Positions 1 through 64,000 of a stretch of DNA of 64,000 bases are shown one piece after another. The notes under the pieces were generated by a model. It saw only the letters and a program-made list of their open reading frames with translations. It ran no database searches and was not told the DNA's origin. Within the stretch, counting starts at the first letter, position 1. The number at the start of each line of letters is the position of its first letter. A program made the translations under genes and the position numbers. Source of the DNA: Desulfocapsaceae bacterium (GTDB taxonomy: Bacteria > Desulfobacterota > Desulfobulbia > Desulfobulbales > Desulfocapsaceae); contig JARLHL010000048.1 of assembly GCA_031292275.1 (NCBI GenBank), positions 62,001 to 126,000 of the forward strand. Direction: 5' to 3'.

Positions 1-412
1 CGACAATGATCTGCAGACGGGTTCTGGCCTGGCTTTCATACAGGGCGCGGGGCTTGGTGACCTTGGCCTGCAGTTCCTTGACCAAGACGGTGATGGAGAT
101 ATCGGACCTGTCACCCAGATTCAATCCCTGCTGCCGGAGCCCCTGGACCAGGCTGTCCTTGATCAGGACCTGCGGGGGAATGCGGTTCGTCAGCCTCTGG
201 ACCGGTTCATTGTCCATTTCGTACAGGATGACTGACGGATCAGGGCGTTTATCCCGGCCGATCACGATCACATCCAGGGCGGCCGGATATATCCCTGCCG
301 ACTGACCTTTAATATCAGGCATAAGATCCGCCTTCTCCGGCATGGTATTCGCACACCCGGCCAGAATCATCGCCACCAACGCCAGTATCCCCGCCAGCAA
401 TCCTCTGTTCAT
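1..412 (-). CDS. YajG-like outer-membrane lipoprotein (3' end outside window)
   Basis: The frame starts with ATG at 412 and is still open at base 1, so the C-terminus is missing. The N-terminus is a lipoprotein signal: a short basic start, a hydrophobic stretch and a lipobox LAGC at about residues 18-21. The mature part has the beta-rich look of YajG-family lipoproteins, with the VILYEMDNEPVQRL region followed by an amphipathic stretch and an ITVLVKEL strand. YajG proteins are periplasm-facing lipoproteins of unknown function. The ATG overlaps the TAA stop of the glycosyltransferase gene by one base, so the two are probably translated together. Family assignment rests on overall pattern, not on a catalytic motif. 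Confidence 0.6.
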   Translation of the reverse strand, partial: MNRGLLAGILALVAMILAGCANTMPEKADLMPDIKGQSAGIYPAALDVIVIGRDKRPDPSVILYEMDNEPVQRLTNRIPPQVLIKDSLVQGLRQQGLNLGDRSDISITVLVKELQAKVTKPRALYESQARTRLQIIV

Positions 413-3054
413 TACGCCCCATCCTCTCTGGTTGCGGCCCGTTCTTCGGTCTCAGGCACGCCTGCGGCCGTCAAGGTCATATTGTTGATTATTTTCTTCG
501 GCAGTTTGGCAAAGCCGCTGACCAGTGACATGAATACCGCCGCCCCATAAGGAATGGACTGGATCAGCAGCACAATTATCCAGACCATCAGATCCGGAGT
601 ATCGGTCCCCTGCAGGCTGGCAACCCCAATGGCCGCAAGCCAGAGCGCCACCATGATCACCCCCTCCTCCCTCGCCGACTGCAGGGCCTGGAAGACGGCA
701 TGGGCCTTGGCCTTCTTCGGCGTCCGGAAAAACGGTTTATCCTTGGTGACAAAACCCGACAAAATCGCCAGCGAAATGGTGTGGGACAGGGACAGGCCCG
801 CCACCGCCGAAGCAAGGGTCTGGGTGACGGTGGCACCGACCCTGGTCCGGTAGAGATAGATCATCTTTCCCATCTTGAAGACGAACAGGATCAGAGGCAT
901 GAACGACAGGATCACCAGCGGCGGATCGACGAGATGAACAAAGAGGCACATCCCGGTGGACCAGGCCAGGGCCGCTATGGTGAATATCAGATTTATGCTG
1001 TCCGCAAGCCAGGGAAGCCAGCCGGCGATGAAATGGTACCGCTGCCCGCGGGTCAGGGCCGAGGCATCCCTGCCCATGAGGGCCCCGAGATGGCGCCGCA
1101 TGATCTGGATCGCTCCATAGGCCCAGCGGGCCCGCTGTTTCTTGAAATCCAGGAAGGTATCGGGCATCAGGCCCTTGCCATAGGACTGCGGGATATAGGT
1201 GGCCTCATAGCCCTCTTCAAAGATCTTCAGCCCCAGTTCGGCATCCTCGGTGATACACCAGTCGGACCAGCCGCCGACCTCCACCAGGACCGACTTCCGG
1301 ACCATGGTCATGGTGCCGTGCTGGATGATGGCGTTGCGTTCGTTGCGGGTCAGCATCCCGATGTAAAAAAATCCCTGGTATTCGGAATAACACATGGCCT
1401 TGAAAAGATTCTCTCCGTCATCCCTGTAATCCTGCGGGGCCTGGACAATGGCGATCTTCGGGTTCTGAAACTGCGCGGCCATATCGTGCAGCCAGTCGGA
1501 GGTCACCATATAATCGCTGTCGATCACCGCGATGACGCTTGCCTCCTCGGCGGTCTGGGCCAGGGCATAGTTGAGGGCCCCGCCCTTAAAACCGGCCAGG
1601 GGATCGACGTGGAAGAAACGAAAACGCGGCCCCAGCTTTTCGCAGTGGGCCTTAACAGGCTGCCAGACCGCAGGATCCTTGGTGTTGTTGTCCATCACAA
1701 TCACCTCAAAGCGGGGATAATCCAGCTGTGCCAGGGCGTCCAGGGTTTCGATCATCATATCCGGGGGCTCATTGTAGGCCGGCACGTGCACGGACACCAT
1801 GGGGAACTGGTCTTCCGGCAGCTTCCGGCTCACAAAGGGCCTGCGCCAGGTGGAGACCCAGGTGGCCTCCGCCCATTCATGGGCCTCGGTAAACAGAACC
1901 ACCACCACGCCGATCATGCCGATGATCATCAAGATGCCGATAACGATGGACAAGAGCGTCAGATACTGCCGGGAATAGCTGTAAATGACCCAGACCGCAG
2001 CGGTGGAGGAACCGAAGGCCACCGAGGCGAGAAAGCTGCGCCCCCTGGCCCGCAGGGTCGTAGAGTCAATAAGCAGAAAGGCGAAGGTAATGATGGCGAC
2101 AACTACCGAGATGGCGGCCAGTATCCGCCATTGGGGGATCTTGACGATGGGGGAGGTAAAGGGGAATTTGGGCTGGCGGTTGACGTCGTAGACGCCCCAA
2201 TAGGCGCCGACCGCCCCCTCGGTCACGCTCTTCCATGGCTGATCAAAGGCCTCCATTACATAGTAGACATACTTCTCCTCTGAGGCCCTGGCTATAAAAC
2301 GCCGCAGGAATGTCGCCTCAACAGACGGAGTGGCAACCGCCTTGTGCAGAGTCCGTCCGTTGCTGGGCCAGCCGACCTCGCCGATAATGATATCTTTGCC
2401 CGGAAAGGCCACCTTGATCAGGTTGTAATGATCGACGGAGGACTCCACGGCACGGTCCGGGCTGATACCGTCCCAGTAGGGCAGGAGATGGATGCAGATA
2501 TAGTCGACATGGTCCCCCAGCTCCTTGTGGGCATGCCAGTCCTCCCAGATCTCAGCGGTACTGACCGGCACATTCACCGCCCGACGCACCCGATCCAGAT
2601 AACCGGCCAGCTGCTCCGACGTAAGGTCCTTCCGCAGAAGGGTCTCATTGCCGACTATGACCCTGACCACATTCTTGTAATTTTCCCGGGTTACCTTAAT
2701 CAGGGTCTGGATCTCAACCTCGTTGGCGTCAAAATTCTTATCGAGCCAGGCGCCGACAGTGACATTCACCCCGTATTTTTGAGCGATTGCAGGGACCTTC
2801 CCCATGACTCCTTCAACGGTATAGGTCCTGAGAGCATGGGTTTTATCAGCCAGAAGCGCTATATCGGACTCAAGTTCGGCCTCGGAAGGCATGGTTTTAT
2901 CGACCGCACTCTGGCCTTCCCGGTAGGGAGAGAAACAGAATCCCTGGATGCGGGTTGGCCAGGCCGGTTCATTCTTCGGCTGGTTCAAATACGCCCAGGA
3001 ACTGAAACAGATCACCGCGATGGCGATGGCGATAAGAAAATTTGCTCGGCTCAT
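412..3054 (-). CDS. Bifunctional GH17-like / family 2 glycosyltransferase membrane protein (beta-glucan synthesis)
   Basis: 880 residues. After an N-terminal membrane anchor (5-24) comes a GH17 beta-1,3-glucanase-like domain (about 35-300). It has a candidate acid/base glutamate in VGNET (E137) and a candidate nucleophile in GEVGWPS (E226). Two transmembrane segments (310-330, 365-388) lead into a processive GT2 domain with DSD (512-514), TED (602-604) and QRARW (640-644), the D, DxD, TED and QxxRW motifs of cellulose-synthase-like enzymes. At least four more membrane helices follow. GH17-GT2 fusions are known for beta-1,3/1,6-glucan synthesis (NdvB/NdvC-type proteins), where the GH17 part can act as a transglycosylase. 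A periplasmic or extracellular beta-glucan is therefore the likely product. A YajG-like lipoprotein follows with one-base overlap. Confidence 0.85.
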   Translation of the reverse strand: MSRANFLIAIAIAVICFSSWAYLNQPKNEPAWPTRIQGFCFSPYREGQSAVDKTMPSEAELESDIALLADKTHALRTYTVEGVMGKVPAIAQKYGVNVTVGAWLDKNFDANEVEIQTLIKVTRENYKNVVRVIVGNETLLRKDLTSEQLAGYLDRVRRAVNVPVSTAEIWEDWHAHKELGDHVDYICIHLLPYWDGISPDRAVESSVDHYNLIKVAFPGKDIIIGEVGWPSNGRTLHKAVATPSVEATFLRRFIARASEEKYVYYVMEAFDQPWKSVTEGAVGAYWGVYDVNRQPKFPFTSPIVKIPQWRILAAISVVVAIITFAFLLIDSTTLRARGRSFLASVAFGSSTAAVWVIYSYSRQYLTLLSIVIGILMIIGMIGVVVVLFTEAHEWAEATWVSTWRRPFVSRKLPEDQFPMVSVHVPAYNEPPDMMIETLDALAQLDYPRFEVIVMDNNTKDPAVWQPVKAHCEKLGPRFRFFHVDPLAGFKGGALNYALAQTAEEASVIAVIDSDYMVTSDWLHDMAAQFQNPKIAIVQAPQDYRDDGENLFKAMCYSEYQGFFYIGMLTRNERNAIIQHGTMTMVRKSVLVEVGGWSDWCITEDAELGLKIFEEGYEATYIPQSYGKGLMPDTFLDFKKQRARWAYGAIQIMRRHLGALMGRDASALTRGQRYHFIAGWLPWLADSINLIFTIAALAWSTGMCLFVHLVDPPLVILSFMPLILFVFKMGKMIYLYRTRVGATVTQTLASAVAGLSLSHTISLAILSGFVTKDKPFFRTPKKAKAHAVFQALQSAREEGVIMVALWLAAIGVASLQGTDTPDLMVWIIVLLIQSIPYGAAVFMSLVSGFAKLPKKIINNMTLTAAGVPETEERAATREDGA

Positions 3055-3332
3055 GTATTCCTTTCAAGACCCACTGGTCTGCAGCCCCTTCCGGTCTCAA
3101 GTCCGTTATGCCAGGTCGGAAAAATTCAGGGGCTATTTCCGGCTGTATGGATGTATTGTTCACATTGATTGGAAGGCAACGAAGATCCTTGCCCCGGCCC
3201 TTCCTGCCGACTCTCTTTAATCGGGCAGAAATAATACTCTCTTTTTCATGAATTAACACTCTATTTTCAGGCCCCGGCCCGCCCGAGGAATCCGTTCCCC
3301 GTCAGGGCCGACGCCGGAACAAAGGACCAGGA

Positions 3333-4109
3333 TCAGCTCCCGCAATCGCTGTCGAAACCAAAGGAGCGGATGGCTGCCGCCCCGGCCTGCCCCCAGCCTA
3401 TCTCCTTGAATTCAATCCTGCCGGAGGAGGAGACGGTCAGAATGGAAGAACTGCGCGTACCGTAGGAAGCGCTGGCTATGAAGATGGAGGAAAGGCGCCT
3501 CTCCCAGACGAGCCCCACCCCGGTGTCGGGAAGTTGTCCGTCGGCAGGGACCTTCCGGTCCTGCAGGAGATCCTCCAGGCCGGAGAAGAGCGGCTCGTCG
3601 CCGTCGGCCTCGATCAAGGCCTTCAGGCCGGCAATCCCGGCCCTGACCTTGGGCCAGGGCGTATCCAGCAGATGATTGCTGAGCCCGTGAATACCGGGGG
3701 TCAGGGACTGGGGCCAAGGCCCGTGGTTAGATCCGTACCAGAGCCCATCCCGATCCCCGACCAGCAGATTGAAGCCCCTGTAGGTGCGGACCTTACCCCC
3801 AATCTCCTGTAAATAGTCGCGGGCCGACATGCGGCCTTTCAGAAAGTCCGCAACCAGATCGCCCCGGGACGGGGCCAATTCCTTGCCCTCGTCTGGAATC
3901 CTGAAGTTGGTTATGGCCGCAAACCGGCCATTCCGGGTAACCCCCATCCATGTCCCCCCTTGCCTGAGGTCCCTCCCGGCCAGGATGTGGGGGTGATCGG
4001 GCCAAAAATCCAGCCCGGCCGTGGGCCGCTCATAGAATTCATCCCTGTTGGCAGCAAGGATCAGGGGATAGCGAGGATGGACCCTGTAGGCCAGGAGGAT
4101 CAGGCACAT
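3333..4109 (-). CDS. TANGO2/NRDE family protein
   Basis: 258 residues, the normal length for the family. The protein starts MCLI with an N-terminal cysteine at position 2, as in Ntn-hydrolase-like folds, and carries the family-defining NRDE motif at residues 21-24, followed by GGTWMG (about 52-57) and an AAITNFR segment. TANGO2-type proteins occur in eukaryotes and bacteria. Heme handling and lipid metabolism have been proposed, but no reaction is established. The gene stands alone between the glycosyltransferase and a two-component pair, with 119 bp and 278 bp gaps on either side, so context adds little. Confidence 0.85.
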   Translation of the reverse strand: MCLILLAYRVHPRYPLILAANRDEFYERPTAGLDFWPDHPHILAGRDLRQGGTWMGVTRNGRFAAITNFRIPDEGKELAPSRGDLVADFLKGRMSARDYLQEIGGKVRTYRGFNLLVGDRDGLWYGSNHGPWPQSLTPGIHGLSNHLLDTPWPKVRAGIAGLKALIEADGDEPLFSGLEDLLQDRKVPADGQLPDTGVGLVWERRLSSIFIASASYGTRSSSILTVSSSGRIEFKEIGWGQAGAAAIRSFGFDSDCGS

Positions 4110-4229
4110 ACGTCACCGTATTGATAAACCCGATGCCTGTGCCGGTCACCAGGATTTTTCCGCTGCGGGAGGGATAATGCCGCGGGAAGATTTATTTTCG
4201 TCAAATGCATGGGAATTATACGCCCGGAC

Positions 4230-5288
4230 TCATCCCTTCAGGGCCGAAACCGGAAAGGATGCACTGCAGGTAAAATGAAAGCTGCCGTCGGCAAAGAGGT
4301 CCAGGCAGGCATCCACCGCATTGGCATCATAGGCTCTGCCTCTGCGCTCCTTCAGCGTGGCCAGCGCCGACTCAATCCCTTGGGCCGGACGATAGGGACG
4401 AAACGAGCTCTGGGCCTCGGTGACATCGGCGACAGCAAGGATCCTGGATTCGAGGAGGATCTCATCTCCCCGCAGCCCCTGCGGATATCCCGAGCCGTCC
4501 AGCCGTTCATGATGCTGATAGACCATCTGGGCACAGGGCCAGGGAAAGGGAATATTCTTCAGAATCTCATAACCGATCTGCGGGTGAATTTTCAGCACCT
4601 CCATCTCGGCCGCCAGGAGTGCGCCGGTCCTGCTGAGGATGGAGACCGGGACCCGAATCTTCCCCACATCATGCAGGAGCCCCGCAATGCGAATCCCCTC
4701 TATCATCCGGGCGGACACCCCCATCCGGGTGGCAATGGCACAGGCCAGCTGGGACACCCGCTGCTGATGCCCGGCCGTGTACGGATCCCGGATCTCTACC
4801 ATCAGGGCCATACTGCTGATGATGCCCTGGAGCATCTCCTGGATCTCAACAGTCTTCTTCTCGACCATCTGCTCCAGAAGCGAATTCTGCGACTGCAGCT
4901 GGGATTTAATCTCCTGCAGGGCGATATGGGCCTGGACCCTGGCTTTGACCTCGGCGGTATGAAAGGGTTTTGTGATATAGTCCACGGCCCCGAGATCGAA
5001 GCCTTTGGTCTTATTGACGGTCTCAGTCATCCCCGAAATAAATATCAACGGGATTGACCGGGTGCCGGGATCCTCTTTGAGTCTGGCACAGACCTCATAG
5101 CCGTCCATCTCCGGCATCATGATGTCCAGCAGGATGAGGTCGGGATGATATTTGGCGGCATAGTCCAGGGCGCTGGCCCCCCTCTTGGCAATGCCGAGCC
5201 TGTAGTCGTCCTTCAGGGTATTGACCAAAAGATCAATATTGGTTGCGTTGTCATCGACGATGAGGACAAGGGGCCGAGATGCGTTCAT
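4230..5288 (-). CDS. Response regulator with HD-GYP c-di-GMP phosphodiesterase domain
   Basis: 352 residues: receiver domain (1-120) with acidic pair D12-D13 and phosphoacceptor D55 in LILLD, a coiled-coil linker (about 120-155), then an HD-GYP domain with the metal-binding HD at 206-207 (LLHDVGK) and an intact GYP at 267-269 (HHERLDGSGYP). RpfG-type proteins of this layout hydrolyse cyclic di-GMP when phosphorylated. The ATG overlaps the stop of the upstream hybrid kinase by four bases (ATGA), so the kinase's phosphorelay is the probable input. The sensory signal would come from the kinase's PhnD-like domain. Confidence 0.93.
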   Translation of the reverse strand: MNASRPLVLIVDDNATNIDLLVNTLKDDYRLGIAKRGASALDYAAKYHPDLILLDIMMPEMDGYEVCARLKEDPGTRSIPLIFISGMTETVNKTKGFDLGAVDYITKPFHTAEVKARVQAHIALQEIKSQLQSQNSLLEQMVEKKTVEIQEMLQGIISSMALMVEIRDPYTAGHQQRVSQLACAIATRMGVSARMIEGIRIAGLLHDVGKIRVPVSILSRTGALLAAEMEVLKIHPQIGYEILKNIPFPWPCAQMVYQHHERLDGSGYPQGLRGDEILLESRILAVADVTEAQSSFRPYRPAQGIESALATLKERRGRAYDANAVDACLDLFADGSFHFTCSASFPVSALKG

Positions 5289-8200
5289 CCTTTTTTCTCC
5301 ACAGCATTGCAGATCTGTTGAATGGTCTTGAGGGCCTGGTCATAATCATACCGGCTGATCTGCAGGTCCAACTCCGCGACCATCGAGGAGTGAACAGACT
5401 CCCAGCAAACCAGCTCTTTCTTGACCAGAACAGCATTGCGTTTGATTTCTTCCGGGTCCGCCTGCTCAATCACCTCCGTCAGGGTCGCCAGCAGCATCAG
5501 CAGATCGTCCCTGCTCCCCTGCCGGGGAGCCGCCCCGGCGGGGTTCTCCTCCTGCCCCGGGGCAGCCAGCGGCGCCAGGACGTCTAAGATCCTTGTCAGT
5601 TCCCGCTGCACCCCCTCCTTCAAACCGGCCCCGCCTTCGCCGGTGCCGCAGGCCTGCTCCAAGGCGGCTGCCGCCTGCTGCAGATCGCGGGCGCCGATAT
5701 TGGCGGCGCTGCCTTTGAGGCTGTGGGCGAGACGATGCAGGGTCTGACCTTCCCCCCCATCCTGCGCGCGTCCGATATCTCCGGCCGTCTCCCTATTGTC
5801 CAGGTAGAAGCCGACCAGGATCTCTTTAAATGTGAGCCAATCGAGTCCGGTGGACTTCAATACGGACTGGACATCAATGCCGGGCAGGCTGGGGGCGCCC
5901 CCCCCTTCCCCCTCTTCTTCGGAATGACCGGCGGCAGCAACAGAGGGGAGAGGAGCCTCTCCTGCCACCGGCAGGGCAGTCCGGCCCCCGAGATCCGCAG
6001 GCCCGGAGTCCACTCTGTCGCGGTTCTGCAGGAGATGCCAGAGTGCATAAAAGAGACGATCCTGATTGATGGGCTTGGCAACATAGCCGTCCATTCCAGC
6101 CTCCAGGCATTTTTCCTCATCGCCCTTCATCGCATGGGCCGTCATGGCGATAATCGGCAAGGCATCGCAACCGGAAATCCCCCGGATCTTCTGGGTCGCC
6201 TCGTAGCCGTTCATTTTCGGCATCTGAATATCCATGAGCACTGCATCGAAGAGCTGTTTCCTGACGGCCTCAACGGCCTCCTCACCGTTTGCCGCCAGCG
6301 TGACGGTGATCCCGGCGCCGTTCAGGATCGCCGTCGCAACCTGCTGGTTGGTCAGATTATCCTCGGCCAGCAGGATCCGGCATCCCTTCAGATGCTTCTT
6401 GTACATGGAGGCCTTGGTGGTGAAATCGTCTTTCTTTTCGTTCTGCCGGAAGCCTTCCTTGCCGAATGCATCCATAATCGCATCAAAAAGGGTGGACTGG
6501 AAGATCGGCTTGGTCAGGAAGCCGTTGGCGCCGGCGGCTTTCGCCTCGAACCTGTGCATCTCCCGGGCAAAGGCGGTCATGATGATGATGGGGACCTGCA
6601 GACCGAGATCCGTGCGGATCTTTTTTGCCGTTGCAAGGCCATCCAGCCCGGGCATCTTCCAGTCCATCAGCACCAGATCAATGGGAGGCCTGCCCGTGGT
6701 CTGCAGACGTCTGAGGGCGTCCAGACCGCAGGAAAAGGTCTCCACCTGAAAATCGAGCGAACTCAATATCCTGGCCATGATATCCCGACTGTCAGCGCGA
6801 TCATCGACGACCATAACATTCAAGCCGTGGATATCAGGAGGAAAAACATAGTGCGAGGCCGAGCCTGCGCCGGTCTTGGCCATCCTGACGGTAAAGGAAA
6901 AGGTGCTGCCCTGGCCAAGGACACTGTCCACCCTGATGGTGCCATGCATCATCTCCACGAATTTTTTACAGATGCTCAGGCCCAGACCAGTCCCCTCATG
7001 CTTTCGGGTTGAGGAGGAATCTCCCTGGGTAAAAGGTTGAAACAGTTGCGGCAGGAAATCAGGAGCAATCCCGGTACCGGTGTCCTTGACCGCAAAGGCG
7101 AGCTGCACCTGTCCTGCCCCCAGCCCCTCTGACCCTGCGCTCCCATCCTGCAGGCTGACCAGAATGATCCCGTCGGGATTCGTGAACTTGACGGCGTTGC
7201 CGATCAGATTGGTCAGGATCTGCTGCAGCCGCAGCGAGTCTCCAAGCAGTATCCGCGGCGTATCCTTATCGATATCCACCAGCAGCTCGATGCCTTTTTC
7301 CGCCGCTACGTTGATAAAGACATCCATGACCCGGTCAAACATCTCGTCCAACCTGAACACCCGTTCCTTGAGCTCCAGCTGTCCCGCCTCGATCTTCGAA
7401 AAATCAAGAATATCATTAATGATCCCCAAGAGGGCATAGGAAGAGTTCTGGATAATGTGCAGATAATGCTCCACCTCGGGAGAGAGGCTCTCGGACAGGG
7501 CCAGATCCGTGGCCCCGATAATGCCGTTCATCGGCGTGCGGATTTCATGACTCATATTGGCGAGGAACCGGCTCTTGGCCAGGGTGGCGGTCTCGGCCTG
7601 CTCCTTGGCGCGCGCAAGTTCCTTGTCGATCAGCTGGCAGAACTCCATCTCCCTCAACAGGGATGCATGTGAGGTCTTGAGTCTGCGATTCAGTTTCACG
7701 ACCACGGTTGTAAAGGCCGCAAGGCCGCAGAAGACGACAAGGGACACGATGATCCAGGGACCGTAGTTGCGCATGAGATCGCCCAGACTGACCTTTCCCA
7801 GGTCTCTGTAAGGCCCGACATGCAGGGCCATCATACACTCCAGCACCGGCTGGTAATTCAGGGGAATGGTCCAGCCGGCGTAGCCGGCGGCCCGGGCGGC
7901 AGGGGAGTCGGCCCGCAGCTGGAACAGAGCCACGGCCACCTGTTCAGCCAGCGCGTTGGATGTCTTCCGGGTCTTGGCCATGGGCCAGTTGGGGTATTCC
8001 CGGGTGGTGCAGAGGTAGGGAGTTGAGGTGTACTGCTCGTGCAGACGGGGAAAAACGAAGAAATCCGCGAGATCGATCTTGCCCTGGGCCTGAAGTTCCT
8101 CCAGAGTGTTGGTCCTCACCGCCCCAGCATCCACCAGTCCGTCCCGGACGGCATAGACGACATTATCATGGGTTTCTCCCCAGCGCAGCTCCTTGAAATC

Positions 8201-8728
8201 ACGGAAAGGATTGATACCGTTTTCCTTTAGCTCCCGCCAGGCTGCCAGCCAGCCTCCCAGGGAGTCTTCCGACACCCCCATGAACGCCTTGCCTTTCAGG
8301 TCCTGCAGCTGTCTGATATCGGTCCGGTCCCTGCGGGTGAAAATCACACTGCCGTATCTGGCGTAGCCCTGTCCCAGTCGCAATTCCTTCAGGGTTGCAA
8401 TCCTGTCGGCGCCATACTGCTGTTCCAGCTCCACATAGAGGAATGAGTTGGTGAGGATGAAATCGACCTGCCCTTCCCTGACGCTGGATGCAACCTGGGC
8501 ATGGGTCAGCGGCACGATGATGAAGGTCTGCCCCGGGATCTGACTGGTCAGGTAGTCCGCCATGGGAGTCCAGCTCTTCAGACATTGTTCGATCCCAAGG
8601 GTTGCCAGGACCCCTATTTTCAAAGGCTCCGCCCCAAAGGCTGCGGAGGTGCAGAGAAACAGGGAAATGAGCGAATACAACAGGGCGCGCACAGGGCTTC
8701 TGCGGAAGGTAGTGAGTATTTCTTTCAT
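5285..8728 (-). CDS. Hybrid histidine kinase with PhnD-like periplasmic sensor, two receivers and Hpt
   Basis: 1147 residues from the ATG at 8728, which has an AGGGA five bases upstream; an in-frame TTG at 8749 would add seven residues. Domains in order: signal peptide (1-33); a phosphate/phosphonate-type (PhnD) binding domain (about 35-290); one membrane helix (about 323-344); HisKA with the phosphohistidine in SHEIRTPMN (about H394); HATPase; two receivers (about 645-765 and 795-915); and a C-terminal Hpt domain with AHSLKGSAANIGA. The full His-Asp-His-Asp relay is therefore in one chain, ending at the HD-GYP regulator next to it. PhnD-fold sensor domains bind small oxyanions or organic ligands, but the ligand here cannot be read from sequence. 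Overlap with the downstream regulator implies translational coupling. Confidence 0.92.
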   Translation of the reverse strand: MKEILTTFRRSPVRALLYSLISLFLCTSAAFGAEPLKIGVLATLGIEQCLKSWTPMADYLTSQIPGQTFIIVPLTHAQVASSVREGQVDFILTNSFLYVELEQQYGADRIATLKELRLGQGYARYGSVIFTRRDRTDIRQLQDLKGKAFMGVSEDSLGGWLAAWRELKENGINPFRDFKELRWGETHDNVVYAVRDGLVDAGAVRTNTLEELQAQGKIDLADFFVFPRLHEQYTSTPYLCTTREYPNWPMAKTRKTSNALAEQVAVALFQLRADSPAARAAGYAGWTIPLNYQPVLECMMALHVGPYRDLGKVSLGDLMRNYGPWIIVSLVVFCGLAAFTTVVVKLNRRLKTSHASLLREMEFCQLIDKELARAKEQAETATLAKSRFLANMSHEIRTPMNGIIGATDLALSESLSPEVEHYLHIIQNSSYALLGIINDILDFSKIEAGQLELKERVFRLDEMFDRVMDVFINVAAEKGIELLVDIDKDTPRILLGDSLRLQQILTNLIGNAVKFTNPDGIILVSLQDGSAGSEGLGAGQVQLAFAVKDTGTGIAPDFLPQLFQPFTQGDSSSTRKHEGTGLGLSICKKFVEMMHGTIRVDSVLGQGSTFSFTVRMAKTGAGSASHYVFPPDIHGLNVMVVDDRADSRDIMARILSSLDFQVETFSCGLDALRRLQTTGRPPIDLVLMDWKMPGLDGLATAKKIRTDLGLQVPIIIMTAFAREMHRFEAKAAGANGFLTKPIFQSTLFDAIMDAFGKEGFRQNEKKDDFTTKASMYKKHLKGCRILLAEDNLTNQQVATAILNGAGITVTLAANGEEAVEAVRKQLFDAVLMDIQMPKMNGYEATQKIRGISGCDALPIIAMTAHAMKGDEEKCLEAGMDGYVAKPINQDRLFYALWHLLQNRDRVDSGPADLGGRTALPVAGEAPLPSVAAAGHSEEEGEGGGAPSLPGIDVQSVLKSTGLDWLTFKEILVGFYLDNRETAGDIGRAQDGGEGQTLHRLAHSLKGSAANIGARDLQQAAAALEQACGTGEGGAGLKEGVQRELTRILDVLAPLAAPGQEENPAGAAPRQGSRDDLLMLLATLTEVIEQADPEEIKRNAVLVKKELVCWESVHSSMVAELDLQISRYDYDQALKTIQQICNAVEKKG

Positions 8729-8975
8729 TGAAATCCCTGCCGATTCCAACCGACAGTCCCCCTGGGAGAGGTTTCAGCCACCCGGCCCGGGTCCAATGAG
8801 GCGGATAGGGGCCGATTCCGGACAACCCGGCAGCGTAAACCGACCACACCTGCCAGCCGCCTCCCGGATTTTACCGTGAGGCCCCGGACCATCCACAGTT
8901 AACTGTACCATACATTCCCTTCATTTTCCTCATTTCAACGCCGGGACTGCAATAATTCGTAATACAGCAGGATTC

Positions 8976-10925
8976 TTATCCCGCCGCAGCCGGCCGGTAG
9001 TCGGCAACCGGCAGCAGACGCCACCGGTCCCCTCCCCTGAGATCGAGGACATGACTGTGAAAGGCAACAATACTGGCCCGGTGGCCGACGCTGATAAAGC
9101 CCACGCCCATCTCCTGCAGCTTCCTGTAGAGGTTGGCCTCATTCTCTGTATCCAGGGCGCTGGTGGCCTCGTCGAGCACCGCAAAACGGGGACGGCTCAC
9201 CAGCAGACGGGCAAAGGCCAGCCGCTGCTGTTCGCCCAGAGACAGCACATTGCCCCAGTCCAGCACCGCATCAAGCCCCCCGGTCCTCTCGGGCAGATCG
9301 GCCAGACAAACTGCAGCCAGGACATCCCGCAGTTCCTGATCCGGAATCCTGCGTTCCAGCCGGGGATAGAGCAGCTGGTCCCGCAGGCTTCCTAGAAGCA
9401 TGTAGGGTTTCTGGGGCAGGAAAAAGATGTCGGCGAGCGGGGGCCGCAGCACCTCTCCCGAGCCCCGGGTCCATAAACCGGCGATGGCCCGGAGCAGGGA
9501 ACTCTTGCCGACCCCGCTCTGTCCGACGATGACCAGATTGTCGGCCGCGCCCATTTTCAGGGAAAGGCCGCTGATCAGGGTCCGCTGCCCGCCCGGGGTC
9601 AGCAGGCGCACATCGGCCAGGGAAAAGCGCGGGGCCTCGTTCGAGGTAATGCCGGGCTCGTCCTTCTCCTCAGGCTCAAGGGCGCAGGAAAAATCCGACA
9701 GACGCTTGATGCCTGCGGCAAAACCGGTGATCTCCGTGATCTGGGAGACGATCAGGGACAGGGCGGCATAGACCTGGGAGAAGGCGAAGTTGGCCTGGAC
9801 CATATCCCCGTACTCGATCCGGCCCTTGAAATACTGGGGAAAGAGCACCAGGAAGGGCAGGACGACAGGCAGATAGCTGTAGGCCGTGGTAAAAAAAGAC
9901 AGATTCCGCTGCCAGCCGATCAGGAGACTGAAATTCTTCAGAACGCTGCTAAACCTCCCGGAGATCTGGGCGACCTCCGGCCCCTCCCCCTGGTAAAAGG
10001 CGATGGACTCGGTATTGTCCCGGACATGGACCAGGGAATATCGAAAATCCGCCTCATAGCGGAGCTGGTTGAAATTCAATCTGACCAGCCGGCGGCCCAG
10101 CAGGGCGGTAATCAAGGTGCCCAGCAGCGAATAGCCCAGGACCACGCAGACCAGCAGCACCGATTTTGACCAGAGAATACCGGTGAAGGAAACCAGATCC
10201 ATCAAAGAGCTTAAGAGGATGAGCAAAAAGGCGAGCGAGGTGCGGGTAAACGACCGGATATCCTCCATGATCCGCTGGTCCGGGTTGTCGATTACCCCTT
10301 TGGTCTCGACCTCGTAATAGTTCCGGTTCATGAAATACCTGGCGATGAAATCGTCGGTCATCCACTGCCGCCAGCACATACCGAGATAGTCGCGGACATA
10401 CCCGTAAAAGGCGACGATAGGGATGCCCACCAGAAAGCCGCAGAAGTAGACCGCCACAAAGAGATAAGCCATTTCCTGGTTCTTCTTGACCAGGGCGTTG
10501 GTGAAATAGTTGCCGATATAGCTGAAGGCCACATTGATGCCGGTGACGGAAAGCAAGAGCAGCAGGACCACGGCCAGCAGGAGCCAGGCCCGCCTGCGTA
10601 TCCACAGATAGCGTCGGAACAGCAGAAACACAAAACCGGGGATCGCGAGGGCTGCCGCAACCGCCAGCCAGAGCCTTGAGCTGAACGTCAGCATGATCAT
10701 CTCCAGCAGGCCATCGGCGATCTTTCCCGTCAGGCCGGGGGCCAGGACGTTGCCCGCCAGAACAAGGCCCGAGACTATGAGGAAGAGTACACCAAAGAGA
10801 AAAACCAGCAGCATGACTATCAAAAGCAGCATAGACAGGCCGCCGAAACGGAGCCGCGGGAAAAAATATGGCTGGGCGATGGAGACAAAACGAATCCACA
10901 GCGACTGTTCATTCTGGGCTTTCAC
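8976..10925 (-). CDS. SbmA/BacA-like ABC transporter, fused permease and ATPase
   Basis: 649 residues from a GTG at 10925, chosen because AAAGGA sits six bases before it; the frame stays open upstream without a comparable site. Four or more hydrophobic helices (30-60, 75-103, 113-135, 155-178, then 232-275) form an ABC_membrane_2-type permease domain. The C-terminal ATPase has Walker A GQSGVGKS (468-475), Q-loop LPQKPYM (503-509), signature LSLGEQQR (561-568), Walker B AVLDEA (582-587) and H-loop GHR (614-616). SbmA/BacA/YddA and peroxisomal ABCD proteins share this form and move peptides, vitamin B12 or fatty acyl compounds. It stands alone, so the substrate is open. Confidence 0.9.
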   Translation of the reverse strand: MKAQNEQSLWIRFVSIAQPYFFPRLRFGGLSMLLLIVMLLVFLFGVLFLIVSGLVLAGNVLAPGLTGKIADGLLEMIMLTFSSRLWLAVAAALAIPGFVFLLFRRYLWIRRRAWLLLAVVLLLLLSVTGINVAFSYIGNYFTNALVKKNQEMAYLFVAVYFCGFLVGIPIVAFYGYVRDYLGMCWRQWMTDDFIARYFMNRNYYEVETKGVIDNPDQRIMEDIRSFTRTSLAFLLILLSSLMDLVSFTGILWSKSVLLVCVVLGYSLLGTLITALLGRRLVRLNFNQLRYEADFRYSLVHVRDNTESIAFYQGEGPEVAQISGRFSSVLKNFSLLIGWQRNLSFFTTAYSYLPVVLPFLVLFPQYFKGRIEYGDMVQANFAFSQVYAALSLIVSQITEITGFAAGIKRLSDFSCALEPEEKDEPGITSNEAPRFSLADVRLLTPGGQRTLISGLSLKMGAADNLVIVGQSGVGKSSLLRAIAGLWTRGSGEVLRPPLADIFFLPQKPYMLLGSLRDQLLYPRLERRIPDQELRDVLAAVCLADLPERTGGLDAVLDWGNVLSLGEQQRLAFARLLVSRPRFAVLDEATSALDTENEANLYRKLQEMGVGFISVGHRASIVAFHSHVLDLRGGDRWRLLPVADYRPAAAG

Positions 10926-11455
10926 AGTACATCCTTTCTTGTATTTCATGCATATCCGCAAGGCCATTTCGGTCCCTTTGGCAAAAGGCCGCCGGAACAG
11001 ACCGGCAGCCCACCAGCATATTCTAACAATCGAACTGCGAAATACAATGATTGATTTCGCCAATTTCCCAGTCTTGCAGCCCCCTCCATCCTTCTTCAGG
11101 TTGGGAAATGCAGGGGCCCGTCTAGCCGCCTGCGAAACGGACTCCGGGCAGTCGACCGGAAGGCTGGCCCCGGGCTGAATCCATCCATCTGATATGGTCT
11201 TTCGTGAAGTGTGCGGGGCTGATTCGTATTGGCCTGTATGTTTGTAAAAAATGTGTTGCTGTAAGGAAATCACTATGCTAGCATGGCTTTTAACATGCTT
11301 TCTCGATCAAGAAATCTTTAATATTCTTGAGAAAAAATTCAGTAATGCGCGCTCGGCCGGATCCAACCGGATTGCAACGACCGGCCCTGGTTTTTTTCAG
11401 CGTTCTGCCGGTCCGATTGATTCCCCGAAAGTATCAGGGAAAGGAGACATATTTT
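10926..11455. other. Divergent intergenic region between ABC transporter and kinase/regulator operon
   Basis: 530 bp with no coding frame I believe. The left part (10926-11180) is GC-rich leader of the ABC transporter gene. From about 11220 it turns AT-rich and holds a possible sigma-54 promoter (11284-11299) that overlaps a small inverted repeat (GCATG, 8 bases, CATGC). A second imperfect inverted repeat built on CAAGAA/TTCTTG follows at about 11309-11330. The kinase start at 11456 has a clear AAAGGAG. Confidence 0.5.
11284..11299 (+). promoter_or_regulatory. Possible sigma-54 (-24/-12) promoter for the kinase/NtrC-type pair
   Basis: TGGC at 11284 and TGCT ending at 11299 give the required GG-N10-GC spacing. 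The -24 box lacks the usual CAC after TGG and the -12 box has ATGC instead of TTGC. The element also reads as an inverted repeat (GCATG...CATGC), so an operator is an equal possibility. The downstream operon encodes a sigma-54 activator, which would fit autoregulation. Confidence 0.35.
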
Positions 11456-12881
11456 ATGAAACGCTTATGGTCGTCCGTCGACCTGAAGGGCAAATCAGCA
11501 ATCCTGGCCGTTATGGGAACGATGATCTGGGTCTCCAACTTTCTGGTCGTGTATCTTGAGATCGAACACATCAACAAGGCGACGGTCAATCTCGAGCGGG
11601 TTGAAGACCTCTACAACACCATCCTCGAAATGCGGCGATATGAGAAAAATTTCCTCCTCTACCAGGGGCAGGAAAACCGCGATCAGGCCATGAGCTATTA
11701 CCAGCACGCCAAAGAAATTTACGGCAGCATTGCCGATTCTCCGGAGACCTTCAGCGCAAAGATCCTCCCCGTACGACAGCTGAACACCACCTTTTCCAGT
11801 TACGGGGGTCTCCTTGAACTGCTGTTGCAATCGACCACCCCCCCCAGTGAGCCGGATCAGGAAAAGATCAGGGTCTCGGGCCGACAGATGGTGGATCTGT
11901 CTCAGGATCTGCTGGATCAGAGCAGAAATATGGTGGCGAAAGCCGCGGCAGGCGCCCTGCGTCTGCCGCTGGTATCCACCGGCCTGATCCTCTGCCTGTT
12001 CATCATCGGTTTTGTGCTGATCTATCGAAAGGTCATCAACCCCCTGATTATGCTGGAGAGGGCCACGGAAAAGATCGGCCGCGGCGATTTCAGCGCCATC
12101 AGCCACCCCGCCCGCATTGAAAGCGAGGTGGACAGGCTGATCCTGGCCTTCAACCGGATGACCGAAGAGCTGGACGCCCGCCAGGAACAGATCATTCATT
12201 CACGCAAGATCGCCTCCCTGGGCACCCTGGTCTCCGGGGTCGCCCATGAACTCAACAACCCGATCAATAATATCATCCTGACCATCGACACTCTGGTCAG
12301 TGGCCGCAAGACCACCGATGAGCGCCGGGCCGCCCTGCTTGACGACATCCTCAACCAGGCCATCCGGGCCAGCGGCATTGTCAAAAATCTGCTGGATTTT
12401 TCCCGGGCCGAAACATCTTCCTTCAGCGATGTGGACATGACGCTGCTCCTTGAAGAAATCTTCAAGATCACCGGCAATGAGATCACGCTGAAAAAGATTG
12501 CCCTGAACAAACAGATCGAACCCGGACTTCCGAAGTTCAGAGGCAACAAGCAGGGCCTGCAGCAGGTCTTCTTCAATCTGGTCATCAATGCGGTCCAGGC
12601 CATGGAAAGCGAAGGCCGCCTGACCGTGAAGGCGGTAACCGACGACAACAAGCGGATCATCGTCTCCATCCAGGACTCGGGAATGGGTATTGCCGAAAAA
12701 GATCTGCCGCATATCTTCGATCCCTTCTTCACCACCAAGGAGGTGGGGCACGGAACCGGACTGGGTCTGTCGGTGAGCTATGGCATCATCAAGAAGCACG
12801 GGGGCCGCATTACCGTGGACAGCCAGCCCGGCAAGGGAACGACCTTTACGGTTATCCTTCCCGGAAGCGGTGAAATAATCG

Positions 12882-12889
<8 letters not shown>
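11456..12889 (+). CDS. Membrane sensor histidine kinase (HAMP, HisKA, HATPase)
   Basis: 477 residues from the ATG at 11456, which has AAAGGAG nine bases upstream; the frame extends 43 codons further 5' without a ribosome site. Membrane helices lie near residues 15-35 and 182-205 and enclose a roughly 140-residue, mostly helical periplasmic sensor. HAMP follows (about 205-260), then HisKA with VAHELNNPINN, then HATPase with NLVINA, DSGMGI and GTGLGLS. The NtrB-like H-box (HELNNP) is the type that usually pairs with sigma-54 regulators. The stop overlaps the start of the next gene by eight bases, so the two form a two-component system. No ligand can be inferred. Confidence 0.93.
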
Positions 12890-14225
<1,336 letters not shown>

Positions 14226-14265
14226 GACCGGATCACCGCTTTTCCAGTCCCCTCTTAGTCTGCAG

Positions 14266-15057
14266 TTAGTCCCTGCCGATACAGAAAAGGGCAGCCCTGA
14301 TGTCGTTCTGCAGCAGATCCTGTACCTGGGTCCGTGAATCCTCCATGGGGCCGACCACCAGATCCGCACCCTGGAGTTCAATCTGCAGTTTGCCGGGATC
14401 GAGGTTCGACAGGGTCCGGCCGCTCACCTCGATACCCTTTTCCCTAAAAATGGCAAGCCCGCGCTCCAGGTTCAGGGTCTCCGTGTTCGGAGAGGGACGA
14501 GAGCCCTGGGCCAGGGCAATCAGAACGATATCCGCCGACAATGGCGGAACCAGCCGGATCAAAATCCCCAAGGCCTTTTCCGCCGAGGCGCCGCCATCGG
14601 TGAAGGCTACTATCCGCTGCATGTCTTTCAGATGCCGCATAACCAGCAGTGGAATGCTCTTCTCCGCCTTTCTGGCGACGGCGGCAAAACGGTTGAGCAA
14701 GGCCTTTGGCTCCAGGCCGCGGAACGGTGCTCCGGTAACAACCAGGTCAAAATCGTTCTCCCATGAGTAGCTGGATATCTTTTGAAAAGGCTCTCCGGTG
14801 AGGATGATGGGATTGTCAATATTGGGACACTGGCTTCTTTCCGAGATGACCAGATCCTCAATGTTTTCCTCTGCCTGCTGGCTGGTCTCCCTCTCCCAGG
14901 ACTTCCAGGCCCAGCCAGCGCCGAACGTCATATCCCGTCCCGGCGGGTCAACGACATAGATCGGCTGGATACGGACCTGCGATCCGAGAAAGCAGGCCGT
15001 TCTCAGGGCAATACTTGCTTCCAGGCTGCGATCAACAGCCACAAGAAGTTTCAACAT
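14266..15057 (-). CDS. Universal stress protein, tandem Usp domains
   Basis: 263 residues with two UspA-like halves. The first starts MLKLLVAVDRSLEASIALR (1-19) and ends near VVTGAPF (about 110). The second starts QRIVAFTDGGASAEKAL (about 148) and ends near DLVVGPMED. The glycine-rich ATP-loop of ATP-binding Usp proteins (GxxG-9x-GS) is not clear in either half, so nucleotide binding is uncertain. CAGGAG precedes the ATG. It is the last gene of the TauE operon, 27 bases after the lone receiver, and is probably co-transcribed with it. Confidence 0.85.
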   Translation of the reverse strand: MLKLLVAVDRSLEASIALRTACFLGSQVRIQPIYVVDPPGRDMTFGAGWAWKSWERETSQQAEENIEDLVISERSQCPNIDNPIILTGEPFQKISSYSWENDFDLVVTGAPFRGLEPKALLNRFAAVARKAEKSIPLLVMRHLKDMQRIVAFTDGGASAEKALGILIRLVPPLSADIVLIALAQGSRPSPNTETLNLERGLAIFREKGIEVSGRTLSNLDPGKLQIELQGADLVVGPMEDSRTQVQDLLQNDIRAALFCIGRD

Positions 15058-15084
15058 TTTTCTCTCCTGTCGGGCAAACCTGGA

Positions 15085-15462
15085 TTATCTGCGCACCTTT
15101 TTCCTCGCTTTCTTTACCGCCGCCCGTATTTCGTCCAGGCGGAAGGGTTTGGCGATAAAATCATAGGCCCCGCGGATGAACGACTCTCTGGCCGACTCGA
15201 TGGTCGCATAGCCGGTTATCATAATCACCGCAGAACCGGGGCAGCACTCCTTCACCTTTTCCAGGAAACCCATGCCGTCCACGCCTTCCATCATCAGATC
15301 GGTAATGAAGATATCGAAGCACTGTTCTTCAACCCGCTTGATGGCAGCGGCGCTGCTGGTGAATATTTCGACCTCGTAGCCGTCCTCTTCAAGCTCCGGT
15401 TTCAAACGGTCGCCGACGATCGGCTCATCATCGAGAATACAGATAGTTGATTTATTTGTCAT
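15085..15462 (-). CDS. Single-domain response regulator (lone receiver)
   Basis: 125 residues, a receiver domain and nothing else: D11-D12, phosphoacceptor D55 (IFITDLMM), the conserved threonine in MITGYA and lysine in FIAKPFR. The ATG at 15462 has AGGAG eight bases upstream and overlaps the PEP-synthase-like gene's stop by 11 bases; a GTG at 15471 is too close to that AGGAG to be used. With no output domain, it must act by binding a partner or passing phosphate on. The adjacent phosphohistidine-type protein and Usp protein are the obvious candidates. No kinase is encoded in this operon. Confidence 0.92.
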   Translation of the reverse strand: MTNKSTICILDDEPIVGDRLKPELEEDGYEVEIFTSSAAAIKRVEEQCFDIFITDLMMEGVDGMGFLEKVKECCPGSAVIMITGYATIESARESFIRGAYDFIAKPFRLDEIRAAVKKARKKVRR

Positions 15463-18067
15463 CGCTGTCACTCCTGTTAATTTTGTGATCGCTTGTTGTT
15501 TTGATGTTGTTCGCCTTCATAAACTGCTCAAAGTACAGATCTATGGTGGTATCATCCGTCATCAGGATATCCAGCTGGCGAACAAATCCGATCAGCCGTC
15601 CGATCAGATAAAGGTATTCCTTCATCCGATCGCCCCCGGAGTTGGCGACCCGTGCGATCACCAGATCACCACTTCCCTCCACCTTGAAACCAATTTTTTC
15701 CATGATGGACATCAGCAGCGCGGCCCTCCTCGATCTGCGGCTGATATCCGTCGCCCCCCCGACAAACCTGAAGAATATGGAATTCTTTTCCCGCTCCGCC
15801 CCCAGACGGGCATCCACCACGGTGAAGTGATAGCCCACCCGCAGGGTCAGATTCATATAATCTTCGCCCAGCACCGCCACATTGAGGCCGGCCAGAACCT
15901 GCCCCGCCACCGCGGCGGTCTGGGTGCGAGTGACCCCCGACATCAGCCCTTTGAAGTCGGCGACAATGGGGTCGGTCCTCCAGACATCGGGAGATCCCAT
16001 CCCCGCCCACAATGCCTTCATCGGCTGGGAGGTGATCTGCTCGGGGACCACCCAGCCGCCCTTTCCGCCAGTCTCGTCCAGGCCGCCGCCGATATCGATG
16101 AGGATCAGGTTGAGCGGCAGATTGGCCTTCAGGCGTTTGCCGCCGTGGACCAGCAGGGAAGAGGGCTTTTCCGCTATCTGCAGCAGGGTCTGCACCGACT
16201 TTTCATGGATAAACCGTATGACATCATGAAAGGTCTGGCAGCCCCTGGCGGTAAAATTCGGATCGTCGGGGTCAATCAGCGTCAGCGGCGCAATACGGCG
16301 CAGCAATCGCCTCAGGATCTGAAATTCATACAGGGTCTCAAACAGCGGCCTCTCCAGAAGCTGATGATGCAGCAGTTCATTGATCCTCCCCTCATAAATA
16401 ATGTTGCGCTCCGCGTCGACCGTCACTTCCTGGCCATTTTTCAAGACATCCGTGGCCGATCCGGTATCGACGATAGTGGGGATCCGGAACTCCCTGGCCA
16501 CGGTCGCCATATGACCTGTAGGACTGCCCACGTCGGTGATGACCGCGCTGGCCCTGGGGATTGCCCGCGCCAGCAGCGGAATGCCGTAGCGCGCCACCAG
16601 CACCGCCCCGCTGGGAAACTGTTCCAGGCTGACATTATCGTCAACGATCCAAACCGGACCCGAGCCCACGCCTCGATAGGCGATAACACCCAGATCCCGC
16701 ATCAGGGCCGTCCTCTCCCGAAGCAGCGCCTTCAATTCCGGACTCCGGGCCTGGCCGCCGCGGCTTAAGCCCAGAGGTCTTGCCTGCAGTATCCGCAGCT
16801 GACCTTCCGTATCCAGGCTCCACTCGATATCCATGGGCCGTTTGAAGAAGCGCTCGATCATCAGCGCCGTCTCGACAATGGAGGCGGCCTGGGACGGCGT
16901 CAGACAGGATTCATTCACCCTCTCCGACTCCACATGCGTGGCCTCTTCGGCCCCGCCGAAGGGGACCACCATCCACTTCTTCTCGCTTATCCTCGACTCG
17001 ATTATGGCATAGGGAGGCTTACGGGACACCCGGAACATATCCGCGGCCCCACCCTCCACGACCACAGTCCCCAGCCCCCAGTTGGCCCCCAGCATACAGA
17101 CCTGCTCATCGGGCAGATTGGGGTCCAGGGTATAGGCAACGCCTGCCACCCCGCTCGGGACCATCTGCTGATACAGCACCGCCATGGCCATATCGGAGAA
17201 GGGCACCTGACGCTGAATGCGGTACTCGAGGCTCTCGGGGTTATACATCCCGGCCAGCACCTTTTTATAACTGGACAGGAGTTCCCGAAACGGCACGTTT
17301 AAAAATGAATCATGGAGTCCCGCAAAGCTCATCATCCCGTCTTCGCCCACGCTGCTGCTGCGCACCGAATAAAAACTGGACTCCGGATTCTTCGGGCAGA
17401 TCTTTTCGGCAGCCTTCAGGATTTCCTGGCGCAGGTCCGACGGGATGTCGCCGTTGAGGATCAGCAGCCTGATGCTGTGCGAGGCCGACTCCACCGACTG
17501 CCCGTTCTTACAGCCCTCCATCAGGCCGTCAATCTTTTCAAAGAGATTGTTGAAGGCCAGGTATTTTCGAAAGCCCCCGATGGTGACGACGAAACTCGGC
17601 GGCACGCTGACCTGGGGCAGACTGCTGATTCTGAACAGGTTATAGACCTTGTTGCCCACCGCCTCATCCATGACCTCCTGGATGTCTTCTAGGGCCAGGA
17701 CATTCTGGCCGCTGGGAATGACCAGCTTTCCGGCCAGTTCCAGCCGCAGATGTCTTGCCAGAGACTCGATCACCTTATAGATCTCGAGTTCCTTGTTGTT
17801 TGCTATAAAGTTGAAATTATAGGCACTGCGCAAGACCACCCGTTCAATGGCAGAGACGGTGTCTTCAAGAAATTTCCGGTCAAAAACATACTGGCCTCCC
17901 AGCTTATCCTCCATTTCGGCAATCAACTCCATGGCCCTGTTGTTTTCCTCAAGAATCTGATGAAAACGAACAAAGAGATCGTTGAAGGATATGGCGCTCC
18001 GCGTCCCTCTCCAGGGGATAACCTTCATGAAAAGGGATGCGAGCCGGTCGGCCAGTTTCACCATCAT
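15452..18067 (-). CDS. PEP-synthase-like protein lacking the PEP-binding barrel, with novel C-terminal domain
   Basis: 871 residues. An N-terminal region without a recognised family (1-145) precedes a pyruvate-phosphate-dikinase ATP-grasp domain (about 150-433; key pieces YSVRSSSVGED at 233-243, GVAYTLDP at 309-316, ILQARPL at 426-432). Next comes a mobile phosphohistidine domain (about 487-560) with TDVGSPTGHMATVARE, in which H519 is the likely phosphorylated residue. True PEP synthases and PPDKs then have a large TIM barrel that binds PEP/pyruvate. Here residues 565-871 look unrelated and lack its motifs, so another acceptor seems likely. The gene is translationally coupled to TIGR02186 upstream (TAATG overlap) and to the receiver downstream. 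Confidence 0.85.
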   Translation of the reverse strand: MMVKLADRLASLFMKVIPWRGTRSAISFNDLFVRFHQILEENNRAMELIAEMEDKLGGQYVFDRKFLEDTVSAIERVVLRSAYNFNFIANNKELEIYKVIESLARHLRLELAGKLVIPSGQNVLALEDIQEVMDEAVGNKVYNLFRISSLPQVSVPPSFVVTIGGFRKYLAFNNLFEKIDGLMEGCKNGQSVESASHSIRLLILNGDIPSDLRQEILKAAEKICPKNPESSFYSVRSSSVGEDGMMSFAGLHDSFLNVPFRELLSSYKKVLAGMYNPESLEYRIQRQVPFSDMAMAVLYQQMVPSGVAGVAYTLDPNLPDEQVCMLGANWGLGTVVVEGGAADMFRVSRKPPYAIIESRISEKKWMVVPFGGAEEATHVESERVNESCLTPSQAASIVETALMIERFFKRPMDIEWSLDTEGQLRILQARPLGLSRGGQARSPELKALLRERTALMRDLGVIAYRGVGSGPVWIVDDNVSLEQFPSGAVLVARYGIPLLARAIPRASAVITDVGSPTGHMATVAREFRIPTIVDTGSATDVLKNGQEVTVDAERNIIYEGRINELLHHQLLERPLFETLYEFQILRRLLRRIAPLTLIDPDDPNFTARGCQTFHDVIRFIHEKSVQTLLQIAEKPSSLLVHGGKRLKANLPLNLILIDIGGGLDETGGKGGWVVPEQITSQPMKALWAGMGSPDVWRTDPIVADFKGLMSGVTRTQTAAVAGQVLAGLNVAVLGEDYMNLTLRVGYHFTVVDARLGAEREKNSIFFRFVGGATDISRRSRRAALLMSIMEKIGFKVEGSGDLVIARVANSGGDRMKEYLYLIGRLIGFVRQLDILMTDDTTIDLYFEQFMKANNIKTTSDHKINRSDSDDK

Positions 18068-18834
18068 TAGTGACTGCCTCCCCCCTGCCGGAAGAGCACG
18101 CCCATGAGCAGACCGGCCACCAGGGCGATGACCACCGCCGAGACACCGTAGGTTATCCGCTGATTGGAGGCCAGTTCATTGACCAGTTTCACAAAACCCA
18201 CCTCCCGGACAGTAAGCCTGCCCTCCACATCCTGGCCGGGGATGCCGTTGCTGACGACCGTCACCTTGACCGTATAATTTCCAAGAGAAATCGAGGAGGG
18301 CAATCTGCACACGCCGACGAAATGCTTCTGCCCGTCTTTGAGCGGCGTGTAGGCAACGGAACCGACATTCTCCTGGTAGAGTTCTTCTGATTCCTTCAGC
18401 TTTACAAACATGGAAAAGACTGCATCATGATCGAGATGGGACTCGCTGATGACCAGGTGACTCTTTACCCTCTCCATTCCCAGTCCGAAAGCGGCGACCT
18501 TATCGAGCCACTCCTTTCCATCCGGAACCATCAGAACGTAAAGACTGGGAATATTTTCAAGTTTAACCTTTCCCGTGGTCATCCAGAATACCCCGACCCG
18601 GCCCTTCTCCTCGAATTCATGGGTTGCATCGCGACCATAGATCTCGACGATGACATCATCAGTGGCCTTGATGTCCCCCGCGACTGTCAATTCGCTCCCG
18701 GAAAAAAAGCTGTCCACATTGATAACCTCCGGACGAACGGACAAACCCTCTATCTCCGCGGCTGAGGCCGAATGCGACACCATCGCCAGGCCTGCAGTCA
18801 ATACCATCAATATCATAAATATTTTTCGCTGCAT
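18067..18834 (-). CDS. TIGR02186-family membrane-anchored protein
   Basis: 255 residues with a signal peptide (1-25, cleavage after ASA), a beta-rich extracytoplasmic domain of about 190 residues (starting EGLSVRPEVINVDSFFSG) and a C-terminal helix (about 228-248, VSAVVIALVAGLLMGVLF) followed by a short cytoplasmic tail. The family is annotated as a putative transmembrane protein of unknown function and is repeatedly found beside TauE/SafE permeases, as here (4 bases after the permease stop). A likely role is as a periplasmic partner of the permease. GGAGG ten bases upstream supports the start. Confidence 0.85.
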   Translation of the reverse strand: MQRKIFMILMVLTAGLAMVSHSASAAEIEGLSVRPEVINVDSFFSGSELTVAGDIKATDDVIVEIYGRDATHEFEEKGRVGVFWMTTGKVKLENIPSLYVLMVPDGKEWLDKVAAFGLGMERVKSHLVISESHLDHDAVFSMFVKLKESEELYQENVGSVAYTPLKDGQKHFVGVCRLPSSISLGNYTVKVTVVSNGIPGQDVEGRLTVREVGFVKLVNELASNQRITYGVSAVVIALVAGLLMGVLFRQGGGSH

Positions 18835-18838
18835 GGTC

Positions 18839-19768
18839 TCAATGACCTCCGTGATAGGCTAAAAGATTTTGAGGTTCAACAACCAGACCAAAAAGCATTT
18901 TTACCATGACAAGCAGAACCAGAATGGCAAGATAGATCTTCAGCTGATCATCCTTGAGCCGGGTACTGAACTTAACACCGACCTGGGCCCCGAAGACCGA
19001 CCCGAAAAGCAGGAGCAGGGCCAGGACAAAATCCACGGTCCGATTGGAGACGGCCTGCATGATGGTGACGTTAATGCAGGTAAAGAGGACCTGGAAGAGA
19101 CTGGTGCCGACGACCACATGCATCGGCATCCTCAGGAGGTAGACCATGACCGGAACCATGATGAAGCCGCCGCCGACGCCCATGATGGCCGCCAGGATGC
19201 CAACCAGGGCCCCCAAGGCCAACGGCACCACCGGAGAGAGCACGACCCCCGATTTTTCGAAGTTCGTCTGGTAGGGGAGGCTCTTCAGCAGCCTGGCATA
19301 GGCGGACTCCTTGGTACTGATCTGTACCGGCACCGAGACCTTATTCTTGCGCATCGCCTGCAGGCTTTCCAGCAGCATGTAGCCGCCGACGAAACCGAGC
19401 ATCAGGACATAGGTGACCATGATTAAAAAGTCGGCATTACCCAGCGCCCTGAGAATCTTGATCGCCTGAACGCCCACCGTGCCGCCGATGATGCCGCCGA
19501 TCAGCAGGTAGAGCCCCATCTTGAAATCAACATTTCCCAAACGGTAATGGGCATAGGAACCGGTGGCCGACGCGGCTACAATCTGATTGGAATCCGAGGC
19601 CGCGGCCACCGTCGGCGGGATCCCGAACATGATGAGAAGCGGGGTCATCAAAAATCCTCCCCCGACACCGAAAAGGCCGGACAGCAACCCCACCACAAAT
19701 CCGAGCCCCACGATCAGGGGCAGGGCCACACTATGGTGTGCAATAGGCAAATAGATGTACCAAGGCAT
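18839..19768 (-). CDS. TauE/SafE family sulfite/sulfonate exporter
   Basis: 309 residues from the ATG at 19768 (GGAG five bases upstream; the frame extends 29 codons further without support). The protein has about eight membrane helices and two internally repeated signature loops, GLFGVGGGFLMTPLL (about 33-47) and GILAAIMGVGGGFIMVP, characteristic of TauE/SafE (DUF81). Members move sulfite, sulfoacetate or other organosulfur anions. In a sulfate-reducing lineage, sulfite or a related sulfur oxyanion is the natural guess. It is the first gene of a five-gene operon with TIGR02186, the PEP-synthase-like protein, a receiver and Usp. An 11-bp perfect inverted repeat lies about 100 bp upstream. Confidence 0.9.
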   Translation of the reverse strand: MPWYIYLPIAHHSVALPLIVGLGFVVGLLSGLFGVGGGFLMTPLLIMFGIPPTVAAASDSNQIVAASATGSYAHYRLGNVDFKMGLYLLIGGIIGGTVGVQAIKILRALGNADFLIMVTYVLMLGFVGGYMLLESLQAMRKNKVSVPVQISTKESAYARLLKSLPYQTNFEKSGVVLSPVVPLALGALVGILAAIMGVGGGFIMVPVMVYLLRMPMHVVVGTSLFQVLFTCINVTIMQAVSNRTVDFVLALLLLFGSVFGAQVGVKFSTRLKDDQLKIYLAILVLLVMVKMLFGLVVEPQNLLAYHGGH

Positions 19769-20154
19769 ATTTACTCCATTAAGTAATAGGTTAACTTTGA
19801 CTGCAGCAATGGTTTGTCGTTGACTGTATCCTTCTCTAAGCAAGATCGGGGCCAATACTAATTTTATAAAAATATCATATACTTATTATATTTTTATAGG
19901 CCACCGGAAACAGGCGATGATTGATTATTAAACGTGAAGAGGGGGAGAATTGGTCAATATCAGAATTAGTATTGTATAATCGGAATGTTAACCAATGTTT
20001 AAAAACGAAACGTCCTGAATTGCAGAACAGACCCGGCAGTCGTGCGGCATTCGTGCTTTGACAATGCCAAAATAAACAGATCCCGGATCGAAAAAGGGCG
20101 AAAGGAGGGTGCTACAGGCTGGTACGTGCGGGAAGGAAGATGGCCCGCAAGATC
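19769..20154. other. AT-rich intergenic region upstream of the TauE operon
   Basis: 386 bp, clearly more AT-rich than its surroundings. It lies upstream of TauE (minus strand) and downstream of the triple-PAS kinase, so any promoter should read leftward. It holds the inverted repeat at 19865-19898, listed separately. I see no convincing coding frame or terminator. TATAAT and TTGACA look-alikes occur on the plus strand (about 19975 and 20060), but no gene follows them. Confidence 0.5.
19865..19898. promoter_or_regulatory. Perfect 11-bp inverted repeat upstream of the TauE operon
   Basis: TATAAAAATAT (19865-19875) and its exact reverse complement (19888-19898) flank 12 bases. The site is about 97-130 bp upstream of the TauE start. 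All-AT arms make it a weak RNA hairpin, so a regulator operator or bent-DNA promoter element is more likely. It does not match the FNR, Rex or HcpR sites I know. Confidence 0.4.
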
Positions 20155-23142
20155 TCAGCCATGCAGCACTTCATGGACCCGGACCGCCAATTCGAGTTCA
20201 GTGTAGGGCTTGAAGAGCACGGGAGAAAAGGTAAACTGCCCCACCCTGGGTATGGCCCGTTCAAAATAGCCCGAGGTGAACAGGACCTTCAGGTCCGGAT
20301 TGAGCAGGAGCGCCTGTTCCGCCAGAGCAAAACCGGTCATCCCGCCCGGCATGACCACATCCGCGAAGAGAAGATGAATGGCCGCTCCCTTCTCCAGAAG
20401 CAGGGCCATGGCCTCCTTCCCGTTCCCGGCGGTGAGTGTCGTATAGCCTAAAATTTTCAGCATATCGGCGGCCAGGGCCAGCAGATCGACCTCATCATCG
20501 ACAATGAGGATCGTCTCCTGGCCGCCCGGCAATCCGGGCAGGCCCGGCTTCGCGTCGGGGCTGCCTGTCCGGCCTGGAAGTTCTTCCAGGCTTCTCGGAA
20601 GATACACATGGACGCTCGTGCCCGTGCCCGGCTCCGAATATACCTGGATACCGCCCTTTGATCGTTGCGCAAAGGCATAGACCATGCTCAGGCCGAGCCC
20701 GGTCCCTTTGCCATGGGGTTTGGTCGTGTAAAAAGGCTCAAAAATATGTTCCAGGACCTCGGACGGCATGCCATCTCCCGTATCACTCACAGCCAGGTGG
20801 ACATAGCCTCCGGGTTCCATGCCGGGATTCATCATCGTATAGTATTCATCAAGGATGGCATTGCTGGTCGATATATGGAGCCTGCCGCCCTGGACCATGG
20901 CATCCCTGGCATTGATGATCAGATTCAGCACCACATCCTCAAAATCGCCACTATCGATGACCGTCGTCCACAGGTCGGCAGCCAGATCGGTCATCACCTC
21001 AACCTCAGGGGTCACCGACCTGGCAATCAGATTATCCATCCCCTGCAGGACCGTGTTGATATTGGTAGGCTGGCAATCCCTGGCCTGGTGACTGGAAAAG
21101 TCGAGGAGCTGCCGGGTCAGCGTACTCCCCCTCTCAGAAGCCTTCGATACGGCCTCAAGACGTTTCAGGCTCATTGGGTCCACCGAACCAAAACGCTGGA
21201 TAAAATCGAGATTACCGATGATTATACCAAGAATATTATTGAAATCATGGGCAATACCACCAACGACATGGCCAACGGCATCCATCTTCAACGATCGCTG
21301 GAGGGCCTCTTCAGCCTCTTTCCGATGGGTAATATCACGACCGGCCCCCCGATAGCCCGCAAACCGGCCATCAGCATCGACAATGGGTCTTCCGTCCAGA
21401 ACGATCCGCCGCGGCTTCCCCTCCGACCGCAGCCAGTCGATCTCAAATCCCGAAAAGGGTTCCTGGCGGATGATCCTGGAAAAATTCGCCTTCCAGCTGG
21501 CCGTCTCGTTTCTGCCGCCCTCGAAGAAAACCTGCTGCCAGGTATTTCCAATGAGGTCGTCAGTCTTCCTCCCCAGGATCTCTTCCACCTTGCCGGTAAG
21601 ATAGGTAAAATGCAAGCCCCTGTCCATCTCCCAAAACCAGTCGGCAGCTGAGTTGGCAAAATCACGGAACCTGCTTTCGCTTAGCTGCAGGGCCTGTTCG
21701 GTCTTCTCCCGGATGCTGAGATCTTCGAGAAAGAACAGCAGACATTCAACCCCGGAAAAGAGGACCTTCCGGCCCCTGAGCATGCAGCTTACCTTTTGTC
21801 CGGACTGTATTCGTATTTTTACAGGAAATCCCTCCACACGACCCTCCCGGGCCACCGCTGCCATGATCCGCGAATGGTCTTCATCGCTGCCCCAAAACCC
21901 GAGATCCGCCAAGGTTCGGCTCAGGAGTTCCTGCTTCCGATATCCGGTCTGCTGCAGGCAGGGAAGATTGACGTCGATGAGCTGGCTGGCCTTGCCGTCC
22001 AGGATCATGATCATCATCGGACTGGCATTGAAGGCCTCCTCAAAGCGGTGCTGAGCTGCCACCAATTCGTTTTCGACCGCCTTGCGCAGGGTAATATCCC
22101 GGCTGATCCCGATCAAACCCAGGACCTCGCCGTTTTCATCCCGATACACGGTCTTCAGGGTATCAAGGAGGACCTTTCTGCCATCGGGATAGCGGACCCA
22201 TTCCTCATTGCTCCGGGGGCCGCCCATCGCAAACATTTTCTTATCCTGATCGCAGAAGAACTCCGCCTCTTCGCGAGAAAAAAGATCAAAGTCAGTGCGG
22301 CCGACCAGCTCATGCATTTTCCAGCCGGAGAATTCTTCGAAGGCGGTATTGCAGCCGAGGAACACCCCTTCGGTGTCCTTATAAAAAATGAGGTCCGGAA
22401 TCGAATTGATCAGGGCGGTGAGCAGCAGACGTTCTTTGATTCGCAGGGCCTCCGCCTCTTTTCTCTGGAGCAGCGTCCGAACCAGACGCTGATGCAACAT
22501 GCCCAGTGCCGAAACCAGCAGCTCCAGCTCCGGGAAGCCGGCGCCCTTCTCCGGCCAAACGGCAGGAGCGGGAGGATCAGGGCCCTCAAGCCGCAGGCCT
22601 TCAATGGAGCGGGTCAATGCGGCAAGAGGAAAGATCAGGGAGGTCCGGATACGTATAAAAAGACCTCCCGACAGCGCCGCGGCAAAGAGCATCATGCCCA
22701 GGAAGAACTGCAGGCCTCTTTTCCAGGCCAGGACGCGAAGATATTCCGGATCGCCCGAAAGGGTCAGCACAGTGGCAGAATCAATGCCGTTAACGGTGAT
22801 CGAAAAGTCTTTCCGGATCAGCCCCGGCTTGTCCGGGGCGCCGCCCCTGACTGCAATCCGTCCCTGGAGGTTTGAGCCCTGCACCTGCACCGACAAGAAG
22901 GGATACAGGCTGGCCATCCCCTGTACCGCCGCCTCACATCGGGTCGAGTCCTGAGCAAGACCATCCACCAGTTCCGCAGACAGCAGCCCGCCCAGAGAAG
23001 AGAGAGTCAAGTCCATCTGCAGCAGGTCCTCCCTGTAGCCCCAGAAAGAACAGACCACGGCAACCAGCAGAGAAAGAACGCCGCCAAACGCCACGGTATA
23101 GACAAGGATCAGCCTGGCAATTCGTGTATGTTTCACAGACAC
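20155..23142 (-). CDS. Membrane-bound hybrid histidine kinase with three PAS domains and C-terminal receiver
   Basis: 995 residues from a GTG at 23142, five bases after AGGAGG; the open frame extends 38 codons upstream with no such site. Two membrane helices (about 10-32 and 145-165) flank a periplasmic sensor. Then come three PAS modules (about 250-370, 380-490, 500-620; the first with PDLIFYKDTEGVFLG, the third with ADWFWEMDRG), HisKA with GIAHDFNNILG, HATPase with NLIINARDAM and GTGLGLS, and a receiver (about 875-990) with phosphoacceptor in LLFADVVMPGG. The hybrid ends in a receiver with no Hpt, so an external phosphotransfer protein is needed. No partner gene is adjacent. Confidence 0.92.
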   Translation of the reverse strand: MSVKHTRIARLILVYTVAFGGVLSLLVAVVCSFWGYREDLLQMDLTLSSLGGLLSAELVDGLAQDSTRCEAAVQGMASLYPFLSVQVQGSNLQGRIAVRGGAPDKPGLIRKDFSITVNGIDSATVLTLSGDPEYLRVLAWKRGLQFFLGMMLFAAALSGGLFIRIRTSLIFPLAALTRSIEGLRLEGPDPPAPAVWPEKGAGFPELELLVSALGMLHQRLVRTLLQRKEAEALRIKERLLLTALINSIPDLIFYKDTEGVFLGCNTAFEEFSGWKMHELVGRTDFDLFSREEAEFFCDQDKKMFAMGGPRSNEEWVRYPDGRKVLLDTLKTVYRDENGEVLGLIGISRDITLRKAVENELVAAQHRFEEAFNASPMMIMILDGKASQLIDVNLPCLQQTGYRKQELLSRTLADLGFWGSDEDHSRIMAAVAREGRVEGFPVKIRIQSGQKVSCMLRGRKVLFSGVECLLFFLEDLSIREKTEQALQLSESRFRDFANSAADWFWEMDRGLHFTYLTGKVEEILGRKTDDLIGNTWQQVFFEGGRNETASWKANFSRIIRQEPFSGFEIDWLRSEGKPRRIVLDGRPIVDADGRFAGYRGAGRDITHRKEAEEALQRSLKMDAVGHVVGGIAHDFNNILGIIIGNLDFIQRFGSVDPMSLKRLEAVSKASERGSTLTRQLLDFSSHQARDCQPTNINTVLQGMDNLIARSVTPEVEVMTDLAADLWTTVIDSGDFEDVVLNLIINARDAMVQGGRLHISTSNAILDEYYTMMNPGMEPGGYVHLAVSDTGDGMPSEVLEHIFEPFYTTKPHGKGTGLGLSMVYAFAQRSKGGIQVYSEPGTGTSVHVYLPRSLEELPGRTGSPDAKPGLPGLPGGQETILIVDDEVDLLALAADMLKILGYTTLTAGNGKEAMALLLEKGAAIHLLFADVVMPGGMTGFALAEQALLLNPDLKVLFTSGYFERAIPRVGQFTFSPVLFKPYTELELAVRVHEVLHG

Positions 23143-23393
23143 GGCACCCTCCTGAGGCCTTATGCCATTTTTTCCGGTCTGTCTTCTTTGACAGAGGGGA
23201 AAAAAAGAGCAAAATACAATAAGGAAGTATACCTGCTCTACCTCCACCGGCAACATATTTAACCGGGCCGGAGAAGGGCATTGAGCAGAAATATGCGCAG
23301 ATGGGCAGGTTCCGGCCGAAAGATCCGCGGATATGACCGGCTGAGCTCGTGAGTCTTTTTTATGCCGCTGGCTCTTTTCTCACATATTTGGCT

Positions 23394-23421
23394 TTGACTT
23401 CCTCACAATCTGTGGTATTAT
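23394..23421 (+). promoter_or_regulatory. Sigma-70-type promoter for the rubredoxin operon
   Basis: TTGACT (23394-23399) and TATTAT (23416-23421) are 16 bases apart, with a TGG just before the -10 as in extended -10 promoters. The predicted start leaves a leader of about 70 bases before the rubredoxin ATG. Confidence 0.6.
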
Positions 23422-23497
23422 TCCTCGAGTTACGAATGATTCCTATTATTATTTAATTGATTCTTCGTTTGATAACCATCTCTCTCAGGAGGCTGAA

Positions 23498-23656
23498 ATG
23501 CAAAAATGGGAATGTCCATGCGGTTATATCTATAACCCGGAAGAAGGTGACTATGAGAGCGGCATCGAGCCGGGAACACCATGGGAAAAGGTTCCCGAGG
23601 ACTGGGTCTGCCCGAAATGCGGCGCAGCAAAGGAAGACTTCTGGAAGGTTGATTGA
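23498..23656 (+). CDS. Rubredoxin with a shortened first iron-binding knuckle
   Basis: 52 residues, the usual size, starting at an ATG five bases after AGGAGG. It is a one-electron carrier with a single Fe(Cys)4 site. The second knuckle is normal (CPKCG, residues 39-43), and the aromatic core (W4, Y10, Y12, W30, W37) and PGTPWEKVP segment are present. The first knuckle reads ECPCGYIY, that is CxC-G instead of the usual CxxC-G; translated directly the codons are TGT CCA TGC GGT. The gene is followed after 36 bases by a desulforedoxin-like gene. In anaerobes such carriers feed superoxide reductase, rubrerythrin or rubredoxin:oxygen oxidoreductase. Confidence 0.93.
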
Positions 23657-23692
23657 TTTGTTGCTTAGACACCCTTATGGAAAGGAGCTCAA

Positions 23693-24022
23693 ATGAAAAT
23701 TACCGTAGATAAGAATGTCCTCGAATTGACTCCCGAATCAGCACAGGAAACAAGCTCCCTCGACCTTCTCTGGCGGATTGTCATCGACTGTTTCGGCAAC
23801 AACAAGAAGATCGTCCCCATGGGTCAGTATGTCCCCGGTCACGATACCCTTGCCCGATTTCATATCGAAGACGTTAAGGGCGGTAAGACTACCTATTCTA
23901 AAGAAAAGACCGCTCCGGCGGATAACACCTATTATTGCGCAACCTGCAATAAATACATGAAGGTCAAAGCCGGAGACCCGCTGCCCATGTGCTGCGGCAG
24001 GGAAATGGAAACCATCGATTAA
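23693..24022 (+). CDS. Small protein with C-terminal desulforedoxin-like iron site
   Basis: 109 residues, AAGGAGC upstream of the ATG. Residues 1-75 form a domain I cannot name. Residues about 78-105 read YYCATCNKY...PMCCGREME: CxxC, 14 residues, then an adjacent CC pair. This matches the desulforedoxin/desulfoferrodoxin N-terminal Fe(Cys)4 site, which has CxxC, about 15 residues and CC. The superoxide-reducing desulfoferrodoxin centre (histidine-rich) is absent, so it is not a superoxide reductase. As partner of the rubredoxin it is probably a redox protein of the oxidative-stress system. A strong hairpin follows directly. Confidence 0.75.
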   Translation: MKITVDKNVLELTPESAQETSSLDLLWRIVIDCFGNNKKIVPMGQYVPGHDTLARFHIEDVKGGKTTYSKEKTAPADNTYYCATCNKYMKVKAGDPLPMCCGREMETID

Positions 24023-24038
24023 GATCCTGACCTTTTCC

Positions 24039-24064
24039 GAATCGGGGCAGCTTTGCCCCGATTC
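24039..24064 (+). terminator. Strong hairpin after the rubredoxin/desulforedoxin-like pair
   Basis: A perfect 11-bp stem (GAATCGGGGCA and its complement) with a GCTT loop starts 17 bases after the stop codon. The T-tract comes late (about 24077-24083), so it may act as a stem that stabilises the mRNA end or as a weak intrinsic terminator. Confidence 0.6.
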
Positions 24065-24241
24065 AACCCTCTGCCCTGATTTTTCGGCGTCCTCCCGGGA
24101 AAGGCCGTCTCCTCCAGCTCCATGCCCCTTCTTTTCACCCTGCCTGCCTGCAGGGATCCGGGACCATTGCAGAAATGGTTAACATCTGGCATAATACCAT
24201 ATCGGATTTTTTTATCGGATTTCACCCTCCCCTCCCGCGCA

Positions 24242-25654
24242 ATGGACTACGCCATGAAAACACCTTCTCCGTCCGGTCCAGTGGCTCTCTTTTCTCTCAG
24301 GGCCTGGGCTGACAGGCCGCTCGGCAAGGCTGCCCCCCTGCAGGCGGGGTTCTACTTCCTGGTCCGGATCATTCTGATAACCGCCCGGGAGTTTTTCGAC
24401 AACGCCATCTCCCTGCGTTCCAGCGCCCTGACCTATACCGTTCTGCTCTCGCTGGTCCCCATCCTGGCCATAAGCACCGCCGTAGTCAAAGGACTGGGAG
24501 GCGGGGACCAGCTGCGCAAGGCCGCCTATGCCTACATAGAGACCCTGGACACCGGCAAGGCAGAGGTGAGGCAGGATTCGGCAGGCGGTGTGCCGCCTGT
24601 TGCGGGAAGCCCGTCTGACGAGAATGAAAACCTGACCGAGCACCTGCGTTCCGCCGTTAACATGCTCTTCGACTATGTGGACAAGACCAATTTTGCCACC
24701 CTGGGCTCATTCGGTGTGGCGGGCATCCTCCTGACCGTCATCATGGTACTCGGCAATATCGAAGAGGCCATGAACGCCATCTGGAAGGTCCAGGCCGGCA
24801 GATCGCTGCTCCGCAAGGTCGCCGACTATATGACCCTGCTCATTCTCATGCCGATCTCCATAAACGTCGCCTTTGCCGCCAGCGCATTTCTGAAAAACCC
24901 GACCCTGGCCTCCAAGATGAATCTTCTGATCCCCTTTTCCTGGCTCCAGGTCCTCCTGCTCAAAGCCCTGCCCGTCCTCGTCATCGCGCTGACCTTCTCG
25001 GTGATGTACATGTTCTTTCCCAACGTCAGGGTCAAAGCCCTGCCGGCTTTTTTAGGCGCCGTTTTTGCCGCCGTCTTCTGGTTCGCAGTCCAGAATTTCT
25101 ACATAAGCCTCCAGGTCGGCGTGGCCCGATACAATGCCATCTATGGCTCCTTTGCGACCTTCCCCCTCTTTCTGGTCTGGATTTATCTGGGCTGGGTTTT
25201 TTTCCTCACTGGAGCCCAGGTGGCCTACTCCCTGCAAAATATAAAAACCTACCGTCTCCTCCAGCAGATATCGGCCCCATCCCTGCAGCTGGCCGCCGCC
25301 TTCGATATCATGGATGCCCTCTACCTGGCCTTCGCCGCCAATCGGCCGCTCACCGCTGAAAATCTGACCGCGGGCCTGCCGGCTTACTCCCGGCAACTGA
25401 TCGACGAGGTATTGGCCAGGCTGCAGTCAGCAGAACTCGTTTTTGTGTCTCAATCCAATGAGCGCCTGCTGCCGGCCTCGCCCCGGGAACAGTTTGCTGA
25501 GAAACAGGTAGTGGCAATAATCCTCGGCGCCGAGGCCCCCGATACGGAAGGGGGCAGGCAGAGCATCAAGGCCATTGAGGCCGCCAAAGACCGCTGCCGT
25601 TCTTTGGACGGCAGACCGGAGGAAGACAGGCAGAAAGGGAAAGAGAATACCTGA
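24242..25654 (+). CDS. YihY/BrkB family inner-membrane protein with C-terminal extension
   Basis: About 470 residues from the ATG at 24242; ATGs at 24122 and 24254 are in frame and none has a clear ribosome site, so the start is uncertain. Five to six helices carry the BrkB hallmarks: SLRSSALTYTVLLSLVPILA near the N-terminus, GSFGVAGILLTVIMV, and IYGSFATFPLFLVWIYLGW. The segment after the first helix holds a polar insert (about 90-140). The last 120 residues are soluble and resemble a winged-helix fold (MDALYLAFAANRPLTAENL), as in long bacterial BrkB proteins. The family's biochemical role is not settled; it is not RNase BN. A convergent terminator separates it from purL. Confidence 0.85.
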   Translation: MDYAMKTPSPSGPVALFSLRAWADRPLGKAAPLQAGFYFLVRIILITAREFFDNAISLRSSALTYTVLLSLVPILAISTAVVKGLGGGDQLRKAAYAYIETLDTGKAEVRQDSAGGVPPVAGSPSDENENLTEHLRSAVNMLFDYVDKTNFATLGSFGVAGILLTVIMVLGNIEEAMNAIWKVQAGRSLLRKVADYMTLLILMPISINVAFAASAFLKNPTLASKMNLLIPFSWLQVLLLKALPVLVIALTFSVMYMFFPNVRVKALPAFLGAVFAAVFWFAVQNFYISLQVGVARYNAIYGSFATFPLFLVWIYLGWVFFLTGAQVAYSLQNIKTYRLLQQISAPSLQLAAAFDIMDALYLAFAANRPLTAENLTAGLPAYSRQLIDEVLARLQSAELVFVSQSNERLLPASPREQFAEKQVVAIILGAEAPDTEGGRQSIKAIEAAKDRCRSLDGRPEEDRQKGKENT

Positions 25655-25687
25655 AGCCGGCGGCCCATGGGATCAAAGCCGCCGGCT
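25655..25687. terminator. Hairpin terminator between convergent brkB-like gene and purL
   Basis: AGCCGGCGGC (25655-25664) pairs perfectly with 25678-25687 across a 13-base loop, starting one base after the brkB-like stop codon. A short T-run (25696-25699) follows on the plus strand and merges with the purL stop codon. It can serve both strands as a stem. Confidence 0.65.
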
Positions 25688-25697
25688 GAGAGATCTT

Positions 25698-28600
25698 TTA
25701 TTTGTCCAGGCACCAGTCGTAGGCGTTCCTGAACATCTGCAGCCAGGGCGTCACCGTCAGTTTTTTCAGAGCCGGCGGCAGATAATGCGCCTGCCAGGGC
25801 AGGAAGGTCCTCTCCGGATGCGGCATCATGGCCAGATGGCGGCCATCGGGTGAACAAAGGCCGGCCAGTCCGCCCGGAGATCCGTTGGGGTTGAAAGGGT
25901 AGTCTTCCGTCGGGTTGGAATCGTCATCGACAAAGACTATCGGGATCATATTCCCCGACTGGACCCTGACCTGCACCGCCGGATCGGGGAAGTGCAGCTG
26001 ACCCTCGCCATGATCGACGTGGATGCCGAAGACCAGGCCGTCCAAACCTTTGAGCATGATGGAATTGGTCTTCAACACCTTGACCGTGGACCAGCGCGAC
26101 TCAAAACGACCCGAGATGTTCCTGACAAACCGCGGCTGACTCTCCGCCGGGATCCCCTGCCAGGGCACCCAGCCAAGCAGGCCGAAAAGCTGACAGCCAT
26201 TGCAGATACCCAGGGTAAAAGTATCCGGCCGGTTGTAAAACTCATGGAACATGGCCTTCAGCCGGTCGTTGAAGAGGATGGTGGCGGCCCAGCCCTTGGC
26301 CGACTCGGGGACGTCTCCATAGGAGAAACCGCCCACCGCGGCCAGCCCGCGGAAGTCGGCCAGGTTGATCTTGCCCTCCAGCAGATCCGTCATGCAGACA
26401 TCCCAGGGCTCAAAGCCTGCCGAGTAGAAGGCCGAACTCATTTCCCGGTCTGAATTCGACCCCTCGTCACGCAGGATCACGACCTTGGGCTTATCCTTCC
26501 TTGCCAGCACCTCAGGCGGCGCCGGCTCGGGAGAAAAGGGCAGCGTATAGGATGGTCCCGAACGGGCGGCGATATTTCTCTTCTCTTCATCGGCGCAGGC
26601 AGGATTCATCTGCAGGCGTTCAAGCTGGTAGCTGGTCTCCTCCCACCACTGGCGCAAGAGCCCCGTATCCTCATCAAGAACGACCTCATCATCGTAAACG
26701 ACCCGGATCCGTTTTTCCGTCGTGGTCTTGCCAATCTCCAGCCAGGGAACACCGCACAGTTCCAGGATGGTCTTTACCTCTTCGCACATGTCCTCCCGGC
26801 ACTCAAGCACCAGGCCCAACTCCTCTGCAAAGAGTACGGCCAGCACCGAATCCCAGCCCTGCATGCTTATTTGCAGACCGCAGTCGCCGCTGAAGGCCAT
26901 CTCCAGCAGGGTGACGATCAGGCCGCCGTCGCTTCTGTCATGGCCGGCCAGAATCAGGCCCTTGCCGATGATCTCCTGCACCGCCGTAAAGCTGCGTTTC
27001 AAGAGCTCGGGATCGTTCATATCCGGACAATCATCCCCGAGCTGTCCCAGGACCTGGGCTAAAGCCGTCCCGCCCAGCCGCATTTTTTCGTCGCTGAAAT
27101 CAAGCAGGAGCAACACGGAGCCAGGCTCTTTAATGTCCGGAGTCACCGCCCGGGTAATGTCAGACATAGCTGCATAGAGGGAGATCACAAGCTGGCGCGG
27201 CGACTTGACGGTCTGACCGTCCACCATGGTAGCCATGGACAGGCTGTCCTTGCCGCCATCAACCGCCACACCCAGCGTGATCATCGCATCCCGGAGGGAT
27301 TGGACCGCATCGTACATGGCCGCGCCCTCGCCGGGAAGCTTAGGGGCCCACATCCAATTGGCCGAACACTTCACCTGCTCGAGGTCGTCGATCCTGGCCC
27401 AGACCAGATTGGTCAGGGCCTCGGCCACCGCCATCCTGGCACCGGCCGCCGGATTCACCAGCATCTTGATGGGCTGCTCGCCGACTGCCGTGGCGATACC
27501 GGTAAGCCCGAAGTGGGACTGGGCGACAATGGCGACATTGGCCACCGTCAGCTGCAGAGGACCGCAGCACTGCTGCTGGGCGATAAGCCCCGTCACGGCC
27601 CTATCCACCTTATTGGTCAGGAAGCGTTTGGATCCGACCGAGACAAGACGCAGGACATCGTGGAGGGCATCGCGGACCGTCAGGTTCTCCGGCAGGACAA
27701 TGGGCGCAAGGGCCGGATCGGCATGCCGGTCGGTGAAATTCTTGCGCGGAATATTGCCCAGGAGGTCGTCGAGGGCGATATCGACGGGAGTGGACCCGTC
27801 CTGGGCATCGTGGACCACAAACCGCAGATCGCCAGTCACCTCGCCCAGGACCTCGCAGGCCACCTTTTCCCGGGTGCAGATATCTTTGAACGCCTCAATA
27901 TTTTCCGGTCGGATGAGCAGGCCGATCCGCTCCTGGTATTCGGCCACATAGATCTCCAGGACCGACATGGTGGGGTCGCCGACCCGGATGTTTCTGATCT
28001 CCACCCCGCCTCCGGATTTCTCAACCAACTCCTTGAGGACATTGGCCGGACCGCCGGCACCCTGGTCGTGAATCACGTCAATGAGGGATTTTGCGCCCAT
28101 TTCGTTACAGGCCCGGATGACGCGGTTCATCTTCTGCTCCATCTCCGCATCACCACGCTGGACGGCATTGAAGTCGAGGTCGGAGGCGTTTTCTCCCTGC
28201 ATCATGCTGGAGGCAGCACCGCCGCCGAAGCCGACCCGATAGGCAGGCCCCCCGATCTGAACGATGAGCATCCCCTTTTCGGCGCCGGCCTTCTCCGTAT
28301 GCCGGGCGTCGATCTGGCCGATGCCTGCGGTGAACATGATGGGCTTCAGATAAGCCCAGCGCTCGCCGCCCGGCATCTGCATGTCGAAGGAGCGGGTGAA
28401 ACCCTGGATCAGGGGCTCGCCGAACTTATTGCCGTAGTCCGAGGCGCCATTGCTGGCCTCAATCTCGATCTCCAGGGCCGAGGCGAGATTACCGGGACAG
28501 GGATAACGCCTTTCCCAGCTCATCTCGTAGCCGGGGATATGGAGATTGCCGACACAGTAGCCGGCGGTCCCGGCCATGACAAAGGCCCCCCTGCCGGTCC

Positions 28601-29501
28601 CCTGGACATCCCGGATCCTCCCGCCGGTCCCCGTCTCCGCCCCCGGAAATGGCGCTACGCCGGTGGGAAAATTATGGGTCTCGGCGGTCAGCAGCGGGTG
28701 GAAGGTTGCATCTGCCATCGCAAGCGCCGACGGCCGGCCCGGATTTTCCGGCAGGAGGGTCTTGACGGCATATCCCTCGATAACGCTGGAGTTGTCTTTG
28801 AAGGCAACGACTGAACCCTTGGGATGGGCAGTCAACGTATCGGTGACCAGCTCGAAGAGGGTCTTCTTTTTCTCTTCGCCGTCAATGATCTGCCGGCCCT
28901 TGAAAAAACCGTGGCGGGAGTGTTCGGAATTGGCATTGTTCAGATCCATGATCTCAACAATGGTAGGGTTGCGCCGGTGCTTTTTGACAAAGTAATCGTA
29001 ATAGAAATTCCGGTCCCAGCTGTCCATGGATATCCCGGGAATGTCGGCCAGGGCATCCGGTCCTTTTACCTTCAGATCCACCTCATAGACCGGTTCCGGG
29101 ACGATGCCGGTCTCGAAGGTGGTCAGCGGCAGGGGATAGTGGCACTCCGTCATCCGGTCATGATGGGCCTTGATGAAGCCCTGCAGATCGTCCTCAACCG
29201 GCACCAGATAGCGGCGCGAACGTTCCACCCGGCTGATGCAGCCGAGCCCCGTCGCCCGGCAGATCGAGACCATATTGGAGGACCAGGCCGTGGCGAAATT
29301 GAGCCGCGGACCCACCTCCACCACCCTTGGCCCTGCAAGAGCGGAAAGAGAGGTGACGGTCCCGATCAAAAAACCCTCCGCAAGAATCAGCCGCAGACAG
29401 TCCGTTTCTCCGGGAGTCAGACTCCTGGATGACTCGACATTGAAGCAATATTCCATACCGGAGTCAATCTTTCTGAAGAGCTGTACGACTGTCAATCCCA
29501 T
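25698..29501 (-). CDS. purL: Phosphoribosylformylglycinamidine synthase, single-chain
   Basis: 1267 residues, the length of the large single-polypeptide form. It makes FGAM from FGAR, ATP and glutamine in purine synthesis. Seen: N-terminal PurS-like region; two AIRS-type synthetase halves with NANSEHSRHGFFKG, ETHNFPTGVAPFPGAETG and GGKDSLSMA; and a C-terminal glutaminase (about 1010-1267) with the nucleophile cysteine in LGICNGCQLFG and the His/Glu end in MMPHPERTFLPW. AGAGGAAC precedes the ATG. It is a single-gene unit here; most Gram-positive bacteria instead use separate PurS/PurQ/PurL proteins. Confidence 0.97.
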   Translation of the reverse strand: MGLTVVQLFRKIDSGMEYCFNVESSRSLTPGETDCLRLILAEGFLIGTVTSLSALAGPRVVEVGPRLNFATAWSSNMVSICRATGLGCISRVERSRRYLVPVEDDLQGFIKAHHDRMTECHYPLPLTTFETGIVPEPVYEVDLKVKGPDALADIPGISMDSWDRNFYYDYFVKKHRRNPTIVEIMDLNNANSEHSRHGFFKGRQIIDGEEKKKTLFELVTDTLTAHPKGSVVAFKDNSSVIEGYAVKTLLPENPGRPSALAMADATFHPLLTAETHNFPTGVAPFPGAETGTGGRIRDVQGTGRGAFVMAGTAGYCVGNLHIPGYEMSWERRYPCPGNLASALEIEIEASNGASDYGNKFGEPLIQGFTRSFDMQMPGGERWAYLKPIMFTAGIGQIDARHTEKAGAEKGMLIVQIGGPAYRVGFGGGAASSMMQGENASDLDFNAVQRGDAEMEQKMNRVIRACNEMGAKSLIDVIHDQGAGGPANVLKELVEKSGGGVEIRNIRVGDPTMSVLEIYVAEYQERIGLLIRPENIEAFKDICTREKVACEVLGEVTGDLRFVVHDAQDGSTPVDIALDDLLGNIPRKNFTDRHADPALAPIVLPENLTVRDALHDVLRLVSVGSKRFLTNKVDRAVTGLIAQQQCCGPLQLTVANVAIVAQSHFGLTGIATAVGEQPIKMLVNPAAGARMAVAEALTNLVWARIDDLEQVKCSANWMWAPKLPGEGAAMYDAVQSLRDAMITLGVAVDGGKDSLSMATMVDGQTVKSPRQLVISLYAAMSDITRAVTPDIKEPGSVLLLLDFSDEKMRLGGTALAQVLGQLGDDCPDMNDPELLKRSFTAVQEIIGKGLILAGHDRSDGGLIVTLLEMAFSGDCGLQISMQGWDSVLAVLFAEELGLVLECREDMCEEVKTILELCGVPWLEIGKTTTEKRIRVVYDDEVVLDEDTGLLRQWWEETSYQLERLQMNPACADEEKRNIAARSGPSYTLPFSPEPAPPEVLARKDKPKVVILRDEGSNSDREMSSAFYSAGFEPWDVCMTDLLEGKINLADFRGLAAVGGFSYGDVPESAKGWAATILFNDRLKAMFHEFYNRPDTFTLGICNGCQLFGLLGWVPWQGIPAESQPRFVRNISGRFESRWSTVKVLKTNSIMLKGLDGLVFGIHVDHGEGQLHFPDPAVQVRVQSGNMIPIVFVDDDSNPTEDYPFNPNGSPGGLAGLCSPDGRHLAMMPHPERTFLPWQAHYLPPALKKLTVTPWLQMFRNAYDWCLDK

Positions 29502-29713
29502 GTTCCGTTCCTCTCAATCCTACTGGCGCCAGGCAGGCTGTTTGTTTTGAACTTTTTGATATCGTTGGCAGATAATGTATTACGACGGGGCTTCAGCCGC
29601 CCCTTCCGCAGTGCGCCCATTAAACCACAAAGAGCCTCCCCCGTAAAGTAGGCCGGTGAAAATTCGGCCGGCGGGGCCCCATGGACAGGGAAAAGGAGGC
29701 CGAAGGTTTTCGT

Positions 29714-30115
29714 TCAGTCCCAGCTTCTGCTGAGGCAGATCTGCTCCACCTGCGGCCCGACCTTGCTCCAGTCGACACAGGGCCGTTTAAAGCCCCGGGG
29801 ATGGACAAGAGGGCAGCCGAAAGCGGAATCATCTATGTAAATATGGGCATAGGCCTTGGGGCTTGTGGTCCAGCTCGCCTGGGTCGGGTTGGCATTTACC
29901 GCGAAGAGGATAACGCCATTATTCTCCAGGTAGGCCACCGCTTCCGTCAGGGCCGTTTTAAACATCTCGCTGTTGGACCGCATGGTAAACAAAATGATTC
30001 TTACCCCATAGGTATTGAATCTTTTTAACCACTTAAGCGCTCCGGGAACGGGTTCCCCCATTGCCGGGAAACAATGATCGACGATGGTTCCATCAAAATC
30101 TACACAAACGAACAT
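29714..30115 (-). CDS. Small HAD-superfamily phosphatase-like protein
   Basis: 133 residues from the ATG at 30115 (a GTG at 30121 is in frame). HAD motif I is VDFDGTIVD (nucleophile and acid aspartates), motif II is the threonine in LFTMRS, and motif IV is IYIDDSAFG. There is no cap domain, and the length fits the BT0820-like small HADs. Some of these act on phosphorylated sugars or nucleotides, but the substrate is unknown. It is a single gene between purL and the PrmA-like gene. Confidence 0.82.
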   Translation of the reverse strand: MFVCVDFDGTIVDHCFPAMGEPVPGALKWLKRFNTYGVRIILFTMRSNSEMFKTALTEAVAYLENNGVILFAVNANPTQASWTTSPKAYAHIYIDDSAFGCPLVHPRGFKRPCVDWSKVGPQVEQICLSRSWD

Positions 30116-30356
30116 GAACACCCCACTCAGCTCTACGATATCGGTTTATTGAATAATCATGCTCCGCAGCTGTCAGACAGCAGCCGCCAGGCATCGGTAT
30201 ATTTTTCTTGTCCTGCCGCTGCCATCCGTGTAATACAGGTACAGGCTGCCGTTCCCGGGGAGGCTGCAACTGCAGGCAATGGGCATGGCATGAATCCTCT
30301 CCCCCGGCAGGAGGAAGGATCGTTTCCTGCACCCGTCAACCAACTTTTACAGCCAA

Positions 30357-31190
30357 ATGCATACACCCGTATCCCCGCTTCTTCCCGAATCCCTGCTCTC
30401 TATCTATTATATTCAGGGAAAAATACCATCGCAACAGAGGTTTCCCCCCTCTTTTCTTGGCAACTGGGAGGAGGACGGTTTTTCCTTCCTCTTCTTCCGG
30501 CAGCCCGACCCGGAACTCGTCGAGGCGGTGATCAGGTCCCACCCGGGCCTCCGACTGCTCGACACCTACGAGATGACCTACGAGCAGTGGCAGGGAGGGA
30601 AGCTTACGCCCCAAACCATAGGCCGGTTTCACTTTACGCCGCCCTGGTGCGAGCCTGATCCCGAACCCGGCCTGCATGGCATTATCCTGGATCCCGGAGT
30701 GGTCTTCGGCAACGGCGCCCATCCGACGACCCAGGACTGTCTCGAGGCCATCGACCTTGTCTGCGCCGGCAAGAAGGTCCACACCATGCTGGATCTGGGA
30801 ACCGGCACGGGGATCCTGGCCCTGGCCGCAGTCAGGGCGGGATGCGGAAGGGCCCTGGCCGTCGATTTTAATTATCTGGCGGCGCAGACTGCCCGGACCA
30901 ATGTCCGCCTGAACAAGCTGGAGGAGAACATTCTGGTCATTCAGGGCCGGGCTGAGGAGCACACGACCCATCCCTCGGATCTGCTGGTTGCCAACATCCA
31001 CTACAACGTCATGAAGGACCTTGTCCGTTCGCCCGGTTTCCTCCGGCAGAAATGGTTCCTCCTCTCGGGACTGATGCGGAGCGAGGCGCAAAAAACACTC
31101 GACTTTCTGGCGGGGCAGCCGGTAATCATCGTCAAGCAGTGGAAGGGAGATGTCTGGACCACCATCCTCGGGCTCACCTGCGGGCAGTAA
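30357..31190 (+). CDS. prmA: Ribosomal protein L11 methyltransferase-like protein
   Basis: 277 residues. The PrmA linker signature LDPGVVFGNGAHPTTQDCLEAI (about 111-132) and SAM-binding motif LDLGTGTGILALAA (about 144-157) are clear, and NVRLNK follows the acidic ribose-binding region. Motif IV reads VANIHYN where PrmA usually has VANILA, and the N-terminal substrate-binding domain is divergent. Trimethylation of L11 is therefore likely but not certain; another protein substrate is possible. No ribosome site is visible before the ATG at 30357. The gene converges on the exported protein gene with a 13-base gap. Confidence 0.75.
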   Translation: MHTPVSPLLPESLLSIYYIQGKIPSQQRFPPSFLGNWEEDGFSFLFFRQPDPELVEAVIRSHPGLRLLDTYEMTYEQWQGGKLTPQTIGRFHFTPPWCEPDPEPGLHGIILDPGVVFGNGAHPTTQDCLEAIDLVCAGKKVHTMLDLGTGTGILALAAVRAGCGRALAVDFNYLAAQTARTNVRLNKLEENILVIQGRAEEHTTHPSDLLVANIHYNVMKDLVRSPGFLRQKWFLLSGLMRSEAQKTLDFLAGQPVIIVKQWKGDVWTTILGLTCGQ

Positions 31191-31203
31191 TCTCCCGCGC
31201 AGA

Positions 31204-31689
31204 TCATTTCCCGTAGCCGCCCTCCTCCCTCCCGTCTTTTTCTTCAATCCCGTAGATCTCTCCCCGCGGCACCGTATATCTCATACCCCGATCATCGGTA
31301 AGGATCACTATGTCTTTACCGATTTCAATGGTTCTGGCCCGCAGGGTCCCGCCGTTCACCAGGAGCACCCGATAATAGCCATCCTTGCCGGCCTTCATTA
31401 TGGTCTTCGGCTCTGTCTCCTTCTTCTTGCCGGTCAGGAGTTCTTTATACAGCCTGTCGAGGTCCTTTCCATCGGCGGTGATATCCCTGTCCCTGTCCTG
31501 GCCGCCCGCTTCCGGCGCCCGGCTCTCCTCCTCAGCGGCCATCACCGTACCGGAGTCCATCCGGCCAAGGCCTGAAAGAGCGTACGGGACCAGAAGGATC
31601 TGCACCATGATCAGCGCCGGCAGAAGGCCCCGCCGCAAACCGGGATTTGCCCTTTTTTTTTCTGATTCACACCCTTTGGGTCTCTGCAT
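31204..31689 (-). CDS. Exported protein of unknown function
   Basis: 161 residues. A basic N-terminus and hydrophobic segment (about 18-42, RRGLLPALIMVQILLVPYA) look like a signal peptide or anchor, with possible cleavage after VMA (about 49-51). A charged linker rich in E, R, D and K follows (52-95). The end is a beta-rich domain (about 98-150) with VLLVNGGTLRARTIEIGKDIVILTD, which resembles a small SH3-like barrel. It is the last gene of the gcv-lip-MoxR-VWA run, 41 bases after the VWA gene. I do not recognise the family. Confidence 0.6.
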   Translation of the reverse strand: MQRPKGCESEKKRANPGLRRGLLPALIMVQILLVPYALSGLGRMDSGTVMAAEEESRAPEAGGQDRDRDITADGKDLDRLYKELLTGKKKETEPKTIMKAGKDGYYRVLLVNGGTLRARTIEIGKDIVILTDDRGMRYTVPRGEIYGIEEKDGREEGGYGK

Positions 31690-31730
31690 GGCACCATACC
31701 TGGATCATTAAAATTTCTTCCCTGCGTCCT

Positions 31731-32921
31731 TTACTTCTGCATCAGATGCCTGACGGCCTTCTCCAGACCATCCAGGGACAGCTCAAACATCGGGATCAGG
31801 CTCCTGATCACCTCGATGGTATGGGTCCCCGACCAGCTGCGCTGCGGGATCGGATTCATCCAGATCGTATGCCTGAAGACATCGGTGAGGAACCGCAGCC
31901 GCTCGATGCTGGGCCTGCCGCTTCTTTCGAAGGCATAGATGGCCCCGTCGGTCGACATCAGTTCATAGGGAGCCATGCTGGCATCGCCGACGATGATGAG
32001 CCGGGTGTCTGGATCCAGCCTTGAAAAATCATCGATCCGGACGGGTTTCCTGTACCGGTTCGGGTCCTCCCAGAGCAGGTCGTAGATGGTATTATGAAAA
32101 AAGTAGGTCTTCAGGTCCTTGAACTGGGCCTGGGCGTACCGGAAGAGGATCTGGACCACATCGACATAGGGATCCATGGACCATCCCCCGTTGTCGATGG
32201 CCAGGATGATCTTCAGCCTGTCGGCAATGCCCCGATCGAAGACGATCTCTATCTCGCCGCCGTTCCTGATGGTCTGATAGATGCTGGCATCGACATTGAT
32301 CCGGTCCTTCACCCCTTCGGGAACCAGGTGCCGCAGCCGCTTCAGTGCCTCGCCCATGGAGCTCAGCGTCAGCGGGCCATCGGCCGAGTAGGCCTTGTAC
32401 CGCCGCTCTCCGGCGACCTTCACCGCCGATGAATTCCTGGAGAGTCCGCCTACCCGCATGCCGCCGGGATGAAAGCCCGAGTGCCCCACGGGCGAGGTCC
32501 CCCCGGTCCCGATCCAGCGGGAGCCGCCGTCATGCCTGCCATCCTGGTCACGCAGACGCTGCTTGAAATAGTCTAAAAGCTCCGAAGGCGACATCTTCTG
32601 CAAAATCTTCTCATCCAGCCCCAGGGAGGCGGCCAGGACCTTTGGATTTTGCAGCCAGTCCTCGAGCATGCCCCTGGCCAGGAACTCGTTCTCAATATCA
32701 TCCCCTTCCGGGAGTCCGGCCCCGGCGAAGAGGGCGGCAAAGATCCGGTCATAGAGGTCGAAATGCCGTTCAGTCTTCACCAAAGTGGCCCTGGCGGCGA
32801 TATACAGGTCATCCAGAGAGCGCACCAAGCCGCTGTGCATCGCCTTGTGCAGGGTCAGAAAGGAGGTGGGGCTGACAGGGATTCCCGCCTCCTTCAGGGA
32901 ATAGTAGAATTGAACGAACAT
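31731..32921 (-). CDS. VWA (CoxE-like) domain protein
   Basis: 396 residues. The N-terminal 120 residues are helical; the VWA-like domain is about 185-370 with IILAIDNGGWSMDPYVD as the MIDAS-like start. The classical DxSxS reads DNGGWS here, so metal binding at the MIDAS is doubtful. A glycine/histidine-rich linker lies near 150-175. CoxE-like VWA proteins work with MoxR ATPases as chaperones that mature metal enzymes or complexes. The MoxR gene lies six bases upstream, which fits that pairing. Confidence 0.85.
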   Translation of the reverse strand: MFVQFYYSLKEAGIPVSPTSFLTLHKAMHSGLVRSLDDLYIAARATLVKTERHFDLYDRIFAALFAGAGLPEGDDIENEFLARGMLEDWLQNPKVLAASLGLDEKILQKMSPSELLDYFKQRLRDQDGRHDGGSRWIGTGGTSPVGHSGFHPGGMRVGGLSRNSSAVKVAGERRYKAYSADGPLTLSSMGEALKRLRHLVPEGVKDRINVDASIYQTIRNGGEIEIVFDRGIADRLKIILAIDNGGWSMDPYVDVVQILFRYAQAQFKDLKTYFFHNTIYDLLWEDPNRYRKPVRIDDFSRLDPDTRLIIVGDASMAPYELMSTDGAIYAFERSGRPSIERLRFLTDVFRHTIWMNPIPQRSWSGTHTIEVIRSLIPMFELSLDGLEKAVRHLMQK

Positions 32922-32927
32922 CGGCCC

Positions 32928-33776
32928 CTAGCCCCTAAAGAACCGCTTTTTCAGAAGAGTTCCGGCCGATTTCTGGTAGTCTCCGCTTTTCTTGAAAAGA
33001 ATACCCAGATAGGGAATTTCCCTCTGGATCAGATCCCCGCTTCTGAAGTCGGGATCAGCGGCCAGGGCCCGGATCCAGTTGATCAGTTCCCGGGTGGCCG
33101 GTTTCTTCTCTACGCCGTCCACATCCCGCAGCTCATAAAAGGCCCCGATGGCATTTTCCGCAAGTCTTCCGGGGATGTCGGGAAAATGGACATCAATAAT
33201 ATTTCTCATCATTTTGGGATCGGGAAAGGCGATATGATGAAAATTGCACCGGCCGAGAAAGGGATCCGAGAGGTCCCGTTTGGCGTTGGAGGTGATGATG
33301 ATCACCGGCCGGTGGACGGCCTGGACCACGGCATCGGTCTCGATGATGTCGAACTGCATCTGGTCGAGCACATCCAGCATATCGTCCTGGAATTCGTTTT
33401 CGGCCTTATCGATCTCATCGATGAGCAGCACGCAGCGATCCTGGGTGGTAAAGGCCTGACCGATCTTCCCCATCTTTATGTACGCATGGATATCGCTGAC
33501 ATCCCGGGTCGAATCCCCGAAACGGCTGTCGTTGAGCCGGGTCAGGGTATCATACTGGTAGAGGGCCTCGACGAGCTTCATGTTGGATTTGACATTGAGC
33601 ACAATCAGGCGCATGGACAACGAATCCGCTATGGCATGGGCGAGCATGGTCTTACCGGTGCCCGGTTCGCCTTTCAGCAGCAGAGGCATCTCTAATACCA
33701 TTGATATATTGACTATCTTTGCAAGCTCGTCATCAAGGATATACCGGCTCGAACCCGCGAATTTATTTGTTTCCAT
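32928..33776 (-). CDS. MoxR-family AAA+ ATPase
   Basis: 282 residues from the ATG at 33776, preceded by GAGGAGG; the frame runs 14 codons further but without a ribosome site. Walker A is LLKGEPGTGKTMLA (about 34-47), Walker B VLLIDEIDKAENEFQ (about 112-126), sensor I IIITSNAKRDLSDPF. The start overlaps the cysteine-rich gene by 14 bases and the stop is six bases from the VWA gene. MoxR ATPases with VWA partners remodel or activate protein complexes, often metal enzymes. The neighbouring lipoyl and glycine cleavage genes suggest a client there. Confidence 0.93.
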   Translation of the reverse strand: METNKFAGSSRYILDDELAKIVNISMVLEMPLLLKGEPGTGKTMLAHAIADSLSMRLIVLNVKSNMKLVEALYQYDTLTRLNDSRFGDSTRDVSDIHAYIKMGKIGQAFTTQDRCVLLIDEIDKAENEFQDDMLDVLDQMQFDIIETDAVVQAVHRPVIIITSNAKRDLSDPFLGRCNFHHIAFPDPKMMRNIIDVHFPDIPGRLAENAIGAFYELRDVDGVEKKPATRELINWIRALAADPDFRSGDLIQREIPYLGILFKKSGDYQKSAGTLLKKRFFRG

Positions 33777-34221
33777 ACCCCTCCTCAATCTTTTCCGACT
33801 CTTTATAGCATCCGCCATCCAGCAGGATCCGATGCAGGCCGGAGTCCGGACGGTAGTGTTGACGTTTTTTTATGATCTGCACGACCTCTCTGACGAAGGC
33901 AAACCGGCAGTGGGCGGGACAGGCCCCCAGGTCGCCTGTCTTGAGGCATTTGCCGGTGCACTGGTCGCTGCCCATCAGGTTCTCAGCGTATTTCGCCCCC
34001 TGATAAAGGCTGAAAAACTCCCGGGCCTCGATCGCCATGGTCGAATAACATCCCGCCACCCTGTGGGTGAAATACAGCAGGCCGAATTCAAGCTGATCGA
34101 AATCAGCGTCATATCCGTTCAATTCAAGCGTATGATCATTCAGAAAGGCCTCTCTGTCCTCCCAGTCCTTCAGACACATTGGACATCGCTTGAATGATTT
34201 TCCATTATTGTTACCGTTCAT
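33763..34221 (-). CDS. Cysteine-rich protein of unknown function
   Basis: 152 residues, AAGG six bases before the ATG. Eight cysteines: a CxxC at 13/16, C58, a C-x3-C-x8-C-x3-C set at 88, 92, 101 and 105, and C138, with H30 and H53. The spacing suggests at least one bound metal or Fe-S cluster. No catalytic motif or membrane segment is visible. The gene begins three bases after the lipA stop and overlaps the MoxR gene, so it is made together with lipoyl synthase and the MoxR/VWA pair. Unknown family; a role in metal or cluster handling is inference. Confidence 0.7.
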   Translation of the reverse strand: MNGNNNGKSFKRCPMCLKDWEDREAFLNDHTLELNGYDADFDQLEFGLLYFTHRVAGCYSTMAIEAREFFSLYQGAKYAENLMGSDQCTGKCLKTGDLGACPAHCRFAFVREVVQIIKKRQHYRPDSGLHRILLDGGCYKESEKIEEGYGNK

Positions 34222-34224
34222 TGG

Positions 34225-35124
34225 TTACCTTATCAAAAAAGAGTCTTCCCCGGCCTGCCGGTATAATTTTTCCGCCTGATACGAACTGCGGACGAAAGGC
34301 CCCGCCGCCACTCCGGAAAAGCCAAACCCCAGCGCTTTTTGGCCAAGGGCCTGAAACTCCTCGGGCGGAACAAAGCGCACAACCGGCAGATGCGCCGGCG
34401 ACGGCTGCAGATACTGGCCAAGGGTCAGGATATCGCAATGGACAGCCCGCAGATCATGCAGGGTCGCCAGGACCTCATCCTCGGTCTCGCCCAGGCCCAG
34501 CATGATGCCCGTCTTGGTGGGAATCCCCGGCGCAAGGCGTTTGGCCTCCATCAGGAGCCCCAGGGATCTGCCGTACCCGGCCTCCGGTCGGACGGAGGGA
34601 TAGAGCCTGCGGACGGTCTCCATATTGTGATTGAGCACCTGGGGTCCGGCAGCAAGTATTGCCGCCAGGCCGTCGACGTCCCCGCAGAGGTCCGGGATCA
34701 GGACCTCAACGCGGGTCGCGGGCATCCTCTGTCTGATGGCCGCAATGGTCTTGGCAAAGAATGAGGCCCCGCCATCGGCCAGGTCATCCCTGGTCACCGA
34801 GGTTATCACCGCATAGCGCAGCCCCAGCAGTTCGGAGGCCCGGGCCACCATTGCCGGCTCGTCCGGGTCGGGAGGACCGTCGGGGCCGTGACCCACGGCG
34901 CAGAACCGGCAGTTCCGGGTGCAGCCTTTGCCCATGATCATGAAGGTCGCCGTCCCCCGGGCATAACACTCGAACTGGTTCGGGCACTGGGCCTCCTGGC
35001 AGACGGTGTTCAGGCCATGGTCCCGCAGCAGCCCCCGGATCCGTTCGTATTCAGGGCCTGAAGGAAGGCGGCGCTTGAGCCAGTCGGGCTTTCCCCTGCC
35101 TTTATGTCTGCTTTCTGCCATCAT
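34225..35124 (-). CDS. lipA: Lipoyl synthase
   Basis: 299 residues, normal size. It is a radical SAM enzyme that inserts sulfur at C6 and C8 of protein-bound octanoyl groups. Both clusters are visible: the auxiliary-cluster motif CQEAQCPNQFEC (about 38-49) and the radical SAM motif CTRNCRFC (about 67-74). The C-terminal serine pattern RSSYQAE is also typical. ATGATG starts overlap the lipB stop by four bases. Its main client here is the H protein of the same operon. Confidence 0.97.
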   Translation of the reverse strand: MMAESRHKGRGKPDWLKRRLPSGPEYERIRGLLRDHGLNTVCQEAQCPNQFECYARGTATFMIMGKGCTRNCRFCAVGHGPDGPPDPDEPAMVARASELLGLRYAVITSVTRDDLADGGASFFAKTIAAIRQRMPATRVEVLIPDLCGDVDGLAAILAAGPQVLNHNMETVRRLYPSVRPEAGYGRSLGLLMEAKRLAPGIPTKTGIMLGLGETEDEVLATLHDLRAVHCDILTLGQYLQPSPAHLPVVRFVPPEEFQALGQKALGFGFSGVAAGPFVRSSYQAEKLYRQAGEDSFLIR

Positions 35125-35804
35125 TCCAAGAGGGGCTCAAGGCCCATGAGGCTAAAATCTCTTTCAAATATTTCGGCAAGATGCCCCTTCATCCTCTGCT
35201 TCGCCTCCTCCAAGGCCATCTCCCGTCCCAACTCCCGGGCCAGCGACGTCATCCGGACGCCGGTCAACCCGCAGGGATTTATCCAGCCGAAGTGCTCAAG
35301 ACAAGTAGTAACATTAATCGCCAAACCGTGAAAGGCAACCCCGTGACGAATGGCAATCCCCACACTTCCCAGCTTCCTGTCACCGCTCCAGACCCCATGG
35401 TTGCGCGCATCACGAACAGCGGCCACGCCATAATCGCGGCTCAGCCGGATCATCACCTCCTCCAGCCTGAAGATGTATTCGGTGACGGAAAGGCCGGCGC
35501 TCTTCAGCAGGATAATAGGATAGACCACCAGCTGGCCCCGGCCGTGATAGGTGATATCGCCGCCCCTCTCAATAGGGATGAGCGCTATCCCCTGACGATC
35601 TAGGAACTCCCTGCTGACGGCGAGGTTCTCCTGCCCCCCCCTGCGCCCCAGCGTGAAGACCGCCGGGTGTTCGGTGAGCAGGAAGATATCCGTATCCAGC
35701 CGGCCCGTCCTCCTTTTTTCCACCAGATCCAGCTGCAGGCCATAGGCCCGCCGATAGTCCATAAGTCCGAGATCCAGCAGAGAGGCCTTTTGGCGCAGCG
35801 GCAT
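35121..35804 (-). CDS. lipB: Lipoate-protein ligase B (octanoyltransferase)
   Basis: 227 residues from the ATG at 35804, one base after the gcvPB stop; this start fits family length. It moves octanoate from ACP to lipoyl domains. Seen: RRGGQENL-like segment, RGGDITYHGRGQLVVYPI (about 76-93), GVWSGDRKLGSVGIAIR with the catalytic lysine, and the catalytic cysteine in INPCGL (about 171-176). Upstream it is coupled to gcvPB and downstream to lipA. Confidence 0.96.
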   Translation of the reverse strand: MPLRQKASLLDLGLMDYRRAYGLQLDLVEKRRTGRLDTDIFLLTEHPAVFTLGRRGGQENLAVSREFLDRQGIALIPIERGGDITYHGRGQLVVYPIILLKSAGLSVTEYIFRLEEVMIRLSRDYGVAAVRDARNHGVWSGDRKLGSVGIAIRHGVAFHGLAINVTTCLEHFGWINPCGLTGVRMTSLARELGREMALEEAKQRMKGHLAEIFERDFSLMGLEPLLE

Positions 35805-35805
35805 C

Positions 35806-37266
35806 TCAGCATCCGGTAAGACAGGGGTGCCTGGCGGCGGCGGTCTCGTCCAGTCTCTTGACCTTGCAGAGGTGGGGTGCCCCGTGCAGGATCTCCGGCT
35901 CCTCCTTGGCCTCACGCACAATCTCACAGAAGGCCTCGATGAAGCGATCGATATCGGCCTTGCTTTCGGTCTCGGTGGGCTCGATCATGATGGCCCCGCC
36001 CACCACCAGCGGAAAATAGATGGTCGGCGGGTGATAGCCGAAATCCATCAGCCGTTTGGCCATATCCAGGGTCGATACCTTATACGCATGCTGCCACAGA
36101 TCGGAGAACACACACTCATGCATGCAGGGCCGATCATAGGGAAGATGGAGCTCGCCCTTCAGTTTCTCTTTGATATAATTGGCATTTAAAACAGCAAGCT
36201 GACTTGCCCTGTGCAGGTTCTCAGCCCCCATGCAGCGGATATAACTGTAGGCCCTCACCAGGATCCCGAAGTTGCCGTGGAAGGCGTGGATACGCCCCAC
36301 CGAGTCAGGGCAGTTGCCGTCAAGACGGTATCCCCGCTTGTCCCTGACCACCCGGGGGACGGGCAGAAACTTCCTCAGGGCCTCGACCACACAGACCGGC
36401 CCCGCCCCCGGTCCGCCGCCGCCATGGGGCGTCGAAAAGGTCTTATGAAGGTTGAGATGGACGATATCCACCCCGCACCGCTTCAGGTCGGCAACCCCCA
36501 TAACGGCGTTCATATTGGCGCCGTCGCCATAGACCAGCCCGCCTGCGTCATGGACGATCCCCGCTATCCTGATGATGTTCTCCTCAAAGAGCCCCAGGGT
36601 ATTGGGATTGGTGACCATGATGCCTGCGGTCTGCTCATCCATTAACCGGGCCACGGCCTCCGGATCCAGCATGCCGTCGGGCCCGGACGGCACCGGCACC
36701 GGCTGCAGGCCGCAGAGGGCGGCGCTGGCCGGATTGGTGCCGTGGGCGGTGTCGGGGATCAGAATCTTGGTCCGCCGAAAGCCGCGGCTCTTATGATAGG
36801 CGGCGAAGATCAGCATGCCGGTCAGCTCGCCATGGGCACCGGCGGCAGGCTGCAGCGAAACCGCATCCAGGCCGGTGACGGCGGCCAGATAGTCCTGCAG
36901 CTCATACATGATCTTAAGCGTCCCCTGGCAGAGCGCATCCGGCAGCATGGGATGGCTGGCGGCGATCTCAGGGGTCGCCGCCACGGTATCGTTAATCTTG
37001 GGGTTGTACTTCATTGTGCAGGAACCCAGCGGATACATCCCCGTGTCGACGCCGAAGTTCCACTGGGACAGACGGGTGTAGTGCCGGATGACATCCACCT
37101 CGCTCAGGTCTGGAAAGTCCGGGCCTTCGCCGATCAGCCCCGCATCGATACCGGCAGGGGGGACATCGGCTGCCGGGACGTCCATCCCGCGGCGTCCCTT
37201 CTGACCCTTTTCCCAGAGCAGCGGCTCATTCAAAATCAAGCCCACTGTCGCTGACACGTTCTTCAT
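35806..37266 (-). CDS. gcvPB: Glycine dehydrogenase (decarboxylating) subunit 2
   Basis: 486 residues, the C-terminal half of the P protein in two-subunit form. It decarboxylates glycine with PLP and passes the aminomethyl group to the H protein. PLP lysine lies in NLHKTFSTPHGGGGPG; the substrate region TDTAHGTNPASAA-like segment reads DTAHGTNPAS. The start has GAGG nearby and overlaps gcvPA by four bases. All partners (gcvT, gcvH, gcvPA and divergent lpdA) are adjacent. Confidence 0.97.
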   Translation of the reverse strand: MKNVSATVGLILNEPLLWEKGQKGRRGMDVPAADVPPAGIDAGLIGEGPDFPDLSEVDVIRHYTRLSQWNFGVDTGMYPLGSCTMKYNPKINDTVAATPEIAASHPMLPDALCQGTLKIMYELQDYLAAVTGLDAVSLQPAAGAHGELTGMLIFAAYHKSRGFRRTKILIPDTAHGTNPASAALCGLQPVPVPSGPDGMLDPEAVARLMDEQTAGIMVTNPNTLGLFEENIIRIAGIVHDAGGLVYGDGANMNAVMGVADLKRCGVDIVHLNLHKTFSTPHGGGGPGAGPVCVVEALRKFLPVPRVVRDKRGYRLDGNCPDSVGRIHAFHGNFGILVRAYSYIRCMGAENLHRASQLAVLNANYIKEKLKGELHLPYDRPCMHECVFSDLWQHAYKVSTLDMAKRLMDFGYHPPTIYFPLVVGGAIMIEPTETESKADIDRFIEAFCEIVREAKEEPEILHGAPHLCKVKRLDETAAARHPCLTGC

Positions 37267-38597
37267 CGCCTCACCTCCTCGATAACGGTATCGATAATCT
37301 CCCGGCTGACGGTCTCGGTCACACAGAAGAGGTATTTATCCTTGAGCCGGGGATAATGGCCGCCAAGCTCCAGACCGGCCACCACCTTCTTCCGCAGGAG
37401 CCTGCGAGCCACAGGCCTGAAACTCCGGTCGAATTCCACCACAAACTCGTTGAAGGTGGGCCCGGCAAAGCAGATCCCCGCCCCGGCCCGGACCAGCTCG
37501 GCCTTGAAGTATTCAGCCTTATCGTAGTTCAGGCGGGCCAGCTCCCGCAGCCCTGTGCCGCCCAGGGCGGCCATATAGATGCCCGCGGTCATCGCGCACA
37601 GCCCCTGATTGGAGCAGATATTGGACGTCGCCTTCTCCCGGCGGATATGCTGCTCGCGGGTGGAAAGGGTCAGGACGTAGCCCCGTCTGCCGTCCAGGTC
37701 GGTGGTCTGCCCCACCAGGCGGCCCGGCATACTGCGCACATACTGCTGCCGGCAGGCAAACATGCCCAGCCCCGGTCCGCCGAAACAGCGGGGGATGCCG
37801 AAGCTCTGGCCCTCGCCGCAGACGATATCGGCCCCGCAGCTGCCGGGATTCTTCAGCAGCCCGTAGGCCAGCGGCTCGGTAAAGCAGGTGATGAAGATCG
37901 CCTCCCGCTGATGGGCGGCTGCGGCGGCGGCACCGAGATCCTCGATGATGCCGAAGAAGTTCGGCGACTGGACGGCCACCGCCGCCAGGTCCTCCAATCC
38001 TTCCAGGGCGGCGAGATCAGTACGGCCGTCCGCCGTCACCGGCAGCTCTACCAGTTCAAAATCCGTCGGCCGGAAGTAGGTCCGGGCGACCTGCCGGTAA
38101 TGGGGATGGACGGCCGAGGAAATGGCCACCTTCTTTTTCTTCTTCGAGATCCGGATCCCCATGAGGAGGGCCTCGGCCAGGGCGGAGGCGCCGTCATAGA
38201 TGGAGGCGTTGGCCACATCCATGCCCAGGAGCCGGGCCGTCAGCGTCTGGTATTCGAAGATCCCCTGCAGGGTCCCCTGGGCCATCTCCGGCTGATAGGG
38301 CGTGTAGGAGGTCAAAAACTCCGAGCGGCTTGTCAGGGCCGGGATGATGGCCGGGATATGATGGTCGTAGCTGCCGGCACCGATCAGGACCTTGAAATCG
38401 GGTTTGACCTTCATCATCGCCGCAAGCCCTCTGACATGGTCCTTGAGCTCCCATTCAGTCATGGGGGCGGGCAGATCCATGGCCTCCTTACGCCGGCACC
38501 CCCCGGGGACCGGGGCAAAAAGGTCCTCAAGTCCCTCCACTCCGACCACCTGGAGCATGGCCTGTATTTCGTCATCGGTATGAGGTAAGTAGCGCAT
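37263..38597 (-). CDS. gcvPA: Glycine dehydrogenase (decarboxylating) subunit 1
   Basis: 444 residues, the N-terminal half of the P protein. Recognised by MRYLPHTDDEIQAML at the start, GAGSYDHHIPAII, TSYTPYQPEMAQGTLQ and the STREQHIRREKATSNICSNQ segment near the C-terminus. It pairs with GcvPB; the split form is common in anaerobes and thermophiles. GAAGGA precedes the start, which lies 35 bases after gcvH. In acetogens and sulfate reducers the complex can run in either direction. Confidence 0.97.
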   Translation of the reverse strand: MRYLPHTDDEIQAMLQVVGVEGLEDLFAPVPGGCRRKEAMDLPAPMTEWELKDHVRGLAAMMKVKPDFKVLIGAGSYDHHIPAIIPALTSRSEFLTSYTPYQPEMAQGTLQGIFEYQTLTARLLGMDVANASIYDGASALAEALLMGIRISKKKKKVAISSAVHPHYRQVARTYFRPTDFELVELPVTADGRTDLAALEGLEDLAAVAVQSPNFFGIIEDLGAAAAAAHQREAIFITCFTEPLAYGLLKNPGSCGADIVCGEGQSFGIPRCFGGPGLGMFACRQQYVRSMPGRLVGQTTDLDGRRGYVLTLSTREQHIRREKATSNICSNQGLCAMTAGIYMAALGGTGLRELARLNYDKAEYFKAELVRAGAGICFAGPTFNEFVVEFDRSFRPVARRLLRKKVVAGLELGGHYPRLKDKYLFCVTETVSREIIDTVIEEVRR

Positions 38598-38632
38598 GTT
38601 CTTCCTTCATCAAATTCGTAAGAGATTGATTC

Positions 38633-39028
38633 TCAACCGTTTAAGAGATCAAGATACTCATCGACGGTCAGGAGGGAATCCAGCTCGGAGAGATCTGCGG
38701 GCCTGATCCTGACGATCCAGTTCTCATAGGGATCCTTGTTGACCAGCTCAGGGGCATCCGCCAGGGCCTCGTTGATCTCAATGATCTCGCCTGTGAGGGG
38801 CAGGTAGGTCTCGGATACGGCCTTGACCGACTCCAGAGTCCCGAACTCTTCGCCCTGTTTGAATTCATCGCCCACCTCGGGCATTTCCACATAGACGATG
38901 TCACCGAGCTGATCTTGGGCGTAATCACTGATCCCCACGATGGCGGCGTCTCCCATTATCTTCACCCACTCATGGTCCCTGGTGTAACGCAGGCCATCAG
39001 GCAGGTTCAGCTCATTGATTTCTTTCAT
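38633..39028 (-). CDS. gcvH: Glycine cleavage system H protein
   Basis: 131 residues. It carries the lipoyl arm that shuttles the aminomethyl intermediate between the P, T and L proteins. The lipoylation lysine is in LESVKAVSE (about residue 67), with DHEWVK near the N-terminus and DPYENWIVRI near the end. AGAGGAAT precedes the ATG. It lies 64 bases downstream of gcvT, and the enzymes that lipoylate it (lipB, lipA) are four genes further along. Confidence 0.97.
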   Translation of the reverse strand: MKEINELNLPDGLRYTRDHEWVKIMGDAAIVGISDYAQDQLGDIVYVEMPEVGDEFKQGEEFGTLESVKAVSETYLPLTGEIIEINEALADAPELVNKDPYENWIVRIRPADLSELDSLLTVDEYLDLLNG

Positions 39029-39092
39029 ATTTATATTCCTCTCTTATATAATTGATGAAGGCCGCGCACAACGTTTATACCGCGTCCCCGCC

Positions 39093-40373
39093 TCACAGCA
39101 TCCTGGCCATGGCCCTTCTGGCCGTCCGGCCGGGCCGGATCTCCTCCCGGATCTCCACCGTGATCCGCCTCTTGCCGTCGGTCAGGATGATGGTCTCGCC
39201 TGCGGCCAGGGACATCTCCACTCTCACGAAGCCGCAGGACAGTCCTCTGGGGGCAAAATCCTTTTTCCCGGCAGCCTCTGCAGTGGCGATGCTGATGATG
39301 TCCCCCTCCGCTCGGCCGATGGCCATATCGGTGGTGCAGGTCAGGATGCTGCCTATCCTGATCCCCTGCATATCCGTCACCCAGCTGTCTTCACAGGCAT
39401 TGATCTTGCGGGGATCGAAGCCGGCGAAGGGCAATGTATACCGGTGTTCCCTACACTGAAGAAGCGCCTCAGCGCCGATAAAATCCTTGCTGAACCCCTT
39501 GCCGTCCTTATCCCAGGCCAGCGCGAACAGCCAGGGATTATGGACGAAGGGCCAATGGCCGATGTCCTGATGGGAGAGGGGCAGTCCGGCGCCGGCCCTG
39601 AGGGAATCCCGGGCCGCCAGACCGCAGGGGATCAGGTCAAAGGCCCGGCCCGCCTCCAGCAGCGTCTCCCAGACCGGGACCATCCTGGCGATATCCATAT
39701 AAAGCTCGAAGCCGAACTCGCCGGTATAGCCGGTCCGTGACACCAGGACGGAGGTCCCGTCCAGCAGCGTGACCGGGGCAATTCCGGCCTCCTTTCCATC
39801 AAACCAGCCCTTAAAGGAGAAATATCCCATCCCCGGCAGCACCGCCTCCGGATCCTGCAGGAGCCCCCTGAGGATCCTGGCCGAGGCAGGGCCCTGAATG
39901 TCCATCTTGCCGACCTTATCCGTCAGATCGGTGATCGCGGGGTCTTCGCCCTGCCTGTTGGCCGCAAGATGGGCGGCAATGGTCCCGCCCATCCCGGCAT
40001 TGACGACCACCATGTAGAGATCCTCGGTAACCTGATAGACGATGGCGTCATCAATGACATGGCCGCGGATGTCGAGAAAGACGCCGTATACGCAGCGACC
40101 GGCCGCAATCGGGGCACGGCCTGGCCCGAGGCAGGCGTCCAGATCCTTGGAAAAGCAGCGCTGCAGCAGGCTCCGGGCACTCCTGCCGGAGACGGTGATC
40201 ACGGCCATATGGCTGGTATCAAAAAGCCCGGCCCGACTCAGCACCGCCAGATGCTCGGCCCTGGCGCCGGCAGGATACCAGAGCGGCATGTCGTAGGAGG
40301 CGAAGATCGCCATATTGGCCCCATGGGCCGCATGCCACGCATGTAAAACGGTTTTCCTGGTCTCGCCCTCCAT
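39093..40373 (-). CDS. gcvT: Aminomethyltransferase (glycine cleavage T protein)
   Basis: 426 residues from the ATG at 40373, preceded by GGGAGGAGAAG. It transfers the methylene group from the H protein to tetrahydrofolate and frees ammonia. GLFDTSHM near residue 50, SRTGYTGEFGFELY in the middle and the C-terminal GTTR-like barrel region support the assignment. At 426 residues it is longer than typical T proteins (about 360-370), and the folate-site segment reads VVVNAGMGGT where a charged NxxxKD is usual. It is the first gene of the ten-gene run. Confidence 0.9.
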   Translation of the reverse strand: MEGETRKTVLHAWHAAHGANMAIFASYDMPLWYPAGARAEHLAVLSRAGLFDTSHMAVITVSGRSARSLLQRCFSKDLDACLGPGRAPIAAGRCVYGVFLDIRGHVIDDAIVYQVTEDLYMVVVNAGMGGTIAAHLAANRQGEDPAITDLTDKVGKMDIQGPASARILRGLLQDPEAVLPGMGYFSFKGWFDGKEAGIAPVTLLDGTSVLVSRTGYTGEFGFELYMDIARMVPVWETLLEAGRAFDLIPCGLAARDSLRAGAGLPLSHQDIGHWPFVHNPWLFALAWDKDGKGFSKDFIGAEALLQCREHRYTLPFAGFDPRKINACEDSWVTDMQGIRIGSILTCTTDMAIGRAEGDIISIATAEAAGKKDFAPRGLSCGFVRVEMSLAAGETIILTDGKRRITVEIREEIRPGRTARRAMARML

Positions 40374-40702
40374 CTTCTCCTCCCTTCCGCCAGGCAGAGT
40401 GGCCATCAGGCCGGGCAATCCTCCGCCAACTCTTGCAGACGGTGATTTGTTATGACTGGTCAGCCTGGTCCAGCCTTACTGGTTTACATGAAGGCACCGC
40501 AATTCCTTGTACTCCGGACGCTGTTTTCATGCCGGTATAGAAGCATGTTCCCCTCCGGTATTCAAGCCCAAAAAACGCCTGCCCCCTCTTTCCGGTCCGG
40601 CCCCGGCACGAAAGACATTGGTTGTTTTTCAAAAAACCGGTTATCCTCCGCCTAAAGGTATCTTTCCAGAATCAGACCAGCATTTCAAGGAGATTGCTGA
40701 CC
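40374..40702. other. Divergent control region between gcvT and lpdA
   Basis: 329 bp. I searched it for a glycine riboswitch and found no match on the gcvT strand. A 7-bp direct repeat CCGGTAT occurs at 40532-40538 and 40555-40561, 23 bp apart (about two helical turns), which could be an operator. A T-tract/A-tract pair near 40623-40638 may fold. No coding frame is convincing. Confidence 0.4.
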
Positions 40703-42130
40703 ATGAAAATCGTCATCCTTGGCGCCGGCCCCGGCGGATATGTAGCGGCGGTAAGAGCGGCCCAGCTGGGCGCCGAGGTCACGCTTATTGAACGAGACAG
40801 GCTGGGGGGCACATGCCTGAACCATGGCTGCATCCCCTCAAAAATCCTGAAGAAAAGCGCCGACCTCATATACGACATCGAAGGTGCTGAAGAATTCGGG
40901 ATCAGAGCGGACGCGCGGCCCCTCTGCTCCCTGCCGGGGGTGATGTCCCGAAAAAACGCCATCATCGCCAGCCAGCAGAAGGGGATCCAGGCCCTCCTGC
41001 AGCACAATACAGTCAACACCATCACCGGCCACGGCCGTCTTGTGGGCGACCATCGCCTGGAATACGCGGATGAGCGCGGTCAGGTTCAGATCCTGGACTG
41101 GGACAGGCTGATCCTGGCCACCGGGAGCCGCCCCTACAGCACCCCGGTCCTGCCGCTGGACGGCAGGCATATCCTTTCCAGCAATGACGCCCTGGATCTG
41201 ACCCGTATCCCTGCATCCATGATCATCGTCGGCGGCGGCGTCATCGGCTGCGAGCTGGCCTGCATCTTCAGCGCCTTCGGGACGCAGATCACCATCGTCG
41301 AAGGGCTGGACCGCCTGCTGCCTCTGCCCTCCATTGACCGGGACTGCAGCAGGCTGCTCCTGCGGGAGATGAAGAAGCGGAAGATAACGGTGCTGTTGAG
41401 CAGGACCGTAACAGCCGTCGACTCCCGAACGGACGGCCTGGCGGTCACCATCGGTCCGTCCCCTGCCGCCACCGGCCTGAAGGAAAAAGAGAAGCGGATC
41501 GTGCAGGAGCAGGCGGAAAAACTCCTGGTCTGCATCGGCCGCAGGCCCAACAGCGACAACCTGGGGCTCGCCGGTCTCGGGCTGGCAATGGACGAGAGGG
41601 GCTGGATCATCGTCGACGAGATGATGCGCACCAACCTCCCCGACATCTATGCCATAGGCGACGTTCTGGGGCCGGCCAGGGTGATGCTGGCCCATGTGGC
41701 ATCGATGGAGGGAGAAATCGCCGCCGAGAACTGCCTGGGTGCCGGGAAAAAGATGTCCTATGCGGTGATCCCCGGTGCCGTCTTCACCAGGCCCGAGATC
41801 GGGACGGTCGGGCTGTCGGAAGAGGAGGCCGGGGCGCACTACCATGATGCCCGGGCGGAAACGGTCCTGTTCCGAAGCACAGGCAAGGCCCATATCCTGG
41901 GTGAACTGGCCGGGGAGGCCAAGATCATCTTCCGGGCAGAATCCGGCAAGATCCTGGGTCTCCATATCGCCGGGCCCAACGCCTCGGACCTGATTGCCGA
42001 GGGTGCACTGGCCATACAGATGGGTGCGGCCCTGAATGATCTGGCCACCACCGTTCATGCCCACCCGACGCTGGCCGAGATCCTCCGGGAGGCAGCCCTC
42101 AAGGCCATGGGCAGACCCCTGCACGGCTGA
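40703..42130 (+). CDS. lpdA: Dihydrolipoyl dehydrogenase
   Basis: 475 residues from the ATG at 40703; AAGGAG lies ten bases upstream, and the frame extends 27 codons further without support. It is a flavoprotein that reoxidises the lipoyl arm with NAD+. FAD motif GAGPGGY (7-13), redox disulfide GGTCLNHGCIPSK (about 38-50), NAD motif VGGGVIGCE, second FAD region IYAIGDV, and the C-terminal active-site HAHPTLAE. Divergent from the gcv operon, it supplies the L protein of the same complex. Confidence 0.96.
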   Translation: MKIVILGAGPGGYVAAVRAAQLGAEVTLIERDRLGGTCLNHGCIPSKILKKSADLIYDIEGAEEFGIRADARPLCSLPGVMSRKNAIIASQQKGIQALLQHNTVNTITGHGRLVGDHRLEYADERGQVQILDWDRLILATGSRPYSTPVLPLDGRHILSSNDALDLTRIPASMIIVGGGVIGCELACIFSAFGTQITIVEGLDRLLPLPSIDRDCSRLLLREMKKRKITVLLSRTVTAVDSRTDGLAVTIGPSPAATGLKEKEKRIVQEQAEKLLVCIGRRPNSDNLGLAGLGLAMDERGWIIVDEMMRTNLPDIYAIGDVLGPARVMLAHVASMEGEIAAENCLGAGKKMSYAVIPGAVFTRPEIGTVGLSEEEAGAHYHDARAETVLFRSTGKAHILGELAGEAKIIFRAESGKILGLHIAGPNASDLIAEGALAIQMGAALNDLATTVHAHPTLAEILREAALKAMGRPLHG

Positions 42131-42340
42131 GACAGCTGGCCCAGTATAGATCACGTCGATTCGGCGTATCAGCAAGCCCTGTCGGATGGCTCCTGCCTGC
42201 CCACCTGCCCCGTCTTCTGCGTTCAGATAAAAAAATTCTTTTTAACTCCCGGCAATCCTGTTTACTTTTGCAAAACTTTGGGGTATCGGACCAGATATGA
42301 TCCCAATGCATCCGTTCTCAACAGCTGCCGAAGACTGAAC

Positions 42341-43600
42341 ATGATCACATCCTCCCGATCACGCTCCCTGCTGGCCCTCCTCTTCTTCCTTCCCTGGATG
42401 AGCGCCTGCCATGAACAGCCCCCCCCTTTTCAATGCACGGATCCTTTAGGCTGTGTTGATATCAAGCCGGGGAAACCCATTAAAATCGGCATCCTCCAGG
42501 CAATGACCGGAGAGGTCGCCTCTCTGGGCCTGGACCAGATCCGGGGAATTGAGCTGGCTGTTGACGATAATCAGGGACAGATACTCGGCAATCCGCTTAT
42601 CTTCGAAACAGAAGATTCGGGCTGTTCTGAGGAGGCGGGCGCCAACGCCGCCCTGAAGCTCATCGCCGACCCCCAGACCGTGGCCATACTGGGAACGACC
42701 TGCTCCTCCTCCGCCAGGACCGCCGCTGCAGAGATGTCCAAGGCCGGGCTTACCATGATCTCGGGGAACACCAGTGCGCCCTACCTGACCTCCATCGGCG
42801 GCAAGGCCGCCCCGGACTACCATCCGGGATACTTCCGCACTGCCCCCAACGAGGAGGCATCGGGCAAGGCCGCGGCAACCTTTGCATACCGAAAGCTCGG
42901 CATCCGCAGGGCCGCCACAATCAATGCCGGGGATATATACACCAAGGGACTCACCGACGGCTTTATCCAGAAATTCAAAAGCCTGGGGGGAGAGATCGTC
43001 CTCTCCGCCTCCATTAACAAAGGCGACGAGCAGATGCGGCCTGTTCTGGCGGCAGTTAATGCCTCCAAGGCGGAGCTGCTGTTTTTCCCTCTCTTTCAGC
43101 CTGAAGGCAATAAGGTTCTGCTCCAGGCCAGGGAGGATCAGGCCCTGGCCAAGACCATCCTGATGAGCGACGGATCTTTGATCCAGCAGGACTTCCTGGA
43201 CGCCGTCAGAGACAAAGGCAGGGGGATGTACTTTGTCGGCCCCTCTTTTCCCCGCAATGAGGCTGTCGACAGCCTGAGCAGAAAATATGAAAAAAAATAC
43301 GCCATGCCGCCAACGACCAGCTATTTCCTCAGCGCCTATGATTCGGTCAATATCCTGTTCAGGGCCATGGAAAAGGCGGCGGTGCGGGAAAAAAACGGGA
43401 CCCTGCATATCGGCCGTCAGGCCCTGCGCACTGCCATGCACGCCACAACCGGCTTTGCAGGAATCACCGGTGACCTGAGTTGTGACGCCTTCGGGGACTG
43501 CGGGCGCCCGGCCTTCAACATCCTGCGCCTGGACGACCCGGCGGCGGGGGTCCAGGGACTGTTGAACAATAGCGTTTTCTCCTATTCTCCGGATATGTAA
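42341..43600 (+). CDS. Periplasmic binding lipoprotein, branched-chain amino acid/Leu-Ile-Val type
   Basis: 419 residues from the ATG at 42341. The signal peptide ends in a lipobox MSAC (about 19-22), so it is probably lipid-anchored. The type I periplasmic fold is shown by PIKIGILQAMTGEVASLGLDQIRGIELAVDD (about 47-77), LGTTCSSSARTAA and TPYFLSAYDSVNILF-like segment. Such proteins bind amino acids or similar small molecules. No ABC permease or ATPase is near. Instead a hybrid kinase begins 90 bases downstream, so a sensory role is likely. Confidence 0.88.
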   Translation: MITSSRSRSLLALLFFLPWMSACHEQPPPFQCTDPLGCVDIKPGKPIKIGILQAMTGEVASLGLDQIRGIELAVDDNQGQILGNPLIFETEDSGCSEEAGANAALKLIADPQTVAILGTTCSSSARTAAAEMSKAGLTMISGNTSAPYLTSIGGKAAPDYHPGYFRTAPNEEASGKAAATFAYRKLGIRRAATINAGDIYTKGLTDGFIQKFKSLGGEIVLSASINKGDEQMRPVLAAVNASKAELLFFPLFQPEGNKVLLQAREDQALAKTILMSDGSLIQQDFLDAVRDKGRGMYFVGPSFPRNEAVDSLSRKYEKKYAMPPTTSYFLSAYDSVNILFRAMEKAAVREKNGTLHIGRQALRTAMHATTGFAGITGDLSCDAFGDCGRPAFNILRLDDPAAGVQGLLNNSVFSYSPDM

Positions 43601-43690
43601 CCGGCGTGGCCGGATCAGGCTCACAACCCATTATGAAACCGTCTCTCTCCGGTATGGGAGAGCCGGACGACACCGAACATCCAGGACTCA

Positions 43691-46378
43691 ATGGCTCAAT
43701 TTTGGAAGAAATTAGGTATCACCGCAAAATTTGCCGCAAGTTTCGGGATATTTCTCGTGCTCCTGCTGATGATTGCAATCACCGGATATCTCGCCCTGCG
43801 CTACGTCCGTTCTGCCGAAAAAACCATCCAGGCAAGCACCGAGATAGAAACGGCCGTCATTGAGATGGAGAATGCCATGGAAAAGGCCCGCCGGCTGCAC
43901 GGGGACTTTTTTCTGCATTATCCGCTCATCGGTTTCACCAAGGCCCATGACCTCTACGTTCGGCAATCGGCGGAGCAAATTGCCAGGGTTATCCAGAACA
44001 GCACAAAATTACAGGAAATATATAGTGATGCAGGCATCAGGGCCTCACGGCGGAGCAGTCATGTCAATCTGAATCTCTACATCGCTTCGGCAAAGCGCTT
44101 TTCCGATACCTCAGCCGAATCAATTGCGCTGATCAAAGAGCTTGCCGACCCCATGGACGGCCTCGAAATCCTCTTTCAACGCGCGACGACCGCGCTCCAG
44201 GATGAGACGGCGGTCTCCATGCACCTGGAAGAGCTTGGCAAAATGATGACCGCCTCCAGCAAGGATTATCTGCTCACCCACCAGCGCCATTTCATGCAGT
44301 CGTCGTTCAATACCCTTGCCGTCCTGCAGAAGGCCGTCGAAAACGAGACGAACCTGCAGAAGAGCCAGAGACGGAAAATCCTGACGCTGCTGTCCCGGTG
44401 GAAGGAAATTGCAGACAAAATCGTCGAAGTTGACATTAAGAAAAGTGGAATAATCAACGATTTTTCCCTGCAGACGGAGGCCACCGATGCGGCAGCCCTG
44501 ATCCTGATCAAGCAGGCCAAGCAGGACGTCGGAGAAGCCCAGCTGCGCATCTCCCAGGCCCACACCTATGCTGTCGGCATTATGGCCGTCATCAGCCTGA
44601 CCGGTCTGATCCTGGCCGCCATCATCGCCAGAGTCCTGAACAGAAGCATTACCAGGAACATCATTGATCTGACGAATTCAGCCAGGGAATTTCAACAGGG
44701 CAACCTGCATGTCGCCGCAGGACCGGAGGGGCCCGATGAACTTGGCGAACTCGCCCGGTCCTTCAATGCCATGTCCATCCGGATCCGGGGGCTTGTGGAC
44801 AACCTGGAACAGAAGGTAGTGGAACGGACGGCTGAGCTTGCCGAAAGCGAAAAACGGTTCAGGACCATCATTGAGCATACGCCCCAGGGAATTCTGATTG
44901 CCGACAGGGAAAATCTGCAGTTTCTTTACGCCAATCCGGCCATCGCCATGATGCTGGGATATGACAGTCCTCTGGAACTCATCGGCAAAAATGTAACCGA
45001 CATCCATCCGGAGCAGAACTGGAACACCATCCAGCTGGTCTTCAGAAGGACGGCGCCCGAGCCCAGGTTTCTCTCCGACACCCTCTGTCTCAGAAAAAAC
45101 GGCACGACATTCTATGCCGATATCGTCGGTGGAGATCTGAGATATGCCGACACGGCCTGCCGGATAGGATTCTTCCGGGATACCACTGAGAAGCGGAATC
45201 TGCAGGGCCAGCTGGAGCGTGCCCGGAAGATGGAGGCCATCGGTCTGCTGGCGGGCGGTGTAGCCCATGATCTGAACAATATCCTCTCCGGCATCATCAG
45301 CTATCCGGAACTCCTTCTCCTCCAGATCCCGGAGGACAGTGCCCTGAGGCGACCGCTTCACGCCATCCAGGAATCGGGACAGCGGGCGGCGGCGGTGGTC
45401 TCCGACCTGCTCACCGTGGCCCGTGGTGTCGCCAGCACCAGAGAAGTCGCGAATCTCAACACCATCATCCTCGAATATCTGGCCTCCCCTGAACACATGG
45501 AAATCCGGGCCTCTCATTCCCGCATCACCTGCAGGGAGCACCTGGATCCTCATATCGCCCGTATCTCCTGCTCACCCATCCATATCAAGAAATGCATCCT
45601 GAACCTGGTGATAAATGCGATGGATGCGATCATTGACGGGGGATCCGTCACCATCTCCACCTGCAACCGGAAAGTTGCCGGAGAGGAGTTCAGGGATATG
45701 GATGTCCTCCCCGGAAATTATGTGGTGCTGACCATCGCCGACACCGGTCACGGCATAAAGGAGGAGGATCTGAATCACATATTCGAACCCTTCTATACCA
45801 AAAAGATCATGGGCAAGAGCGGGACAGGTCTGGGTCTGGCAGTTGTCTGGAACAGCATGCAGGACCACGGTGGCAGCATCAATGTGGAGACCGGTGCCAA
45901 GGGAACAGCCTTTCATCTGTTTTTCCCGGCCACCAATAAGCAGGTGCAGGCACAGAATGCCCAGGCCACCCTTGATCAGCTGCGGGGAAATGGAGAAATT
46001 CTCCTCATCGTTGACGATGAGCCGCAGCAGCTGGACATTGCGGGACGGATCCTGGAGACCCTGAATTACCAGGTCCACTGCGCCGGTTCCGGCGAGGCAG
46101 CTGTTGCCTATATGAAAGAGGGCAGGGCCGACCTGATCCTTCTGGACATGGTCATGGATCCCGGGATGAACGGCCTTGAGACCTTTGAGGAGATACTGCG
46201 GATTCACCCCGGCCAGAAGGCCATAATCGTCAGCGGGTTTGCCGAAAGCAACAATATCCGGATGGTGCAAACCCTGGGGGCCGGGGGGTTCATCAAAAAG
46301 CCATACTCCATCGAGCAGCTTGGCATGACTGTCAGAAATTGCCTTCACGAAAACGGCAGCGGCCAAGATTCTCCCTGA
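43691..46378 (+). CDS. Hybrid histidine kinase with HAMP, PAS and receiver
   Basis: 895 residues. Membrane helices at about 14-36 and 294-316 enclose a long (about 255 residue) helical periplasmic domain of the four-helix-bundle type. Then HAMP (about 317-370), PAS (about 390-500), HisKA with GVAHDLNNILSG, HATPase with NLVINAMDAI and GTGLGLAV, and a receiver (about 770-885) with phosphoacceptor in LILLDMVMDPG. No ribosome site is obvious before the ATG. The binding lipoprotein gene ends 90 bases upstream, and the two probably form one receptor. It ends in a receiver without output domain. Confidence 0.9.
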   Translation: MAQFWKKLGITAKFAASFGIFLVLLLMIAITGYLALRYVRSAEKTIQASTEIETAVIEMENAMEKARRLHGDFFLHYPLIGFTKAHDLYVRQSAEQIARVIQNSTKLQEIYSDAGIRASRRSSHVNLNLYIASAKRFSDTSAESIALIKELADPMDGLEILFQRATTALQDETAVSMHLEELGKMMTASSKDYLLTHQRHFMQSSFNTLAVLQKAVENETNLQKSQRRKILTLLSRWKEIADKIVEVDIKKSGIINDFSLQTEATDAAALILIKQAKQDVGEAQLRISQAHTYAVGIMAVISLTGLILAAIIARVLNRSITRNIIDLTNSAREFQQGNLHVAAGPEGPDELGELARSFNAMSIRIRGLVDNLEQKVVERTAELAESEKRFRTIIEHTPQGILIADRENLQFLYANPAIAMMLGYDSPLELIGKNVTDIHPEQNWNTIQLVFRRTAPEPRFLSDTLCLRKNGTTFYADIVGGDLRYADTACRIGFFRDTTEKRNLQGQLERARKMEAIGLLAGGVAHDLNNILSGIISYPELLLLQIPEDSALRRPLHAIQESGQRAAAVVSDLLTVARGVASTREVANLNTIILEYLASPEHMEIRASHSRITCREHLDPHIARISCSPIHIKKCILNLVINAMDAIIDGGSVTISTCNRKVAGEEFRDMDVLPGNYVVLTIADTGHGIKEEDLNHIFEPFYTKKIMGKSGTGLGLAVVWNSMQDHGGSINVETGAKGTAFHLFFPATNKQVQAQNAQATLDQLRGNGEILLIVDDEPQQLDIAGRILETLNYQVHCAGSGEAAVAYMKEGRADLILLDMVMDPGMNGLETFEEILRIHPGQKAIIVSGFAESNNIRMVQTLGAGGFIKKPYSIEQLGMTVRNCLHENGSGQDSP

Positions 46379-46446
46379 GATCTGGCTGGCCAGAAAGAGA
46401 AAGAGGCTTCACTCCAGCCTCCCGAGGAAACGGGGAATCGGCCCGC

Positions 46447-47043
46447 TCAGGCCTTTCTGCGCCAGGTTTTTTCTTCTCCCCTCAGGAGCCTGCCGATGTT
46501 TTCGTAGTGTTTAATCCAGATCAGAACGGCAATAAGGGCGGCAGCCAGGACTGTTACTCCCTGGCCTCCGAACAGCCAGATCCAGAGGGGAGCCAGGGCT
46601 GCAGCCAGCAGAGAGCCGGCAGAGACGAACCCTGTACAGGCAACGGTGGCGATGAAGATCGCCAGGCTGACGGCAATGGCGGACGGCGAAAAAAAGAGAA
46701 AAACACCCAGGCCGGTGGCGACTCCCTTCCCTCCTTTGAACAGCAGATACAGGGGAAACATATGTCCAAGGACAGCCAGCAGCCCGCAGAGAGAGATGAT
46801 CTGCAGCCGACCCTCTCCCTGGGGCAGGTAGATATCGGCTAGGAGCATGGGCAGATAGCCCTTGGCCAGATCACAGGCCAGGGTGAGCGCACCAAGTTTT
46901 TTTCCCAGCACCCGGCCGACATTTGTGGCGCCGATATTGCGGCTCCCCTCCCTGCGGACATCGATACCCGCGGCCTTACTGATAAGCAGCCCGAAGGGGA
47001 TAGCACCGACCAGATAACTTCCAATAAGAAAAAGGCTATTCAT
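46447..47043 (-). CDS. plsY: Glycerol-3-phosphate acyltransferase PlsY
   Basis: 198 residues with about five membrane helices. It transfers acyl groups from acyl-phosphate to glycerol-3-phosphate, the first step of phospholipid synthesis. Motifs: SYLVGAIPFGLLI at the N-terminus, GSRNIGATNVGRVLG (about 32-46), GHMFPLYLLFKGGKGVATGLGV (about 97-118). It stands alone on the minus strand, facing away from def. Confidence 0.95.
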   Translation of the reverse strand: MNSLFLIGSYLVGAIPFGLLISKAAGIDVRREGSRNIGATNVGRVLGKKLGALTLACDLAKGYLPMLLADIYLPQGEGRLQIISLCGLLAVLGHMFPLYLLFKGGKGVATGLGVFLFFSPSAIAVSLAIFIATVACTGFVSAGSLLAAALAPLWIWLFGGQGVTVLAAALIAVLIWIKHYENIGRLLRGEEKTWRRKA

Positions 47044-47299
47044 TACTCATGGATGGATTCGGTTGAGTTTTTCACAAAGACGATTATTGTTTGACTATCG
47101 GCCGGATATTTTCTCCACTCCGCTTCCGGGTGGATTCTGCCATCGATTCCTCGGATCTGAGAGCGGCATTTCAAGACCCCGGCCCTCCCCGGCGGGCTGT
47201 TTTTTCGCAGATGGCGGAAACAGCTGCAGTATGGTAGAATAAAGGAGCATTCAGTGCAAGAGATTAAAATTATATGAAATTAATTTTTACGAGTTTCCA

Positions 47300-47818
47300 A
47301 TGACCCTACGTACCATTCTCACATTCCCGGACCCGCTTCTGCGCCGGAAGGCCCATCCGGTGATAACCTTCGACAATGCCTTGCAGAAATTCGTCGATGA
47401 CATGGCAGAGACCATGTACGACGCACCGGGGATAGGACTTGCGGCAACCCAGATCGGAGACCCGAGGCAGGTCATCGTTGTCGATATCTCAAAGGGAAAA
47501 GAGCAGAAGGAATTCATGCCCCTTATAAATCCGAAGATCATCAGCAACGAGGGGCGGCAGATTGACGAAGAGGGATGCCTGAGTGTGCCTGAACTCACCT
47601 CCAATGTAAAACGGTTCAAAAAAATTGTGGTCAGTTACCAGGATCTCCAGGGAGAGGAGCTGGAGCTCGAGGCTGAAGACCGGTTTGCCGTCGTCCTGCA
47701 ACACGAGATCGACCATCTTTATGGCATCCTTTTTCTTGATCATCTGAGTCCGTTGAAAAGGCAGCTCTACAAGAAAAAGATCAAAAAAATGCACCCCAAC
47801 GGTGAGGGTCCGCCCTGA
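47300..47818 (+). CDS. def: Peptide deformylase
   Basis: 172 residues. It removes the formyl group from new proteins; it is a metalloenzyme. All three motifs are present: GIGLAATQIG (about 45-54), EEGCLSVPE (with the metal cysteine, about 92-100) and QHEIDHLYG (metal histidines, about 133-141). The stop overlaps the fmt start by one base. It begins a four-gene block with fmt, larC and pgpA. Confidence 0.97.
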   Translation: MTLRTILTFPDPLLRRKAHPVITFDNALQKFVDDMAETMYDAPGIGLAATQIGDPRQVIVVDISKGKEQKEFMPLINPKIISNEGRQIDEEGCLSVPELTSNVKRFKKIVVSYQDLQGEELELEAEDRFAVVLQHEIDHLYGILFLDHLSPLKRQLYKKKIKKMHPNGEGPP

Positions 47819-48756
47819 TGAAAACCTTTCGCATCCTCTTTATGGGGACGCCTGAATTTGCCGTGCCCGTCCTGAAAAGCCTGGTGGCGGGTCCCGATGA
47901 GGTCGTGGCGGTGGTCACCCAGCCGGACAGGGAAAAAGGGCGGGGCAAACGAATGAGTCCGCCCCCGGTCAAAACAGTCGCCCTGACCGCCGGCATTCCG
48001 GTACTCCAGCCCGCCAGGATCAAGACCCAGGAGTTCAGGGACTGCCTGGCGGGATACCGCCCGGATCTGGCGGTGGTGGTCGCCTATGGCCGGATACTGC
48101 CCCCGGCGCTCCTGGAGATCCCTCCCCTTGGCTGCCTCAATGTCCATGGTTCGCTGCTCCCCCAATACCGGGGCGCCGCTCCTATCCAATGGGCCGTCAT
48201 CAAAGGGGAGACGGAGGTCGGAGTCACCGTCATGCGCATGGACGAGGGGATGGACACCGGCGACATCCTCCTGCCCGCCAGGCTTACTGCCGCCCCGGAC
48301 GAGACCGCGGGCTCCCTCTTCGCCAAGCTTGCGGACCTGGGGGCGGCTACTCTGCAGCAGGCCCTGGACCTGCTGCGGCGGGATGCGCTCCGCCCCATTC
48401 CTCAGGATCATTCCCAGGCCAGCACTGCCCCCATGCTCAGTAAGGAACATGGCCTGATGGACTGGAGCAGACCTGCTGCGGAACTGCACTGCTGGATCCG
48501 GGGATTGGATCCCTGGCCTACGGCCTACAGCTTCCTGGCCGGTAAACGTTTCCGGTTTTTTGCCCCGGAGGTCGTCCCCGCAGCTCCGGAGGCGCCACCG
48601 GGAACCCTGCTTCGGGCCGACCGGGAAGGCCTGCTCATCGCCACCGGATGCGGGTCCCTCCTGATCAGGGAAGTCCAGCCCGAAGGCGGGAAGCGTATGA
48701 AGGTCGAGGCCTATATCTGCGGCCACCCGCTGCAGCCGGGAATCAGTTTTGGCTGA
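47818..48756 (+). CDS. fmt: Methionyl-tRNA formyltransferase
   Basis: 312 residues. It formylates initiator Met-tRNA using 10-formyl-THF. The family start IRFMGTPEFAV reads LFMGTPEFAV (about 6-15); the catalytic region is LNVHGSLLPQYRGAAPIQWAVI with N and H in place, and the conserved D lies in EGMDTGDIL. TGATG coupling to def puts the deformylase and formyltransferase under one control, as in most bacteria. Confidence 0.97.
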   Translation: MKTFRILFMGTPEFAVPVLKSLVAGPDEVVAVVTQPDREKGRGKRMSPPPVKTVALTAGIPVLQPARIKTQEFRDCLAGYRPDLAVVVAYGRILPPALLEIPPLGCLNVHGSLLPQYRGAAPIQWAVIKGETEVGVTVMRMDEGMDTGDILLPARLTAAPDETAGSLFAKLADLGAATLQQALDLLRRDALRPIPQDHSQASTAPMLSKEHGLMDWSRPAAELHCWIRGLDPWPTAYSFLAGKRFRFFAPEVVPAAPEAPPGTLLRADREGLLIATGCGSLLIREVQPEGGKRMKVEAYICGHPLQPGISFG

Positions 48757-48777
48757 GTCCGTGCAGAGAAGGACGCG

Positions 48778-49944
48778 ATGATGCCGCCCGCCTTTCGGCC
48801 CCCACGCATGGCTTATGCAGACTGCTTCGCCGGATTCAGCGGCGCCCTGCTCATGGGGGCCCTCATCCATGCCGGCCTCGAAGAGCAGACCCTCCGCCGC
48901 GAACTGGATAAACTGGACGCGGGACCTTTCACACTGGCCGTGGAAAAGCGGAGCATACACTCCATCGAAGCGATCGCCGTCGCTATCGAAGGCCCACCTC
49001 AGCCTGAACTCCGGCAGCTCTCATCGCTCCTGTCCCTGCTGGACAGCTCAGAGCTGCCGTCCGAAATAATCGGAAAAGCCGCCGCCGTCTGCCGGGCACT
49101 GGCTGCAGCCGAGGCAAAGGTCCGGGGGATTGCTCCGGAGCATCTGCACCTGAAGCACCCAGGTACCATCATCACGATTGTGGGCAGCCTGATCGGTCTG
49201 CATCACCTGGGCATAGAAAGACTTACCGCCTCACCGCTCCCTTTGGGACAGGTTGCCGGGGCCTGTCCCCCGCTCCGGCCTGAACCTGCCGTCTGTGAGC
49301 TCCTCCGGGGCATCCCGGTCTATGGGGTCTCCGGCCGGCAGGAGGTAAGCCCCGCCGGCGCGGCCCTGCTCAAGGTCCTGACCGAAGGATTCGGTCCCAT
49401 GGAAACGATGACTATCTCCGGCACCGGCTATGGCGCCGAAGCCTGCATCCGTCCCGACTCCCGTCTCTTCCGCCTGATAATCGGTGAGATCAACACGGTC
49501 AACGAGACTCAGGAGGTGGAGATCATCGAGACCAACATCGACGACTGGAGCCCCGAAGGCTTCCCCCATGTCTGCGAGCTGCTCCTTGCCCAGGGGGCCC
49601 TCGATGTCAGCATAACACCCATTCAGATGAAAAAGGGGCGGCCCGGCTTCAGGCTGCAGGTCATCTGTAAGCCCGCCCACGGTCTACCCTTAAAGGAAAC
49701 CATCCTGTCGGAGACCAGCGCCATCGGCCTGCGTTTCCGCAGAGAGCAGCGATACACCCTGCGGCGGCAAGAGATTGAAGTTACGACCCGATGGGGCAGG
49801 ATCCGGGCCAAGAAGGTGTGGACGCCGGCCGGGATTGTCCTCTATCCGGAATATGAGGCCTGCCGGAAGGTGGCAGCCGAGCAGAAGGTGCCGCTGCAGC
49901 AGGTATACAGGGAGGTGTGCTCCCGAGGAGAGGGAAGAGAATGA
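48778..49944 (+). CDS. larC: LarC-like nickel-pincer cofactor biosynthesis protein
   Basis: 388 residues, preceded by GAAGGACGCG. LarC (TIGR00299 family) inserts nickel into the pincer cofactor using CTP. Seen: YADCFAGFSGALLMGALI near the N-terminus, APEHLHLKHPGTIITIVG-like segment, ETNIDDWSPEGFPHV (about 249-263) and IQMKKGRPGFRLQV (about 281-294) in the C-terminal LarC2 region. Two deviations from the usual sequence: SGDM is SGAL and IDDMNPE is IDDWSPE. larA, larB and larE are not in the window. Its stop overlaps pgpA by four bases. Confidence 0.88.
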   Translation: MMPPAFRPPRMAYADCFAGFSGALLMGALIHAGLEEQTLRRELDKLDAGPFTLAVEKRSIHSIEAIAVAIEGPPQPELRQLSSLLSLLDSSELPSEIIGKAAAVCRALAAAEAKVRGIAPEHLHLKHPGTIITIVGSLIGLHHLGIERLTASPLPLGQVAGACPPLRPEPAVCELLRGIPVYGVSGRQEVSPAGAALLKVLTEGFGPMETMTISGTGYGAEACIRPDSRLFRLIIGEINTVNETQEVEIIETNIDDWSPEGFPHVCELLLAQGALDVSITPIQMKKGRPGFRLQVICKPAHGLPLKETILSETSAIGLRFRREQRYTLRRQEIEVTTRWGRIRAKKVWTPAGIVLYPEYEACRKVAAEQKVPLQQVYREVCSRGEGRE

Positions 49945-50393
49945 ATGAAATATTCATAGCCATAGCCACCGGCGGCTATGTGGGGAAAATCCCGAAGGCC
50001 CCCGGAACCTGGGGATCCGCCGCCGCCTTCCTCCCCTGGTTCCTGATCAGAGGATGCAGCCTTCCGGTCTATCTTGCAATCCTGGCGGGGATCTTCATTG
50101 TCGGGTTCTTTGCCGCAGACGCCGCCGCAAAGATCATGGACGAACCCGATCCCGGCTGCATCGTCATCGATGAGATCCTGGGGATGCTGATCACCCTTAT
50201 CCTGGTCCCCGACCATCCCGCCGCCTGGCTGCTGGCCTTCGTCCTCTTCCGGGTCTTCGATATCTTCAAACCCTTTCCGGTATCCTGGCTCGACCAGCAT
50301 ATCCACGGCGGCATGGGGATCATGCTGGATGATGTGATGGCAGCAATCTACGCCCTTGCCAGCCTGCAGATCATCTGGGCATTTTTTCGATAA
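49941..50393 (+). CDS. pgpA: Phosphatidylglycerophosphatase A
   Basis: 150 residues from the ATG at 49941, GAGGAGAGGGAAGAGA upstream. It dephosphorylates PGP to phosphatidylglycerol. Motifs: KAPGTWGS (about 15-22), IVIDEILGM (about 73-81), LFRVFDIFKPFPVSW (about 100-114) and MLDDVMAA near the end; three to four membrane helices. Last gene of def-fmt-larC-pgpA, convergent with the cyd operon with an 18-base gap to the small cyd gene. Confidence 0.95.
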   Translation: MNEIFIAIATGGYVGKIPKAPGTWGSAAAFLPWFLIRGCSLPVYLAILAGIFIVGFFAADAAAKIMDEPDPGCIVIDEILGMLITLILVPDHPAAWLLAFVLFRVFDIFKPFPVSWLDQHIHGGMGIMLDDVMAAIYALASLQIIWAFFR

Positions 50394-50410
50394 TCTGCAG
50401 GCTGCAGGTT

Positions 50411-50503
50411 TTACAGGCTTCCGGTTTTACCCAGCACCATCACGGCGCCTTGATAGGCGATTATGATGAGCGCAAGCCAGGAAATAAGCAGTATTGTTTC
50501 CAT
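50411..50503 (-). CDS. CydX-like small subunit of cytochrome bd oxidase (30 residues)
   Basis: A 30-codon gene too short for ordinary gene finding. AGGAGG sits five bases before the ATG at 50503, and the frame ends with TAA at 50411. The peptide is one hydrophobic helix (METILLISWLALIIIAYQG, then AVMVLGKTGSL). It starts 22 bases after the cydB stop on the same strand. CydX, CydH and CydS peptides have this size, topology and position and stabilise the heme pocket of cytochrome bd. The sequence differs from E. coli CydX, so it is called by position and form. Confidence 0.75.
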   Translation of the reverse strand: METILLISWLALIIIAYQGAVMVLGKTGSL

Positions 50504-50525
50504 CTCTGCCTCCTTAGAGCTGATT

Positions 50526-51665
50526 TCAGTAGGCCTTATTGCCGGTTACATCGTCGGTGGTGAGCTTTTTCGCGTTCATCTGCCGCCACACCCAGGCAAC
50601 ATAGGCCAGCACCACCGGGATGACCAGGGCGACATAGGTCATCACTGTCAGGGTGTAGTGTGTCGATGAAGCGTTGTAGATGGTCAGACTGGACTGCAGA
50701 TCGGCGGTGGCCTTGGAGGGATAAAAGGCGGTATTATTGAAACCGGCAAGAAAGAAGACCGCCAGTCCCACCAGGACGGTCCCCAGCCCCCCGAACCATA
50801 TCCCCTTGTCGCTTGATTTGAGACCGGTCAGGACAACCCCCCAGATCACCAGGACCAGGCCTGCAAGCAGCAACCCCAGGACCTGCGGCATGGCCAGGAG
50901 ATTGGCCAGATACTTATGGGGCACCATGCTGACGACACCGTTGCTGTCAAAGCCGAAGCCGTCCATCACCAGCAGGCTGACGAGGACATAGAGCAGAAAC
51001 GGCAGGGCATAGAGCAGATTCATCAGGCAGGACCTGCGGATTCGGGCCTCAAAGTCTGCCACGCCCTTGAAATCGATGTTATTCACCAGATACATCGCCC
51101 CCAGGACCCTGGCATTAAAAACCAGAAACAGGCCAAGGGACAGATTAAAGAGCGAGAATGCGGCCTCAAGGCCCATCAGGGGGTGGGTCCACCGGACCTG
51201 GTTGTACTCGTTGACGACAAAGTTGGAGCCGGTGAAAAAGGTGCCCACCGCCGCGCCGATCAGCAGGATGCCCACGGAACCGTTGATGAAGAGGAAGAGT
51301 TCATAGACGGTGGATCCGAGCAGGTTGTCGGGCTTTTTCCGGTACTCATAGCTTACGGCCTGGACAATAAAGGTAAAGAGAATGAGTATCCAGACCCAGT
51401 AGGCCCCGCCGAAGCTGACGGCATAGAATTTGGGGAAGGCTGCGAACAGCGCCCCGCCGAAGAGCACCAGGGTCGTAAAGGTCAGTTCCCATTTGGTGCC
51501 GAGAGAATTGATCACAAGTGATTTTTCCTGTTCCGTCCTGCCGATCTGCCACAGCAGGGTCTGCCCCCCCTGGACAAAGGTCAGAAAGAGAAACAGGGAG
51601 CCCACCACCGAGGCCAGAATCCACCATATCTGCTGCAATGTTGCATAGTCAAGATTGCCTATCAT
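50526..51665 (-). CDS. cydB: Cytochrome bd ubiquinol oxidase subunit II
   Basis: 379 residues from the ATG at 51665, with GGAGGAGG six bases upstream and one base after the cydA stop. It is the membrane partner of CydA and has about nine helices. Typical segments: QQIWWILASVVGSLFLFLTFVQGGQTLLW at the start (about 11-39), FGGAYWVWILILFTFIVQAVSYEYRKKPDN, and a GFNNTAFYPS segment. The complex reduces O2 to water with quinol; in an anaerobe this is for oxygen scavenging. Confidence 0.95.
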   Translation of the reverse strand: MIGNLDYATLQQIWWILASVVGSLFLFLTFVQGGQTLLWQIGRTEQEKSLVINSLGTKWELTFTTLVLFGGALFAAFPKFYAVSFGGAYWVWILILFTFIVQAVSYEYRKKPDNLLGSTVYELFLFINGSVGILLIGAAVGTFFTGSNFVVNEYNQVRWTHPLMGLEAAFSLFNLSLGLFLVFNARVLGAMYLVNNIDFKGVADFEARIRRSCLMNLLYALPFLLYVLVSLLVMDGFGFDSNGVVSMVPHKYLANLLAMPQVLGLLLAGLVLVIWGVVLTGLKSSDKGIWFGGLGTVLVGLAVFFLAGFNNTAFYPSKATADLQSSLTIYNASSTHYTLTVMTYVALVIPVVLAYVAWVWRQMNAKKLTTDDVTGNKAY

Positions 51666-51666
51666 C

Positions 51667-53193
51667 TCACACCTCCTCCGGTCCAATTTTGATCTGTTTC
51701 AGCATAATCTTCACCTCGGCCAGAAGGAGCAGGGTGAAAAGCACCAGGAACATGAAAAAGGTCGCCTGAACGTTGCCGGCGGAGATATTCGACGTTCCGA
51801 CATGCGTAGGAAGAAAATTCTGGATCACCCAGGGCTGCCGTCCCACCTCGGCCACAATCCAGCCGGCCTGGGAGGCCAGCAGCCCCAGAAAGAACGAGAT
51901 GACGCCCAGCTTCAGCAGCCATCTATTGCGCTCCAGCGAGTTCTTAAATCCCAGGAACAGGAATACCAGGAAGAAAAAGGTGAATAAACAGCCGAGAGCT
52001 ACCATGATATGAAAGGCATAAAAGGTGGTCTGCACCGGCGGGATGCCGTCCTCGGCCTTGGCGAGGTATCCATAGCCCAGATAATCTTTATTTGCATTGA
52101 ATTTCTTCAGGGAAACGGCCTGCTGGGATTCGTCACCCGCCTTTTTCGCATTCTTGTAGCTGGCAAGGTCGGCAATCGCCATCCTGCCGAGTTCCATTTT
52201 GGCATTCACCCCCATGATATTCTGACCGGTATTGCCGTAGACCAGGTCCTTGATGCCCGGAACGAAACCGTTGGAATCCCGGTTGGCTAGAAGCGAGAGC
52301 AGACCCGGGATCTTGACACTGAAGATGAAAGGATCGTCGTCAGCCACCGGGCCTGGCTTCAGGACCCCTATGGCCACCAGGTCGGCATGGGTCCTGCCGG
52401 TATAAAGTCCCTCGTAGGCGGCCAACTTCATCGGCTGGGTAGAGGCATTGACATAGGCCGACTCATCACCGGTCATCCCGGCATAAAGACAGGACAGCAG
52501 TCCGAAGACCGCAGCCACCAGAATGGATTTCTTCGCCATTGCGGTATGCCTGCCCTTGAGCAGATACCAGGATGAAATCGTGATGACAAAAAGAGAACCG
52601 ACGATGAAGCTGGAACTCGTCGTATGAGTGAACTTGGAGATGGCCACCGGCGAGAAGAGGACATCCCAGAAATTGTGCATCTCGAAGCGGGCTGTGTCGG
52701 GATTGAAAGTCATGCCGACAGGATATTGCATCCAGCTGTTGGCCACCAGGATCCAGAGCGCCGACAGGTTCGAGCCGATGGCCACCATCCAGGTCGAAAA
52801 GAGATGGAAGCCCTTGGACACCCTGTTCCAGCCGAAAAACATCACCGCAAAGAAGGTCGCCTCGATAAAAAAGGCGACAATGCCTTCAACGGCCAGCGGA
52901 GCCCCGAAGATGTCGCCGACCATCCAGGAGTAGTTGGACCAGTTGGTGCCGAACTCGAACTCCAGGATGATCCCCGTAGCAATCCCTATTGCGAAGTTGA
53001 TCCCGAACAGGGTCATCCAGAACTTGGCGATCTTTTTCCATTCCTCCTTGCCGGTCCGCACGTAAAGGGACTCGTAGAATGCACAGAGAAACGACAGCCC
53101 CAGGGTTAACGGAACAAAAATCCAGTGATACATGGCAGTCAAGGCAAACTGCGCCCTCGCCCAATCCACCATATTCAGATCAATCTGATTCAT
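51667..53193 (-). CDS. cydA: Cytochrome bd ubiquinol oxidase subunit I
   Basis: 508 residues from the ATG at 53193, with GAGGAGGAAGGCTTG upstream. It holds hemes b558, b595 and d. The heme b595 ligand is in ALTAMYHWIFVPLTLG (near residue 21), the heme b558 histidine lies in FHLFSTWMVAIGSNLSALW, and the QPMKLAAYEGLY segment starts the quinol-binding loop. The Met ligand region is FYAFHIMVALG. Overall size and loop fit the E. coli-like quinol oxidase with a moderate Q-loop. It follows the DUF4492 gene by 24 bases and is coupled to cydB. Confidence 0.96.
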   Translation of the reverse strand: MNQIDLNMVDWARAQFALTAMYHWIFVPLTLGLSFLCAFYESLYVRTGKEEWKKIAKFWMTLFGINFAIGIATGIILEFEFGTNWSNYSWMVGDIFGAPLAVEGIVAFFIEATFFAVMFFGWNRVSKGFHLFSTWMVAIGSNLSALWILVANSWMQYPVGMTFNPDTARFEMHNFWDVLFSPVAISKFTHTTSSSFIVGSLFVITISSWYLLKGRHTAMAKKSILVAAVFGLLSCLYAGMTGDESAYVNASTQPMKLAAYEGLYTGRTHADLVAIGVLKPGPVADDDPFIFSVKIPGLLSLLANRDSNGFVPGIKDLVYGNTGQNIMGVNAKMELGRMAIADLASYKNAKKAGDESQQAVSLKKFNANKDYLGYGYLAKAEDGIPPVQTTFYAFHIMVALGCLFTFFFLVFLFLGFKNSLERNRWLLKLGVISFFLGLLASQAGWIVAEVGRQPWVIQNFLPTHVGTSNISAGNVQATFFMFLVLFTLLLLAEVKIMLKQIKIGPEEV

Positions 53194-53217
53194 CAAGCCT
53201 TCCTCCTCTGTAAAGAT

Positions 53218-53487
53218 TCATTTGTTGTTTCCTCCAGTGCGCATCACCGACTGCCCAGTCATCTGCTCCAGCACATGTTCGGACCGTTGCTGATCGGTTG
53301 AAAAATGTGTGCGGAGATAATCCGGAAAGAAAAACATCTTCAGGATTGCAAACAGAATAAATATCTTGATCAAAATGACCTTCCAGAGCGTCCTGCCCAC
53401 CGTCATCGCCCGGAATCCATCAAAATAGAACTGGATAATCAGCCTCTGCCAGCGGAGAAATATTTCTTTCATATTGGCAAAGCTCAT
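53218..53487 (-). CDS. DUF4492 protein of the cytochrome bd operon
   Basis: 89 residues with one strong membrane helix (about 36-53, VILIKIFILFAILKMFFF) after an amphipathic stretch (RWQRLIIQFYFDGFRAMT). The family is defined only as DUF4492 and is commonly found directly upstream of cydA in anaerobic and microaerobic lineages, as here. A role as an assembly factor or accessory subunit is inferred from this position. The start is uncertain; a second ATG at 53472 is possible. Confidence 0.85.
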   Translation of the reverse strand: MSFANMKEIFLRWQRLIIQFYFDGFRAMTVGRTLWKVILIKIFILFAILKMFFFPDYLRTHFSTDQQRSEHVLEQMTGQSVMRTGGNNK

Positions 53488-53612
53488 TGTTAAGAAGGCC
53501 CCCGCAATTCCTTCCCCGGACAGGGAATTTTATATCGTCGGCCAAAAGCTTACCTACTGATTCAAGAGTACAAGAATATCGAAAAACTGTATTAGATTAA
53601 AACTTTTATGTC

Positions 53613-53631
53613 AATAATAATTATCATTAAC
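53613..53631. promoter_or_regulatory. Fur-like box upstream of the cyd operon
   Basis: The 19-base stretch AATAATAATTATCATTAAC matches the E. coli Fur consensus at 15 of 19 positions (counted by eye). It is 126 bp upstream of the DUF4492 start. AT-rich DNA gives such matches easily, so this is only a candidate. Confidence 0.35.
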
Positions 53632-53952
53632 ATAGAGATTTTCGCCCTGCCGCTTCAGTTTTTCACTGTTTTTCACAGGACTATCGGAGAGCGTAAACAG
53701 AACAGCTATTACAGAGGGAGAAGAAGGCGGAGTCTCTTTTAAAACCAGCATGACCCGATCGTACTTGCCGGCAACAACGAAACATCAAATCGTGGCCTCC
53801 CCGGCATGGCGGAGCTGTTGCTTCTGGAGAGCCATCACTTAAAGACTGCCATAAATCCGGCTGCAAATTCAAGGGTAAAAGAGAAAACGCTTCATGTTGA
53901 ATGCAGAAACCGATCTTCCTGCGATGGCAAAAAGAACAGAAATTGTTCTGAG

Positions 53953-53968
53953 TGGCACAACTCTTGCT
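53953..53968 (+). promoter_or_regulatory. Sigma-54 promoter of nifV
   Basis: TGGCACAACTCTTGCT has the full -24 TGGCAC and -12 TTGCT boxes at GG-N10-GC spacing, an exact match to the consensus. Transcription should begin near 53980, about 76 bases before the nifV ATG. Confidence 0.9.
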
Positions 53969-54055
53969 ACACAATTACCTGAGCTATCGCATCCCTGACA
54001 GATAATTATCCGGACCTATCCGGGCGGGCACCTCTCCAGCAAAGGTCACCAAAAA

Positions 54056-55171
54056 ATGGAAAAACCGGTACATTTGATAGACACCACCTTACGAGAGGGT
54101 GAACAGTCGGTGGGGATCTCTTTCACCACCCCTCAGAAGAAGGCCATCATCAACGGACTGGCCCTGGTCGGCGTGTCGGAGCTGGAGGCGGGCATCGCCT
54201 CGTCATTTGGCAGCGACCTTCAGGAAATCATCGACTTCTGCCGCAGGCACCATCCGCAGCTGATGACATCGCTCTGGTGCAGATGCAGAAAAAAGGACAT
54301 CCTTGCTGCAGCATCCCTCGGCCCCGACCGGCTGTCCCTGTCCATCCCTGTGTCCGATCTGCACCTGACCAGGAGGCTCGGCAAGAACCGCTCCTGGGCA
54401 GAAGACACCATGGTGTCCGCCATCGATTTTTCCCGGCAGAAGAGGCTGGCAGTCTCCATAGGTTTTGAGGATGCTACCCGGGCGGCGCGGGATTTCCTCC
54501 ACCACATGGCCCGACGTGCTGAACAGGCCGGGGCCTTTCGTATCCGGCTGGCCGACACCGTAGGCCAGGCAACCCCGACGACAATGATTGCGCTGGTGAC
54601 GGAGATGAAAAAATCCCTGCAGAAATGCGAGCTGGCCGTCCACACCCACAACGACTTCGGAATGGCTACAGCCAACGCCATGGCAGCCCTGGACGCCGGC
54701 GCAGGCTGGGCCGATGTCACCATTCTGGGCCTGGGAGAACGGGCAGGATGCGCACGCCTGGAAGAACTGGCCGGTTACCTTGGAATAATGCGATCAGCGC
54801 CGGGGATCGATGCCCGGTATCTCAAACCCCTGGCGGCCTCCGTCTCCGGTATCATCGCCACAACGAGAGAGGACTACCGCCCCCTCGTCGGCGACAAGAT
54901 CTTCACCTGTGAGACGGGACTCCACCTGCAGGGTCTGCAGAAGGACCCGTCCACCTATGAACCCTACCCCCCTGAATTGGTCGGGGCGACAAGACGCCTT
55001 CTGCTGGGTGCCAAATGCGGCAGACAGGCGTTGAAAACCAGGCTTGCCGAGCTCGGACATACCCTTGATGACGACCAGCTCCTCCAGAAGACACGGACCT
55101 TGAGAGACCGGGCCGCCCTCTCTGGCCGAAGCCTGGATGACCAGGAAATCCTCGCCCATATTCTGTCTTGA
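54056..55171 (+). CDS. nifV: Homocitrate synthase
   Basis: 371 residues. It condenses acetyl-CoA with 2-oxoglutarate to homocitrate, the organic ligand of the nitrogenase FeMo cofactor. The HMGL-like barrel has IDTTLREGEQSVG (8-20), the metal histidines in HTHNDFGMATAN (about 194-205), and GLGERAGCARLEELAG. The length is NifV-like and lacks the leucine-binding regulatory domain of isopropylmalate synthase. The consensus sigma-54 promoter upstream and nifA next door support the nitrogen-fixation role. nifHDK are not in the window. Confidence 0.92.
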   Translation: MEKPVHLIDTTLREGEQSVGISFTTPQKKAIINGLALVGVSELEAGIASSFGSDLQEIIDFCRRHHPQLMTSLWCRCRKKDILAAASLGPDRLSLSIPVSDLHLTRRLGKNRSWAEDTMVSAIDFSRQKRLAVSIGFEDATRAARDFLHHMARRAEQAGAFRIRLADTVGQATPTTMIALVTEMKKSLQKCELAVHTHNDFGMATANAMAALDAGAGWADVTILGLGERAGCARLEELAGYLGIMRSAPGIDARYLKPLAASVSGIIATTREDYRPLVGDKIFTCETGLHLQGLQKDPSTYEPYPPELVGATRRLLLGAKCGRQALKTRLAELGHTLDDDQLLQKTRTLRDRAALSGRSLDDQEILAHILS

Positions 55172-55364
55172 CGTCCTTTTCGAAAAAGGAGGAGAATGCA
55201 ATCTGGAAAACGGGGTAGTTTTTTCGACAATACAGGAAGAATCAAGGGGTAAAAGGGGCAACAGCCACCCTCTTGCATTCGCCGGGAACGCCTACACTCC
55301 CTACGGAGAAGCGATGCAACGGCTAGGGGGGGCAGCGCTCTTTCTGCAGAAGGGCAGGCAATGC

Positions 55365-55383
55365 CAGGCCCGCCCAGGGCCTG
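55365..55383. terminator. Hairpin at the nifV/nifA convergence
   Basis: CAGGCCC (55365-55371) pairs with 55377-55383 over a five-base loop, just beyond the nifA stop. No T-tract follows on either strand, so its termination activity is doubtful. Confidence 0.3.
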
Positions 55384-55384
55384 A

Positions 55385-56980
55385 TCAGTATATGCCCTCG
55401 AAGCGGGAGAGCTTGTACTTTCTGATCCGGTACCCCATCTGCCTCGGGGTCAGTCCCAACTCCCGCGCAGCCCTGACCTGCACCCCGCCGTGACGCTTGA
55501 GCGCCGCTTTAACCTCCGCCAACTCAATATCATACAGGGACTGCCTCCCCCGTTTTTCAACAACCTGCCCTTCCACGGCCTCTCCTTTCATCTTGTCCGC
55601 ATAATCGCGCACCGAGGCCAGGATATCAGGAGTCAGATCCGCCAGGGTCAGGCGCTCGCCCTCGGCCAGGATCACCATCCGCTCCACGAGGTTCTGCATC
55701 TCCCGGACATTGCCCGGCCAGGGATAGGAAACGAGGAAGTCCAGAAGTTCGGAGGTCAGGCTCAGCTTCTTGGAATTCCGCTTGTTGCTCATAACCAGAA
55801 AATGGTTGAACAGTGCCGGAATATCCTCTTTCCGATCCCTGAGCGGCGGCAGGATAATGGGGACCACATTGAGCCGGTAGTAGAGATCGGGACGGAACTG
55901 GCCCTTGGCCACCGCCTTCTCCAGACTGACATTGGTGGCGGCGATGATCCGGACATCCACATCGAAGGTCTTGCTGCCGCCGATCCTCTCAAACTGCTTC
56001 TCCTGGAGGACGCGCAGCATCTTTGCCTGGAGGGCCAGGGGCATCTCTCCGATTTCATCTAGAAAAATCGTACCGTTATCAGCAAGCTCGAACCGGCCCG
56101 GCCGGGTGGCATGGGCCCCGGTGAAGGCTCCGCGCTCATGGCCGAACATCTCACTTTCCAGCAGGGTCTCGGGAAGGGCGGCGCAGTTGACCTTGACAAA
56201 GGCCTTGTCCCGGCGGTTTCCCGCCTCATGGATGGCCCTGGCCACCAGCTCCTTCCCGGTCCCGGATTCCCCTAACAGCAGGGCCGTGACGCTGCTCGAG
56301 GCAATCTTCGAGATAATGCTGAAGACATCCTGCATGGGCTTGGAATGGCCGATTATAAAATGCCCGTCATGGCGGCCGTGCAGCCTGGCCTTCAAAGACC
56401 GGTTTTCCTCCAGGAGAATCTCCTCCTTCTTGCGGATGGCCGTATGGAGGGTGAGAAACTGGGAAATCAGGGTGGATAAGACAGTCAGAAAGCGGATATC
56501 CTCCTCGAAGGAGACCTCCATGCCGAAGAGCCGGTCAACGGTCAGCACCCCCACCGGCTCACCGTTGACCTGCACCGGAACGCCCAGAAAAGATGTCTTG
56601 GTCTTACTGATGGACGATCTGGCTCCGGTACGATTCAGAAAAAGCGGTTCGCTGTGGATATCCGGGACCACAAAGGGAGAGCGGCTCTGAAAGATCTGGC
56701 CGCAGACACCTTCATTGGGTTTATAGACCCCCCGCATCTCCTCGGCCTCCGACAGGCCGCAGGAGGCCCTGATAGTCAGACACTGCGTCTTTTCATCGAG
56801 CAGCAGCAGGGTGGCCCGCTCCATACGCAGGGTATCGTGCAAGACCTTGAGGATATTGGTCAGGGTCGTCTCCAGATGGACCGCGGTGCCGATCAGCTCA
56901 GTTATCCTATGAAGGGCAAGAAGTTCCAGGCCCTCCGTCAACCGGCCTGCCGGTGCAATATTTGCAGTCTGTATGCCCAT
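55385..56980 (-). CDS. nifA: NifA, nitrogen-fixation transcriptional activator
   Basis: 531 residues from the ATG at 56980 (GGAG seven bases upstream). Domains: GAF (about 25-165, LLALHRITELIGTAV to VGVLTVDRLFG), AAA+ with Walker A GESGTGKE, intact sigma-54 loop GAFTGA, and C-terminal helix-turn-helix with the NifA-type VRAARELGLTPRQMGYRIRKY. A GTG at 57184 in the same frame has a stronger ribosome site (AAAGGAGG) and would add 68 residues with four cysteines. I prefer 56980 because codon third positions in the extension look non-coding. The oxygen-sensing cysteine linker of rhizobial NifA is absent. It likely acts at the two sigma-54 promoters nearby. Confidence 0.93.
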   Translation of the reverse strand: MGIQTANIAPAGRLTEGLELLALHRITELIGTAVHLETTLTNILKVLHDTLRMERATLLLLDEKTQCLTIRASCGLSEAEEMRGVYKPNEGVCGQIFQSRSPFVVPDIHSEPLFLNRTGARSSISKTKTSFLGVPVQVNGEPVGVLTVDRLFGMEVSFEEDIRFLTVLSTLISQFLTLHTAIRKKEEILLEENRSLKARLHGRHDGHFIIGHSKPMQDVFSIISKIASSSVTALLLGESGTGKELVARAIHEAGNRRDKAFVKVNCAALPETLLESEMFGHERGAFTGAHATRPGRFELADNGTIFLDEIGEMPLALQAKMLRVLQEKQFERIGGSKTFDVDVRIIAATNVSLEKAVAKGQFRPDLYYRLNVVPIILPPLRDRKEDIPALFNHFLVMSNKRNSKKLSLTSELLDFLVSYPWPGNVREMQNLVERMVILAEGERLTLADLTPDILASVRDYADKMKGEAVEGQVVEKRGRQSLYDIELAEVKAALKRHGGVQVRAARELGLTPRQMGYRIRKYKLSRFEGIY

Positions 56981-57384
56981 TATTTTTCTCCAGATCAGAA
57001 GAGGTCCTCCCGCTGCCGCATCACAATTCAGCAACGCGATGGAGGTAAGTATGCCCGCAAGACTAATATAATGTTTTAATTTTGAATAGTAATTGTCGGT
57101 ATGATCATATTTACTGCAATAATCGATCCCGAAACACGTCTTATTCAAGACAGGCTCCCCGCAAAGACCGGCAGGGAAAATCACCTCACCCCTCCTTTAA
57201 TATTATACAATATTGTCATTATATCAAATATGCAGAGTTTTTTACTTTACATTATTGTCTTATTATAAAATACGAAACCTCCCCCGGATCCCCTCCTTCC
57301 CTCCAAAAACCTTTCTCTGCTTCCATGGGCCAAAACCCGGACCGACACCCAGTATTCAGACAATTTGGTCCAATAAATGACATT

Positions 57385-57404
57385 TTTGTCGTTATAACGA
57401 CAAA
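57385..57404. promoter_or_regulatory. NifA-type upstream activator sequence in a perfect 20-bp palindrome
   Basis: The sequence TTTGTCGTTATAACGACAAA is its own reverse complement. Inside it, TGT (57387-57389) and ACA (57400-57402) are ten bases apart, the NifA binding rule TGT-N10-ACA. It lies about 100 bp upstream of the -24 box at 57501, the normal working distance for a sigma-54 activator. A different dimeric regulator could also use such a palindrome. Confidence 0.75.
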
Positions 57405-57500
57405 TCTGAAAGCAATTGTGCACTATTTTTTAATTCAAACATAATTGTATTAGGTGTGTGTTAATTCATTCACCCTCAACCAAGAGAAAATCCTGCATAT

Positions 57501-57516
57501 GGCACGACCTTTGCTC
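57501..57516 (+). promoter_or_regulatory. Sigma-54 promoter of the permease
   Basis: TGGCACGACCTTTGCT is an exact consensus match, with GG and GC ten bases apart. The predicted start is near 57527. It is 271 bases upstream of the permease ATG. Confidence 0.9.
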
Positions 57517-57528
57517 ATAGAAACCTCA

Positions 57529-57560
57529 ACGGGCATCTGGTCGCGAGAGAGCGCCCGTTA
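57529..57560 (+). other. Stem-loop at the 5' end of the permease leader
   Basis: AACGGGC (57529-57535) pairs perfectly with GCCCGTT (57554-57560) across 18 bases, starting about two bases after the predicted sigma-54 start site. It may protect the 5' end of the mRNA or take part in leader control. Confidence 0.4.
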
Positions 57561-57786
57561 AAAGATTGCAACACAAAGGACCCAGCGATGGCTGGCCGCG
57601 GCACCCGGGATTTCGACAGCTCCGGCTGAATCGGGAAGACCCAAGGCAGGCGTGGCCGGAACATCGGCAGGTTCTTTAAGGCATATTCGCCTTGGGCGGT
57701 ATGTAAACTTCAGGAAGCCATTCAGATTAGAGCTAAAAAAGCTAAAACGGAGCCCGACGTACCAAGGGCAGGTTAAGGAGAAGATT

Positions 57787-59670
57787 ATGGCAAACGAACA
57801 ACCCGTCACCAGGGGAACCTTGGGCCTGACCGGCCTCACAATGAACGCGATGGCTCTGATTGCGCCCGGCGCATTCCTTTGGCTGACCTTTCAGATGCAG
57901 TCACTCTACGGAGCGCCCATGGCCGGCAGCGCCATGTGGTTCGGCATTATTTTTGCGCTGCTTCTGTGCTTTGCAACGGCAATCAGCTATTCGGAGCTGG
58001 CAAAGCTCTATCCCGGACCGGGCTCATCCTATCTTTATGCAGAGCAGGCCTTTCTTTCCAAGACCCATGCCTATAAGTTCGCCCGTATCGCCAAGTTCAT
58101 CACCGGCTGGGCCAGTCATCTCTATTACTGGGTCTATCCCGGCGTCATGGTGGGCGTCACGGCCATCCTGGTCGGCTACCTGATGAGCCTGTTCTTCCCG
58201 GATACCTTCAGCGGCAACTACAACAGTCCGCTGTTCATGTTCATCTTCTGCGCCGTCTTCGGCCTGGGCGTTGCCTATATCGCCTACCGCGGCGTCACTG
58301 GCACCACCACCGTCAATATCGCCATCAATATCGTCCAGATCTCGGCCCTGCTGATCTTCGCCGTGATCGCCATCGGCTACCGTTTTCAGCACCCGCAGGG
58401 CGCAGTCGGGCTCCATCTGTCCAACGGCATCCCGGTAAACTACCAGGTGGCCCAGGAACTGGCCAAGGACGAAAACGGCCAGCCTGTACCGGTGCTTGAC
58501 GCCGACAGCAAACCGACAGTGGACAAGGACAACAAGCCCGTCTACAAGATGGTGGATTCCCTGGACGAAAAGACCGGCATGCCCGTGCCTGTCGACAAGG
58601 ACGGCAACCCGGTGACCGACATAGCCCAGGCTGCGCCCTTCACCGTCGACTATACCGACGGGGCGATCAGCAAGGATGACAGCGGCAACGACACCTTCAA
58701 CTACCATCAGGACGCAAAGTCCGTGATCTCTCCCAAGGGATTCAACTACATCTTCATCCAGGCCGCCATCGCCATCCTGATCCTGGTCGGCTTTGAATCG
58801 GTGACCTCCATGGGCGAGGAGGCCAAGAACCCCAAGAAGGATATCCCCCGGGCGGTACTGCTCTCCCTGGCGATCCAGGGCGCCGTCTGCTACCTGATCG
58901 AGTATTTTGCGGCCAACTATTTTCTCCACAACGGCTACACCATGCCCATGGCCGGCGCATCCAGCGCCCCGTTGGGCGACATGATGGTGCTGACCGGGAC
59001 CTGGCTCTTCGGCAGCTACGCATTGGGCAAGGCCTTCATGCTGGTCCAGGCCTTCACCGTCTTCCTGGCCCTGATCGGCACCACCCTCTCCTGTCTCAGC
59101 ACCGGCGCCCGCGTCACCTACGCCATGGGCCGCGACGAGGAAGTCCCCTCGCACTTCGGACTGCTGCACGGCAAGACGGCATCACCCTACCGCGCTATCT
59201 GGACCCTGGCCATCATCTCGATTATCATCGGCATCATAACGGTCGTAACCTATCTGGGCGGAACCACGCCCACAGCGGCCATAGACAAGCACAATTTCTG
59301 GTACGGTTTCGGCATATTCGATCCCGCAGCCTATGCGGCAATACCCAACTCGCTGGTCATCATGACGCTTATCAGCAACTTCGGGACCTTTCTCCTCTAT
59401 ATGATCACCTGCTGGATCGCCATGGTGGCCTTCAAGGAGCATCACTCCTTCAACGGCTTCAAGCATGTCATCGTCCCGATCTTCGGGCTTCTGGCCAACC
59501 TGGTCATCATGCTCTTCTACCTGATCGGTCCCTTTACGGTGGCAGGCATGAGCTGGAAGGAACCCTACATCGCGCTCGCCGTCTGTGCGGTCTGGGGCAT
59601 CTACGGGGCGATTTATTTCCTGAAGAGCAGCAAGAAGCAGGGTAAAGAAATATTCCTTACCGGCAAATAA
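57787..59670 (+). CDS. APC-family amino acid permease with a large periplasmic loop
   Basis: 627 residues from the ATG at 57787; TTAAGGAG is six bases upstream. About 12 membrane helices in the APC arrangement, with GAFLWLTFQ in helix 1, SYSELAKLYPGPGSSYLY, and GFESVTSMGEEAKNPKKDIPRA. Residues about 201-318 form a hydrophilic insert between helices 5 and 6, on the outside if standard topology holds. It is rich in D, K, P and V and contains a repeated (D/S)KDxxPV pattern (e.g. KDNKPVYK and KDGNPVTD). Substrate unknown; probably an amino acid or amine. Its NifA-type promoter suggests use when fixed nitrogen is short. Confidence 0.9.
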   Translation: MANEQPVTRGTLGLTGLTMNAMALIAPGAFLWLTFQMQSLYGAPMAGSAMWFGIIFALLLCFATAISYSELAKLYPGPGSSYLYAEQAFLSKTHAYKFARIAKFITGWASHLYYWVYPGVMVGVTAILVGYLMSLFFPDTFSGNYNSPLFMFIFCAVFGLGVAYIAYRGVTGTTTVNIAINIVQISALLIFAVIAIGYRFQHPQGAVGLHLSNGIPVNYQVAQELAKDENGQPVPVLDADSKPTVDKDNKPVYKMVDSLDEKTGMPVPVDKDGNPVTDIAQAAPFTVDYTDGAISKDDSGNDTFNYHQDAKSVISPKGFNYIFIQAAIAILILVGFESVTSMGEEAKNPKKDIPRAVLLSLAIQGAVCYLIEYFAANYFLHNGYTMPMAGASSAPLGDMMVLTGTWLFGSYALGKAFMLVQAFTVFLALIGTTLSCLSTGARVTYAMGRDEEVPSHFGLLHGKTASPYRAIWTLAIISIIIGIITVVTYLGGTTPTAAIDKHNFWYGFGIFDPAAYAAIPNSLVIMTLISNFGTFLLYMITCWIAMVAFKEHHSFNGFKHVIVPIFGLLANLVIMLFYLIGPFTVAGMSWKEPYIALAVCAVWGIYGAIYFLKSSKKQGKEIFLTGK

Positions 59671-59703
59671 CAAGCCCCGGGACTACGCCCCGGATCGGCT
59701 GAG

Positions 59704-59743
59704 ACGGAACGGCCATCTGCCAAAGGTGACCGTTCCGTTTTTT
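59704..59743 (+). terminator. Intrinsic terminator between permease and kinase/phosphatase genes
   Basis: ACGGAACGG (59704-59712) and CCGTTCCGT (59730-59738) form a perfect 9-bp stem across a 17-base loop, ending in six T's (59738-59743). It is 33 bases after the permease stop, so the genes beyond need read-through or a promoter of their own. I see none convincing in 59744-59788. Confidence 0.88.
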
Positions 59744-59788
59744 GAGACAAGACTTTCGAATTCGCGGTCAAAAGGGTAATGTATCTCC

Positions 59789-61591
59789 ATGGAATTGACC
59801 TACGCTGAACTCTCATCACCCGGCCCGGCCCGAGAAAACAACGAGGATTTTGTCGGCTACTGGCAGCCACAGACGCTTGACGAGAAGCGCGACCGCGGTA
59901 CCGTTGTCGCCCTGGCCGACGGCGTCGGCGGGATGGACAAGGGCGAAGTAGCCAGCAGGCTGGCCGTGGAAACAGCCCTGCAGACCTTTCAGCAGGCATC
60001 AGCCGGACAGAGTCCCCAGCAGCTCCTGACCCAGATGTTCAATGCGGCAAACCTGGCCGTCTACGACAAGGGCATGGAGGATCACGGCAAGTCCCGCATG
60101 GCCACCACCCTGGCTGCGGTGGTGCTGCGCAACAACGAGATCGCGGTGGGCAATGTCGGCGACTCCCGCGTCTACCTGGTCCGCAAGGCCCAGATCAGAC
60201 AGCTGTCCACCGATCACACCTATACGGGCATGCAGCAGAAGTTCGGCCTGATCTCCGAGCAGGATGCCAAGACCAGCGAAAACCGCTCCGTGCTGACCCG
60301 CAGCGTCGGCATCGAGCTGATGATCCGGCTCGACGTCGAGACTATCACCGTCTTTAAGGGCGACCGGCTGGTGCTCTGCTCCGACGGCCTCTATGCCCAC
60401 GTGGCCGACAGCGAGATCGCCGACATCGTCTCCTGCTACTCCCCGGCCCAGGCCTGCCGCAGACTTGTGGCCCTGTCCGAACAGCGGGGCACCGACGACA
60501 ACCTCTCCATCCAGGTCGTCCAGGTCAATGAGGTGGAAAAGGTCGCCCTGTACCGCGGGGTGCCCATGTATCAGGAGGCGGCTGACCCGACCCCCCAATA
60601 CGAGCTCCGGCCCGGACAGACTCTGGACAAGCGGTTCCAGATCATCGAGACCGTCAGCCGCAGCGGCATGGCCACCATATTCAAGGCCACCGACCTGCAG
60701 ACCAAAGGGACTGTGGCGGTGAAGGTCCCGCATATGCAGTTTGAGAGCGACGCCGGCTTCTATTCGCGCTTCCAGCGCGAGGAGGACATCGGCCGCAAGC
60801 TCAACCATCCTTCCATCCTGAAATTCATCCCCATCAAGGAGGATGAGAGGAGCCGCCCCTACATCGTCACTGAATACCTTCTGGGTAATACACTCTCCTA
60901 CCTCCTGAACAATATATGCCCGATGCCGGAGAAGGATGCCCTCAAGCTGGCCTGCCTGATGTGCGAGGCTCTTTCATACATGCATGAGCAGGGCGTCATC
61001 CACCGGGACCTCAAGCCCCAGAATGTAATGATCTGCCATGACGGCACCATCCGGATCATGGATTTCGGCATCGCCAAGGCCAGGGAAGGCCGCCGCATCA
61101 CCTTCACCGGCTTCACGCCGGCGGTGGGCACTCCCGACTACATGGCCCCGGAGCAGGTCAAAGGCAAACGCGGGGACGAGCGGACCGACATCTACAGCCT
61201 GGGGGCAATGCTCTATGAGATGGCGGTGGGGACGCCTCCCTACGAATGCGAAAACGAGAACCTCTTCGTGGTCATGAACGCCCGGGTGACCGGCGACCCG
61301 GTGGCCCCCAGAAAGCGGAACCCGAAACTGACGCCGGGGACGGAGGAGATCATCCTCCACGCCATGGAACGGGAACCGGGAAAACGGTACCAGACCGCGA
61401 CCGCCATGCAGGCGGAGCTTAACGACCCGTCATCTGTCCAGCTGACAGGGCGGTGCGACCGGCTGCAGGTGCCGACCCAGTGGAGGCGCAGCTGGAAAAA
61501 AATGCTGGGAATCGGGCTGGGAATCACCGTCCCCGTCCTGATCCTCATCCTGCTGGTGACGCTGATCCTGCACCGTGGCCCGTCGCATTAA
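59789..61591 (+). CDS. Bifunctional PP2C phosphatase / Ser-Thr protein kinase, C-terminal membrane anchor
   Basis: 600 residues. PP2C domain (1-250): RENNED (15-20), LADGVGG (42-48), GDSR (124-127), SDG (198-200) and DDN (236-238) are all in place, so the metal site looks intact. Kinase domain (275-535): lysine K312 in VAVKV, HRDLKPQN (405-412), DFG (425-427), APEQ and DIYSLGAMLYEM. The glycine-rich loop is degenerate (SRSGMATIF at 290-298 for GxGxxG). A single helix near 575-595 anchors it, so both domains are cytoplasmic. Fusions of this layout sit beside assimilatory nitrate genes in pseudomonads (e.g. P. aeruginosa PA1782), and the amt gene here gives a matching nitrogen context. Confidence 0.93.
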   Translation: MELTYAELSSPGPARENNEDFVGYWQPQTLDEKRDRGTVVALADGVGGMDKGEVASRLAVETALQTFQQASAGQSPQQLLTQMFNAANLAVYDKGMEDHGKSRMATTLAAVVLRNNEIAVGNVGDSRVYLVRKAQIRQLSTDHTYTGMQQKFGLISEQDAKTSENRSVLTRSVGIELMIRLDVETITVFKGDRLVLCSDGLYAHVADSEIADIVSCYSPAQACRRLVALSEQRGTDDNLSIQVVQVNEVEKVALYRGVPMYQEAADPTPQYELRPGQTLDKRFQIIETVSRSGMATIFKATDLQTKGTVAVKVPHMQFESDAGFYSRFQREEDIGRKLNHPSILKFIPIKEDERSRPYIVTEYLLGNTLSYLLNNICPMPEKDALKLACLMCEALSYMHEQGVIHRDLKPQNVMICHDGTIRIMDFGIAKAREGRRITFTGFTPAVGTPDYMAPEQVKGKRGDERTDIYSLGAMLYEMAVGTPPYECENENLFVVMNARVTGDPVAPRKRNPKLTPGTEEIILHAMEREPGKRYQTATAMQAELNDPSSVQLTGRCDRLQVPTQWRRSWKKMLGIGLGITVPVLILILLVTLILHRGPSH

Positions 61592-61648
61592 GACGAGGCC
61601 CTTGCCGGCATCAGACTAATAATTTCAGAATATAAAGGAGAAACGATT

Positions 61649-61972
61649 GTGAATACTTTAGCATGGCTGGTCTTCATCGGCGCTGCGCTTCTGGAAGTGG
61701 GCGGAGACGCGGTGGTCCGGAAGGGCCTGCGCGGCAGCAGCCTTCTAATCATACTGGCGGGATTTGCAACCCTGGGCTGCTACGGCATCGTCGTCAATAT
61801 GGTGAAATGGGATTTTTCCAAATTGCTTGGGGTCTATGTGGCGGTCTTCGCGCTCGTCAGCATCCTGTTCGGGCGCTTCGTCTTCAAAGAGACCATACCG
61901 GTTGCCACCTGGATCGGGCTGGCCGTCATCATCGGCGGCGGCATGATCATCCAGTTCGGAGACAGGATCTGA
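61649..61972 (+). CDS. Small multidrug resistance (SMR)-like membrane protein
   Basis: 107 residues from a GTG at 61649, with AAAGGAG eight bases upstream. Four helices and the SMR end LFGRFVFKETIPVATWIGLAVIIGGGMII are clear. The SMR glutamate is in the first helix (LLEVGGDAVVRKGL, about residues 15-28). It could export a guanidinium-like or quaternary amine compound, or serve another function next to the ammonium transporter gene 13 bases downstream. It follows the kinase gene by 57 bases. Confidence 0.8.
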   Translation: MNTLAWLVFIGAALLEVGGDAVVRKGLRGSSLLIILAGFATLGCYGIVVNMVKWDFSKLLGVYVAVFALVSILFGRFVFKETIPVATWIGLAVIIGGGMIIQFGDRI

Positions 61973-61985
61973 TGACGGAGGACCT

Positions 61986-63236
61986 ATGAACAGCACAACG
62001 ATGCAGATTTTCTGGACCCTGATCTGCTCCTTTCTCGTCATCATGATGCAGGTGGGATTAGCTATGGTGGCCACAGGCTTTACCCGGGCCAAGAACGCCG
62101 GCCATACCATGGCCACGACCATGATGATCGCGGCCATCGGGGCCCTCGGCTACTGGGCCGCGGGCTACGCCCTGCAGACCGGCACCGGGGCATTCTTCCT
62201 CTCCGACATTCCCGCCGAAACCCTGTGCATCTTCGTCTTCCAGGCAATGCTGGTCAATATCGCGGCCACCGTCCCCACCGGCGCCATGGCCGAACGATGG
62301 GCCTTCAAGTCCTTCATCGTCTACGGCTTCTTCATGACCATGTTCACCTACCCCCTCTATGCGCGCTGGGTATGGAACGGCGGCTGGCTTTCGCAGTTGG
62401 GCAGGATTTACGGCCTGGGCCATGGGGTGCTTGACTTTGCCGGCTCATCGGTGGTGCATATGGCAGGCGGCGTCTCGGCCCTGGCAGGGGCCATGGTCAT
62501 CGGGCCGCGCATGGGAAAATACAAGGGCGACGGAACGCCGGGGGCCATCCCCGGACATCATATTCCCATGGCCATTATCGGCTGCATGCTGCTCTTCTTC
62601 GGCTGGTTCGGCTTCACCTCCGGGCAGGCCGCAATCGGCGGCGATTTCCAGGTCGGCCTCATCGCCGTCAACACCCTGCTGGCGGCGGCGGGCGGAGCCT
62701 TCTCGGCCCTCTGCTATATGTGGTTCTTCTACGGCAGGCCCGATCTGTCCCTGTCCGCAAACGGACTTCTGGGCGGACTGGTGGCCATTTCCGCCTCCTG
62801 CGCCTTCGTGAATCCGTTCGCAGCGGTCCTTATCGGGATCTGCGCTGGCATCCTCTGCTGCGCCTGCGTCTTTTTCATCGAGCGCACATGCAGGATCGAT
62901 GATCCCGCAGGGGCGATATCGGTCCACGGCGCCTGCGGCGCCTGGGGCCTTCTCAGCCTAGGCTTTTTCGCCGACGGCAAATACGGCAACGGGCTGAATT
63001 CCGTCTCCGGCACGGTGAAGGGACTGTTCTACGGCGGCGCCTCCCAGCTGGCTGCCCAGTGTTGCGGCGTGCTTGCCTGTTTCCTCTTCGTCTTCGCCGT
63101 GATGTTCACCTTCTTCAAGGTCCTGGACCGCATTACCCCTCTGCGGGTCCCGGAAGAGGTGGAGTTCGAAGGCCTGGATCAGAACGAGGTCTCCGTGGTC
63201 GCCTACCCCGACTTCAACACCAAATCGCGCCGCTGA
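61986..63236 (+). CDS. amt: Ammonium transporter
   Basis: 416 residues with about 11 helices. It takes up ammonium through a pore with a twin-histidine centre, here in DFAGSSVVHMAGGVSAL (about 150-166) and ISVHGACGAWGLLSLG (about 308-323). GGAGG precedes the ATG. glnK (PII), which usually sits with amt, is not next to it. It is probably co-transcribed with the kinase/phosphatase and SMR-like genes (13-base gap). Confidence 0.95.
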   Translation: MNSTTMQIFWTLICSFLVIMMQVGLAMVATGFTRAKNAGHTMATTMMIAAIGALGYWAAGYALQTGTGAFFLSDIPAETLCIFVFQAMLVNIAATVPTGAMAERWAFKSFIVYGFFMTMFTYPLYARWVWNGGWLSQLGRIYGLGHGVLDFAGSSVVHMAGGVSALAGAMVIGPRMGKYKGDGTPGAIPGHHIPMAIIGCMLLFFGWFGFTSGQAAIGGDFQVGLIAVNTLLAAAGGAFSALCYMWFFYGRPDLSLSANGLLGGLVAISASCAFVNPFAAVLIGICAGILCCACVFFIERTCRIDDPAGAISVHGACGAWGLLSLGFFADGKYGNGLNSVSGTVKGLFYGGASQLAAQCCGVLACFLFVFAVMFTFFKVLDRITPLRVPEEVEFEGLDQNEVSVVAYPDFNTKSRR

Positions 63237-63608
63237 CAAGACCTCACAAGCGTTCTGTCACCTCTCGCTTTCTGCACACAGCAACGGGCAGGCATCCTGC
63301 TCCGGCATACATGTCTGCCCGTTGTTATCGGTTTTGAACATCTCACCAGCATGGCTGGACCAGATTGACCGGCCCCTACGAAACATGAAAATTCCTCCTT
63401 TCAGTATGGCAAGGATGCTGCTTCCGGGAGACTGTCGCCTAAACAACTTCTGACGGTATTCCGGCCTCTGCGCACCCTGGAACTTGCCTTTTCATTTCGC
63501 ATGGTTTACAGAGAAATGATCATTTTTTTCTCGTGACCGCAGACAGCCCACGGGATTGAATATTTCTCTGCATTCTACCAGGATCTCAAGAAGTTCCAAG
63601 GCCGCACA
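63237..63608. other. Intergenic region after amt
   Basis: 372 bp. The first 90 bases hold a hairpin listed separately. The rest shows AT-rich patches (about 63505-63530) before the last gene, which could hold its promoter. No small gene or RNA is evident. Confidence 0.4.
63282..63324 (+). terminator. Hairpin after amt
   Basis: CAACGGGCAG (63282-63291) pairs perfectly with 63315-63324 across 23 bases, about 45 bases after the amt stop. TTATCGGTTTT follows, a weak T-tract. Confidence 0.5.
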
Positions 63609-64000
63609 ATGATTTCACATCGCTCTTTCCAGCTCTTTTCGTGGGCCAGGGCCCTGGATGCGCCTCGGCGGGCAATCATCCGCGCGCTCAGGCTCATCCT
63701 TTGCCTCACCTTCTGTTTGCCTGTATGTCGGATTGCAGCACCCGAAACGGCGGCAGCAACCCAACCATCGACGGCAGCGGACAACGGCAACGCGCAAGGA
63801 ACGGCACGGGGCTTTGCCATGGACCTCGCCCCCCTTATCGGCGATGACGGCGATATCCGCGCCATCGCACCGGGCTGCAGGGCCCTGGCAGGGTCCATGC
63901 GGCAGAACAAAAAAGACAGCATTTTCAAGCCGTTTGCATGGAGCCGCCAGTACGGCCTCAGCATGCTGACTACCGCCGATAATGCGCCCTGGGGCACGGC
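63609..64000 (+). CDS. Exported protein of unknown function (3' end outside window)
   Basis: 130 residues are visible and the frame is open at the window edge. A long basic N-terminus (RSFQLFSWARALDAPRRAIIRALR) leads into a hydrophobic signal or anchor segment (LILCLTFCLPVCRIAA, about 25-42). After it comes an Ala/Thr-rich linker and then a domain with GDDGDIRAIAPGCRALAGSM and PFAWSRQYGLSML. AAGG lies seven bases before the ATG. I do not recognise the family; the missing part may decide it. Confidence 0.55.
   Translation, partial: MISHRSFQLFSWARALDAPRRAIIRALRLILCLTFCLPVCRIAAPETAAATQPSTAADNGNAQGTARGFAMDLAPLIGDDGDIRAIAPGCRALAGSMRQNKKDSIFKPFAWSRQYGLSMLTTADNAPWGT

Follow-up and report, generated by a model that had tools for sequence, protein, structure and literature searches.

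A TauE–PF09608 gene set with a predicted PEP-synthase-like swivel dikinase and a stand-alone receiver in dsrA-bearing Desulfobacterota

Related systems and layout of the locus

Several described systems share parts with the locus examined in the present study. Within the swivel-dikinase superfamily, the acceptor is determined by a domain other than the ATP-grasp and swivel domains (PMC12167813), and fusions of a receiver to PPDK are known from Bacteroides and Heimdallarchaeota (PMC5847659). Among gene clusters, DVU0539-0545 of D. vulgaris comprises a histidine kinase/response regulator (HK/RR) pair, a Usp protein and a putative sulfate exporter and has molybdate phenotypes (PMC10102598), and the products of GF1_10730, GF1_10760 and GF1_10800 in Desulfolithobacter dissulfuricans have been reported as thiosulfate-disproportionation-specific proteins (PMC9751629). 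Our literature search found no mention of TIGR02186 and no description of the gene combination reported below.

The locus lies in a 64,000-nucleotide stretch of a Desulfocapsaceae genome (contig JARLHL010000048.1, positions 62,001 to 126,000), the whole of which is referred to here as the window. Our preferred reading, to which we assign a probability of about 0.5, is that it represents a sigma-54-controlled sulfur-oxyanion transport operon combined with a new kind of swivel dikinase that is coupled to a receiver, in sulfite- and sulfate-respiring bacteria. Five genes form a run on the minus strand (14266-19768) in the order tauE, TIGR02186-like, PEP-synthase-like (PEPS-like), receiver and Usp, with successive spacings of a 4 bp gap, a 1-bp overlap, an 11-bp overlap and a 27 bp gap. 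Re-reading of the coordinates gave exact agreement with the earlier note on gene content, strand and spacing; the unit is nevertheless larger than the five genes described there, which left out an HK/NtrC pair (11444-14225) in conserved neighbourhood. The features are as follows:

18839-19768, minus strand: tauE, a TauE/SafE-family permease of 309 aa (PF01925, 172.6 bits)
18067-18834, minus strand: TIGR02186-like protein (PF09608, 137.5 bits)
15452-18067, minus strand: PEPS-like swivel dikinase of 871 aa (PPDK_N, 226.5 bits; PEP-utilizers, 65.2 bits)
15085-15462, minus strand: stand-alone receiver (REC) of 125 aa with an ATG start (PF00072 Response_reg, 87.4 bits)
14266-15057, minus strand: Usp-domain protein of 263 aa (PF00582, 37.1 bits, residues 3-133)
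12882-14225, plus strand: NtrC-type sigma-54 activator with REC, AAA and HTH domains (Pfam; conserved neighbourhood)
11444-12889, plus strand: membrane histidine kinase with helical periplasmic sensor, HAMP, HisKA and HATPase domains (Pfam and transmembrane prediction)
19839-19854, minus strand: sigma-54 -24/-12 promoter-like site TGGCCCCGATCTTGCT (motif match)

The permease has approximately 7-8 transmembrane segments by hydropathy (7 hydrophobic segments counted) and scores far above the PF01925 cut-off (172.6 vs 32.6 bits), placing this multi-pass protein in the TauE/SafE family. Its C-terminal ...GGH is retained among 45 orthologues, both glycines being invariant and the last histidine present in at least 90%. 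The neighbouring PF09608 protein comprises an N-terminal signal or anchor, a periplasmic domain and a C-terminal transmembrane helix (transmembrane segments 5-23 and 230-248), and its final histidine is invariant in the orthologue alignment. It passes the Pfam cut-off (137.5 vs 24.5 bits) but falls far short of the NCBI TIGR02186 hypoth_equivalog cut-off (70.5 vs 255.25 bits); its original assignment to TIGR02186 thus holds at the level of the Pfam family, and the scores place it as a divergent member of the same superfamily rather than as an equivalog. As in the TauE/SafE–TIGR02186 pair, a permease adjoins a membrane-anchored partner, both here and in nearly all PF09608 loci; the locus differs from that pair in the addition of a dikinase, a receiver and a Usp protein and in its probable sigma-54 control.

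The HK and NtrC genes are convergent with the operon on the opposite strand and end 40 bp from it. The kinase, which has transmembrane segments at 16-34 and 172-190, belongs to a sensor family that recurs near the gene set in other loci, and by this conserved neighbourhood the pair belongs to the unit as its partner regulators. The promoter-like site lies upstream of tauE, 71-86 nt from its ATG; the motif has three matches in the 64 kb (0.36 expected), and of 49 orthologous operons 22 have an equivalent strong sigma-54 site in their upstream region, compared with 1.1% of shuffled sequences.

Asp11, Asp12, Asp55, Thr83 and Lys105 of the receiver are invariant in 45 orthologues, and its 125 residues include no output domain, as in stand-alone receivers of the CheY/Spo0F-like type. 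The coupling of a receiver to a PPDK-type enzyme would have a precedent, by analogy, in the fusions noted above (PMC5847659), with the difference that receiver and PEPS-like protein are here separate products of one operon; no REC-PEPS fusion occurs among the 116 PEPS genes examined. The Usp protein is the least conserved part of the gene set. It had been taken for a tandem Usp, which fits its length and its one recognisable Usp domain (residues 3-133), but not its degenerate, unrecognised second half or the absence of the Usp ATP-binding motif G-2x-G-9x-G(S/T).

The PEP-synthase-like protein and its sister subfamilies

The PEPS-like protein consists of a helical N-terminal segment (1-120), an ATP-grasp domain (~123-434), a phospho-histidine swivel (484-554, with His519) and a C-terminal domain (~570-855). 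Its ATP-grasp domain matches PF01326 with 226.5 bits, and when the protein is aligned to rifampin phosphotransferase and to PEP synthases of solved structure, the catalytic residues K140, R236, E415, Q428, R430 and His519 are in place. The first five of these residues are conserved across the PEPS family, and the histidine of the swivel (PF00391) is invariant in 45 aligned family members. The protein resembles PEP synthase and PPDK in having an ATP-grasp domain followed by a phospho-histidine swivel, with catalytic residues retained, but differs from them in its extra helical N-terminus and in the C-terminal part, where the pyruvate/PEP-binding TIM-barrel has given way to an unmatched domain that has a set of invariant residues of its own.

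Automatic annotation, by way of the PPDK_N and PEP-utilizers domains, would make this an ordinary PEP synthase that happens to sit beside unrelated stress genes. That explanation is refuted on domain content and has, in our estimate, almost no chance of being correct: the PEP/pyruvate barrel (PEP-utilizers_C, PF02896) has no Pfam match in the protein even at E=10, no PEP-synthase model matches the C-terminal domain in any of the 98 family members searched, and the best such models cover the protein only to about residue 571, with scores far below the PEP-synthase equivalog cut-offs (286.3 vs 598 and 279.2 vs 739.75 bits). Because the PEP/pyruvate domain is missing, the protein is, judged by its domains, not a PEP synthase. 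The wording of the earlier note, a PEP-synthase-like phosphotransfer protein, is supported on the same ground.

Neither the C-terminal domain itself (~300 residues) nor its counterparts in 97 relatives gave a credible Pfam or NCBIfam match, and a sequence search of the PDB with the domain returned nothing credible. An AlphaFold model of the domain is confident (pLDDT 87, pTM 0.80), yet a Foldseek search of the PDB with it produced no significant match (best E 0.007, query TM ~0.2). A RecJ/AlaRS C-Ala (DHHA1-like) fold was considered and rejected (E of at least 0.007, query TM ~0.2, rmsd >9 Å). Thirteen residues of the domain are invariant in 98 sequences, including C610, H614, D615, R618, H621, E622, H747, R781 and D833, and D801 is also among the conserved positions (full-length numbering); together they look like a putative active or binding site. 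Fold matches of the full-length model were to PEP synthase, rifampin phosphotransferase, HpeI and PPDK and were credible over the front half only; as these matches are confined to the ATP-grasp and swivel domains, no rifampin-type substrate-binding domain was found among them. A plasmid search recovered no relative.

Given that the acceptor of swivel dikinases is set by a domain besides the ATP-grasp and swivel, the PEPS-like protein should be a dikinase with a putative acceptor of its own. Like rifampin phosphotransferase and the aromatic dikinases of the HpeHI type (PMC12167813), it follows the swivel dikinase principle with a non-pyruvate acceptor domain. It differs from them in that this acceptor domain is another one, unmatched and placed after the swivel, and in a genomic context of two-component signalling and phosphatases instead of drug or aromatic catabolism. 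Beyond its PEP-synthase-like front half the family is invisible to present family libraries, and its members are consequently probably read as PEP synthases.

The genome of the window encodes four PEPS-type paralogues in all, three in addition to the present one, and other genomes encode seven or more. Three sister subfamilies were distinguished. The first adjoins a dual-specificity-phosphatase (DSP) gene, often together with NtrC (11 loci); the second consists mostly of tandem pairs beside a calcineurin-type phosphatase (11 loci); and the third forms HK-REC-TauE (~425 aa)-230-aa protein-PEPS-REC clusters, including one in the genome of the window. This repeated adjacency to phosphatases and receivers favours a role of the subfamilies in regulatory reversible phosphorylation over a metabolic one.

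The same neighbourhoods bear on the alternative that the PEPS-like protein phosphorylates a small compound imported or exported by TauE, with the receiver, Usp and HK/NtrC proteins regulating expression only. Among proteins whose acceptor domain is not for pyruvate, the nearest in fold are indeed small-molecule dikinases (PMC12167813), and a transporter gene is in the neighbourhood. We nevertheless consider this rather doubtful, as there are several paralogues per genome with differing transporters and beside protein-phosphatase-like genes, and the nearest partner is a stand-alone receiver with no DNA-binding output. Compared with this, a receiver-coupled dikinase of a new kind remains our preferred reading. 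A broader proposal, which we offer tentatively, is that a new family of ATP-driven swivel dikinases with a new acceptor domain is represented by several paralogues in a genome, every one with a partner (a receiver with TauE, a DSP-type phosphatase or a calcineurin-type phosphatase), and that together they may form a network of reversible phosphorylation peculiar to bacteria that possess dissimilatory sulfite reductase.

Gene order and co-occurrence with dsrA

Approximately 80 loci from the genome of the window, its relatives and the wider phylum were collected through their PEPS hits. In this PEPS-centred set the order TauE-PF09608-PEPS-REC was present in 45 of 52 PF09608 loci, and in most of the non-conforming loci the order was interrupted by a contig end, a frameshift or a stray ORF call. 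Of the 45 ordered loci, 25 have a Usp directly following and 19 have one before tauE; in 33, an NtrC regulator and an HK of the window's sensor family are nearby. Since loci chosen through PEPS are biased, we recounted from the PF09608 side, taking 297 evenly sampled genomes of the phylum and all 59 of their PF09608 genes (51 genomes). A PEPS-family gene follows on the same strand in 42/59, representing 42 genomes and 26 families, and at almost every locus the PF09608 gene is preceded by TauE. The expectation that the five-gene set would be conserved, and not scattered in related genomes, is thus borne out across the phylum in both the 297-genome sample and the larger collection of loci.

Among the remaining 17 loci, which have no co-directional PEPS gene, TauE precedes in 16 and Usp directly follows in nine, which identifies TauE-PF09608 as the true core. 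Usp and HK/NtrC often accompany this core, and PEPS-REC is a frequent cassette within it (42/59); transport, it follows, does not need PEPS. These 17 loci, together with PEPS subfamilies that occur without TauE-TIGR02186, are what would be expected if TauE-TIGR02186-Usp and PEPS-REC were independent units placed under the same sulfur-respiration signal. We regard such packing into a common regulon as unlikely in view of the 1 bp and 11 bp overlaps of start and stop codons and of the phylogeny of the PEPS proteins: those found in the TauE-PF09608 context make up nearly a single clade, with 3 label changes on the tree vs 37.8 when shuffled. A functional connection between the transporter and the dikinase, as in the preferred reading, would agree with both observations.

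The co-occurrence with sulfite and sulfate respiration was examined in the same 297 genomes, with true dsrA defined by E < 1e-100. The C-terminal domain of the PEPS family was detected in 107 genomes and dsrA in 144; the genome of the window has dsrA. The two coincide in 102 of the 107 (Fisher p=3e-38), a correlation confounded by phylogeny in that lineages inherit both genes, and the five PEPS genomes without dsrA are 62-80% complete. Similarly, 50 of the 51 genomes with PF09608 also have dsrA (p=5e-17). Counted by family, PEPS is present in ~38/51 dsrA families vs 0/~43 others, these totals being inferred from label numbering. The PEPS family, occurring practically only in dsrA genomes, is thus linked with dissimilatory sulfite reduction, a kind of co-occurrence for which the earlier note had proposed a test.

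Proposed function and analogous clusters

Sulfite is a toxic and central intermediate in sulfate reducers, and to our knowledge little is known of how these organisms sense and control it. The conserved gene set with its PEPS enzyme suggests that sulfur respiration is connected with a level of control that has so far gone unnoticed. In the mechanism we envisage, the HK would sense a periplasmic cue and its NtrC-type partner would activate the -24/-12 promoter upstream of tauE, as the neighbourhood and the promoter site indicate. TauE and the TIGR02186-like protein would then act as one transporter, most likely of sulfite, thiosulfate or another sulfur oxyanion; a sulfur-anion substrate is suggested by the name of the TauE family and by the distribution with dsrA. 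The ATP-grasp domain would phosphorylate His519, and the swivel would carry the phosphate to the C-terminal domain for transfer to an acceptor there; pyruvate is a less probable acceptor than a protein or other regulatory target. The receiver has an intact phosphorylation site and is encoded by a gene that overlaps the PEPS gene, and it may switch the dikinase on or off in trans. Usp might add a stress or ligand input, which is the weakest part of the scheme. Conservation, distribution, promoter and domain content give partial support to the original idea that a module for signalling or phosphotransfer goes together with the transport of a sulfur anion. Gene order, domains, conserved residues and co-occurrence with dsrA are observed, and the substrate of TauE, the acceptor of the dikinase and the action of the receiver and Usp are what we infer. 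With a sigma-54 switch, a phosphotransfer enzyme of a new type and what is probably a sulfur-anion transporter in one conserved unit, the operon offers a concrete and testable entry to sulfite control, and the enzyme family extends beyond it, to the 107 of 297 genomes noted above.

Similar sets of anion transporter, Usp and two-component genes exist elsewhere in sulfur bacteria; these are analogues and provide no test of the present operon. DVU0539-0545 (PMC10102598) likewise holds an HK/RR pair, an anion transporter and Usp in one cluster and responds to molybdate, and the GF1_10730-10800 cluster (PMC9751629) combines HK/RR, anion transporters, Usp and a lone receiver and responds to thiosulfate disproportionation. 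Both differ from the present locus in that PSE- or CitMHS/Na_sulph_symp-type transporters replace TauE-TIGR02186, and in that none of their listed genes is a PEPS-like dikinase. GF1_10730, GF1_10760 and GF1_10800 had been considered as candidates for this operon by locus-tag arithmetic and were rejected, since, counted from the dct genes, the tags map to another cluster (L135, near 1.207-1.217 Mb) with no PEPS. L135 contains a pair of transporters of the CitMHS/Na_sulph_symp type along with Usp proteins, a receiver and an HK from the sensor family seen in the window, and it is to this cluster that the disproportionation-specific Usp and REC of D. dissulfuricans belong. The TauE-PF09608-PEPS-REC operon is carried by the same genome at a separate locus (L127), at ~3.55 Mb.

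TauE and dikinase genes in other arrangements

At two of the Desulfobacterota loci compared (L150 and L151) the gene for the PEP-synthase-like dikinase (PEPS) lies on the opposite strand and the TauE-PF09608 pair converges on it; the association is therefore kept without co-transcription. A second TauE/PEPS cluster is present in the window's own genome (contig C3, locus L045), with the order HK-REC-TauE (425 aa)-230-aa membrane protein-PEPS-REC-PEPS, in which the 230-aa membrane protein has no Pfam match.

Phosphatase genes beside PEPS-like genes

A dual-specificity-phosphatase-like gene directly follows the PEPS-like gene at L037, L038, L041-L044, L050, L051, L055, L074 and L075, often with NtrC also present and, at several of these loci, with HK, REC and a molybdopterin oxidoreductase in addition. 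Elsewhere, a calcineurin-type (PPP) phosphatase gene adjoins the end of PEPS-like genes, mostly tandem pairs, and is nearly always convergent with them (L059-L061, L066, L070, L071, L073, L098, L102, L105 and L108).

A cluster in Desulfolithobacter dissulfuricans GF1

Locus L135 (about 1.205-1.217 Mb) comprises HKs/NtrC, Usp, a protein joining a cytidylate-kinase-like domain to a receiver, HK, a lone REC, two CitMHS-type transporters and Usp, and is likely the thiosulfate-disproportionation-specific GF1_10730-10800 cluster (PMC9751629).

Further features of the window

The hybrid kinase listed first, directly upstream of the operon, was not conserved among the neighbourhoods examined. The gene starting at 57787 apparently encodes an amino-acid-permease-like protein.

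20155-23256 (-), hybrid histidine kinase containing multiple PAS domains and a receiver
53953-53968 (+), near-consensus sigma-54 site upstream of the gene starting at 54110
57500-57515 (+), near-consensus sigma-54 site upstream of the gene starting at 57787
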